From a virus, in the IMG/VR virus record IMGVR_UViG_3300007735_000689, positions 1 to 37,204 of that record: a stretch of 37,204 nt of DNA, one strand, 5' to 3'. Below, piece by piece: positions 1-37,204 of the stretch. Within the stretch, counting starts at the first letter, position 1, and every line of letters starts with the position of its first letter. A model generated the notes under the pieces. It was not told where the DNA came from. It made no database searches and worked only from the letters and a program-made list of their open reading frames with translations. The translations under genes were made by a program, and so were the position numbers.

Positions 1-83
1 GTATCCAGCGCGGTTTGTGCATGAAGATTTAGGCCATACCATACTACCCGTTGGCCATCTCTACGATTTGAGGTAACGTTTTG

Positions 84-395
84 TTATACAGGAGATGATG
101 AGCCTTTGCTGCTGTTGCACCTTCTACATAGAACTTGCAGATTGGATTCGACTGTGAGACCACCGCTCGATAAAGGAATCACATGATCCACAGTCAAATC
201 GTTGGTTGCTTTACAAATAGAACAATAAGGTTGCATTAGTCTTAGTTGTCTTGATAACCTTTTCCAATTTGCATCGTAACCCCTATCAGCACGTGAAGGA
301 CGAGAGGTTGCTTTGAACTTCTGATACTTCTTATTGCAGATAGGACATCTAGGTTTGTTTGCTAATACACCACAATCTAAGCATGGTTTATTCAT
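84..395 (-). CDS. HNH endonuclease, packaging-associated type
   Basis: This is a 103-residue HNH nuclease. The N-terminus has a zinc-binding pair (CLDCG near residue 5 and CPICN near 17). The second half carries the HNH core: CSIC near 58, the DHV catalytic histidine near 70, NLQVLC near 85 and CRRC near 90. Small HNH proteins of this kind are commonly encoded next to the terminase genes of tailed phages, where they take part in DNA cleavage during packaging. If the window is circular, this gene lies immediately upstream of the small terminase gene on the same strand, which is exactly that position. A promoter at 437-465 precedes it. The ribosome binding site before the ATG is weak. The fold is a confident call; the packaging role is inferred. 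Confidence 0.88.
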   Translation of the reverse strand: MNKPCLDCGVLANKPRCPICNKKYQKFKATSRPSRADRGYDANWKRLSRQLRLMQPYCSICKATNDLTVDHVIPLSSGGLTVESNLQVLCRRCNSSKGSSSPV

Positions 396-436
396 TAGCG
401 TCCGATTTTTTAGATAGCTGTAGTTCGGTAATCCCT

Positions 437-465
437 ATTATAAATTACATCACTGTGATTGTACA
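437..465 (-). promoter_or_regulatory. Predicted sigma70-like promoter with an internal palindrome
   Basis: On the minus strand a perfect -10 box TATAAT (437-442) is separated by exactly 17 bases from a -35-like TGTACA (460-465, four of six matches to TTGACA). Between them lies the odd palindrome ATCAC-A-GTGAT (449-459), a possible operator. The promoter overlaps the last codons of the 450-1064 gene and points at the HNH gene. If the ends join, it also points at the terminase and the whole late operon. Confidence 0.6.
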
Positions 466-1064
466 GAGGTTTCTACCATGAGTTTAGCCAATCTTGACCA
501 CTGCTCATATGCCCATTGATGTGTCTTATCGTGTATACAATGGACATCACCATTAGGTTCTAATCTTAAACTACCGATGCAGTCTTGTACAGGGCACTTA
601 ACAGGTTTAGGTGGTTTTCTTTCACCATAGATAATACTTCTTAATGTTGTCCATGGTTCTCTAATCTCATTGTAGTAATCAGTCCACAGATCAGTATCTG
701 CTATCCAATCATTATGAGTATCTAATACACGATGCAACATATGAAGTTTGTTTATTTCCTTTGTAGATCTTAGGCAATTAGTGTCCAACTCTCTTGTTTC
801 TACTACATATTCACACCATGCTTGAAGAACACTTTGAACACCTGTTTTAGCAATAAGATCTACAATCTGGATATTTATTACTGATCTATCAGATAATGAA
901 CCTCGGCCTTCTTGTTTAGAAGATACCTGTTGTCTAAGGGAAGGATTAGCAATAAGAAGATCTATGAATGCAATTAACTCATTCAGCATTTTTTTTAATC
1001 TTCTTCTGCAATGTGGACAAGCACCTTTCTCACTTACCCCTCTACAACTAAGGCATTTATCCAT
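450..1064 (-). CDS. Unknown protein with two zinc-ribbon-like ends
   Basis: I cannot name this 204-residue protein. Its N-terminus has CLSC (residues 4-7) and CPHC (about 16-19). Its C-terminus has a second metal-site-like stretch, a CPVQDC motif followed by a CIHDKTH motif near residues 156-181. The middle is mainly helical. The first-strand start is an ATG that overlaps the end of the upstream HTH gene by eight bases. It is the last gene of the early operon, directly after the replication HTH protein and SSB. A role in replication or transcription is therefore plausible, but nothing in the sequence proves it. Confidence 0.75.
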   Translation of the reverse strand: MDKCLSCRGVSEKGACPHCRRRLKKMLNELIAFIDLLIANPSLRQQVSSKQEGRGSLSDRSVINIQIVDLIAKTGVQSVLQAWCEYVVETRELDTNCLRSTKEINKLHMLHRVLDTHNDWIADTDLWTDYYNEIREPWTTLRSIIYGERKPPKPVKCPVQDCIGSLRLEPNGDVHCIHDKTHQWAYEQWSRLAKLMVETSVQSQ

Positions 1065-1518
1065 TTTTCTTTCTTAGCCTTTCCATTAACAATTTAACTT
1101 CTTCTGGTGGACCTGACCTCTGATGATTATTGATGGTTATATGATGATTAGGGTGGCCACCAGCTTGACCTCTACCGCTGGCCATAGCTGTGACCTCAGC
1201 CGCAGGACGTTCAGGGTCGTCATTATGCGTGGACAGGACATCAGTGACCTGCGGCTTCTTGTATAACAATCTGTAACGATTATTAGAAATACCAGCTCTG
1301 GAATGCTGTTCTATAAACAAATAGTTATCAGCAATCATTTGATGAATAATTCTACGGATCTGTCTCACACTGATCTTGCACTTATCTGCCAAATACTGTT
1401 GACTTGGCCAACAAATACCTTGGTCATCACAATGATCTGCCAATGCTAAATGGACAATTAAAGCATTGCCATTGTAGGGAGAGTTTTCCCACACATAGGT
1501 CATAGCTTTAACTGACAT
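1057..1518 (-). CDS. Helix-turn-helix replication-initiator-like protein
   Basis: This 153-residue protein has an N-terminal winged-helix domain of the kind seen in phage replisome organisers. About residues 10-80 include a GNALIVHLALADHCDD-type helix, a GICWPSQQYLA turn, and the recognition-helix stretch SVRQIRRIIHQMI. The remainder is low-complexity and probably flexible. The ATG at 1518 overlaps the SSB stop (TAATG), so translation is probably coupled to SSB; a longer reading from farther upstream would run through SSB and is rejected. The neighbouring SSB supports a role at the phage origin. No helicase or polymerase gene is visible, so the phage presumably uses the host replisome. The HTH fold is clear; the replication role is inferred. 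Confidence 0.72.
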   Translation of the reverse strand: MSVKAMTYVWENSPYNGNALIVHLALADHCDDQGICWPSQQYLADKCKISVRQIRRIIHQMIADNYLFIEQHSRAGISNNRYRLLYKKPQVTDVLSTHNDDPERPAAEVTAMASGRGQAGGHPNHHITINNHQRSGPPEEVKLLMERLRKKNG

Positions 1519-1916
1519 TAGAACACCGCTTCTGTAGGATCCCAAGCAACTGGATCTGGATTCTTAGATCTTGGAGTGCCATGATATTTTTGTACAACAA
1601 TTTGCTTGGCAATAGTATCAACCAGGACCTCATATGACGAGCGCTTATTTCCGTCTTTGTCAATCCATGTTGTTTGCTTAATTGTTCCTGTGATGGTTAC
1701 CAGATCACCTCGTTTGATGTTATCTACGAGAGCCTCGGCATAACCACCAAACGCTTTGCATTCCCACCAACTTGTGTCTGCATCTACCCATTCGTCATTA
1801 ACTTTCTTGCGGGTATTGGACACAACGCTGAATGGAACATATGCTTTACCTTGCTGAGTAAACTTTATGTCCATATCTTTCCCTATTCGGCCTTTGATTG
1901 TTATTGCTGCACTCAT
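1518..1916 (-). CDS. ssb: Single-stranded DNA-binding protein
   Basis: This 132-residue protein has the OB-fold pattern of bacterial and phage SSB. The order is ITIKGRIGKD-, then SVVSNTRKK-, then TSWWECKAFGGYAEAL-, then KRGDLVTITGTIKQTTW- and NKRSSYEVLVDTIA-. It coats single-stranded DNA during replication and recombination. The C-terminus ends in PDPVAWDPTEAVF, acidic and hydrophobic but not the canonical DDIPF tip, so partner recruitment may differ from the host protein. Its ATG overlaps the WhiB stop by four bases (ATGA). It is followed by the replication HTH gene and belongs to the early operon. Confidence 0.93.
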   Translation of the reverse strand: MSAAITIKGRIGKDMDIKFTQQGKAYVPFSVVSNTRKKVNDEWVDADTSWWECKAFGGYAEALVDNIKRGDLVTITGTIKQTTWIDKDGNKRSSYEVLVDTIAKQIVVQKYHGTPRSKNPDPVAWDPTEAVF

Positions 1917-2191
1917 TTTTGCTCCTTTAGTTGTCGGACTATATCTTTAATATCTTTATTTTTCATACCGCCCCATACTCCATAAACAGGCCAGTTTTTT
2001 ATCGCATAACCTAAACATTGCATTTGTACTGGACAGTCTTTGCAAATACTTAGTGCTGCTCTTTGTTCTAAATTAGTTGGATGCTCACTGTCAGGAAAAA
2101 ACCAATCAGGATCTATACTTGGATCCGTACAATTAGCATTTTTAGTCCATTCAGCTGCTTCGACTTTGAAATCTAAATCTCGAATCGTCAC
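1913..2191 (-). CDS. WhiB-family iron-sulfur transcription factor
   Basis: This is a WhiB-like protein of 92 residues if the GTG at 2191 is used. The four cluster-binding cysteines are visible: one in ANCTD, then the SICKDCPVQMQC group (C-x2-C-x5-C). They are followed by the G-V-W-G-G turn (YGVWGGM) that binds the sigma factor in this family. WhiB proteins are confined to actinobacteria and their phages, so this is the best host indicator in the window. They bind an Fe-S cluster and act with the primary sigma factor on host or phage promoters. The GTG overlaps the preceding stop (GTGA); an in-frame reading to 2251 would lie inside the upstream nuclease gene and is less likely. Confidence 0.95.
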   Translation of the reverse strand: MTIRDLDFKVEAAEWTKNANCTDPSIDPDWFFPDSEHPTNLEQRAALSICKDCPVQMQCLGYAIKNWPVYGVWGGMKNKDIKDIVRQLKEQK

Positions 2192-2526
2192 AAGTAACCT
2201 GCTTCTTTCAGTAGTTGTATCATTACACTTACTGGAACACAAGCTGGCCAATTTTCTATATCGGCTTCACCCTGTCCATTCTGTCTTAAAACAGCGATGG
2301 GGATAACGCCTTCTTTGATTCGTTTTGCCTGTTGTTTCATTGCTGATTTTGGATCAAAGTCTGCTCTAGCCTTCAATTCCCAATCAACTCCGATAACTCC
2401 TTTTATATCTGTGCCTGCAGCTGAAGAACTGCTTGCTTCAGCATAAATCCAACCTTCTCGTTTTAAGTACTCAGCAAAAATCAGTTCAGTCTCTCTACCT
2501 CTTCGTTTTCTAGACAGATTGGTCAC
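2188..2526 (-). CDS. PD-(D/E)XK nuclease, Holliday-junction-resolvase-like
   Basis: This 112-residue protein begins with a basic RKRRGRETE stretch. It has the nuclease signature D40 (AAGTDIKG), then E50-x-K52 (DWELKAR), a spacing typical of small archaeal-type resolvases and VSR/VRR-like nucleases. It probably cuts branched or structured DNA in replication or before packaging. The GTG at 2526 is preceded by GGGAGG at good spacing and overlaps the FmdB stop by four bases (GTGA). A TTG at 2541 is a weaker alternative that would sit upstream of that ribosome site. The fold is fairly safe, the exact substrate unknown. Confidence 0.72.
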   Translation of the reverse strand: MTNLSRKRRGRETELIFAEYLKREGWIYAEASSSSAAGTDIKGVIGVDWELKARADFDPKSAMKQQAKRIKEGVIPIAVLRQNGQGEADIENWPACVPVSVMIQLLKEAGYL

Positions 2527-2687
2527 TGTTTTCCTCCCCAACCGTCACCTTTGAAAATAGCGGGTACAGCGGTAAAAACTTTCTGCATAATTTCTCCACA
2601 ATCACATCTAGGACCGTGTTCTGAGACTGAATGACTGACTTCGACTGTGATTCCACATTGTTGGCATTTGTAGTCATAAGTTGGCAT
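2523..2687 (-). CDS. FmdB-type zinc-ribbon protein
   Basis: This small 54-residue protein starts MPTYDYKCQQCG, the hallmark of the FmdB regulatory-protein family. A second cysteine pair follows (RCDCG near 28-32), and the C-terminus PAIFKGDGWGG matches the family's FKGxGWY ending. FmdB-like proteins are putative regulators of unknown mechanism and are frequent in actinophages. Its ATG overlaps the stop of the preceding HNH gene (TGATG) and its own stop overlaps the next GTG, so it is embedded in a translationally coupled run. Confidence 0.82.
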   Translation of the reverse strand: MPTYDYKCQQCGITVEVSHSVSEHGPRCDCGEIMQKVFTAVPAIFKGDGWGGKQ

Positions 2688-2953
2688 CATTTATCCCAGG
2701 AATTCTTAAGCCAACCTGTTTTAGTGGCTTCTGCGGGATTTGTTGTAATCCAAAAATGACATGCATGACAAAGAGCTCTGCAATTGTTAATGTCCAGAAT
2801 AGATCCTCCTCTGGCTCTGCTAAGAACTTCATGAACTTCTTCTGAAGCCTTTGCATTGCATCTTTGGCACATTGGATATTGCTCAAGCATATATGCAACT
2901 AATTTACGCCGTTCCACATACTTTTTTGTCATTTTTTTGCTTCGTGCTCTCAT
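2687..2953 (-). CDS. Small HNH-like endonuclease
   Basis: This 88-residue protein has a basic N-terminus, then CQRC (about 29-32), the catalytic-type VHEVLSRARGGS (about 40-51), INNCRALCHACHFWI and a C-terminal GWL. This is the HNH/treble-clef order C-x2-C, HE, N, C-x2-C-H. Family members nick or cut double-stranded DNA. It differs clearly in sequence from the HNH protein at 84-395 and is not a duplicate of it. Its start overlaps the stop of the coiled-coil gene (ATGA). Confidence 0.75.
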   Translation of the reverse strand: MRARSKKMTKKYVERRKLVAYMLEQYPMCQRCNAKASEEVHEVLSRARGGSILDINNCRALCHACHFWITTNPAEATKTGWLKNSWDK

Positions 2954-3303
2954 GTGTATTGACCAACACCTTCTGCGCTAAATTGTTGTCTAATTGCAGC
3001 TGACAGTGATTGTCCAATAGAGATTTGAGATCTTAAAGTATTGATTCGTTCTTTAATTGCCCTTACTTCTGCTTCTGCAATTTCCATGGCCAAACGTAAA
3101 TCAGCACAAGCAAGAATTGCTTCTTGTCGCCTTACATCCATGGATCCATTTGATTGTAGAAAGGATCTTGCATATGCAACTTCGTAAGAACCTTTTGCTT
3201 TAACGGCTTTGTCATCGCAAACAGCAATTTCTTCAGTTGCAGCATCGAGCATACGAGAAAGTTCACTAAGGCGCTTTACGACTTCTGTTTGATTAGGCAA
3301 CAT
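2950..3303 (-). CDS. Helical coiled-coil phage protein of unknown function
   Basis: This 117-residue, almost entirely alpha-helical protein has heptad-like stretches at about 1-28 and 70-100. A central motif reads YARSFLQSNGSMDVRRQEAILACADLRL. The same kind of motif recurs in uncharacterised phage proteins from actinobacterial hosts, as far as I can recall, with no known role. It lies between a zinc-ribbon microprotein and an HNH gene. The ATG at 3303 lies within the 3' end of the preceding 44-residue gene. Confidence 0.72.
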   Translation of the reverse strand: MLPNQTEVVKRLSELSRMLDAATEEIAVCDDKAVKAKGSYEVAYARSFLQSNGSMDVRRQEAILACADLRLAMEIAEAEVRAIKERINTLRSQISIGQSLSAAIRQQFSAEGVGQYT

Positions 3304-3427
3304 GTCGTTTGCCTTTCTGTTTCGCTTTGCAATCGCTGCAAAAATGAGGATTACCCATGAGTTTATCTAATGCATACAAATAAGTCCATGCACCGCATGC
3401 TTCACATCTAGCAACTGGTTCAGTCAT
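3293..3427 (-). CDS. Zinc-ribbon microprotein (44 residues)
   Basis: This is a short gene between the thymidylate-synthase-family gene and the coiled-coil gene. It encodes MTEPVARCEACGAWTYLY at the start and FCSDCKAKQKGKRH near the end, a C-x2-C...C-x2-C zinc ribbon with a basic tail. Its ATG overlaps the stop of the TS-like gene by eight bases and its end overlaps the next ATG by eleven, which fits the compact operon style. The function is unknown; protein-protein or nucleic-acid binding is typical of such ribbons. Confidence 0.65.
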   Translation of the reverse strand: MTEPVARCEACGAWTYLYALDKLMGNPHFCSDCKAKQKGKRHVA

Positions 3428-4229
3428 TGATTTTACCTGCCAAGAATCTTTCGAAACGAGTCAATTGATCTGGTATGTTGCCTTTGAGAATAGATCTTGC
3501 GGTATGACTGATTTCACTAATGCTATTTCCAGTCCACATAGGCTCGTAATCTTTGAATGAACCATTGAAGTAAGCTTTAATCCATTGTGCTTGAGGTATG
3601 TGTTCATCATAAATATGTAAACTACCTACAACATGCACATATTGACCCATTTCGATATCTAAAGCCTTTGCAATTGCACCTTGTAGAGCAATAAATTGTG
3701 TTAAATCATATGGGAGACCTAAAAATACGTCATTGCTTCTCATATTAGTTCTAGCAATCAATTTGTTATCTCTAATAAAATATTGCAAGTTTAAGGTACA
3801 TGGAACATCTTTGACATCAACGTTAAGATCTTTATTTGAGTCAAATATAGTCAAAACAGCTTGTCTGGTTGAATAGTCTTTTTTCAATTGCTCAACAAGT
3901 TTATTTAGATTACCGTGAATTCGTGGGCCATAAGCTCCATGAAGAATGCCACCGTCCATGTACTTTCCAAACACTTGACTTGTATCTGTCATTGCTTCTG
4001 GATCAGTAACTTGTCCAACTAGTTGTAATGCTTCTTTAATGCCAATATTATGGTTTAGTTTACGGTTTTCCATAGACACAGGTATGTTCCATGGCTTTTC
4101 AACCTGTAAAGTAACATTTAGAAGCTCTCTAGTAACCATTCCACGAGGTGATATTGCCTCACCATGTTCAATCACATATTGAGTTGCAAGTTCTAAGGCT
4201 TCACTTGGATTTTCTGTAATTATATGCAT
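3420..4229 (-). CDS. Thymidylate-synthase-family enzyme, predicted dCMP-selective (hydroxymethylase-like)
   Basis: This 269-residue enzyme has the thymidylate synthase fold. Visible landmarks are the GPRIHG loop (about 101-106), TRQAV (121-125), catalytic Cys144 in DVPCTLNLQY, RSxD (Arg164, Ser165, Asp167), LGLPYDLTQF, and His205/Tyr207 in GSLHIYDEH. The residue that reads the pyrimidine 4-position is Asn in thymidylate synthases; here it is Asp175. In Lactobacillus TS the Asn-to-Asp change shifts preference to dCMP, and T4 dCMP hydroxymethylase has Asp there. The histidine after the catalytic Cys (PCH) is also replaced (PCT). The likely product is therefore 5-hydroxymethyl-dCMP or 5-methyl-dCMP rather than dTMP. 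It overlaps the dNMP kinase gene (TAATG). The fold is certain; the substrate is inferred. Confidence 0.85.
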   Translation of the reverse strand: MHIITENPSEALELATQYVIEHGEAISPRGMVTRELLNVTLQVEKPWNIPVSMENRKLNHNIGIKEALQLVGQVTDPEAMTDTSQVFGKYMDGGILHGAYGPRIHGNLNKLVEQLKKDYSTRQAVLTIFDSNKDLNVDVKDVPCTLNLQYFIRDNKLIARTNMRSNDVFLGLPYDLTQFIALQGAIAKALDIEMGQYVHVVGSLHIYDEHIPQAQWIKAYFNGSFKDYEPMWTGNSISEISHTARSILKGNIPDQLTRFERFLAGKIND

Positions 4230-4672
4230 TACCTAACCACCTCACTATGGATTATTTTTTTGTCTAAATATCGAACTTGTCTAAATGCTTCTACAAATAA
4301 AGATCTAGAATGCAAAACAAAATCTATCTGCATTTCTTCGCCTCTTTTTAATAATTCTTCAGCAATTGCATCTTCAGATCTTGTAAGCAGGATTAGTCTA
4401 GCACCTAACTTAGCAAGTTCCCAATTGCAATAGTCAAATGTCGTTTCATCAAATAGTGATTGTCGACCATAGATTTTAGGCCATACAACTTCACCTAAAT
4501 GCCAACGATCTAAAATCATATTTGGTGAAGTAATTGGTCGGATATATTCATCGGACCACAACCTTGTTTTTGGTTGTTCAGCATGCAAATATTTTGCATT
4601 AAATCGTTCAGATAATTTTTGAGCATAAGTAGTTTTACCTGTACCATCTGCACCTTCGATAATGGTAATCAT
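4229..4672 (-). CDS. P-loop deoxynucleoside monophosphate kinase
   Basis: This 147-residue P-loop kinase has Walker A GADGTGKTT at residues 7-15. A substrate-side motif DRWHLGEVVWPKIYGR lies at about 56-71, typical of phage and bacterial dTMP-kinase-like enzymes, and a LTRSEDAI stretch comes later. It should phosphorylate a deoxynucleotide made by the TS-family enzyme downstream, in the way T4 gene 1 kinase phosphorylates hydroxymethyl-dCMP. It is shorter than a bacterial thymidylate kinase (about 200 residues), as usual for phage forms. Start and stop overlap both neighbours (ATGA and TAATG), so the pair is probably made in fixed proportion. Confidence 0.8.
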   Translation of the reverse strand: MITIIEGADGTGKTTYAQKLSERFNAKYLHAEQPKTRLWSDEYIRPITSPNMILDRWHLGEVVWPKIYGRQSLFDETTFDYCNWELAKLGARLILLTRSEDAIAEELLKRGEEMQIDFVLHSRSLFVEAFRQVRYLDKKIIHSEVVR

Positions 4673-5556
4673 CTAAACTCACCCCATTCTCTAAAACTAT
4701 CGACTTGTGAATGGACCATTGTAACTGGTTTTACGTCACCTGCTACATTCCATACTAAAGTAGATGCTGTTTTAGGTGCTGCTGTTTTGTCCAACATAAA
4801 TCTTTCTAAACCTTTGCAATCATAGGTTGGTGCTGAGTCAATTTCTTCATTGATCTTGTCTGCATAGTCAGCTTTTTCTCTGAAACCTTTATGGTAAGTT
4901 GCAACGTCCGCTCTGCCAATTTCACCTGGATGTAGATTTCTTGCAACTGCAACTCCATGAAAGATGGCATCTGGCCATGCAATTTGTAAAGTTCTTGTAA
5001 GTACACCAGTACTAATGACTGATACAACATCTTTTGGTTCATCTCGATCTCCCCATTGTTGGATTGTTGATTTGACTCCGGCTGCAACCACTAATGGATG
5101 ATCCAATCCAAAAGGTACAAATTGAGCATTATTTTCATTTGCCCAATCTTTTGCATATTTGTTTAGAACTGGCATTGCTGCAATTCTTCGAAAGATTGGA
5201 TTTGCTCCTCTTTCAATACAAACAAGCTGATGGTCACTTACTACTTTTGAGGAAGGCATAAACAATGTTAACTTTTTGTTATATTTCTTTGCAAGCGCGG
5301 CTAATGATACTCCTGCCCAACCAACTCTAGGTTGCACATATACCAAATGATCCGATTCCATTGTTTTTACTAATAGATCTCCCCATCGGCCTTTTGTACC
5401 AACTCCTGTATTCGAATCGTCCCAAATAGTTGCACCATGGAATGTAGTTATATTTGGAGGTTGTGTTTCATCTGTCCAATCACCTGCAAGATCTAACCAT
5501 TCTTCTCTTGATTTGTGTGCATATTTGCTGGATGTGTCCGTCGTTATCTTAAACAT
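4669..5556 (-). CDS. Fold-type-II PLP-dependent-enzyme-like protein
   Basis: This 295-residue protein resembles the tryptophan synthase beta / ACC deaminase / cysteine synthase superfamily. GVGTKGRWGDLL (51-62) matches the lysine-containing GGNKxRKL segment, so Lys55 is the candidate cofactor lysine. It is followed by QPRVGWAGVSLAALAKKYNKKLTLFMP (75-101), equivalent to the substrate loop and second helix, and ERGANPIFRR. Near 178-200 there is a VVSVISTG phosphate-loop-like strand. The usual SxNH of the substrate loop is changed to PRVGW, so the substrate is unusual or activity is altered. Such a gene is not needed for phage growth in general; its place between a nucleotide kinase and a large helical protein suggests base modification. 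Fold moderately sure, role inferred. Confidence 0.62.
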   Translation of the reverse strand: MFKITTDTSSKYAHKSREEWLDLAGDWTDETQPPNITTFHGATIWDDSNTGVGTKGRWGDLLVKTMESDHLVYVQPRVGWAGVSLAALAKKYNKKLTLFMPSSKVVSDHQLVCIERGANPIFRRIAAMPVLNKYAKDWANENNAQFVPFGLDHPLVVAAGVKSTIQQWGDRDEPKDVVSVISTGVLTRTLQIAWPDAIFHGVAVARNLHPGEIGRADVATYHKGFREKADYADKINEEIDSAPTYDCKGLERFMLDKTAAPKTASTLVWNVAGDVKPVTMVHSQVDSFREWGEFR

Positions 5557-6601
5557 TGTGCGCCTCCAAATGCTTGTGGTAAGTCCAATGTTTCGTATGA
5601 TTTGGTATAAGTGATTTATTTGTTACTTGCCAGGGTTTTAAGTACTCATAACCTTTTGGTACATAACATTCAACATATCGGACGTAGTCACATGCAACAT
5701 CTTCAAGACTCAAACCTTTCCCTAGATTTCTTTCATGGTCTCGGGAATCATAAGGAGATCTAAACTCATTACAAATCTTTTCCATTGCGGCATCTAAAAA
5801 GTCTTTTTGCTTATAACCTTCGTTTTTGAACAATAGATTTAATGCTTCAATTGCATTCTTACCGTAATTGACTTGACTCCATGGATCTATCAAATCGGGG
5901 AAATATTGTGCAATGTCCATAACAAATGCAGTCATAACAAAATGAAAACACTTTAATCCATTTGACCTATGCCATTCGTTAATCCAATCAACTCCTTCAC
6001 GGATCGACATTGACAATGGGTTATAGGATAAATGAGTATAAAAATCTTTTACTAACCGTGGCATATATTCAGAAATGTATAATTGTGAACCACGTGGGTA
6101 TTGATCTGTTGGTTTTGGGAATTGTGGAATCTGATTACCAATACTAGTAAATATTGGTCTATTTGATCTCATTTCACTCAAAACATAATTCCTCATGTGA
6201 ATCATATTATCTGCATTTATAGCCATGTCAGCTAAAATGCTATTTCTAAATCCATGGTCGTAGCTAAATGATGCTCCTGATCCAGTAACTCTATGAATCA
6301 TGAACAAGTAGAACCAGTCAATTGCATGTAGATTATAATTATCAAAACGTTTATCTACTTGCCACTTCTTTGGATTGTTTGATCCATACCAAATCTGTTG
6401 AATTGCATTGCTAAATCCGGCAAACTCACGGTCAACTGTGTCATAAATTGTAATGTAATGTTGCAGTGGATCGTCTACATGCAAATCTTCAGTAGTATCA
6501 CGACCATTTGGACTTGCAATGTTAATGGTTTGCAAGACAACGGCTTTATCGTAATATTGCTTAAAGTCTTCCCAATAAATAGTTTCGATTATTTTAGACA
6601 T
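5549..6601 (-). CDS. Large helical protein, possible DNA base-modification (aGPT-PPlase-like) enzyme
   Basis: I do not recognise this 350-residue protein with certainty. It is predominantly alpha-helical and rich in Trp and Tyr. Conserved-looking polar motifs are DREFAGFSNAIQQIWYG (about 56-72), HRVTGSGASFSYDHGFRNSIL (about 103-123), and SPYDSRDHERNLGKG near 293-307 before a WQVTNKS tail. The general look recalls the all-helical glutamyl/putrescinyl-thymine pyrophosphorylase families that act on 5-hydroxymethyl bases in phage DNA. I cannot confirm this by eye, and it lacks the F-x-NVxRxxDR signature I associate with the HMUdR-kinase helical domain. Both ends overlap the PLP-like and SGNH-like genes by eight bases, so the three form a unit. 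Confidence 0.6.
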   Translation of the reverse strand: MSKIIETIYWEDFKQYYDKAVVLQTINIASPNGRDTTEDLHVDDPLQHYITIYDTVDREFAGFSNAIQQIWYGSNNPKKWQVDKRFDNYNLHAIDWFYLFMIHRVTGSGASFSYDHGFRNSILADMAINADNMIHMRNYVLSEMRSNRPIFTSIGNQIPQFPKPTDQYPRGSQLYISEYMPRLVKDFYTHLSYNPLSMSIREGVDWINEWHRSNGLKCFHFVMTAFVMDIAQYFPDLIDPWSQVNYGKNAIEALNLLFKNEGYKQKDFLDAAMEKICNEFRSPYDSRDHERNLGKGLSLEDVACDYVRYVECYVPKGYEYLKPWQVTNKSLIPNHTKHWTYHKHLEAHNV

Positions 6602-7628
6602 CTAATAACTTTCCTGGATATATTTCAGGGGAAAAGTTTTCGTAGTTGTTGACTAAATCCCATTCGTAAAACTCTGGAGATAAATGGACAGATCCAGGTT
6701 TTTCCATGTAAGTTTTAGCATAATCTTCAGGATCTATCATGTACCAATTTGATGGCCATTGATGAACATTATCAAACTGATATTTCATTTCATTGGTCAT
6801 AATGCCCATCAATCTATCTCTTGATGACCAAGATCCATAAAATGCTGTTCCTTTGTAGAAACCAGTTTTTGGTATTTTTCTTTCTTCGTGTTCAATTGGA
6901 TATGGTGCAGTTACCTCAAAAGTTCCTATTTTACCTGTTTGTTGTAACCATTCAAGTTGAATTTTAAGTGTCGTAACTAGTTTTCTCGTTGCTCCTTCTG
7001 GATCTAATTGGCGGCATAAATGATGACGAATGTCAACATTGCCAGCATAAATGACTAAATGAGGCACAAAATAGTCAGGCAAATACGTACTAATACCTCT
7101 TTCAGTTAATCCATGAAGTGTTAAACCATCGTGGCGGTAAACGATTGTGTTTGATCTGTATCTTGAAATTGAATGTGAATCACCGATAACTACTCTCTGA
7201 ATATCAGAAACAAGATCTTCATGCTTAATAACTTTGCACTTCATTAAGTCACGGATTTTTGTCCATTCTGACTCTGTAAAATCAAAGTCAGTCTTTGCAG
7301 CACGTGGACGTAAAATTCGTTCAATATCACCAATAGGCATATCTAAAGCCTTAATATTTGCAAGATCCATATCTAAAACTCTGGCGATTCTATCTCTCGT
7401 CTCTCTTGTATAACCGCCAAATAGATTAAAAACTTCACCTTTGAACTCCATTGGAGTTGATACTAACCATGTGCCTTCTTTGACAAGTTTGTCATTGCCA
7501 AAAGCAATTTCAGATTTAGTATTATAAGCATCATCGACCATACATTTCTGCATTCTTGGCCAAGCAGATCTATGACTTGCAATTCGATCTGTAAATGAAG
7601 TAACTATATCGTCTAGTATGTATCTCAT
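6594..7628 (-). CDS. SGNH/GDSL-hydrolase-like protein
   Basis: This 344-residue protein has a block resembling SGNH hydrolases. VVIGDSHSISRYRSN (147-160) has GDS with Ser151 as candidate nucleophile, and LVIYAGNVDIRHH (191-203) resembles the block carrying the conserved Asn and ending in HH. The region before residue 145 is unrelated and may be a separate domain. SGNH enzymes hydrolyse or transfer acyl groups. No signal peptide is present, so it probably acts in the cytoplasm, perhaps on a nucleotide or DNA-linked group, given its place among nucleotide genes. I cannot see a clear catalytic Asp-x-x-His pair near the C-terminus, so activity is uncertain. Confidence 0.58.
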   Translation of the reverse strand: MRYILDDIVTSFTDRIASHRSAWPRMQKCMVDDAYNTKSEIAFGNDKLVKEGTWLVSTPMEFKGEVFNLFGGYTRETRDRIARVLDMDLANIKALDMPIGDIERILRPRAAKTDFDFTESEWTKIRDLMKCKVIKHEDLVSDIQRVVIGDSHSISRYRSNTIVYRHDGLTLHGLTERGISTYLPDYFVPHLVIYAGNVDIRHHLCRQLDPEGATRKLVTTLKIQLEWLQQTGKIGTFEVTAPYPIEHEERKIPKTGFYKGTAFYGSWSSRDRLMGIMTNEMKYQFDNVHQWPSNWYMIDPEDYAKTYMEKPGSVHLSPEFYEWDLVNNYENFSPEIYPGKLLDV

Positions 7629-8056
7629 TCTATATGCTCACAAGCAATTGGAGAACAGAGAACAGCCGCATCATCAAATGCTCGTCCGCAAGTTTTGCAT
7701 TTGCCTTGTACGCCGTCATAACCTAAAAGTTGACGTTTAGCATTTTTATCTGCTTTCTCAAAATAAAGATCTAGAATGGACTGTTCATCAATACCGGCAA
7801 TTAAAACTAAATTAGCCCAGAAATGAAGTACATCTATCATTTCTCCTACAAAAGCGGCACGATTAAAATGCCGACTTGTAGCCCATGGTTTCCAACCAGT
7901 CTCATTTAATGCTTCATGTAATTCATCTGTTAAAGCCAAAGACATATCACGAATATATTGAGCTCTTTGTTCGTCATCAAGAGTTGTAACATCTACTCCA
8001 TATGACTTAAGTTGGAGTTTTCTTTGATTGTCCAAAATCATTTGTAAAGCACTCAC
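7625..8056 (-). CDS. All-alpha NTP pyrophosphatase (dimeric dUTPase/dCTPase type) with C-terminal zinc ribbon
   Basis: This 143-residue enzyme has the two metal motifs of the dimeric dUTPase/MazG superfamily: E-x2-E in DELHEALNETGWKPW (about 44-58) and E-x2-D in GEMIDVLHFWANL (about 71-83). It should hydrolyse dUTP and perhaps dCTP to the monophosphate; T4 dCTPase-dUTPase (gp56) belongs to the same superfamily and removes dCTP so that a modified cytosine is used. The C-terminus adds a zinc ribbon (CKTCG and a later pair of Cys), an unusual extension. It starts at a GTG overlapping the dCMP deaminase stop. Confidence 0.8.
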   Translation of the reverse strand: MSALQMILDNQRKLQLKSYGVDVTTLDDEQRAQYIRDMSLALTDELHEALNETGWKPWATSRHFNRAAFVGEMIDVLHFWANLVLIAGIDEQSILDLYFEKADKNAKRQLLGYDGVQGKCKTCGRAFDDAAVLCSPIACEHIE

Positions 8057-8478
8057 GGTTTTACCTCCTGTTTTAGTAAAATATTAAACGTTCTTGCTAA
8101 CTCAGCAATGGCACCTAGATCGTAAACTGTTCCATCTATTAAATCAGAATACATGACAGAAGTAATTCCATAACTAGCAATTACTTTTATACATTCAGAA
8201 CATGGATGATGCGTACAATACATATAGCCATTTTTTGTTTGATCTGGAGTGCAATAACGCAATGCATTCACCTCTGCGTGTATTACAAAACCACGCCTAG
8301 CGTCCCTATCTTCCCACGGAATCGTGACGCCAGGCGCAGCCCCATTGTAGCCGATGCTTATTATGCTTCTATCCCCGCGTAGAACACATGCACCAACTTT
8401 TAGATATGGATCTTCACTGCGATAGGAGGCTGCTCTCGCAATCTCCAATCCATATTTGTCCCAAGACATTCGAGTCAT
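8053..8478 (-). CDS. dCMP deaminase
   Basis: This 141-residue zinc deaminase has the signature HAEVNAL (His67, Glu69) and HPCSECIK (Cys93, Cys96), plus the GYNGAAPG segment typical of dCMP deaminases. It converts dCMP to dUMP and is usually controlled by dCTP and dTTP. With the dUTPase next to it, it would feed the dUMP pool; competing with a dCMP-selective TS-family enzyme makes its role here interesting. The ATG overlaps the upstream stop (ATGA); a second ATG nine bases later is also possible. Confidence 0.92.
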   Translation of the reverse strand: MTRMSWDKYGLEIARAASYRSEDPYLKVGACVLRGDRSIISIGYNGAAPGVTIPWEDRDARRGFVIHAEVNALRYCTPDQTKNGYMYCTHHPCSECIKVIASYGITSVMYSDLIDGTVYDLGAIAELARTFNILLKQEVKP

Positions 8479-9026
8479 GACTCAACAACCGCCAGGTGTT
8501 TGATGATGAGAGCAATCTCATCATCAGTCAAGTCACTACTCGAACTTATTTCACGACTTACTAGGCCGCGTACTGCCGCTAGGATAGCATCCTTCTCCGT
8601 GATGCCTTTTGTTCCTAGCAACTCTACTATTTGCTTCAAACCAGGATTTGCACGTTTCATCATGACTTTATCTGGTTTGTTGCGTTCAATTGCAAGTTCA
8701 ACTTCTTCTTTTGTTGCAATTGCTTTATCAATGCCAATACCTAAAGCACCAATAGCTCGACCCCAACAACTGGTTTCAAGATTTTGTATTTCACTTCCTC
8801 TAGTGAAATTAGTTTTTCCTGGTAAATACTCTTGAGCTGTTCCAACACCGGGCTTTTCATCATTTGGATGACGATAAGCATATGCTCGTCCAATTACAAT
8901 TACCTGATCTCCAACAGTTTGGAATTGCAGATCTGGATCCATTTGCAATGAACCTTCTGGATACTTCTCATAAAACAATTTAATTCTATGTGGTACATCT
9001 ACATAATTTTCAAGACGCTTGTCCAT
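8475..9026 (-). CDS. Putative single-strand annealing protein (ERF/Sak-like)
   Basis: This 183-residue protein begins with an ENYVDVPHRIKLFYEKYPEG segment. It carries GRAYAYRHPNDEKPGVGTAQEYLPGKTNFTRGSEIQNLETSCWGRAIGALGIGIDKAIATKEEV around 47-112. The Glu-Thr-Ser...Gly-Arg-Ala...Leu-Gly-Ile arrangement is like the core of ERF-type annealing proteins. Such proteins anneal complementary strands during phage recombination. The gene next door encodes a RecB-like exonuclease, and the exonuclease/annealing pair is a standard phage recombination module, which supports the call. The N-terminal part resembles a large set of uncharacterised actinophage proteins. Confidence 0.55.
   Translation of the reverse strand: MDKRLENYVDVPHRIKLFYEKYPEGSLQMDPDLQFQTVGDQVIVIGRAYAYRHPNDEKPGVGTAQEYLPGKTNFTRGSEIQNLETSCWGRAIGALGIGIDKAIATKEEVELAIERNKPDKVMMKRANPGLKQIVELLGTKGITEKDAILAAVRGLVSREISSSSDLTDDEIALIIKHLAVVES
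8487..8496 (+). repeat. AACCGCCAGG motif, copy 1
   Basis: Exact copy of a 10-mer found six times between 8.4 and 13.1 kb. This one lies inside the 3' end of the putative annealing-protein gene and runs antisense to it. Confidence 0.5.
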
Positions 9027-9780
9027 TTAATCCCCCTATTTGTGTCAATAAACTTTCAATATGTTCTAATCTGTTTGCCAAATCAATAACAGTTAAAAAA
9101 GAATCCCATGCTAAGTCTGCATCTGTCACTTCATGAAATGTTGTGCCATTTTCAGATACATGAACGATTCCTAGTCCATCAAGAGTTGGCAAAGATCTTT
9201 CAATGCCTTCTTCATCAAGATAAAAATCTGCATTAGCATATGCCGCAATCTGCATTGCCATTTCACCATAGACTCCTGCGCTAGTTTTCCAATCGCAAAG
9301 ATACGTCTTGCCAGCTAATGGACCATCGCCAAACTTTAGAATAGCATCAAAAGTACCGGCATAACCATGGACTCTATTTGCTACAACTTTTTCAGTTAGA
9401 ACAGGAATTACTTCCCATTGATCTAACCATTCAACGTAGCCATTGACGTATTGAGCAAATTCACCAGCAACTTCCGCTTCTCCACCATGAATGATAGTTT
9501 CAGCAATTGCATGGATCTCAGTTCCTCGTGCTCCAGCTTTGTCTCTTTGATTCCAAGGAATCATTTTTAAGAACTTCACAGCTTCGTCACGTTCGCGGCT
9601 GATTAGATTAGGAAGATTTGCAAAATTGTCATAGACATATTCTGCAACTAGTTTTGCACTCCAATATGGAAGCGCAGGTTTAGGCATACCAGATCCAATG
9701 AGAGTCGTTACACCTTTGACAGGTTGGCCATCAAGAAGATATTTGTGACCACGTTTTGTTTCAATGCGTTCTAGTCCCAT
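9010..9780 (-). CDS. RecB/Cas4-like PD-(D/E)XK exonuclease
   Basis: This 256-residue nuclease has the ordered motifs of the RecB-family domain: GVTTLI near 23-28, His90 in GTEIHAIAE, Asp145 in GTFDAIL, Asp163-x-Lys165 in LCDWKTSAG, and Gln177/Tyr181 in QIAAYANA. It lacks an obvious four-cysteine iron-sulfur site, unlike true Cas4. It should degrade DNA ends in recombination with the neighbouring annealing protein, or process replication intermediates. It overlaps that gene by 17 bases. Confidence 0.88.
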   Translation of the reverse strand: MGLERIETKRGHKYLLDGQPVKGVTTLIGSGMPKPALPYWSAKLVAEYVYDNFANLPNLISRERDEAVKFLKMIPWNQRDKAGARGTEIHAIAETIIHGGEAEVAGEFAQYVNGYVEWLDQWEVIPVLTEKVVANRVHGYAGTFDAILKFGDGPLAGKTYLCDWKTSAGVYGEMAMQIAAYANADFYLDEEGIERSLPTLDGLGIVHVSENGTTFHEVTDADLAWDSFLTVIDLANRLEHIESLLTQIGGLNGQAS

Positions 9781-10106
9781 GAGCTCTTCAAGGTTCTTTT
9801 AGTAAAGAAGTTAGCAAGTCCTTTTTCATTTGCCTCAATTAGTCTTGAGTACCGACTTGCATAGTTATTTGAGATAGCAAATTGGTCCCCCGAAGATCTG
9901 ATTCCAATTTCCCATCGTAGTTTGTTGATTAACAAATCAATGGAACAAATATCGTGACCTGCTGATTTCCATTGATAAGCAAGATCAACTAGTTGACGAT
10001 AGATGTGTGGATTTTCATGATGAAACTTGTTGAACTGTTCATCAATTGGATCTGCCAATAAAGATAATTGCTTTGGTTCAAACCATTCCCTGGCGGTTTC
10101 TGACAT
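9771..10106 (-). CDS. Unknown phage protein, FHxxNPxIYxxL family
   Basis: This 111-residue protein has the motif FNKFHHENPHIYRQLVDLAYQW (about 25-46), then INKLRWEIGIRSSGDQFAISNNYASRYSRL (about 60-89) and a final NFFTKRTL. I have a strong impression of this pattern from many phages of different hosts, where it is encoded near replication or recombination genes, but the function is unknown. Here it sits between the exonuclease and a secreted lysozyme-like protein. An AACCGCCAGG motif falls inside its first codons. Confidence 0.75.
   Translation of the reverse strand: MSETAREWFEPKQLSLLADPIDEQFNKFHHENPHIYRQLVDLAYQWKSAGHDICSIDLLINKLRWEIGIRSSGDQFAISNNYASRYSRLIEANEKGLANFFTKRTLKSSWD
10089..10098 (-). 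repeat. AACCGCCAGG motif, copy 2
   Basis: Exact copy of the recurrent 10-mer, located over codons 3-7 of the 9771-10106 gene, in the direction of its transcription. Confidence 0.5.
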
Positions 10107-10107
10107 T

Positions 10108-10548
10108 TTATGCCTTTCGTGTTAGTTGTTTTGGTACTAGTTTATTGCATTTAGAGTTGACTGCCCAATGTGTCCAACCGGACCAATGGTACTTTGCATT
10201 CAACGCTGCTACAAATCCTACATCTTGGTAGATAGGTTCCCACTGATCTATGGACTTTGATTGCAGGTATTTTACCAGCTTCTTCGTCTTAGACTTTGGC
10301 ATTCCATAATCTACTAATCTGTTTGCAACCATAAAAGATAAACCATGTCGCCATTGATTATCTAAGAATTGCCACCGTCCTCTTGCGGAAGACTGATCTC
10401 CTACTGCTTCGTAGTTACCTCTAGATTCATGATGACTTATACATTTTGCATAAGCAACCTGATCTTTTGGAACTCTTGCTGCTGCTGTTTTATAGTCCAC
10501 CGCATTAGCATTTGGTGTTACTAATAAAAAGGCTACAGCGACTGCCAT
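10108..10548 (-). CDS. Secreted lysozyme-like (Rpf/transglycosylase-type) protein
   Basis: This 146-residue protein has a signal-like N-terminus (MAVAVAFLLVTPNANA) and a lysozyme-fold segment CISHHESRGNYEAVGDQSSARGRWQFLDNQWRHG (36-69). Glu41 is the candidate catalytic acid and GRWQFLDNQW is the usual substrate loop. Two or three cysteines (36 and 133) could pair outside the cytoplasm. It resembles resuscitation-promoting-factor and soluble transglycosylase domains that cut peptidoglycan. Its place in the early operon, far from the CHAP endolysin, suggests a job other than simple lysis. The start is uncertain: the ATG at 10548 lacks a good ribosome site and the signal lacks basic residues; an in-frame CTG twelve bases upstream has AGAGGA in front and would add Leu-Lys-Val. 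Confidence 0.78.
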   Translation of the reverse strand: MAVAVAFLLVTPNANAVDYKTAAARVPKDQVAYAKCISHHESRGNYEAVGDQSSARGRWQFLDNQWRHGLSFMVANRLVDYGMPKSKTKKLVKYLQSKSIDQWEPIYQDVGFVAALNAKYHWSGWTHWAVNSKCNKLVPKQLTRKA

Positions 10549-10553
10549 GACCT

Positions 10554-10607
10554 TCAGACATCGTTCCTCTGACGGCGGACAGATACAGCATAAATAAACA
10601 CAAACAT
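10554..10607 (-). CDS. Possible leader peptide (17 residues)
   Basis: An ATG at 10607 follows a strong AGGAGG at good spacing and reads 17 codons (M-F-V-F-I-Y-A-V-S-V-R-R-Q-R-N-D-V) to a TGA six bases before the lysozyme-like ATG. It may couple translation of that gene. Its basic RRQR end looks like the start of a signal peptide, so a frame error in the sequence is another explanation. Confidence 0.3.
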   Translation of the reverse strand: MFVFIYAVSVRRQRNDV

Positions 10608-10632
10608 AGTTGCCTCCTAGTCGTTGTGTTAG

Positions 10633-10815
10633 TTAGCTTTTGGTTCCATTCATCAATGCATCTAGTGCATCTTGATAAACGTAACGTAAGTTCGAAGGTG
10701 TTTTGTAACCTTCAACTTTTCCAAGATCAACCCAACGTCGTACTGTTCGTGAGTTGCGTCCAATGAGCTTTGCAGCTTGCCCCGTTGTTAGGGACTTTCT
10801 ATTTTCATTTGTCAT
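10633..10815 (-). CDS. MerR/excisionase-type helix-turn-helix protein
   Basis: This 60-residue protein has the HTH_17 pattern: SLTTGQAAKLIGRNSRTVRRWVDLGKVEGYKTPSNLRYVYQDALDALM. This matches excisionase and MerR-like DNA-binding domains, with the recognition helix around residues 20-31. With no integrase in view it is more likely a transcription regulator than an Xis. The ATG at 10815 has AGGA seven bases before it; a GTG six bases farther upstream is possible. The tandem GACCATT repeat upstream (10841-10856) is a candidate binding site. Confidence 0.8.
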   Translation of the reverse strand: MTNENRKSLTTGQAAKLIGRNSRTVRRWVDLGKVEGYKTPSNLRYVYQDALDALMNGTKS

Positions 10816-10840
10816 GTGCACATCCTAAACTGTCCGTAGT

Positions 10841-10856
10841 GACCATTCGACCATTG
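10841..10856. repeat. Tandem 8-bp direct repeat GACCATTS upstream of the HTH gene
   Basis: GACCATTC at 10841-10848 is followed at once by GACCATTG at 10849-10856, about 25 bases before the HTH start. This suits an autoregulatory site, but is only a short repeat. Confidence 0.35.
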
Positions 10857-10918
10857 CCGCATGGTGTTTTATCAGCGGACATAAACATAAAAATAAATTA
10901 TGTTGTACAATCCGCATG

Positions 10919-10956
10919 CGATTAACCGGTTTACCTGGCGGTTCTCCGGTTAATCG
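10919..10956. other. 11-bp perfect inverted repeat with AACCGCCAGG in the loop
   Basis: CGATTAACCGG (10919-10929) pairs perfectly with CCGGTTAATCG (10946-10956). The loop of 16 bases holds the recurrent AACCGCCAGG (10934-10943, minus). The stem contains the stop codon of the small membrane protein. Neither strand has a T-run after the stem, so it is not a classic intrinsic terminator; an operator or an RNA-stability/processing hairpin is more likely. Confidence 0.6.
10934..10943 (-). repeat. AACCGCCAGG motif, copy 3
   Basis: Exact copy of the recurrent 10-mer, displayed in the loop of the 11-bp inverted repeat at 10919-10956. No start codon follows directly. Confidence 0.5.
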
Positions 10957-11138
10957 TCCAACATACATTCAACCATAGTTCCCCAACAATAACCATCTTC
11001 TGTCCACCAAAGATTCATGGACACTTGCCAAATTACAAACAAACCAATCAAGATAAATACAGCACGAACTCGTTTACCGCGTTTAGTTAGTTTCATTATT
11101 AGTCTCCTTAGTTTGTTGACAAGAACAGACTTCCACAT
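10950..11138 (-). CDS. Small single-span membrane protein with two possible starts
   Basis: The protein has a basic N-terminus (KLTKRGKRVR), one hydrophobic span (AVFILIGLFVIWQVSM) and an acidic, cysteine-containing tail. Two in-frame ATGs each have a strong ribosome site: 11138 (AAGGAGG, six bases spacing, 62 residues) and 11096 (AAGGAG, seven bases spacing, 48 residues). The longer form adds a stretch with VNKLRRLIM. A dual-start arrangement recalls phage holins, but with one span only a holin or antiholin role is speculative. An alternative is that the first site serves a 17-codon GTG reading frame (VEVCSCQQTKETNNETN) ending just after the second ATG. The gene ends inside a strong hairpin. 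Confidence 0.6.
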   Translation of the reverse strand: MWKSVLVNKLRRLIMKLTKRGKRVRAVFILIGLFVIWQVSMNLWWTEDGYCWGTMVECMLDD

Positions 11139-11188
11139 CGTATTCCTCCTTGTAGGAATGATAAATGTATCCACGTCCATAACATAGA

Positions 11189-11347
11189 TTACAAGTCATT
11201 GGAATCCTCCAGATCTAAAGCAATTTCCGAATTGATACAAGTCTGCACACTGCAAACCCAACGTTGCAATCCACCATAAGTTCTACTGGAAATGGTCACA
11301 TCAGAACTACATGCTGCACATTTCAGTTTGCCAGATCTAGTTGTCAT
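11189..11347 (-). CDS. Zinc-ribbon microprotein (52 residues)
   Basis: It encodes MTTRSGKLKCAACSSDVT and later GLQRWVCSVQTCINSE, a C-x2-C...C-x4-C metal site, then an acidic tail (LDLEDSND). The ATG at 11347 overlaps the stop of the papain-like gene (ATGA) and has GGAG upstream; a reading from farther upstream would overlap that gene for no reason. The function is unknown. Confidence 0.65.
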   Translation of the reverse strand: MTTRSGKLKCAACSSDVTISSRTYGGLQRWVCSVQTCINSEIALDLEDSNDL

Positions 11348-11769
11348 GGCATTCTCCAATATCCATAGACGCATCTAGTACCGTCTCTTGACGGATCATG
11401 AGTGTCATGAATGACTCCATCTACAATAGCGACAATATGCTTTGAGACACTAGCAATAATTTTGCCACTAGGTAATTCAGATTCTCTTAAATGGACTTTA
11501 CAACCAGAACCAATAGCCATAGTAGGAGTCCATTCAAATCCTAAATCTTTCATGATTTTTCTAACTGTGGCATTGCGGACTCCAGTTCTAGAATTAGACT
11601 TTTTCTGTTTACTAGATTTCCGTTCTTGACTGCCATAAGTATTGACCAGATCATAAACTTCCTGATATGGCTTATTAGTTACTATCGCTATTGCTCTAGT
11701 AACGCAATCTGAAGTAGATCCGCGGTAACCCGCAATTGATCTACCACCATCATTATATTCGTACTTCAT
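11344..11769 (-). CDS. Papain-fold-like (cysteine peptidase-like) phage protein
   Basis: This 141-residue protein begins MKYEYNDGGRSIAGYRGSTSDCVTRAIAI. A cysteine (Cys22) starts a helix in the manner of papain-like enzymes, and later segments HIVAIVDGVIHDTHD offer the His and Asp/Asn partners. The final VYGYWRM is also characteristic of a widespread phage family that I associate with C39/NlpC-like folds but whose substrate is unknown. It could be a processing peptidase, transglutaminase-like or an anti-host enzyme. Translation starts after a strong AACCGCCAGGAGG. A promoter with a perfect TATAAT lies 32 to 37 bases upstream of the ATG. Confidence 0.62.
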   Translation of the reverse strand: MKYEYNDGGRSIAGYRGSTSDCVTRAIAIVTNKPYQEVYDLVNTYGSQERKSSKQKKSNSRTGVRNATVRKIMKDLGFEWTPTMAIGSGCKVHLRESELPSGKIIASVSKHIVAIVDGVIHDTHDPSRDGTRCVYGYWRMP

Positions 11770-11776
11770 TTTTCCT

Positions 11777-11786
11777 CCTGGCGGTT
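11777..11786 (-). repeat. AACCGCCAGG motif, copy 4 (merges with the ribosome site)
   Basis: Exact copy; its last bases continue into AGGAGG, the ribosome binding site of the papain-like gene (ATG at 11769). Confidence 0.6.
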
Positions 11787-11800
11787 AGTGGTACTGGACC

Positions 11801-11806
11801 ATTATA
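11801..11806 (-). promoter_or_regulatory. Predicted -10 box TATAAT before the papain-like gene
   Basis: CAGTGTATAATGGTCC on the minus strand nearly repeats CAGTGTATATTGGTCC at the head of the operon (12706-12721). The shared 15 of 16 bases suggest the same promoter class. The -35 is poor by eye. The box overlaps the stop codon of the 50-residue zinc-ribbon gene. Confidence 0.5.
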
Positions 11807-11954
11807 CACTGCGGACTTTTTGAGTCGTAAGTTTATCGTGCAATTCAGCACAATTTGTGCATATACTTGCAATGAAACGCTGACCGTTGTCATATTGATA
11901 CCAACGATTTTGCGTACTGTTGGTTTCCCAACCACACATCTGACAAATCTTCAT
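11802..11954 (-). CDS. Zinc-ribbon microprotein (50 residues)
   Basis: It encodes MKICQMCGWETNSTQNRWYQ and then ASICTNCAELHDKL, a C-x2-C...C-x2-C ribbon. Aromatic residues between the pairs (W-Y-Q-Y-D-N-G-Q) resemble nucleic-acid-binding ribbons. The ATG overlaps the stop of the preceding 57-residue gene (TAATG) and GAGAGG lies a little far upstream. Function unknown. Confidence 0.65.
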   Translation of the reverse strand: MKICQMCGWETNSTQNRWYQYDNGQRFIASICTNCAELHDKLTTQKVRSV

Positions 11955-12127
11955 TATTCAGATCCTCTCATTAGTCTGCCCCATACTGCAAGCATTTCAA
12001 TTTCTGATTCGAAACGTCCATCAGCTTTTGCACGGTCAATGATGTCATTGACGCTAGATAGTTCAGGATAATCTGAACGAAGTTTTGCAGCAAACTGAGT
12101 TGCCCATTCTTTAGTTAAGTGAGTCAT
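11954..12127 (-). CDS. Unknown 57-residue helical protein
   Basis: It reads MTHLTKEWATQFAAKLRSDYPE, then NDIIDRAKADGRFESEIEMLAVWGRLMRG: two amphipathic helices with no known motif. The ATG at 12127 overlaps the stop of the 12127-12666 gene (TAATG), which decides the start; the longer reading up to 12205 would overlap that gene. Function unknown. Confidence 0.6.
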   Translation of the reverse strand: MTHLTKEWATQFAAKLRSDYPELSSVNDIIDRAKADGRFESEIEMLAVWGRLMRGSE

Positions 12128-12666
12128 TACTTCATGTCCCGTTCTACTGAAGCAGCAATTGAAAGTACCAATTTGTCTGCCATATCTTTTTGTGATGCAG
12201 TCCATCGTGCATAGTATTCAGAATATTCTTCAAGTGAAGAAGATCCTTCAGCATAGTTGTAAACAATTTTTGTAATCATGTGATCTGTTGGAAGTCCAGT
12301 GCGATTCGTCCAAGCGATTTGAGCTTGTGACAACTTGTCCATAACACGTGGACCTTCTTCAGTACGTTCAAAAGTTCCATCACGATTTATATCGTAGTCG
12401 ATTCCATCTTTGAAATATAGACGTGTAACTTTTGTATATGAAGGATTTGCAACTTCAACTCCGTTACCAAAGAATTCTGCTTTACCTTCACGAATTCCAC
12501 GTAGAACATACTTGATTCTACGATTTACTTCAGCTTCATTTTGAGCATCATTGATGTCGTAGTATTCTCCACCACATCCACAAGCGCAACCAGTATCTCC
12601 ACGATAAGTTCTATCTACATCTACTAGTGCAACTTCAGTTACTGCGGTTTTTGTATTTGTACGCAT
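12127..12666 (-). CDS. Unknown 179-residue protein, first gene of the leftward operon
   Basis: I do not recognise it. It has a cysteine-rich CACGCGGEYYD stretch (about 27-37), a basic-helical INEAEVNRRIKYVLRG-like region, then VTRLYFKDGIDYDINRDGTFERTEEGPRVMD and a C-terminal helical region with many Ser and Ala. It is the first gene after the divergent control region, with a strong AACCGCCAGGAG ribosome site, a 5' leader hairpin and a probable promoter with an operator-like inverted repeat. It is therefore expected to be an early gene, possibly host-directed. Confidence 0.7.
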   Translation of the reverse strand: MRTNTKTAVTEVALVDVDRTYRGDTGCACGCGGEYYDINDAQNEAEVNRRIKYVLRGIREGKAEFFGNGVEVANPSYTKVTRLYFKDGIDYDINRDGTFERTEEGPRVMDKLSQAQIAWTNRTGLPTDHMITKIVYNYAEGSSSLEEYSEYYARWTASQKDMADKLVLSIAASVERDMK

Positions 12667-12674
12667 TTTCTTCT

Positions 12675-12684
12675 CCTGGCGGTT
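12675..12684 (-). repeat. AACCGCCAGG motif, copy 5 (merges with the ribosome site)
   Basis: Exact copy, continuing into AGGAG, the ribosome site of the first leftward gene (ATG at 12666). Confidence 0.6.
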
Positions 12685-12687
12685 TAG

Positions 12688-12703
12688 GTAAGCGGTTGCT
12701 TAC
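12688..12703 (-). promoter_or_regulatory. 5' leader hairpin GTAAGC-AACC-GCTTAC
   Basis: A perfect 6-bp stem with an AACC loop lies at the start of the leftward transcript, three bases before the AACCGCCAGG motif. The rightward transcript has the matching element at 13009-13026 with different stem bases but the same GC-AACC-GC core. It probably protects the 5' end of the mRNA or controls initiation. Confidence 0.55.
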
Positions 12704-12710
12704 AAGGACC

Positions 12711-12740
12711 AATATACACTGAATGTGGACAAATATCCAC
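12711..12740 (-). promoter_or_regulatory. Predicted leftward promoter with overlapping operator-like palindrome
   Basis: On the minus strand the -10 box is TATATT (12711-12716). A TGGATA (12734-12739, four of six matches to TTGACA) lies 17 bases upstream. The inverted repeat GTGGA-6-TCCAC (12725-12740) covers the spacer and the -35, a normal place for a repressor site. Transcription would begin just before the leader hairpin. Confidence 0.5.
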
Positions 12741-13008
12741 CATTTGTGAAAATGTTTCTAAAAGATCTTATTTACTAAAACATCTGTTCTGGCCGGTGGT
12801 ACATAAGTTAGCCAGAACCACCAGGATCCACCAGGACGCGGTTCCATTTGTGGTGAATATAAATATACTCGGATCGATATGTCCGTGGTTCTGGGACAAA
12901 CCTGGCCGCTCGATCTGGACTAAACGGACTCCAAAAGGTTCCAAAAGGTTCCCATAAGATCTTATTCAATAGAGTGTACAAATACCGGTGGACAGTATTG
13001 AATGTACC
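12741..13008. promoter_or_regulatory. Divergent control region with several repeats
   Basis: No convincing gene is present in this stretch; a minus-strand reading frame over 12808-13107 is rejected. It contains the inverted repeat GTTCTGGC...GCCAGAAC (12786-12793 and 12811-12818), the direct repeat CCACCAGGA twice near 12819-12835, the tandem 10-mer CCAAAAGGTT (12931-12940 and 12941-12950), and the inverted repeat TTCAATA...TATTGAA (12965-12971 and 12996-13002). This density of sites between divergent operons suggests a genetic switch. A replication origin is also possible. I see no strong plus-strand promoter: TATTGA at 12996 is the best -10 candidate. Confidence 0.55.
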
Positions 13009-13026
13009 TATGAGCAACCGCTCATA
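13009..13026 (+). promoter_or_regulatory. 5' leader hairpin TATGAGC-AACC-GCTCATA
   Basis: A perfect 7-bp stem with an AACC loop, two bases before the AACCGCCAGG motif and 22 bases before the ATG of the 61-residue gene. It is the mirror element of the leftward hairpin at 12688-12703. The stems differ in sequence but both pair. Confidence 0.6.
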
Positions 13027-13028
13027 CC

Positions 13029-13038
13029 AACCGCCAGG
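13029..13038 (+). repeat. AACCGCCAGG motif, copy 6 (merges with the ribosome site)
   Basis: Exact copy, continuing into AGGAGG, the ribosome site of the gene starting at 13048. A near copy (AATCGCCAGG, 13298-13307) precedes the DUF932 gene. Confidence 0.6.
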
Positions 13039-13047
13039 AGGATCCAA

Positions 13048-13233
13048 ATGGGAATCGCAATAGGAACTACAATCACAGTTACATTTGATGCACAACAAAT
13101 TGCACAACTTGATTGCTTACTTCAAAATGTAGAAACATTGTCTGAAATGTTTGAAAGTTCAGAACGCGCATTTGTTAATAGTACACGTGTTATAAATGTT
13201 TATCGTGCACTTCACGCTGCAGGATACCGCTAA
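13048..13233 (+). CDS. Unknown 61-residue protein
   Basis: This small helical protein (GIAIGTTITVTFDAQQIAQLDCLLQNVETLSEMFE...) has no recognised motif. The middle contains a coiled-coil-like stretch with Leu and Glu. The ATG at 13048 is chosen because AGGAGG lies seven bases before it; the reading frame open to 12988 lacks a ribosome site. Its stop codon TAA (13231-13233) touches the first base of the hammerhead ribozyme, so termination and ribozyme folding are likely to affect each other. Confidence 0.72.
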   Translation: MGIAIGTTITVTFDAQQIAQLDCLLQNVETLSEMFESSERAFVNSTRVINVYRALHAAGYR

Positions 13234-13288
13234 GGACGAAACACTCCGCAAGGAGTGTCCAGTGTTAAATGACACTGCTGATGAGTCC
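13234..13288 (+). ncRNA. Type II hammerhead ribozyme
   Basis: All core elements are present in order. GGAC (13234-13237, stem II 5' side) is followed by GAAA (13238-13241). Stem III ACACTCC pairs with GGAGTGT (13241-13247 with 13252-13258) around a GCAA loop. The cleavage nucleotide C is 13259. Stem I CAGTG (13260-13264) pairs with CACTG (13273-13277), extendable by T13265-A13272. Then come CTGATGA (13278-13284) and GTCC (13285-13288), which pairs back with GGAC. The chain opens at stem II, which defines type II. The predicted self-cleavage is between 13259 and 13260 and would split the message between the 61-residue gene and the DUF932 gene. Cleavage has not been tested; stem II is only four pairs. 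Confidence 0.88.
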
Positions 13289-13315
13289 ATCAGAATAAAT
13301 CGCCAGGAGGAAAAA

Positions 13316-14284
13316 ATGTCAGTACAAATCCAGAACGCAGCACGTCGCAAGGCTCCATGGATCAGCACAGCAACATGGGTAAATACAAGTGACGAGCAAA
13401 TCTCTGCAGCTCAAGTTCTTGAGAATGCAAATCTTGATTGGGAAGTTCAACACACTCCACTTTCAACTACAGCAATTAACAATGACGGTGTGACAGTCGT
13501 TAAACTTGAAGACAAAGTTGCTACAACTCGTGTCAATAAGGACGGATCAGCTTCTGTTCTCGGTATCACTTCTCCTACATATACAATTGTCCAGAATAAC
13601 GACATCGTTAACATTGTGGACTCTGTTATGTACGAAGCCGGTGCAATTTACCAGTCAGCTGGTGAACTACGCGGTGGAAAAAAGATCTTTATGGCTGCAA
13701 AGCTTCCAGACACATTAGATCTTACTCTGAAAAATATCGATCCAATCGAATCATTCTTAGTTGCTTCAAACACTCACGATGGAACAGATTCACTCCGCTT
13801 TGAAATCAAGTATCTTCGCTTGATCTGCACAAACGGAATGACTCGTTGGACAAATGCTTCATCTATTGCTTTCCGTCATTCAGCTCGTATGAGTGTCAAG
13901 ATCGAAGATGTTCGTGAGACTCTAGGAGTTGTTCTTAAGTCAAATCAAGAGTTCAACCTTCTATCTTCTGCTCTTCTTGAGAAGAAAGTTGCTAACTCTG
14001 ACTTCTGGTCAATAGTTAAAGATGTTCTGCCACTAGATGAGAACAACATGACTGAGCGTCAACAGAATAATGTTCGTGAGCGTCAGCAGACTCTTCTAGG
14101 TATCTGGAACGGACCAACTCAGGAAAACATCAAAGGAACTGCATGGGGAATTGTCAATGCATTCACAGAGTACGAACAATGGACTCGTACAACTCGTTCA
14201 GCCAATGATTTTGCAGCTGGTGAGCGATTCATGATGAATCAAGGAACATCTCTCTCAGATCGAGTCTTGGAGATGGTTCGCTAA
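13316..14284 (+). CDS. DUF932-family phage/plasmid-like protein
   Basis: This 322-residue protein resembles the DUF932 (phage/plasmid TIGR03299-like) family: an early HTPLSTTAINNDGVTVVKLEDKVATTRVNKDGSASVLGITSPTYTIVQN segment, then an ICTNGMTRW core near 175-183, and helical C-terminal parts. The role is unknown; family members are common on phages and plasmids and have been suggested to act in DNA metabolism. The ATG at 13316 follows CGCCAGGAGG at six bases. Its message would start at the ribozyme cleavage site. The gene is followed by a strong terminator. Only this gene and the 61-residue one are on the plus strand, and codon choice looks more GC-friendly than in the early operon, which suggests high expression. 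Confidence 0.85.
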   Translation: MSVQIQNAARRKAPWISTATWVNTSDEQISAAQVLENANLDWEVQHTPLSTTAINNDGVTVVKLEDKVATTRVNKDGSASVLGITSPTYTIVQNNDIVNIVDSVMYEAGAIYQSAGELRGGKKIFMAAKLPDTLDLTLKNIDPIESFLVASNTHDGTDSLRFEIKYLRLICTNGMTRWTNASSIAFRHSARMSVKIEDVRETLGVVLKSNQEFNLLSSALLEKKVANSDFWSIVKDVLPLDENNMTERQQNNVRERQQTLLGIWNGPTQENIKGTAWGIVNAFTEYEQWTRTTRSANDFAAGERFMMNQGTSLSDRVLEMVR

Positions 14285-14299
14285 GACAAAAAGAAAAGA

Positions 14300-14330
14300 G
14301 CCCCTGCCGAAAGGCAGGGGCTTCTTTTTT
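14300..14330. terminator. Strong intrinsic terminator, possibly bidirectional
   Basis: GCCCCTGCC (14300-14308) pairs perfectly with GGCAGGGGC (14313-14321) around a GAAA loop, followed on the plus strand by TTCTTTTTT. On the minus strand the stem is followed by TCTTTTCTTTTTG. It lies between the convergent DUF932 gene and the end of the late operon, so it probably ends both transcripts. Confidence 0.92.
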
Positions 14331-14337
14331 GCTTCTT

Positions 14338-14934
14338 TTAATCTAGAAATGCAATGTGATTCTTTCCAGCTTTTGTTTGTAAGGCTATTTGGACTTGACC
14401 ACCACTATTGATATCGAATCTAATTGCTGTTTTAACCGCTTGTTCTAAGATCTCTATTGCTTCTTCATATTCATCTGCTTCATCAATTCCTAGCGCGTGA
14501 GCAGCTCCAAGAGCAAGTTTGGCGCCTGTTCCTGTGGTGTAAACCTTGTCTTTTGTCTTCTCTAATCCATAGACTTCATCAATAAAGTACAAAGTTCCAT
14601 TAACGGCAACTATGAAATCATTTTCAAACGATGATGGATAGCCTTCAGACTTAATGTCATAACCTGAAATTCCAAAGGTTTTACGTAGATTTGGCACAAA
14701 CTGAGTCACCATAAATCTATCTAGATTTTTAGATCTTGGAGGCGCTGGTGGATTAAAAGCATGTTGGATCAGATTCATGCCTCGGACTAAACCTGCAGCA
14801 GAAACTAAGTATTTACCATTTTCAGCAATTTTGCCCATAGGAGAACAATCAGCTCTCATGTCATAACCAGTTGTTTGCGTATCTGCAGCAATGATGCAAT
14901 AGTCATCATGTTGGTATGCAATGAGTGTTGTCAT
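14338..14934 (-). CDS. Proteasome/HslV-like Ntn hydrolase
   Basis: This 198-residue protein starts MTTLIAYQHDDYCIIAADTQTTGY. If the initiator Met is removed, Thr1 becomes the nucleophile and Asp falls at position 17 (AAD), as in proteasome beta subunits and HslV. A lysine lies at about 34 (GKIAENG), near the usual Lys33. The later TGTGAKLALGAAHAL matches the family's GSGxxxA helix region. It could form a protease ring that degrades host or phage proteins, or be a relative with another substrate; no partner ATPase is visible. It is the last gene of the late operon, with GGAGG before the ATG and a TAATG overlap with DUF6378. Confidence 0.82.
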   Translation of the reverse strand: MTTLIAYQHDDYCIIAADTQTTGYDMRADCSPMGKIAENGKYLVSAAGLVRGMNLIQHAFNPPAPPRSKNLDRFMVTQFVPNLRKTFGISGYDIKSEGYPSSFENDFIVAVNGTLYFIDEVYGLEKTKDKVYTTGTGAKLALGAAHALGIDEADEYEEAIEILEQAVKTAIRFDINSGGQVQIALQTKAGKNHIAFLD

Positions 14935-15200
14935 TATTCCTCCGTAGCCAGTTCTCCGCCAATAGCCATATAAGCTGCACCATCTACCCAACCATCTAAT
15001 TTCTCAGGTGATTGGACTAATCGAGCAACTTTGACTTGATTCATACATAATGCAACTTGCCAAGGTTCTACAATAATGCCTAAAACTACACTCCAAAGCT
15101 TTGCAATGCGGTCGTGGTTCTCTTGTGGAGTTCCATAATCTGCTTGTCTATCGTTATAAATTAAATGTGTTGCTTCGTCTAAGATTTCTTTGCGATTCAT
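14934..15200 (-). CDS. DUF6378-like phage protein
   Basis: This 88-residue protein carries the family pattern ILDEATHLIYNDRQADYGTPQENHDRIAKLWSVVLG followed by MNQVKVARLV and DGWVDGAAYMAIGGELA. Such proteins are widespread in phages and may be regulators or MazG-like relatives; the helix pairs and the YG-x-P-x-E-NH motif could bind a nucleotide. The ATG at 15200 overlaps the metallophosphoesterase stop (TAATG). Confidence 0.72.
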   Translation of the reverse strand: MNRKEILDEATHLIYNDRQADYGTPQENHDRIAKLWSVVLGIIVEPWQVALCMNQVKVARLVQSPEKLDGWVDGAAYMAIGGELATEE

Positions 15201-16249
15201 TAGTCTAACCAAACTTGATAACAAGCAGTGACACGACCTCGTTCGGGATCAATGAAGTGGAGTCTTTGAGAAGGAACACCTGAGGCGGCCATAGAGTCGC
15301 GCGCGTACCTATTATCGGACTCTGTTGAACCGGTCCAATATACTGATCCAAGACCATCTGATAGCGGTTCTTGTGCATGACGATGGTAATGACCCAAGTA
15401 TATGTCTTGAAAGTTCCAGTCGTAAGCTCCAGCTTTCCATCTGTTTCCTGCTGCTTGCCATCCGGCCGGAGAAGCAAAACCAGATCTACCAACTTCATCG
15501 CCATGCATAAGAAGAGCTCGATAGTTGCCGATCTCAATGCGCTGAATATCTTCAACACCATGGCGTGGATCCCATGTCAGTCTTTTAGCAGTCGCTTCTT
15601 CAGAACATAGTAACTGACGAGCCAACTCATAACACATACGGTCAAAATTATCAGACTTCGGTACGTCCGCTCTTTTGTTTCCGATTCGGCCATGATTTCC
15701 CCATTCTGCAATAACAGTCACGTGGTTATAAACTGCTAATGCTTGTCGTACAACATCTACAATTAAACGACTAACTGTTATGTATTGGTCATATAAACTA
15801 AGATCTATTTCCCACAATTGAGCAGGATAGTTAAAAAGACCTTCGACCATATCTCCGCCAAAACAGATTACAACATCATTGACTGGATGGTCTTGTCTTT
15901 GTATTTCAGTAATTTTTGTTGCTTTGATTGTAAAGTCCATAACTCTAGTTCTCATAATTTCTGAGTTATAACTAGGAGTTACTTTTGCTCCTTGCCAATC
16001 GGTAAGATGCCACAAAGCAACTTCTGCTCTTTTGCGACGTTTATCTACCTTTGGACCTTCTATTGGCTTCATTGGACCTAAAGCCAAAGTTGCATCTTTA
16101 CATGCTTGGATTGTTGCTTCTACTAATTCTTCTGTCCGTTGTTTTGCTTTGGACAATTCTTTTTGAGTTCTGACAAGTGTCTGACGCAATTCTGCAACTG
16201 ATTCATCTACTTCAATTTGTAGTTTTTTTGCGTCATCAGACAGAGTCAT
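15200..16249 (-). CDS. Calcineurin-like metallophosphoesterase
   Basis: This 349-residue protein has an N-terminal coiled coil (about 1-50). The metallophosphoesterase order follows: D-x in LTDWQG near 83-88, GGDMVEG near 131-137, the GNHGRIG motif near 182-188, LLMHGD near 251-256, and GHYHRHA near 286-292. These are the two-metal motifs of phosphoesterases. A nuclease or phosphatase role is probable. The position after the endolysin/holin genes in the late operon is common in actinophages, although its job is unknown. Confidence 0.85.
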   Translation of the reverse strand: MTLSDDAKKLQIEVDESVAELRQTLVRTQKELSKAKQRTEELVEATIQACKDATLALGPMKPIEGPKVDKRRKRAEVALWHLTDWQGAKVTPSYNSEIMRTRVMDFTIKATKITEIQRQDHPVNDVVICFGGDMVEGLFNYPAQLWEIDLSLYDQYITVSRLIVDVVRQALAVYNHVTVIAEWGNHGRIGNKRADVPKSDNFDRMCYELARQLLCSEEATAKRLTWDPRHGVEDIQRIEIGNYRALLMHGDEVGRSGFASPAGWQAAGNRWKAGAYDWNFQDIYLGHYHRHAQEPLSDGLGSVYWTGSTESDNRYARDSMAASGVPSQRLHFIDPERGRVTACYQVWLD

Positions 16250-16497
16250 AAATTCCTAAAACACGGGCATTGTTTTTTTCTATGGACAGTAACTGCAGTA
16301 TTTCCTACTTGGAAATTATGTGCTCTTAAAAGATTCACAATTTGCATAATAGTAACTTTTGATTCAATTAACTTTTCTAAGGCTTCAGCATCGGATGGAA
16401 GTAGTTCAGACTTTATTTTTCCGACCACACAGAGTACTTTACCGTGATTGTTTAAAAGATCTTGTATAGCTTTTGATAAGTCCCCCGAGCTCATCAC
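16246..16497 (-). CDS. Unknown 83-residue phage protein
   Basis: It carries a MSSGDLSKAIQDLLNNHGKVLCVVGKIKSELLPSDAEALEKLIESK stretch followed by a HRKKQCPCF end. The combination of a GKVLCVVGKI loop, two helices and a basic CPC tail is shared, as far as I recall, with other small phage proteins next to metallophosphoesterase genes. The start may be the GTG at 16497, which overlaps the upstream TAG, or the ATG three bases later. Function unknown; DNA binding is possible. Confidence 0.62.
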   Translation of the reverse strand: MMSSGDLSKAIQDLLNNHGKVLCVVGKIKSELLPSDAEALEKLIESKVTIMQIVNLLRAHNFQVGNTAVTVHRKKQCPCFRNL

Positions 16498-16691
16498 TAG
16501 TTACTTCCTAATCCGTATTCTTTTTCTTTTGGATCAATTGCTTTTACAACTGGAGCGATAATAGATCCAAGTAATATTGCATACTCAGGGCGCATATCTG
16601 CTACAATTGCAAGAATTACGGTAATACCAGATGCTGCAACTGCTCTTAAATAAGATTTAATTGCTGCTTTGTGCTTTGGCTTAAGTTTCAT
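16497..16691 (-). CDS. Holin-like small membrane protein
   Basis: This 64-residue protein has a basic N-terminus (MKLKPKHKAAIKSYLR), two hydrophobic spans (AVAASGITVILAIVADM and YAILLGSIIAPVVKAI) and a charged tail. The size, topology and position directly after the endolysin gene match holins, which form the pores that release or activate the endolysin. It could also be a spanin-like or unrelated membrane protein. Confidence 0.65.
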   Translation of the reverse strand: MKLKPKHKAAIKSYLRAVAASGITVILAIVADMRPEYAILLGSIIAPVVKAIDPKEKEYGLGSN

Positions 16692-16700
16692 AACACTCCT

Positions 16701-17168
16701 TTAGTTCTTTGGACGTGCAATTGCCATAATTGTATCGTATTTTCTGCGTTTTAGATAGAACCCATCACCATTGGATTGGCTACCTGTTTTATTGTCCGAC
16801 GTATTACCTTCCCATACATTTACGTATTTTAAGGTTGTATTATGCCATTGGACAATTCCTACATGATCTGGTTGTGCATCTGCATCAAACTGGAAGAATA
16901 CAAGATCTCCACATTTTGCTTGGCCAATCGGTATTAACTGATTGTTTTTTGTTAAATACTTTAGCCATTCATCGCATGAAGCATAGCCTTTTGGTTTGCT
17001 TTTTGGTGCAACTTTATCTATTAAACCTGCTTCGTGATAAACTTTTGATGCTGCCATTGCACACCAAGGTTGGTTATTAAGTCCAAACCATTTACCAAAA
17101 ACTGTATCATTATTTTTGCCTTCAGTATAACCGATATAACTATCTGCTATTTCTTTTAGGTTTTTCAC
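16701..17168 (-). CDS. CHAP-type endolysin
   Basis: This 155-residue cysteine amidase/peptidase has the CHAP/NlpC-like order: Cys36 in NNQPWCAMAASKVYHEAG, GDLVFFQFD near 87-95, His102 in PDHVGIVQ, and Glu120-x-Asn122 in VWEGNTS. It should cleave peptidoglycan peptide or amide bonds for cell lysis. No cell-wall-binding domain is attached and the protein is short, so it acts as a single-domain enzyme. It starts at a GTG with AGGGG upstream and overlaps the membrane-protein gene by 29 bases. Confidence 0.85.
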   Translation of the reverse strand: MKNLKEIADSYIGYTEGKNNDTVFGKWFGLNNQPWCAMAASKVYHEAGLIDKVAPKSKPKGYASCDEWLKYLTKNNQLIPIGQAKCGDLVFFQFDADAQPDHVGIVQWHNTTLKYVNVWEGNTSDNKTGSQSNGDGFYLKRRKYDTIMAIARPKN

Positions 17169-17367
17169 TTTTGCCCCTATCAGTTAGCATTGCTATTACT
17201 AACTCCATTTGTGTTTCTAATCTAGTCACTGAGTCTTTTAGACTAGATCCGCCATTTGGTTTTAATTCATTTAGGAAATGTTTTACAAGCCATCTTACGG
17301 CCATGACAAACGAACCTAGTATTGATATGACCGCAAGTATTAGTGCAGCCCAGTCATTCACGGTCAT
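17140..17367 (-). CDS. Single-span membrane protein with coiled-coil tail (lysis-associated)
   Basis: This 75-residue protein has one hydrophobic span (AALILAVISILGSFVMAVRWLV), followed by a basic linker and a coiled-coil-like tail (SLKDSVTRLETQMELVIAMLTDRGKSEKPK). Proteins with this build are found in phage lysis cassettes and can act as holins or holin regulators. AAGGAG precedes the ATG. It overlaps both neighbours. Confidence 0.65.
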   Translation of the reverse strand: MTVNDWAALILAVISILGSFVMAVRWLVKHFLNELKPNGGSSLKDSVTRLETQMELVIAMLTDRGKSEKPKRNSR

Positions 17368-17500
17368 TCTTCTCCTTGAGTGCTTTTTCGAGGTCCCCCA
17401 CTCTAGCCGTCAACATTGCTTTGTCCAGAGCTAGCAGACCGATCTGCTCTCTTAGTACAGCAATAACAACATTGATGTCTAGTTCTGTTTTGTCGTCCAT
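17354..17500 (-). CDS. Coiled-coil microprotein (48 residues)
   Basis: It encodes MDDKTELDINVVIAVLREQIG and ALDKAMLTARVGDLEKALKEK, a helix with a heptad of Leu, Ile and Val. AAGGGGAC is close to the ATG at 17500. The end overlaps the membrane-protein start by 14 bases. Such small coiled-coil proteins are typical in late operons before lysis genes; the function is unknown. Confidence 0.55.
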   Translation of the reverse strand: MDDKTELDINVVIAVLREQIGLLALDKAMLTARVGDLEKALKEKNDRE

Positions 17501-17510
17501 TTTGTCCCCT

Positions 17511-17654
17511 TTATTTCAACAGTTTAACAAAAATAATTGGCAAATCAGGATGCAATGGTTGTGCAACTATTTTTGCTTGATTTTTGTCTTTGGCTTGTAT
17601 TTTTTCTTCAACTAATATTCCATCGTTGTTAAAACCAACTAAATAATTATTCAT
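17511..17654 (-). CDS. Unknown microprotein (47 residues)
   Basis: It reads MNNYLVGFNNDGILVEEKIQ, then AKDKNQAKIVAQPLHPDLPIIFVKLLK, a strand-helix-strand pattern with many Lys and no known motif. The ATG overlaps the stop of the S74 fibre gene. The base composition is typical of this region. It may be a small tail- or lysis-associated protein. Confidence 0.5.
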   Translation of the reverse strand: MNNYLVGFNNDGILVEEKIQAKDKNQAKIVAQPLHPDLPIIFVKLLK

Positions 17655-19239
17655 TATTGGCCTCAAGTATTTTTACTCGTGCATAAATATTTTGAATCAA
17701 AGCTAACATTCCTGGAATGACAAACCGCTCGTTCCAGTTTTCAATTACTCCATCGTTGCCACGGTCTGCAGCAACTGGGTAATGTTCGGCCACTTCTTCT
17801 GCAATCAATCCAGGTACCACCATGCCAGATCTATTATCTGTAATATCTAAGTAATCTGATTTGAACTTAAATGCTCTAATTGGTAAGTTTAATAATTTAT
17901 TTGGGTCAAGATCTGTTACTGTAGAAAGGTTGACAATATCTTCTTTGAATCTAGCGCTTGAGGCAGTACTGCGTCGAGTACGTCCGTCAGTGTCCATGCG
18001 AGTATTGGCCGCGTTGGCGCTTGTTGAAGAGTCTTGATTGTAAAAAGCGTCAAGAGTATAAACGTTTCCATTCATAGTAATGCCAAGTGAACTAGCTTGA
18101 ACATAAATGGTTGAACTATATGCAATTCGAGCATCGCCGGAAGACACGTAAGCGTTTGGATAGGTGGTTACATTGGCATTAAAAGTCGAACCATAATGCA
18201 TCACAACACCCGACGTTGATGCTGGTCCAACCCAACCAACAACACTGCTTGATTCTGTAAATGAAATGGCATTGCTTGCTGCAGAAATTGTGACACGGCG
18301 AGCGCCTGACGAAGTGCGAAGCGTGAAAGCAGTCAAAGTACCAGCAGTGAGGCGGTCCACAGTAATCGAGTCTGCTGCAATTTCTGCTGCAGTAATAGTT
18401 TCGGCTGCAATTTCTGCTGCGGTAATTGTGGCACCAGCAATTTGATCTGCAGTGATTGTAGCTGTAGCAATATTGCCTGCAGTAATTGTTGTTGCTGCAA
18501 TTTTTGCACCGGTAATTGTAGCAGCGGCAATTGAAACAGCTTCTATTGTTCCAACTGCAAGTTTTGCGCCAGTAATAGTATTAGCAGCAATACGATCTGC
18601 TGCAAGTGAACCAGTCGAGATGTTGCCTGCATTTATGTTAGAAACAGTGATGACAGAAGCATCAATCGTTCCAGCTGTTAGTTTTGTAGCAGACAACGAA
18701 GCAAGAGCATTGTCTCCTAAAGTAAAACCGCTCCAAACACCACTGGTATACCTATAAAACTTATTGTCGTCATCTGTATCAAACCAAAGGTCGCCTTCAG
18801 CATATGTACCGCCAGTTGGTTGTGTCGTCTGTCGATAAATACGGTTTTTACCATCTGCCGTTGTTTGTGCTGCTGTTGCTGCTGCTGTTGCCGCTGCTGC
18901 TGCTGCCGATGCTGCTGCCGCTGCAGTTTCTGCTGCTGTGATTCCAAGATCTCTTACGGAAACCCATGCAGTTCCTGTCCAATAATATTGCTTATTTTGG
19001 TCATCAGTATCAAACCACACGTCGCCTTCGGTTAATGGATAAACAGATCCATCTGGTGCAGTTGTTTGCCGATAAATGTGGTTTTTGCCATTGACCGCTG
19101 TTTCAATAGTGTTAATTTCTGTTTGAAGTTCGTCAGTCTCTTCGGTTGTTGCTGCAACAATAGGAATGATAGAAGTTTGAGTCATTCCAGTTGTAGTAAC
19201 TGTAATTGGAGTGATTGTGATTTGCGGACAAAGTGGCAT
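17647..19239 (-). CDS. Tail fibre with C-terminal S74 intramolecular chaperone
   Basis: This 530-residue protein has an N-terminal part with two related linker modules (each with DVWFDTDDxNKxYxxTGxxW), an alanine tract near residues 105-125, and a long helical/beta repeat array of the TITAGNIATATITADQIAG type (about 195-295). The C-terminus (about 425-525) carries SARFKEDIVNL, GLIAEEVAEHYP and a final helix, the pattern of the S74 chaperone that trimerises fibres and then cuts itself off, probably at a serine just before ARFKED. It should bind the host surface. Its order after the tape measure and minor tail genes is normal. Confidence 0.85.
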   Translation of the reverse strand: MPLCPQITITPITVTTTGMTQTSIIPIVAATTEETDELQTEINTIETAVNGKNHIYRQTTAPDGSVYPLTEGDVWFDTDDQNKQYYWTGTAWVSVRDLGITAAETAAAAASAAAAAATAAATAAQTTADGKNRIYRQTTQPTGGTYAEGDLWFDTDDDNKFYRYTSGVWSGFTLGDNALASLSATKLTAGTIDASVITVSNINAGNISTGSLAADRIAANTITGAKLAVGTIEAVSIAAATITGAKIAATTITAGNIATATITADQIAGATITAAEIAAETITAAEIAADSITVDRLTAGTLTAFTLRTSSGARRVTISAASNAISFTESSSVVGWVGPASTSGVVMHYGSTFNANVTTYPNAYVSSGDARIAYSSTIYVQASSLGITMNGNVYTLDAFYNQDSSTSANAANTRMDTDGRTRRSTASSARFKEDIVNLSTVTDLDPNKLLNLPIRAFKFKSDYLDITDNRSGMVVPGLIAEEVAEHYPVAADRGNDGVIENWNERFVIPGMLALIQNIYARVKILEANNE

Positions 19240-19247
19240 TATTTCCC

Positions 19248-20336
19248 CTAAATCGTAATCGTGTAAGGATCTACTACAGATGTAAAGTAACTAACTCTCC
19301 AATTATCTGCAGTAATTGAATGTGCTAATCCTTCTACAACACAGTTAATTGTAATATTTCGTCCATCATATGTTAAACGTTTTACTTGGACAAGATCATT
19401 TAGTTCTGTTTCTAGCATATCAGTTGCAAGAACACCAATACCTATTGCGGTAAAATCTATTTGTTCAGCTAATACAACTGCATCAGCATCTTTTCTAGCT
19501 GCATATAAAGCAAGATTTGCAGCACTTGCATCATTAAAAATTGGTGCGTCAAGTTTTTTAGACTTAAGTCCATATGTAGAAACGCTAGCAGTATATTTTG
19601 CAGTCTTTTGAGTTTTCTTTGGTCCTCTGAATACTATTGCCTCATTGTAGACATAATCAGTTCCAGGATTTGTAATAATACCGTCGTAACCCACACTATT
19701 TGCATCACCTTGGTCACTAAATAATAATCTAGTTGGACGACTAAACTTATCGGCTAGTGGAACAAGAGTTGCAACTCCAGATCGACTTACATAGAATCGT
19801 CCACCAACGCAGTTAGCGCATTGTTCTAACATTTCAAGACAACTCATATTTTGTTTTGTCTTTTGCATGACGGTAGTTCCAGTTAAACTACGTGCACCAG
19901 TCCATTCAGCAAGATCAAGTGCTCTAGTTGCTCGAGCAGAAGCTGCTTCTTGAAATTGACTTGTTGCTAATGCAGGAGCAATTGCCTTGGCAATTTGTGC
20001 AAGGCCATCTACAAATGTCAATGAAACAGTTGGATAAATACCTTGGTTTACTTCATTGTTTTCTAAGTAACCTGTAAAAATAGTTATGCCATTACCTTGA
20101 ATTCTTACTTGCATGCCTGCAATTAAAATTCCATACCATGGACTTGATGTGTTACTTGGATCAAAAGCACCTGACTGATTATTTAGTACAACATCGGCAG
20201 TTCCAGCTTCTAAGAAATCATTTTGGTATTGACGACCTCTGCGGATCTGAACAGATAGTAAAAGATCAGTACTAACTGCGGTAAACGCTCCTCCGTTACT
20301 AAACGAAACGGTAAGTGTAGGTGCATTTGCTGGCAT
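19248..20336 (-). CDS. Minor tail protein (distal tail/baseplate)
   Basis: This 362-residue protein begins with LTVSFSNGGAFTAVSTDLLLSVQIRRGRQYQNDFLEAGTADVVLNNQSGAFDP, a pattern seen in tail-tip proteins of actinophages that follow the tape measure. A middle part with a conserved CLEMLEQCANCVGGRFYVSRSG and a C-terminal VKRLTYDGRNITINCVVEG follow. It likely forms part of the tail tip. Start overlaps the tape-measure stop (TAATG). Confidence 0.75.
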   Translation of the reverse strand: MPANAPTLTVSFSNGGAFTAVSTDLLLSVQIRRGRQYQNDFLEAGTADVVLNNQSGAFDPSNTSSPWYGILIAGMQVRIQGNGITIFTGYLENNEVNQGIYPTVSLTFVDGLAQIAKAIAPALATSQFQEAASARATRALDLAEWTGARSLTGTTVMQKTKQNMSCLEMLEQCANCVGGRFYVSRSGVATLVPLADKFSRPTRLLFSDQGDANSVGYDGIITNPGTDYVYNEAIVFRGPKKTQKTAKYTASVSTYGLKSKKLDAPIFNDASAANLALYAARKDADAVVLAEQIDFTAIGIGVLATDMLETELNDLVQVKRLTYDGRNITINCVVEGLAHSITADNWRVSYFTSVVDPYTITI

Positions 20337-21904
20337 TAGAGCACCGCAAACTGACTGCCACCACGTCGGCGCATAAGAGTTGCAAGACCATTCTTAATAC
20401 CATTTACAAGATCACCTTGTGAAACAACAGAACCAGCAACATTGACTGTAATGTTTCCGCCATTCATTGTTGTATTTTTAGCAATATTGCCATGACCAGC
20501 TGACGCCAAGAGCGAAATGGTAGGACTTGAAATGCCAAGTTTTGCTTGCTTGACTTGATTCTTGCGAATCGCTTCGAGTGTGATTGGGTCTTGTGCAGCC
20601 AGATTTTTGCCGCCAAGGCCGTATTTTTTAAGAGCATTGAGACCTTTAAGGACTGCTGCTTCTTCTTTTTGTGCGGCAGTAAGATTGTTGGTGGCAGTCG
20701 TCATGCCTTCAATGCCCTTGGTGTAATCTTCTGCCTTGGCTGAAAAGCCCTTGGTGTCAATGCCAAACTTGCCGAGTGTAGTGAGTGCTTTGTCAGAGTC
20801 GTCGTTGAACTTCTTGGCAGCTATACCCATGCCTACAAGTGCAACTCCAAAAGCAGCAGCGCCTGCGGCAGCTGAAACACCACCAGTGGCAAGTGCTGTT
20901 GCGGCTGCTGATGCAAGTGAGACTGTGCGCAAAGCCTTCATAACTGTGATAATTGCTTGAATGCCTTTGACAAGAGCTGCAGCAGCTGCTGCCACCTTAG
21001 CGCCAAAGAAAGCAGCCACGATTATTGCGCCAAGTGTTGCAAATACTTTAATATTTCTAGCAACAAAACTAAACATATCATACATTAACTTTGCAAAAGC
21101 AATACCATATTGAATTGAAGTCTTAAATCCTGCTGCAATCTTGTCGCCGTTTTCGTCTACAAACTTTTGAATAGCAGGAATGGCTTTGTTAATAATAAGA
21201 TCAGCAAATGATTTAATTTGCGGCAATAATTTATAACCAAGTGATTCGGATGCTTCACCAAATGCAAGTTTAATTCTTTCAATTTGTCCGGCAAATGTAT
21301 TGGCGGCTGCCGCAGCAGCACCTTTTGTTTCACCTGAGATCTCTCGCATTGCTGCTGCAAAGTCTTTAGATTTAACAGTTGCTGCTGATATCTGTGGAAA
21401 TAGTTTCTTAAGTGCTCCAATATTGCCACCATATGCTTTGGCAACTAATTTAGAAGCAGTATTTAAGTCAATACCTTTTGCTGCTGCAATATCCATTGAA
21501 GAGCTAAGCAAAGATTGAGCTTTTCCAACATCACCTGTTACTGCAGCAAGTCCAGCAAGAGCTGGTCGTAATTGGTCATCTGCAATGCCAAACTCTGCTT
21601 GCATAGCCGTAATATATTGTTCGGTTGCAGCAATAGTTGCATCTGTGGCGCTAACTGTATTTCTTAATGAATTAGCAAGAAGCGTTTGTGACTTCTGATC
21701 TTCCATTGCTGCTTTAACAGCATCATAGCCAATTTTAGCAGCAAATGCTCCTGCTGCAATTGCAGCTAGTCCAAACTTCTTGGCAGTTCTATTAGCAAAA
21801 TCACCAAACTTTTTTTCCATCTTGCCAATATCTTTGACTGCAGCTTTTGTGCCTTTGTCAGAGTATTGAGTAAGAATGCGGGCGACTACTGCACCAACTG
21901 CCAT
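20336..21904 (-). CDS. Tape measure protein (short)
   Basis: This 522-residue protein has the tape measure build. The N-terminal helical domain contains LAAIAAGAFAAKIGYDAVKAAMEDQK, then repeated helical parts rich in Ala, hydrophobic stretches near 280-370 (AAFFGAKVAAAAAALVKG and a GVSAAAGAAAFGVALVGM segment) and a glycine-rich end. It sets tail length; at 522 residues the tail should be short, well below 100 nm at the usual 1.5 angstrom per residue. It follows the chaperone and an unknown tail gene. Confidence 0.85.
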   Translation of the reverse strand: MAVGAVVARILTQYSDKGTKAAVKDIGKMEKKFGDFANRTAKKFGLAAIAAGAFAAKIGYDAVKAAMEDQKSQTLLANSLRNTVSATDATIAATEQYITAMQAEFGIADDQLRPALAGLAAVTGDVGKAQSLLSSSMDIAAAKGIDLNTASKLVAKAYGGNIGALKKLFPQISAATVKSKDFAAAMREISGETKGAAAAAANTFAGQIERIKLAFGEASESLGYKLLPQIKSFADLIINKAIPAIQKFVDENGDKIAAGFKTSIQYGIAFAKLMYDMFSFVARNIKVFATLGAIIVAAFFGAKVAAAAAALVKGIQAIITVMKALRTVSLASAAATALATGGVSAAAGAAAFGVALVGMGIAAKKFNDDSDKALTTLGKFGIDTKGFSAKAEDYTKGIEGMTTATNNLTAAQKEEAAVLKGLNALKKYGLGGKNLAAQDPITLEAIRKNQVKQAKLGISSPTISLLASAGHGNIAKNTTMNGGNITVNVAGSVVSQGDLVNGIKNGLATLMRRRGGSQFAVL

Positions 21905-21905
21905 T

Positions 21906-22466
21906 TTAGTCTACCTTTCCCGCTGAATTAAGATGATTTTGTAGTTCACGTTTTGCGTCTTCTAAAGCTTTTGCTACTGCTTTTTCAATACGTGGTCGTT
22001 CTTTATCAACAACTTTCCATACAAGACGAGAAGCCTTACCAAACCAATTAAGTCGTTCAATAAATGATCCACTTTTTTTATTACGTCCTGAAAGTTCAAA
22101 TACTTTACCGGCATCGGAAGTATTTAACAAAGCACCAGCACTTGTTGTGTAATCACCACGAGTCCGTCTTTGAGCTTTAGATACATTTATACCGGCTTTA
22201 ATTGTTGCACGATCCCAAGCAGGCCAACCATTACCGCCCCAAGTACGTCCATTTATTGCTTGAGTAGATCTCCAATTGCGCATTGGAGTATCTGTTGTTC
22301 TACTTTGAATGCTATCAACTAATCTATGAGCGGCTTGTTCAGCACCTTGTAATTCTGTATTAACTATTTTATTGAACTTTTTTGCAGCATCTTTATCAAA
22401 CTTTTTTAATGCTGTAATAGTAGGTTCAATACCTGTAAGAATTATTTTGGTTTCTTCTTCAGCCAC
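21906..22466 (-). CDS. Unknown tail or head-tail protein between chaperones and tape measure
   Basis: This 186-residue protein has an N-terminal helix (FDKDAAKKFNKIVNTELQGAEQAAHRLVDSIQSRT), then MRNWRSTQAINGRTWGGNGWPAWDRATIKAG and a C-terminal basic helix (RIEKAVAKALEDAKRELQNHL). The pattern resembles HK97 gp10-like head-tail proteins, but the position between the chaperones and the tape measure is unusual for those. It starts at GTG immediately after the chaperone extension's stop. Function uncertain. Confidence 0.65.
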   Translation of the reverse strand: MAEEETKIILTGIEPTITALKKFDKDAAKKFNKIVNTELQGAEQAAHRLVDSIQSRTTDTPMRNWRSTQAINGRTWGGNGWPAWDRATIKAGINVSKAQRRTRGDYTTSAGALLNTSDAGKVFELSGRNKKSGSFIERLNWFGKASRLVWKVVDKERPRIEKAVAKALEDAKRELQNHLNSAGKVD

Positions 22467-22610
22467 TTATTTACCTTTTGCTCGCTCTTTAAGATAAATA
22501 GTAATTGCCTCAAGTATTCCTTCAGGCGCATCTATTAGATCTATTGGTGAAATACCAGTTTCCACCGAGATAGCTGCTACGTTATACGTTAAGCTGTCTC
22601 GGTGGATCCG
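22467..22610 (-). CDS. Tail assembly chaperone -1 frameshift extension (gpGT-like)
   Basis: A 47-codon frame in the -1 phase relative to the chaperone starts near 22610 and reads RIHRDSLTYNVAAISVETGI, then SPIDLIDAPEGILEAITIYLKERAKGK, a protein-like C-terminal domain with the usual helix. It has no start codon and ends one base before the next gene. It would be made only as a fusion to the 22589-22867 product by slippage near TCT-TTC (22615-22610). The -1 frame is closed by a TGA just upstream, so the slip window is small. A 9-bp stem-loop follows at four bases. Confidence 0.72.
   Translation of the reverse strand, partial: RIHRDSLTYNVAAISVETGISPIDLIDAPEGILEAITIYLKERAKGK
22562..22605 (-). 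promoter_or_regulatory. Frameshift-stimulating stem-loop
   Basis: On the minus strand CCACCGAGA (22605-22597) pairs perfectly with TCTCGGTGG (22570-22562). After one C-A mismatch an inner AGCT-AGCT pairing adds four pairs. It contains the stop codon of the shorter chaperone product. It begins four bases after the likely slip site TCT-TTC, a spacing typical of -1 frameshift signals. Confidence 0.7.
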
Positions 22611-22867
22611 AAAGAATCATCTGAATCCAATTCAGCAGATTCGATTGTGTCTAAGAATTCTGGACCAAATGGTTTAACAATGACGCCATTAGATTGCATA
22701 CACTTCCATGCTAACCAATAGACATGTTCGATTTTTTGTTCTTCTCCGAGCAATTTAGGCATTCCTTTGCCATATTGCTGTTCAAATGCAACAATGACGC
22801 GAGGAGTCAACTTGTATGTTGTCTCATTGCCTTCAATTGTCTTTACTTTGATTCCAAGACCGTCCAT
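22589..22867 (-). CDS. Tail assembly chaperone (gpG-like)
   Basis: This 92-residue protein has a beta-rich N-terminus (VKTIEGNETTYKLTPRVIVAFEQQYGKGMPKLL) and a helical middle (EHVYWLAWKCMQSNGV), ending in a Ser/Asp-rich tail. It lies between the major tail proteins and the tape measure, the standard position of the chaperone that coats the tape measure before tail polymerisation. Part of the ribosomes should shift to the -1 frame to make the longer form. Confidence 0.78.
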   Translation of the reverse strand: MDGLGIKVKTIEGNETTYKLTPRVIVAFEQQYGKGMPKLLGEEQKIEHVYWLAWKCMQSNGVIVKPFGPEFLDTIESAELDSDDSFGSTETA

Positions 22868-22885
22868 AATTTCCCCCTTGTTAGA

Positions 22886-23275
22886 TTAGGATTTGGTAAT
22901 TGTACCACTAATTGGCCATGTGACTGATGCAGTAGCAAGTTCTCCAACAGCTCCATTTAATGGAGTCCACTCTGAAACTAAAGCACTGAAAGAGTACGCA
23001 GGTGTTGTTCCAGCTACTGGACGAACAGTAATTGAAACTGCTGTACCAAGAGTTGGATAAATAACTGATTCTAATGCACTTGCTGCGTAGTCTTGATTAA
23101 ACTCAAATGAAACACTGTTATCGGCTAAACCAGCAACTCTAGTACGAGCTGTGTTACCGAATGCAGTTGTTTCTACTACATCATAAGTTGATCCTAAAGT
23201 CACGGAAGTGACATAAGATGAAATGTCTGTTGCTCCAAAAGTAACAGCAACGTTAGTTAAAACAATACGTGCCAC
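22886..23275 (-). CDS. Major tail protein, copy 2
   Basis: This 129-residue tube-forming protein is closely similar to the adjacent 23275-23694 product. Shared blocks are VVETTAFG-TARTRVAGLADNS, then the Q-DYAA region and SALVSEWTPLNGAVGELATASVTWPISG. Both have the beta-barrel pattern of siphovirus tail tube proteins. The second copy is slightly shorter. The ATG overlaps the stop of the first copy only at its end. One copy may form the tube and the other a tail-end ring or a minor component. Confidence 0.85.
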   Translation of the reverse strand: MARIVLTNVAVTFGATDISSYVTSVTLGSTYDVVETTAFGNTARTRVAGLADNSVSFEFNQDYAASALESVIYPTLGTAVSITVRPVAGTTPAYSFSALVSEWTPLNGAVGELATASVTWPISGTITKS

Positions 23276-23694
23276 TATGCAACCGCCTTTGTGATTGCTC
23301 CATCAATCGGCCATGTGACCGAAACTGTTGCTAGTTCGCCAACCGCACCGTTTAGTGGAGTCCACTCTGAAACAAGTGCATTGAAACTATAGGAAGGATT
23401 TGTAGCTGAAGTTGTTGCACCATTTGGCTTGACAACAACTGCTGTAGTTGTACCAACAAGAGATGCTCCAGCTGCGTTAATTGTTGCTTCAACAGAAGCC
23501 GCTGCATAATCTTGATGGAATTCTAATGCAATTGAGTTATCAGCTAGTCCAGCAACTCGTGTGCGAGCTGTTGTACCAAAAGCTGTTGTTTCAACAACAT
23601 CGTCAGTTGTGGTAAGTGTAATACTAGCAATATGATCTGAAAGATTAACTGCGTTAATAGTGATGTATGCGTTGGTAAGAACTAAACGGGCCAT
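23275..23694 (-). CDS. Major tail protein, copy 1
   Basis: This 139-residue paralogue of the 22886-23275 product starts MARLVLTNAYITINAVNLSDHIASITLTTTDDVVETTAFG and ends SEWTPLNGAVGELATVSVTWPIDG. It has an insertion near PNGATTSATNPSYSF. It probably forms the tail tube. It overlaps the preceding 58-residue gene by TAATG. Tandem duplication with later divergence is the simplest reading. Confidence 0.85.
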   Translation of the reverse strand: MARLVLTNAYITINAVNLSDHIASITLTTTDDVVETTAFGTTARTRVAGLADNSIALEFHQDYAAASVEATINAAGASLVGTTTAVVVKPNGATTSATNPSYSFNALVSEWTPLNGAVGELATVSVTWPIDGAITKAVA

Positions 23695-23870
23695 TATTCG
23701 TCCGCTCCTTTTTCTGTTGCTGGTTTGGTTGGTGTATTACTTGATAGATGTTCACCCTTGACTAGCGCTTCTGGGTTGCAACCTGCATCGAGCAATTCTT
23801 TTTCAGTGACTTGGTCACCTTTTTTCTTATTTCCGAATACAAAATTATCGGACTTTATTGTATATGACAT
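23694..23870 (-). CDS. Unknown 58-residue head-tail region protein
   Basis: It encodes MSYTIKSDNFVFGNKKKGDQ, then VTEKELLDAGCNPEALVKGE and a low-complexity SSNTPTKPATEKGADE end. The VTEKELLDAG-NPEALVKGEHL segment is a short helical motif often seen in phage proteins encoded just before the major tail protein (TerB-like or neck peptide), function unknown. It is flanked by TAATG overlaps on both sides. Confidence 0.65.
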   Translation of the reverse strand: MSYTIKSDNFVFGNKKKGDQVTEKELLDAGCNPEALVKGEHLSSNTPTKPATEKGADE

Positions 23871-24277
23871 TATGCTCCATCTCCATATATTGTTACTTGG
23901 TATCGGTACGATAGATATTCAACGTCAGCAGTTTGATAGACTCCTGATTGAGCTGCAGTAACTCTAAGTGTATCTACTGCACCACCAAGAGTACGATCTG
24001 ATTCAATTGCTGCTTTTATTGAATAATCTCCTGAACCAGAAAGATACTGATCTAATTTGTCTTGTCCTGTTCTTTCTGAGAATCTTTGGACAATGACCAT
24101 GACATCTATATTTGCAGAATCTAAACCACGAGCATTATCAAGATCGAATGTAAGATCTAACTGACCAACTATTGCACATGGTGGAACAATTACATCAGGA
24201 ACTAAATCATAAACTCTTAAACCGTTAATTGACTGAAGATTGGTTTTTAATCCATCTCGGACTTTACTTGGTTGCAT
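23870..24277 (-). CDS. Tail terminator/neck-like protein
   Basis: This 135-residue protein has the motif pattern of actinophage neck proteins: VRDGLKTNLQSINGLRVYDLVPDVIVPPCAIVG, then a beta-strand-rich VMVIVQRFSERTGQDKLDQYLSGSGDYSIKAAIE and VEYLSYRYQVTIYG. Such proteins close the head-proximal tail end. The position between the connector and the major tail protein supports it. Confidence 0.7.
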   Translation of the reverse strand: MQPSKVRDGLKTNLQSINGLRVYDLVPDVIVPPCAIVGQLDLTFDLDNARGLDSANIDVMVIVQRFSERTGQDKLDQYLSGSGDYSIKAAIESDRTLGGAVDTLRVTAAQSGVYQTADVEYLSYRYQVTIYGDGA

Positions 24278-24885
24278 TAGTATGCAACTCCATTCAACTT
24301 CTTAAGTGGACGGATCAATGCTTCAACATCTGGATCTAGTCTTGAAGTTAAACGTACCGTTCCCATATCAACTGAACCGGCAACTCCAAATGGAGATTGT
24401 TTGCGGATAAATAATCTAGATGCTTGTAGACGTGCAGCTAAATTGATTTCTGCGGGTACAGCAGACCATCCCCATACTCCCGTTACGCGCACAGTTTGAG
24501 GATAAAGGCGTGGAAATAAATATCTATCAATAGCTAAAATACGAGTATATGGCCAACCTCTACGTGGATTGTTGATTGGCTCAATCATGTAATCTGTTGA
24601 AGTCCAAATTGTTGTATAACTACGGTCAAAGTTTTCATCTGTTGCAATTTCACTAATCGAAACAAAATCATCTGTATTACAGATCCACCAATCATTTGGT
24701 GTGTAATAGCGGACTACTGGTGCAAGTGTCGTACCATCTTTATAAAAAAATCTACCAGTGTAGTCATCAATCATTCTACATGCAGCAACAATCGCAGCTT
24801 CGATAGCTAGATCATCATTGATGTCCTCGATTGCAAGAGCATTCTTGACATCCGATAGGGTGCAATAGGCGTTTGTTAGTGCCAT
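24277..24885 (-). CDS. Head-tail connector (gp6-like adaptor)
   Basis: This 202-residue protein begins with a helix bundle (ALTNAYCTLSDVKNALAIEDINDDLAIEAAIVAACRMIDDYTGRFFY). Then come the beta-rich tail ITEPINNPRRGWPYTRILAIDR-like segment and VRVTGVWGWSAVPAEINLAARLQASRLFIRKQSPFG. This is the classic connector (gp6/gp15-like) pattern that joins the portal to the tail. Neighbouring capsid and neck genes agree. Confidence 0.8.
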   Translation of the reverse strand: MALTNAYCTLSDVKNALAIEDINDDLAIEAAIVAACRMIDDYTGRFFYKDGTTLAPVVRYYTPNDWWICNTDDFVSISEIATDENFDRSYTTIWTSTDYMIEPINNPRRGWPYTRILAIDRYLFPRLYPQTVRVTGVWGWSAVPAEINLAARLQASRLFIRKQSPFGVAGSVDMGTVRLTSRLDPDVEALIRPLKKLNGVAY

Positions 24886-24979
24886 GCGTTATCCTTTTCT
24901 CTGATTTAGGCTGCATTGCTCGTTCTAAATCGGGCAAAGCCGTTGCTGTTTGCTTTTTCTTAAACAATTTTAATTTCAT
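24815..24979 (-). CDS. Possible small basic protein between capsid and connector
   Basis: An ATG at 24979 with GGGGTGA upstream opens 54 codons beginning M-K-L-K-L-F-K-K-K-Q-T-A-T-A-L-P-D-L-E-R. It has a CQECSC motif near its end. It overlaps the connector gene by about 70 bases in another frame, which makes it doubtful. Confidence 0.3.
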   Translation of the reverse strand: MKLKLFKKKQTATALPDLERAMQPKSEKRITHGTNKRLLHPIGCQECSCNRGHQ

Positions 24980-24997
24980 AATCACCCCGTTTTTAAG

Positions 24998-25039
24998 GTG
25001 TAGAGCCGATAAGTCGGGGGAGTCTTACCGGCTCTACAC
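24998..25039. other. Strong hairpin after the capsid gene
   Basis: GTGTAGAGCCG (24998-25008) pairs perfectly over 11 bp with CGGCTCTACAC (25029-25039), with a small inner stem in the loop. On the minus strand no T-run follows. It lies 18 bases past the capsid stop. It may protect or set apart the capsid message, or act as a leaky terminator. Confidence 0.6.
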
Positions 25040-25057
25040 TATTGTTCTAAGCTTTGC

Positions 25058-26401
25058 TTAGAATGTTGGAGCTACCAAACCGGTGCCTGAGATAATTGAG
25101 GCAGCTGCTGGGTAACGACCTGCTGAGAAGGCTGCGTAGCCATAAACAACAGACTTGATTGTTAAGCTGCCAGCACTAGTTGCATCAAAGTTCAACGCAA
25201 ATGGTGATCCTGCTTGCTCCCATAGGTGCATTTCAGGTGCAGCAACGCAGTAAATCTTGTCCTGGTTTGTACCAGCACCTGCGTTTGTAACAACGTTTGC
25301 ATCAGTAATGATTGGAAGACCCATCAATGAGTAACCTGAGTTACCGTATGATACTGCTCCAGCTCCTGCTGCAATTGGGTTCATTGGACCGTAGTTATTT
25401 GGAACAACAAGTGGACGGTTTTGGCTGTCAACTGCTGCAAGCAAATAAGCTAGGCGGCGTGGGTGCATGATCCAGTGTGTTGGTTGCTGGAATGCAGTTG
25501 TCTGAATCTGTTGTACAGCGTCAGCAAGCTTTGGATAAAGAAGCGCTACTGTTGGAGATGCAGATGTGTAAGTGATTGCGTTTCCACCTGAAGCATCAAG
25601 ACCAAGAATTGTTCCTGATGTACCAGCACCGTTTAGGCATTGGTTATCTAGTGTTGTGTGCCATGAACGGATCAAGTCAGCAAGGATGAATGAATCAATT
25701 CCTGTACCGCGCTCGATTGCTTGGCGTGAAATGTCCTGCTGTCCTGCAACTGTACGCACATTGATAGTCAATAGTGTGTCATCAGCATCAGTGTTTGACA
25801 CTGTTGCATTTTCTGTTGCTTGGATTGCAGTTGTTGTACCTGTTGTCATGCGGCTGATGTTAAGTGTCATTCCGCTTGCAGGTAGCGCATGCTTGTTTGT
25901 AGCAGCATCCAAGAATGGACGGCCAGCACGTGCAAATGGTGCAGCTAGATCTGTTAGGTACTGTGGTACCACAAGACCATCAAAGTTGCCAGTGGCAACT
26001 GCGCGGTTTTCAACTTTTTCTTCACGCATGTGGCGTGCTAGACGCTCCTGTGCAGCAAAATCGTTCTTGAATTGTGCGTTGTACGCATCCTTCACGAATG
26101 ATGTTTCTGCTTCAGGTGTGTATGTACGTGGTTCAGAGATGACGCGTGCGGCACCTACTGGTGTTGCAACTGGTGCAACTGCTGAACGGATTTCTGCAGC
26201 CTTAGCGTCTGCATCAGCCTGTGTCTTCAGCTTTTCGATTTTTGCATCGAGTGAACGTGACTCTTCTACAAGAGCGTCAACCTTCTCGGTCTCCTCTGCA
26301 GTAAGGTCGGTACGGTTCTCTTCAGCAACTGCTTCAAGAACTGCATCCATTTCTGCCTTGACTGCATCACGGCGCTCGATTACTTTGTCAAGGTATGACA
26401 T
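25058..26401 (-). CDS. Major capsid protein (HK97 fold)
   Basis: This 447-residue protein has an N-terminal helical scaffolding region (about 1-90, strongly charged and coiled-coil-like) as in HK97 gp5, followed by the capsid fold. Landmarks are GNFDGLVVPQYLTDLAAPFARAGRPFLDA, ISRQAIERGTGIDSFILADLIRSWHTTLDN, HPRRLAYLLAAVDSQNRPLV and LWEQAGSPFALNFDATSAG. The scaffold is probably removed by the protease encoded next to it, likely near residues 95-110. Codons are more GC-rich than in the neighbours, typical of a very highly expressed gene. Hairpins flank the gene on both sides. Confidence 0.93.
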   Translation of the reverse strand: MSYLDKVIERRDAVKAEMDAVLEAVAEENRTDLTAEETEKVDALVEESRSLDAKIEKLKTQADADAKAAEIRSAVAPVATPVGAARVISEPRTYTPEAETSFVKDAYNAQFKNDFAAQERLARHMREEKVENRAVATGNFDGLVVPQYLTDLAAPFARAGRPFLDAATNKHALPASGMTLNISRMTTGTTTAIQATENATVSNTDADDTLLTINVRTVAGQQDISRQAIERGTGIDSFILADLIRSWHTTLDNQCLNGAGTSGTILGLDASGGNAITYTSASPTVALLYPKLADAVQQIQTTAFQQPTHWIMHPRRLAYLLAAVDSQNRPLVVPNNYGPMNPIAAGAGAVSYGNSGYSLMGLPIITDANVVTNAGAGTNQDKIYCVAAPEMHLWEQAGSPFALNFDATSAGSLTIKSVVYGYAAFSAGRYPAAASIISGTGLVAPTF

Positions 26402-26489
26402 TGTATTCTGCTCCTTATGAGTTTAATCGAGGTGGTGGCGATAAGCATCACGGCGCTTTTGGGGTGTGAGTCTCGCTCCGACTTCGGTA

Positions 26490-26512
26490 TCTGTTAACTA
26501 TTTGCTAACAGA
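26490..26512. other. Hairpin between protease and capsid genes
   Basis: TCTGTTA (26490-26496) pairs with TAACAGA (26506-26512), just after the protease stop codon, in one of the few intergenic gaps of the late operon (26402-26515). The rest of that gap holds the capsid ribosome site (AGGAG) and no clear promoter. The hairpin may uncouple the protease message from the capsid message. Confidence 0.5.
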
Positions 26513-26515
26513 ATA

Positions 26516-27295
26516 TTATTTTGTGTTATTTACTATTGCTTTAGCTAGACGAAGAGATATAGATCTTGGTACAGAAACTTCTTCTACAAGGTTTTTGTCT
26601 TCTTCATCTTCCATGTAAGTAGAATCTTCCATGTCTTCTTCAATTTCAACTTCTTGATTTCCTAGTAATTGAGCCATTAGTTCTACTGACTTCATTACAT
26701 AGTCATGGCCTTCACTTAGATCTTCAAAAATACTTTTTAGGACTAGTAAAGAATCTCCAGATACTTCTCTTCCTTCTTTGACAGCTATAATAGCATTTTT
26801 TAGATGCTCACGAGCTTCAACCGAAGTTGCTGGATAGGCTGGATAAGTAACTACTGAAACATCACCGTCGGCCAATGATACTTCGGTTAGTGTCCGCATT
26901 GTACGATCTTCATTCCATTTTTGTCTAATTACACGGAAAGCAAAACTCATTTGATCTACATCGCCTCTAGCAATAAGAGCATGTAAGTCTCTTGCTTCTT
27001 GAGTATCTGCTAATTCAGCATCGAATCTTAATCCAATATCATCTTCTGTTAGCGTCATTGTACCATTTTTAGTACGAGCTAATGGAAGTCCTTCATGATT
27101 AACTAGTAATCGGACATCAGGTATTTCTGTTAATGTTTTTCTAAATGCACCTTTAGCAATTGTTTCGATGAATGGTAGAGGGACGCTAGGACTATCAAAC
27201 TTTGCTGCATATCCTGACAAGCGTAGCTTTCCATCGTCATCTGCACGAGTTTCAACATCTTGCACAGTATATGTGCGTCGTTCGATTTTTTTCAT
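26516..27295 (-). CDS. Prohead maturation protease (HK97 type, S78)
   Basis: This 259-residue serine protease begins MKKIERRTYTVQDVETRADDDGKLRLSGYAAKFDS. It has the catalytic His67 in LLVNHEGLPLA and Ser117 in DQMSFAFRV, the usual pair, plus ELADTQEARDLHALIARGDVDQ between them. It cleaves scaffold and capsid during head maturation. A long acidic C-terminus (EVEIEEDMEDSTYMEDEEDKN) could bind the scaffold. The start MKKIE has AAGGAG in front; a start 11 residues earlier is open but has no ribosome site. Confidence 0.9.
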   Translation of the reverse strand: MKKIERRTYTVQDVETRADDDGKLRLSGYAAKFDSPSVPLPFIETIAKGAFRKTLTEIPDVRLLVNHEGLPLARTKNGTMTLTEDDIGLRFDAELADTQEARDLHALIARGDVDQMSFAFRVIRQKWNEDRTMRTLTEVSLADGDVSVVTYPAYPATSVEAREHLKNAIIAVKEGREVSGDSLLVLKSIFEDLSEGHDYVMKSVELMAQLLGNQEVEIEEDMEDSTYMEDEEDKNLVEEVSVPRSISLRLAKAIVNNTK

Positions 27296-27327
27296 TTTGC
27301 TCCTTGAGTCTTTCTCTTCATTCAACA

Positions 27328-28773
27328 CTACTCCACCTCGTATGCTGCTTTAGGATCCGTTGGATCTATTGTTGAAATTGGTTGCAACTGATTTGAAGGC
27401 AAACCTGTGTGATTCATTTCAGGTAAACCAACAGCATCAATTACTGATTTTGGATCAAAACCTACTTGAATTAACTTGGCTGCAATATCAGCACGAAGGT
27501 TTAGACCAACATCTTTTGCGTCCGCTGCATCAATATTTTGCAATGGAACTCGGTATTGATCTCCCGATTCTCCAAGAGGTGCTAGATCTTCTACATAACG
27601 GACATCATTTAGACTTAAGAAGCCTTCACGTAGACCTTTTGTATATGCATCATAACGCTCGAGTGTTGTTCCACGTAGTAAAGCATCTAAGTTGAACTTA
27701 ATAAATCCATCGGATTCAGGTAATAGTGGTGATAATGCTTGTTCTAGTCTTTCAAGTAAAGGTCTTAAAGAATGTTGAACAAATGACAAGTTCTGAGCTT
27801 CTACAGATGCAAATGACATTGCGCCTGCAACAGGGTGACCAAGTAAAGATACAGGTACACGGAATAGTCTAGCAATTTCTTCTACACCAAATCTGCGTAC
27901 TTCTAGAAGTTGAGCATCAGCAGCATTGAGAGTAAGTGGCTTGAATGTTGCCCCGCTAGTTAAAATGCCAAGTTTTCCAGCACGATAAGGTCCTGTATGT
28001 GACATATTCCAGTTTCGTGCAATGTCAGCAGCCTGTTCTTCAGTCATTTCACCTGGAGATTCAATAACTCCACCAGGATTTGCTGCATTTCCAAAGTAAC
28101 TTGCTGCATAAACTTCTGCAGCCATAGCTGATCCTAAAGTTATACGAGCAGCTGCAATTGGACCAAGTCCAAGCAATTGACCTGGTAGTCTAAACATAGG
28201 AATATGCAGCATTTCATTCTTTGTCAAAACCATAGTCTTTGTTGACATAGGATCAAAAGGTTGCAGATTATCATAGAACTGATTTACAGGATCTTGTGCA
28301 TTTTGACCAATTGTAACTACGTACTCAATCTCGCCCATTGGATCAGGACGACGTATACGAACTTGGAGTGGGTTTATGCAGTAAAGCTCTTGAACGTCGC
28401 CCATATCGTCACGTACGGTCAGAATGAATGCATTACCATGAAGGTTTAGCGATGAGATTACTTGCTCATAAAACTCTAAACGAGTTGAGTCAGGATTTGG
28501 ATTGTTAATCCACTTAGGTAATTCACCATAAACAGATGCGTAATTTATTCTTGAACGTCCACGACGTACGTAAGCAGATAGTGGAAGGGAACTAATAGTG
28601 TCACCTAATAGTCGTACGCAAGCATAAACAGTTGACATGCGAATTGCAGTATCAGAGTTTACTTCTACTCCAGCTGGAGTTGCATACAAAGCACGGCCAG
28701 GCAAAAACGGTTCTAGGAATTGGTTGTTATTCCGTTTTTCTCCTGTTTTGCGCAGTCTATTCGATAGACTCAT
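27328..28773 (-). CDS. Portal protein (HK97/SPP1 type)
   Basis: This 481-residue protein has the phage portal pattern: ATPAGVEVNSDTAIRMSTVYACVRLLGDTISSLPL near 31-65, then NPNPDSTRLEFYEQVISSLNLHGNAFILTVRD, and later FGVEEIARLFRVPVSLLGHP. It forms the 12-subunit ring through which DNA enters and leaves. It ends near the protease start. Confidence 0.93.
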   Translation of the reverse strand: MSLSNRLRKTGEKRNNNQFLEPFLPGRALYATPAGVEVNSDTAIRMSTVYACVRLLGDTISSLPLSAYVRRGRSRINYASVYGELPKWINNPNPDSTRLEFYEQVISSLNLHGNAFILTVRDDMGDVQELYCINPLQVRIRRPDPMGEIEYVVTIGQNAQDPVNQFYDNLQPFDPMSTKTMVLTKNEMLHIPMFRLPGQLLGLGPIAAARITLGSAMAAEVYAASYFGNAANPGGVIESPGEMTEEQAADIARNWNMSHTGPYRAGKLGILTSGATFKPLTLNAADAQLLEVRRFGVEEIARLFRVPVSLLGHPVAGAMSFASVEAQNLSFVQHSLRPLLERLEQALSPLLPESDGFIKFNLDALLRGTTLERYDAYTKGLREGFLSLNDVRYVEDLAPLGESGDQYRVPLQNIDAADAKDVGLNLRADIAAKLIQVGFDPKSVIDAVGLPEMNHTGLPSNQLQPISTIDPTDPKAAYEVE

Positions 28774-29835
28774 TTAGTTGCCTTTCATCGTGGGTACTTC
28801 TTTATAGAAAGTTAGATTTTTCTTAAGTCTATCAATCCAAGGTGCTAGTTCGACAGCTTTTTTACCATGTTCAAGTGCTTCGTCTAATTTGTCCATATTG
28901 TAACATGCGATTGCTATTAGATCATGAGGCAAGTATCCCCAAGCATCTGATTCTACTAAATATTCTAAAGGTTGTTCTGTGATTCTTAGCGCAGCATGAG
29001 CATTTGCATAACAATCTAGCCACATATTCTTTGAATAGTAATGTTGAGCAAGATCAACTCTAGCTTCTCGGCTATTAGGAGATTCTGCAATTGCTTTTAG
29101 TAGCCAAGATTCTCTTTCTGACTCTTCCATTTTTGCAAGGTATCTCATTGAGGCTGCTCGCTCAGGTTTCCACTGAGCTTTAGGAAGACTTAAGTGACGC
29201 TTAAACTCTTTAATCGCTTCTGTCCACTTATTGTGAAAGAATAGTTCTCTTGCATTATAAAAACAATTTCGATCATCTGTTGGATCTTCTATTACAGATT
29301 GTGCAAGTAACTCAAAGTATTGACCTCTAGATTTAGTATCATCTGGGTGATGATGTATTTCTAACTTTGTCCATTCTTGCACTTCATTAGTTGTGCAAGT
29401 TAAAACTTCATGTACTGGATGTTTCCATCTATAGTTTTTTCTAGAATGGATCTTATCTCCGCCGTAAGTTAAACCAGGTGATCCATCTGGATTCCATGAC
29501 CAAGTGTATTTGTATCTTGGTCTAGTAATTCTAGATTCTAAAGATTCTAATTCTTTTCTCCAACCAAGTTGAAGTTCTTCGTCCATATCCAAGGCTATAC
29601 AGAAATCTATATCAAGTGGAAGTGCTACTAAAGCCGCATTTCTTGCATCATCAAAACGCCAAGGTTTAATACCTATATTGATGACATTTATACCTAAGTT
29701 CTTAGCATATTTGACTGTTAGATCTGTAGAACCGGTGTCTGCTATGAGAAGATAGTCAGCTTCTTTTGCGCTTTTATACCATCGTTCAACAAAGTTTTGT
29801 TCATTAAGAGCAATTGTGTAAACAGCAATTTTCAT
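28774..29835 (-). CDS. Family-2-like glycosyltransferase with C-terminal TPR repeats
   Basis: This 353-residue protein opens with the GT-A start MKIAVYTIALNEQNFVERWYKSAKEADYLLIADTGSTDLT, then the metal-binding DMDEE (Asp83-x-Asp85), and HPVHEVLT. The C-terminal half has helical repeats of TPR type, e.g. ELFFHNKWTEAIKEFKRHL and AIACYNMDKLDEALEHGKKAVELAP. It should transfer a sugar from a nucleotide sugar to a phage or host acceptor. It is placed between tail-fibre genes and the portal, so glycosylation of virion adhesins is plausible. A GGGGGGACC sequence lies just before its ATG. Confidence 0.82.
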   Translation of the reverse strand: MKIAVYTIALNEQNFVERWYKSAKEADYLLIADTGSTDLTVKYAKNLGINVINIGIKPWRFDDARNAALVALPLDIDFCIALDMDEELQLGWRKELESLESRITRPRYKYTWSWNPDGSPGLTYGGDKIHSRKNYRWKHPVHEVLTCTTNEVQEWTKLEIHHHPDDTKSRGQYFELLAQSVIEDPTDDRNCFYNARELFFHNKWTEAIKEFKRHLSLPKAQWKPERAASMRYLAKMEESERESWLLKAIAESPNSREARVDLAQHYYSKNMWLDCYANAHAALRITEQPLEYLVESDAWGYLPHDLIAIACYNMDKLDEALEHGKKAVELAPWIDRLKKNLTFYKEVPTMKGN

Positions 29836-29853
29836 TGGTCCCCCCGACCTTAT

Positions 29854-30195
29854 TTATTCTATTACTGTTTCAATCCAAGAAAGAGTTGTTTCATCCCAAG
29901 AGTAATACTTGCCATCTGTTGGCATTGGAGTTGGAGCTTCCCAAATATAGGTATCCATGTTTTTTATCCAAGATGCGTAAGGTTGTGGCGCTGCAAAGCC
30001 AACCCCATCAAACGTATAGCCAATTCCAGCGTAATTCTTGTGAATGGCAAACTTGCCGCCTGAATGAACGCCACCCAGGGTATTGTAAGAGGTTTGCACC
30101 CACTCGCCACCGAGGTTTTGCTCGCACCAATCAGGACCATCTGCTACAACGACTTGTGTGACAATGCCGTTTTCTACTTTTGCATAATGAGCCAT
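29854..30195 (-). CDS. Adhesin-associated protein of the MAHYAKVENGIV family
   Basis: This 113-residue protein reads MAHYAKVENGIVTQVVVAD, GGEWVQTSYNTLGGVHSGG, KNYAGIGYTFDGVGF and APQPYASWI. It matches a widespread virion protein of cyanophages and pelagiphages that follows fibre genes (often annotated as a hypothetical tail or fibre accessory protein). Its exact role is unknown. It overlaps the following 66-residue gene by one base. Confidence 0.75.
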   Translation of the reverse strand: MAHYAKVENGIVTQVVVADGPDWCEQNLGGEWVQTSYNTLGGVHSGGKFAIHKNYAGIGYTFDGVGFAAPQPYASWIKNMDTYIWEAPTPMPTDGKYYSWDETTLSWIETVIE

Positions 30196-30395
30196 TAGTC
30201 TTTCTCCTTTTCGCCATATAATGTGGCTGTGTTAAGTAGTTTAACATCTCGCTTTGTTACTATTCCGCCTTTTTCATCAAGTTGAGCTTTTGCCGTTGTT
30301 TCATTGTCGGCTATGATATGAACTAACATGACTACTTCGTAACTAAAGCATTGTGTTGATTTTGTTTCTTTGATCTTTGTGACGTTGTCTTTCAT
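30195..30395 (-). CDS. Unknown 66-residue protein
   Basis: It has a short beta strand (STQCFSYEVVMLVHIIADN) and a helix with TTAKAQLDEKGGIVTKRDVKLL. It is placed between the glycine-rich adhesin and the MAHYAKV protein and probably belongs to the same fibre module. No motif recognised. Confidence 0.62.
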   Translation of the reverse strand: MKDNVTKIKETKSTQCFSYEVVMLVHIIADNETTAKAQLDEKGGIVTKRDVKLLNTATLYGEKEKD

Positions 30396-30407
30396 TTTGC
30401 CCCCTTA

Positions 30408-32171
30408 TTAGATTGAGTAACGCACTATAACAACACCTGAACCGCCATTACCACCATTTGCAAGATCGCCGTTACCACCTGAGCCGCCTCCGCCGCCGCC
30501 TGTGTTAGAAAGTGCTGCAGTAGGCACGCCTTCAGCTGCCAACTTATTGCCGTTTGCGCCGCCACCTTTGCCACCAGTGCCACCTAAAGGTTTGCGAGGT
30601 GCATTATTGTTTGTACCGCCACCGCCACCGCCAGCAAAAAAACCGTCTAAACCAGTACCTGTTGCGCTTGCCCAAGCTGAATAATCAAGGCCATTTCCAC
30701 CATAGCCAGCATTTTGGCCAGATATTCCATTTTCGCCTGCTGCTCCAGCACCACCGCCACCAGCTCCTAATTGCTCTGCATTAAGACCAGTTCCGCCAGA
30801 ACTTCCCTGACTTGTTGTTGGACTACCTCCACCAAGAGCTGAACCACTACCAGCACCACCAGAGCCTCCGCCTGAACCACCTGCTGCACCGCCAACTGAG
30901 TTTGAGCTGCCGCCGCCGCCGCCGCCACCACCTTTAACCAGTGTTAAGGCACCGAATTGTGAATCTACACCGTTTGTTCCGTTGTTGGTCATTGAAGTGC
31001 CACCAGCACCGCCACCGCCAACTGAAACTGTGTAGTTTTGCACAGTTAGAGATTGAGAAGTAAATAGCAATAAACCACCACCGCCACCGCCGCCGCCAAC
31101 AGTTCGGCCTCCGCCACCGCCGCCAGCTACAACTAAAATATCTGCTGTAATTGATTGCGTTGGTGCAAAAGTGCCACCAGTCTTAAACGCATGATAAAAA
31201 TATGTACCATCTGATGAAATAGATCCACCAGTTGCTTTAGCACCTGAGGTGCTTGAGTTAGAGTAAAAAGTTCCTGAACCGCTAAATGTGTGAATAAAGT
31301 TTCCGCCAGTTTGTGTAACAACACCGCCAAAAGCTCTTTGACCAAGAGCGTCTGAGTAACTAGCAATTACAATACCAGATCCGCCCGCACCACCAGCAAG
31401 TGACGGACCATAAGTACCTGCGTTATATCCACCGCCACCGCCACCGCTGCCTCTGTTAAGCAAACCACGAGTACCGTTCATTGTGTCAAAGTTCATACCG
31501 CCGCCGTTGCCGCCGCCGCCTGTTCCGCCAGTTCCACCAGTCATGTTGTTAGTTCCTACACCACCGCCACCACCGCCGCCAGCATAAGTAACGGAAGATC
31601 CTGAAATAGAAGAAGCAGAACCATTACCACCGTTTCCACCAGTTCTTGCAGAAGGCGCATTACTGCCAGCACTGCCAGCTCCACCACCACCACCACCACC
31701 GCCTTCAGTTGATTGTCCGAAACCACCACCACCGCCATTTCCTTGGCTTGGAGTTGTTGAAGGTGTGTTGCCTACGCTCGTGTTGCCTAGTGCTCCACCC
31801 GAGTCAGCACCGCCACCGCCACCGCCTGAACCACCTGCTGTACCATTTGCTGTAAAGGCTCCGCCTCTACCGCCACCTGCTGAAGTAATGGTGGTTAAAC
31901 CTGAACCTGAAATTGTACTATCGCTACCAATAGCAGCTGCACTATAAAACGCACCCGCTGATCCGCCGCCACCAACTGTAACAGTAACTGTAGATGAAGG
32001 AGCAATAGTCTGAGTTGAAGTCCTAAACCCGCCGCCACCGCCACCAGCGTTTGCTCCGCCACCACCGCCAGCTACAACTAAAAAGTCAACTGAGAATGCT
32101 GGTAGACTAAAAGTTCCAGCAAAACCATACCCGCGAGCGGAGGTTGCACCAAACGATTCTAAAATCGGCAT
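30408..32171 (-). CDS. Glycine-rich adhesin/tail fibre tip
   Basis: This 587-residue protein is extremely rich in Gly, with long runs of Gly interrupted by Ser, Asn and Thr. It contains two homologous modules, one starting at residue 29 (VDFLVVAGGGGG) and a second near 345 (ADILVVAGGGGGG). Such modules resemble the polyglycine-II sandwich of phage adhesins of the S16 gp38 type, in which loops bind the receptor. It is very likely a host-recognition protein. The base composition is skewed by the Gly codons. Confidence 0.78.
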   Translation of the reverse strand: MPILESFGATSARGYGFAGTFSLPAFSVDFLVVAGGGGGANAGGGGGGFRTSTQTIAPSSTVTVTVGGGGSAGAFYSAAAIGSDSTISGSGLTTITSAGGGRGGAFTANGTAGGSGGGGGGADSGGALGNTSVGNTPSTTPSQGNGGGGGFGQSTEGGGGGGGGAGSAGSNAPSARTGGNGGNGSASSISGSSVTYAGGGGGGGVGTNNMTGGTGGTGGGGNGGGMNFDTMNGTRGLLNRGSGGGGGGYNAGTYGPSLAGGAGGSGIVIASYSDALGQRAFGGVVTQTGGNFIHTFSGSGTFYSNSSTSGAKATGGSISSDGTYFYHAFKTGGTFAPTQSITADILVVAGGGGGGRTVGGGGGGGGLLLFTSQSLTVQNYTVSVGGGGAGGTSMTNNGTNGVDSQFGALTLVKGGGGGGGGSSNSVGGAAGGSGGGSGGAGSGSALGGGSPTTSQGSSGGTGLNAEQLGAGGGGAGAAGENGISGQNAGYGGNGLDYSAWASATGTGLDGFFAGGGGGGTNNNAPRKPLGGTGGKGGGANGNKLAAEGVPTAALSNTGGGGGGSGGNGDLANGGNGGSGVVIVRYSI

Positions 32172-32181
32172 TTTATTCCCC

Positions 32182-32970
32182 TTAGGCGAACTTGGTTTGT
32201 GTTTCTAGCACTGTGAAAGTCGCAGATGCTGTTTTAATAATTGTAAAGGTATAAGCATCAATTGCCGAAGCGTTGCCTGAAGAAATTGCAGTTGGCACTT
32301 TCGGTGTTACTACGTTACCGTCAATTTGAATAACGTTAGGATAGTACGCAGTTGCGCCGTTTGTGTTTAGCCAAACAAGTGTAATCGCGTCACCAGTAGC
32401 AAGCGCTGAATTAAGTGTAACACCGCTTGAGTATCTAAAGTTTAATGTGTGGTTTGCAGTTGCGTTTGATGTATAGTACCAAACAGACGCAGTTGTAATA
32501 TCAAAGTTGATGGTGCCAGTAGCAGCCGAGGCTACTATGTTGATGTCCTCTTCCAGTCCTTTGACAACGCCATCGCTAAAAGTTGCAGTGTTAATAACTG
32601 GACTTGTTAAAGTTTTATTAGTTAAAGTTTGAGATCCAGTTAGCGTTGCAACAGTTGAATCAATTGCAAGAGTAACTGTTCCGCTAGTTCCTCCACCAGT
32701 TAGACCAGTTCCAGCTGTAACGCCTTCAATATCACCAGCAACAGTTCCCCAACTTGTAGAAGTTCCATTTGTAGTTAAATATTTGCCAGATTGACCTGTT
32801 TGTGTAGGAATATCAACTGAATATGGCAAAGATGTCCATGCAGTCGAACCATTACCAACTTTGAATTTATAAGTATCGGTCTCAATACCCATTTCGCCTG
32901 CGGCAAGTGTTGGGTTTGTGCTAGTCCAGTTTGCTGCCGTATCTCGGCGTTGTTGCATTCTTGCTGTCAT
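32182..32970 (-). CDS. Tail fibre protein with RRDTAANW-type N-terminus
   Basis: This 262-residue protein starts with the attachment motif MTARMQQRRDTAANWTSTNPTLAAGEMGIETDTYKFKVGNGSTAW, found at the N-terminus of many phage tail fibres. A Ser/Thr-rich beta region follows (VTAGTGLTGGGTSGTVTLAIDSTVATLTGSQTLTNKTLTSPVI) and the C-terminus is a beta-rich head-like domain. It probably attaches to the virion and carries or supports the glycine-rich adhesin. Confidence 0.8.
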   Translation of the reverse strand: MTARMQQRRDTAANWTSTNPTLAAGEMGIETDTYKFKVGNGSTAWTSLPYSVDIPTQTGQSGKYLTTNGTSTSWGTVAGDIEGVTAGTGLTGGGTSGTVTLAIDSTVATLTGSQTLTNKTLTSPVINTATFSDGVVKGLEEDINIVASAATGTINFDITTASVWYYTSNATANHTLNFRYSSGVTLNSALATGDAITLVWLNTNGATAYYPNVIQIDGNVVTPKVPTAISSGNASAIDAYTFTIIKTASATFTVLETQTKFA

Positions 32971-32989
32971 GATTCCTGCTTTCGCTTGT

Positions 32990-34677
<1,688 letters not shown>

Positions 34678-34678
<1 letters not shown>

Positions 34679-35025
34679 TATCGTGTCACCTGCTCTGCAA
34701 CTGTTAATTGACCTTGGATAAGGCGCGAAATATTAGAACCTGATGTCAATTCAAGATCATAAACATAAAGACCTGCATCAAGTAAACCTGTTTGGGTGGC
34801 TGTTGCGTTAATTGTAATAGTTCCAGTTGCGCCAACAATAATGATTCCACCATTTGCTGTAGTCAAAGTTAGATCAGCAGTGGCAGAATTATAACTTTGG
34901 CGTAGTTGCATTGACGCAGTATAGCCAGTTAGATTAACCGGAACGTTGTTAGAATCAGTGTAAACAAGTACGACTGACCAAATAGAACCTTGATCAATGG
35001 TTGTGTTGTAGATACCAGCGGTCAT
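34678..35025 (-). CDS. Virion-associated beta-sandwich protein (baseplate-like)
   Basis: This 115-residue protein reads [43 protein letters not shown] and ends [25 protein letters not shown]. The immunoglobulin-like build resembles phage proteins of the BppU/baseplate N-terminal kind encoded near fibre genes, as part of fibre attachment. The ATG at 35025 overlaps the upstream stop (TGATG); a TTG three bases earlier is not needed. Confidence 0.68.
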
Positions 35026-35165
35026 CAATTAGCCTTTTCTGTAGCCCAAATAAGAAATCCGCCTACCGTAATAAAGGCAAGTGGAACAGAGAACATAGCG
35101 ACCCCGACTGCGACAAGAATTACTCCTGCCAATTCTACAAATAAAGAAAAGTCAATTTTTTTCAT
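35025..35165 (-). CDS. Two-span small membrane protein
   Basis: This 46-residue protein has MKKIDFSLFVELAGVILVAV, then VAMFSVPLAFITVGGFLIWATEKAN: two hydrophobic spans with a short turn. GAGGAG precedes the ATG. The position directly after the large terminase gene is common for such short membrane proteins, whose function is unknown. It could be a second holin-like protein. No homology is claimed. Confidence 0.65.
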   Translation of the reverse strand: MKKIDFSLFVELAGVILVAVGVAMFSVPLAFITVGGFLIWATEKAN

Positions 35166-35173
35166 GATGCTCC

Positions 35174-36736
35174 TCATACTTGTATTGAGAAATATTTTGC
35201 AACTGGTTCTTTAGGTGCAGGTGGTTGTGTTGCCCGGTCATAACCAAAGATAGAAGCAACCGCAGCATCTACTTTTCTTCGAGATGAAGCCTTAGCAACC
35301 ATGACTCCGCGAGATGATTGTTTTGTCACACAATTGGCCACATGTCTTGCAAGACGTTCATCGCCATCGTGTGTAAATGATTGGTTAACTACTGCTTCAT
35401 AGAACTTTTGTGTTGCAGGAACCATACGTTCTGCTGAGTTTGGATATGAAACACAGGGCAAACCGTCTTCATCTAGCACCATAAACGTTCTATTCCATCG
35501 TGCAGGATCAAAAACAATCTCTTTTACATTGAATCTGCCGTCTCTACAGGCATCCATAATTGTCTTTTCAACCTCTGCAACAGGCACATGCCACGCTTGA
35601 TCAGCATCAATTGGTCTTTCCCATAGTCCTACAACCATCAAATGTGGTTTTTCAGAACCTATAAGCCACGCAATTAAGGCTGTTGAGTCGTTAGAGAAGG
35701 CTCCATCGAATGCGAGAATGACATCTTCACCTTGCATTGGCACTCTGTGCTTGTCAACCAATGCATCCCAGCTTCCGGTAGGAAGCCATGCAGTAGCTGT
35801 TGAAACAAAGCAGTTAGTTCTTTTAGTTCGAAATTCTGCTTCTGGTGTTCTAAGCACTGAAGACTCAAAATCTTCAGAGTCGACAATGTCGTTAAAACCT
35901 GGGTTTGATTCTTCCCACATGAATCGTTCTCGATGATCTCCCTCAACATTCTTTGGTTCCCACCAAGCAAAGAAAAATGACGGATCTTCTAATTCTTTTT
36001 TAACTAGTTGCTGACCATATTGGTAAAGTGAATAACACAAAGAATCTTGACCATCGGTCTGTGTTTTTACACCCGCTGTGGTAATACCGAACAGCAAAGA
36101 GTCGGCTCTTGCGCCTCCGGCAAGAGACATTACATCCCAAAGTTCGCGATTTGGCTGCGCATGAACTTCATCGAAGATCACAAGAGGTGACGGATTGAGA
36201 CCTTCTTTTGTGTAAGCCTCTGCCGAGAGGACTTTATAGACAGAACCTGTATCTTTATATTCAATTGTGTCGCGGTAAAGAGTAAACATTTTAGATAGTT
36301 CTTCGTCTAATTCAACCATTCGCTTAGCAGTACCAAACACAATTCGTGCTTGATCTCTATCTGCTGCGCATGAATAGATCTCAGAACCTGCTCCGCCAAG
36401 AGTCAAACCAGCTAAACCGACTGCTGCGCCTAATGCAGACTTGCCGTTTTTACGAGCCATGCCTATTAAAGCAATGCGGTGCTTAAATCTTCCGTTTTCT
36501 TTTCTAGCAAATGCATGATCAAGAAGAGATGATTGCCATGAACGAAGTTTAAGCAATTCACCTGCTTGTCCACCTAAAGAGTCTTTAGTTACACGACAAA
36601 CAGTTTCAGCAAACTGAGAATAGACAGGACCATCGCCTCTTAGTTGATCTTCTTCAGAGACAGGCGTTAACCACTTAGGCGGCCAAGAATTACTTGGCTC
36701 GTTTGGTGGCAATGAGTTGTTCGAGAGCTGTGACAC
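35174..36736 (-). CDS. Terminase large subunit
   Basis: This 520-residue packaging motor has the ATPase Walker A near 92-100 (GMARKNGKS), Walker B with the catalytic glutamate in PLVIFDEVHAQ (Asp189, Glu190), a TTAG coupling motif near 218-221, and the C-terminal nuclease aspartates in ILAFDGAFSNDS (about 345-355) and IVFDPARW (about 412-419). It cuts and packages the DNA. It starts with a GTG preceded by GGAGG at six bases. It overlaps the small-subunit gene by 47 bases. Confidence 0.95.
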   Translation of the reverse strand: MSQLSNNSLPPNEPSNSWPPKWLTPVSEEDQLRGDGPVYSQFAETVCRVTKDSLGGQAGELLKLRSWQSSLLDHAFARKENGRFKHRIALIGMARKNGKSALGAAVGLAGLTLGGAGSEIYSCAADRDQARIVFGTAKRMVELDEELSKMFTLYRDTIEYKDTGSVYKVLSAEAYTKEGLNPSPLVIFDEVHAQPNRELWDVMSLAGGARADSLLFGITTAGVKTQTDGQDSLCYSLYQYGQQLVKKELEDPSFFFAWWEPKNVEGDHRERFMWEESNPGFNDIVDSEDFESSVLRTPEAEFRTKRTNCFVSTATAWLPTGSWDALVDKHRVPMQGEDVILAFDGAFSNDSTALIAWLIGSEKPHLMVVGLWERPIDADQAWHVPVAEVEKTIMDACRDGRFNVKEIVFDPARWNRTFMVLDEDGLPCVSYPNSAERMVPATQKFYEAVVNQSFTHDGDERLARHVANCVTKQSSRGVMVAKASSRRKVDAAVASIFGYDRATQPPAPKEPVAKYFSIQV

Positions 36737-37151
36737 GCTTGACCTCCGCTACGCCTAATTGCGAGCGAGATGTAGGTGTAAATCCTAATGAGGCCAAAGC
36801 CTCGTGGAAAGATTTACTTAGTGCAACCACAAGCCGCCCGTCTTGTGAGTCACGTGTCGTATTGTAAACTGTTCTTGCCAAATTAAGATCATCTGCCACT
36901 CGACAAGCATGATGAACTTGTGTCAAATCACTTACAGGAGAAAGCCAAGTGATTGCACGATCCCAAGCTTTTCCCCAAAGATCTCTGCCTTCTAGACCTA
37001 GATCCATAGGAGGAGTAGGAATACCATCGGCCATAGGCAAGACGGTGATCTTCTGAACGTCAGGAAGTTTGCGACCGCCTGAATCCGTTGTAGGAGTTCG
37101 GCCTGTTTTGCGCTTCTGTTCAATAGGTTTGCGTGGACGACCCGCGGTCAT
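36690..37151 (-). CDS. Terminase small subunit (P27-like)
   Basis: This 153-residue protein begins MTAGRPRKPIEQKRKTGRTPTTDSGGRKLPDV, a basic DNA-contact arm. The helical core follows (GLEGRDLWGKAWDRAITWLSPVSDLTQVHHACRVADDLNLAR) with a P27-type C-terminal helix (FHEALASLGFTPTSRSQLGVAEVKRVTALEQL). It recognises the packaging site and recruits the large subunit. The ATG at 37151 has GGAGGA at eight bases; a TTG one codon earlier is also open. Only 50 bases of sequence remain to the right; together with 1-83 they would form the 130-base space between HNH and this gene. Confidence 0.85.
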   Translation of the reverse strand: MTAGRPRKPIEQKRKTGRTPTTDSGGRKLPDVQKITVLPMADGIPTPPMDLGLEGRDLWGKAWDRAITWLSPVSDLTQVHHACRVADDLNLARTVYNTTRDSQDGRLVVALSKSFHEALASLGFTPTSRSQLGVAEVKRVTALEQLIATKRAK

Positions 37152-37204
37152 CAAAATCCTCCAGTTTGGTCAAATCAATAATTTTGATACTTTGCACGCT
37201 CCCA

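Follow-up and report, generated by a model that had tools for sequence, protein, structure and literature searches.

Introduction

Cleavage by hammerhead ribozymes leaves a 2′,3′-cyclic phosphate and a 5′-OH, a chemistry established for the family. Intercistronic processing of phage transcripts is known from the RNase III sites of the T7 early region, where the cuts leave hairpin-ended phage mRNAs. Type II hammerheads are very common in bacteria and often flank genes in prophages, and a proposed role for such ribozymes is the division of long phage transcripts into gene-sized mRNAs (Perreault et al. 2011, PMC3088659). Cleavage was demonstrated for three tandem arrangements in vitro and for one of the three in E. 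coli as well, and in many type II hammerheads loop I was found to pair with the 3′ tail (PMC3088659). The same study describes HHphage of the haloviruses HF1 and HF2, a hammerhead that precedes a phage gene by 13 nt, for which the mapped transcript 5′ end lies no more than 3 nucleotides from the cleavage site (PMC3088659).

The element analysed here occupies positions 13234–13288 (+) of the window, the whole 37,204-nt stretch of a virus record from IMG/VR (IMGVR_UViG_3300007735_000689). It shares with the type II hammerheads of RF02276 and Perreault et al. the core, the open-stem-II permutation and the sort of phage gene context, but has a 4-bp stem II and a short loop I, is without the loop I–tail pseudoknot, carries a tail complementary to its own 3′ strand, and scores under the Rfam cut-off. 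Like HHphage it lies shortly upstream of a phage gene; HHphage, however, is a core variant from an archaeal virus, sits upstream of a helicase gene and leads a polycistronic transcript. Intercistronic cutting and hairpin-ended mRNAs would be common to this element and the T7 RNase III sites, whereas the predicted self-cleaving RNA would produce 5′-OH and cyclic phosphate ends and involve no host enzyme. Type II hammerheads are a known class, and a general function in processing has already been proposed for them (Perreault et al. 2011); the self-complementary tail is the part that appears to be new. In open-licence PMC papers, no prior description of a tail pairing with the catalytic strand was found, though one may exist elsewhere, and that literature held no paper linking DUF932 with hammerheads and none on hammerheads in actinobacteriophages. 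The findings bear on the role of bacterial and phage hammerheads, a question standing since 2011.

Identification of the hammerhead

A preliminary description of this DNA, made from the letters alone, had proposed a type II hammerhead with a full core and three stems, and all of the elements it claimed were found letter for letter in their places (Table 1). The RNA reads GGAC-GAA-ACACUCC-GCAA-GGAGUGU-C-CAGUGU-UAAAUG-ACACUG-CUGAUGA-GUCC. It contains the conserved core GAAA...UH...CUGANGA, with the G10.1–C11.1 and A15.1–U16.1 pairs, in a three-stem topology with stems I and III closed and stem II open. The minimum free energy (MFE) structure of 13230–13292 was exactly the hammerhead secondary structure (−22.8 kcal/mol, z −3.9, 0/200 shuffles as good). 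In an E-value-threshold Rfam search, RF02276 Hammerhead_II aligned end to end over 13234–13299 at 29.2 bits, with an E-value of 3.7 × 10−4 in 301 nt and of 1.1 × 10−5 in the whole 37,204-bp record. By its sequence, 13234–13288 is a complete type II hammerhead, predicted to cleave after C13259.

Table 1. Features of the transcription unit, in positions of the window
Feature	Position	Strand	Remarks
Upstream 61-aa ORF	13048..13233	+	UAA stop 13231-13233 abuts ribozyme
Stem II 5′ strand GGAC	13234..13237	+	Pairs with GUCC 13285-13288
GAAA (G12, A13, A14, A15.1)	13238..13241	+	Core GAA 13238-13240; A13241 pairs with U13258
Stem III hairpin, 7 bp, GCAA loop	13241..13258	+	Strands 13241-13247 / 13252-13258
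Predicted cleavage site, C13259 (C17) / C13260	13259..13260	+	Position from RF02276 alignment
Stem I hairpin CAGUGU-UAAAUG-ACACUG	13260..13277	+	Strands 13260-13265 / 13272-13277
Catalytic core strand CUGAUGA	13278..13284	+	
Stem II 3′ strand GUCC	13285..13288	+	Partner 13234-13237
AUCAG tail, exact complement of core CUGAU	13289..13293	+	Conserved in DUF932 loci
Competing hairpin CUGAUG-AGUC-CAUCAG, 6 bp	13278..13293	+	Predicted MFE; tail enrichment; switch analysis
CGCCAGGAGG leader with Shine-Dalgarno of DUF932 gene	13301..13310	+	
DUF932 / TIGR03299 phage-plasmid-like protein, 322 aa	13316..14284	+	Family matches
Intrinsic terminator-like hairpin, end of transcription unit	14298..14323	+	Terminator-like on both strands

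The covariance search that the preliminary description had suggested thus returned its expected family, though 29.2 bits is under the RF02276 gathering score of 37, and an Rfam search at gathering thresholds was empty. The missed cut-off appears to reflect the RF02276 model and not a defining biochemical feature of hammerheads. A strict scanner required CGAAA, at least 4 bp in stem III, a U followed by any base but G, at least 3 bp in stem I, CUGAUGAG, and at least 3 bp in stem II. It matched the window once, and 300 dinucleotide-shuffled versions of the window not at all. When run over 4.2 Mb of fetched DNA, it reported 530 type II hammerheads (438 distinct) in the forward sequence, a number that gives no density for phages generally, as the loci were taken by hammerhead patterns or homology. 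It reported none in the reversed sequence, which indicates that it is specific. A chance match was rejected on both comparisons, and the earlier judgement that core and stems were very unlikely to coincide by accident is borne out by the shuffled windows.

Transcription unit and phage

The + strand unit is short, consisting of the 61-aa ORF, the ribozyme, the DUF932/TIGR03299 gene and the terminator-like hairpin. The preliminary description placed the element correctly against the stop of the 61-residue gene, but the DUF932 start follows the last ribozyme base by 27 bases, not 28. No match to the 61-aa ORF was found in Pfam, PHROG or NCBIfam, and in related contigs it is swapped for other genes with the ribozyme retained. 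The DUF932 protein matched PF06067 (E 1.8 × 10−42), PHROG 1221 (E 4 × 10−63) and TIGR03299 (E 4 × 10−46), while blastn of the DUF932 region against cultured phages gave no match. The strong hairpin beyond this gene sits between it and a converging gene at 14338–14991.

The presence of terminase, HK97-like capsid and tail genes marks the virus as a tailed phage. Its host is probably an actinobacterium, since the terminase is nearest to those of Pontimonas phage phiPsal1 (47.7%) and Streptomyces phages.

Conservation with the DUF932 gene

Loci with DUF932 genes were collected independently, by protein similarity, and form the sole set from which unbiased stem covariation could be obtained. The ribozyme was present in every locus reaching far enough upstream, the exceptions being contig-edge fragments. 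A 31-nt exact pattern matched 26 IMG/VR contigs, in all of them 5′ of the same gene, with differing upstream genes. Since the ribozyme is kept before DUF932 while the upstream genes change, it is part of the DUF932 leader and not of the upstream gene. At 60–64% protein identity, four of the six stem I pairs were changed on both sides and 100% of cells remained paired, against 20–46% when the partner was slid by 1–3 columns. The compensatory changes in related phages that the preliminary description had proposed to look for were therefore found in stem I; stems II and III were invariant in the DUF932 homologues and offered none.

The core residues were intact and invariant in homologues down to 60% protein identity, and this makes it very improbable that the element is a catalytically dead relic or a plain structured leader, as its score under the Rfam cut-off might suggest. 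The AUCAG tail was kept in all ribozyme-bearing DUF932 homologue loci. In one of these (L166), ribozyme and tail were 100% identical to those of the window, with a DUF932 coding sequence 70.5% identical.

A role at the DNA level, with RNA cutting incidental, could also be considered. The inverted repeat CTGATG-AGTC-CATCAG would then be the site of a regulator, or the element a recombination module through which the DUF932 gene acquires new upstream neighbours. Upstream genes do switch at the ribozyme boundary while ribozyme and DUF932 stay joined, and loci with 30% divergence in their coding sequences have the identical element. The compensatory changes, however, preserve the RNA pairing of stem I, the competing hairpin is found in two registers, the second following the stem II sequence (see below), a pattern for which a fixed operator would not account, and the architecture is common to unrelated phages with different genes. 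We regard a DNA-level role as highly unlikely. The evidence supports the predicted cleavage at 13259/13260, which would separate the 61-residue gene from DUF932 on their common message, as put forward in the preliminary description, in that the Rfam E-value, the core identity, the stem I compensation and the single short, terminator-ended transcription unit are all consistent with it.

Type II hammerheads in phage contigs

Pattern scans of IMG/VR fed the class sample, and the class counts are lower bounds. Upstream of these hammerheads, the stop codon of a frame of at least 40 codons mostly ended −1 to +6 nt from the first ribozyme base, with peaks of 102 at −1, where UAG shares the G, and 73 at 0. 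Downstream, 401 of 414 hammerheads had a Shine-Dalgarno sequence and an ORF within 90 nt, compared with 34% of random positions. Type II hammerheads of phage contigs are thus common between a stop codon and the next Shine-Dalgarno sequence, and hundreds are placed exactly there. The preliminary description had called type II the rarer form, which does not hold given this abundance and the "very common in bacteria" of PMC3088659.

A single locus had up to nine type II hammerheads. Four phage contigs (L114, L286, L182 and L454) each carried 7–9 distinct ones, and in L114 all tail kinds occurred side by side. The downstream genes mostly encoded unrelated small proteins (295 clusters among 356), and the same ribozyme architecture was present in unrelated phages with different genes. 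DUF932 was the commonest downstream family (largest cluster 10; 5/77 scanned members), and DUF932 genes of several unrelated lineages (L406, L368, L072, L463 and others) repeatedly follow a type II hammerhead.

Cultured phages were among the carriers, and they are named here as systems in which 5′-OH ends could be mapped. The Streptomyces phages Rooney (L410/L416), Wentworth (L473), Yara (L474) and Spernnie (L475) had several type II hammerheads between annotated genes. In Rooney and Wentworth, the leader containing the Shine-Dalgarno sequence directly follows stem II and could pair with GUCC. In the Pelagibacter phages HTVC031P and HTVC168P (Autographiviridae), a type II hammerhead precedes the RNA polymerase gene within the early region, a parallel with the early region of T7. 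These pelagiphage hammerheads (L471 1301–1361; L472 1226–1287) have a GAGCU/AGUUC tail hairpin.

In 15 loci, Rfam reported 12 RF02276 matches, compared with 63 hammerheads found by the scanner. Most members with a 4-bp stem II were also under the Rfam cut-off, and the RF02276 alignment models a two-pair stem II. This suggests that the pseudoknotted form dominates the RF02276 model, which would explain both the sub-threshold score of the present element and the ratio of 12 to 63. The class falls into two subclasses, one pseudoknotted and one with a 4-bp stem II, the latter largely missed by Rfam.

Pairing between loop I and the tail

Pairing of the tail with loop I was compared with that of swapped tails. 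In the subclass with a 3-bp stem II, used as positive control, it occurred in 86% against 26% of swapped cases, reproducing the pseudoknot of Perreault et al. Among hammerheads with an AUCAG tail, the values were 11.5% and 11.1%, and among the other 4-bp members 7.5% and 6.6%. The loop I–tail pairing of at least 4 bp that marks the Perreault pseudoknot is absent from the window, where only 2 bp are possible. The loop I pseudoknot was rejected as the reason for AUCAG, as pairing stayed at the null level despite a working positive control, and the known pseudoknot explains neither of the two tail registers described below.

AUCAG might nonetheless join the active fold without any competition, by forming a pseudoknot with loop I or some non-canonical tertiary contact. 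Many type II tails do pair with loop I (PMC3088659), and the position directly past stem II is where the loop I contact forms. Besides the pairing frequencies above and the 2-bp limit in the window, however, AUCAG tolerates offsets of 0, +1 and −2 and is constant while loop I varies. Such a role in the active fold appears improbable, although a contact of non-Watson-Crick type may exist.

A tail complementary to the catalytic strand

The competing hairpin uses the last C of stem II together with AUCAG against CUGAUG. As the tail complements the catalytic strand, this hairpin cannot coexist with the hammerhead core and stem II. Prediction of sequential folding gave the hammerhead as the MFE structure for 3′ ends at 13288–13292 and the tail hairpin from 13294 on; the latter was also the predicted MFE structure of the full (uncut) leader and of the 3′ product. 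The predicted energies of the two folds before cleavage, −23.0 and −25.6, differ by only 2.6 kcal/mol with tertiary stabilisation uncounted, since RNAfold omits hammerhead tertiary contacts, and do not decide which fold wins at that stage. In its predicted fold, the 3′ product did not have its Shine-Dalgarno sequence sequestered by the tail hairpin. The preliminary description ended at 13288 and missed both the tail and the great abundance of such ribozymes.

The tail complementarity is non-random. In an early set of 116 hammerheads, AUCAG occurred within the first 25 nt past stem II in 27, and once in the next 25 nt. Among 362 hammerheads, 60 had AUCAG, and adding the tail dropped their predicted stem II probability from 0.95 to 0.06. 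The MFE structure switched upon adding the tail in 93% of AUCAG members, compared with about 25% (25.2%) for shuffled tails and 27.8% for other members. Because the rate of the non-AUCAG members approximates that of shuffled tails, complementarity of the tail as a general property of all type II hammerheads was rejected. IMG/VR scans found at least 120 contigs with an AUCAG tail, some of them DUF932 relatives, against two with the permuted tail ACATG, a control that includes ATG and may be depleted for that reason. AUCAG was observed at offsets 0, +1 and −2, variation that pairing permits.

In the full sample, 112 of the 438 distinct ribozymes had AUCAG; these 112 comprised 110 different cores and 97 different stem I sequences. 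So many distinct cores make it unlikely that AUCAG goes back to shared ancestry within a single phage group, and its co-occurrence with other tail kinds in 20 loci argues against such an origin as well. A search of GTDB species genomes with the AUCAG-tailed pattern returned only three contigs. The tail is not essential to the class, as 261 of the 438 hammerheads had neither tail register nor the 3-bp pseudoknot form.

A second tail register

Hammerheads without AUCAG showed a different form of complementarity. In 36 cases, the tail 4–6 nt after stem II pairs with GAGxy, which belongs to the stem II 3′ strand, against 13.1 ± 2.7 for swapped tails (maximum 23 of 1000), with other offsets at the null level; the offset of 4–6 was picked after inspecting the list, so the corresponding p-value is optimistic. 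With the offset unrestricted, 45 cases were found against 24.0 ± 4.0 (0 of 500). Outside the commonest stem II sequence, the register occurred 17 times against 6.0 ± 2.0, which indicates that the tail covaries with the stem II sequence. The pairs observed were GAGUC with GACUC or GACUU, GAGGU with ACCUC or AUCUC, GAGAC with GUCUU, and GAGCU with AGCUC or AGUUC, the GAGCU type being that of the pelagiphages. A first, loose covariation test had given weak signals (z 1.7–4.4), and exact 4-mer counts per class were noisy.

Many phage type II hammerheads would seem to be bistable switches, in which a tail complementary to the core (CAUCAG) or to stem II (x′y′CUC) competes with the active fold and the cutting of polycistronic phage mRNA is either rendered irreversible through strand displacement or ribosome-gated at the adjoining stop codon. 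We hold this to be slightly better than an even bet. The many 4-bp members whose tail is complementary to their own catalytic strand lead to a testable model of one-way or ribosome-gated cutting.

Proposed mechanism

The most probable reading, at roughly 0.68, is that the element is an active type II hammerhead serving as a protein-independent intercistronic processing site, with a tail that makes cutting one-way. What computation shows in favour of this reading is the motif itself, conserved with compensatory changes and located between stop codon and Shine-Dalgarno sequence, and a non-random complementarity of the tail. The ribozyme would fold cotranscriptionally and cut the short bicistronic mRNA between C13259 and C13260. 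The 61-aa message would then end in the stem III hairpin, and the DUF932 message would start with a 5′-OH and the stem I hairpin. Both types of end are expected to slow 5′-monophosphate-dependent or 3′-exonuclease decay.

After cutting, AUCAG would pair with CUGAU(G) and pull the catalytic strand out of the complex, as the 3′ product can form a 6-bp hairpin and stem II is then only a 4-bp intermolecular duplex. Capture by the tail would make cleavage one-way, with no re-ligation and with release of the products, and RNA that escaped cutting would be parked by the tail in an inactive fold. Using self-cleavage, Mahen et al. (2010, PMC2817708) showed sequential folding of mRNA structures and rapid exchange of adjacent ones in vivo, which makes an exchange between tail hairpin and hammerhead plausible. 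Should folding of the tail outpace cutting by the ribozyme, the effect of the tail would be mainly inhibitory, and a 4-bp intermolecular stem II may leave unaided, which weakens the need for a ratchet. If the one-way model is true, a natural self-displacing ribozyme would be a ready part for RNA engineering.

The main rival to this ratchet is a ribosome-gated off-switch, in which the tail is coupled to translation. A ribosome terminating on the upstream gene would cover GGACGAAAC, and AUCAG would engage the freed 3′ strand, leaving the mRNA uncut; cutting would then occur only while the upstream gene is untranslated. In most cases the stop codon does abut or overlap the first ribozyme base (the peaks at −1 and 0 above), and the uncut leader has the tail hairpin as its predicted MFE structure. 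Tight spacing, however, may just reflect compact phage genomes, and the anatomy of the off-switch is compatible with the ratchet too. The off-switch is considered unlikely, at perhaps one chance in four. The ratchet is favoured because stem II is intermolecular after cleavage and the tail hairpin should then win. Cleavage itself, the stabilisation of both messages and the direction of the tail effect, as a ratchet and not an off-switch, are what we infer.

Other sequence features near the locus

A 37-nt inverted repeat (76% complementary), at 12673–12709 and 13004–13040, flanks a divergent intergenic region, so that the leaders of both divergent transcripts would resemble each other and contain CGCCAGGAGG or CGCCAGGAGA. 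The 10-mer of those leaders also precedes the DUF932 gene (13301) and occurs again at 11774 (−). Within the divergent intergenic region, AAGATCTTATT(T/C)A occurs twice, at 12762–12774 and 12956–12968, 194 bp apart, and this pair is a possible phage promoter or operator.
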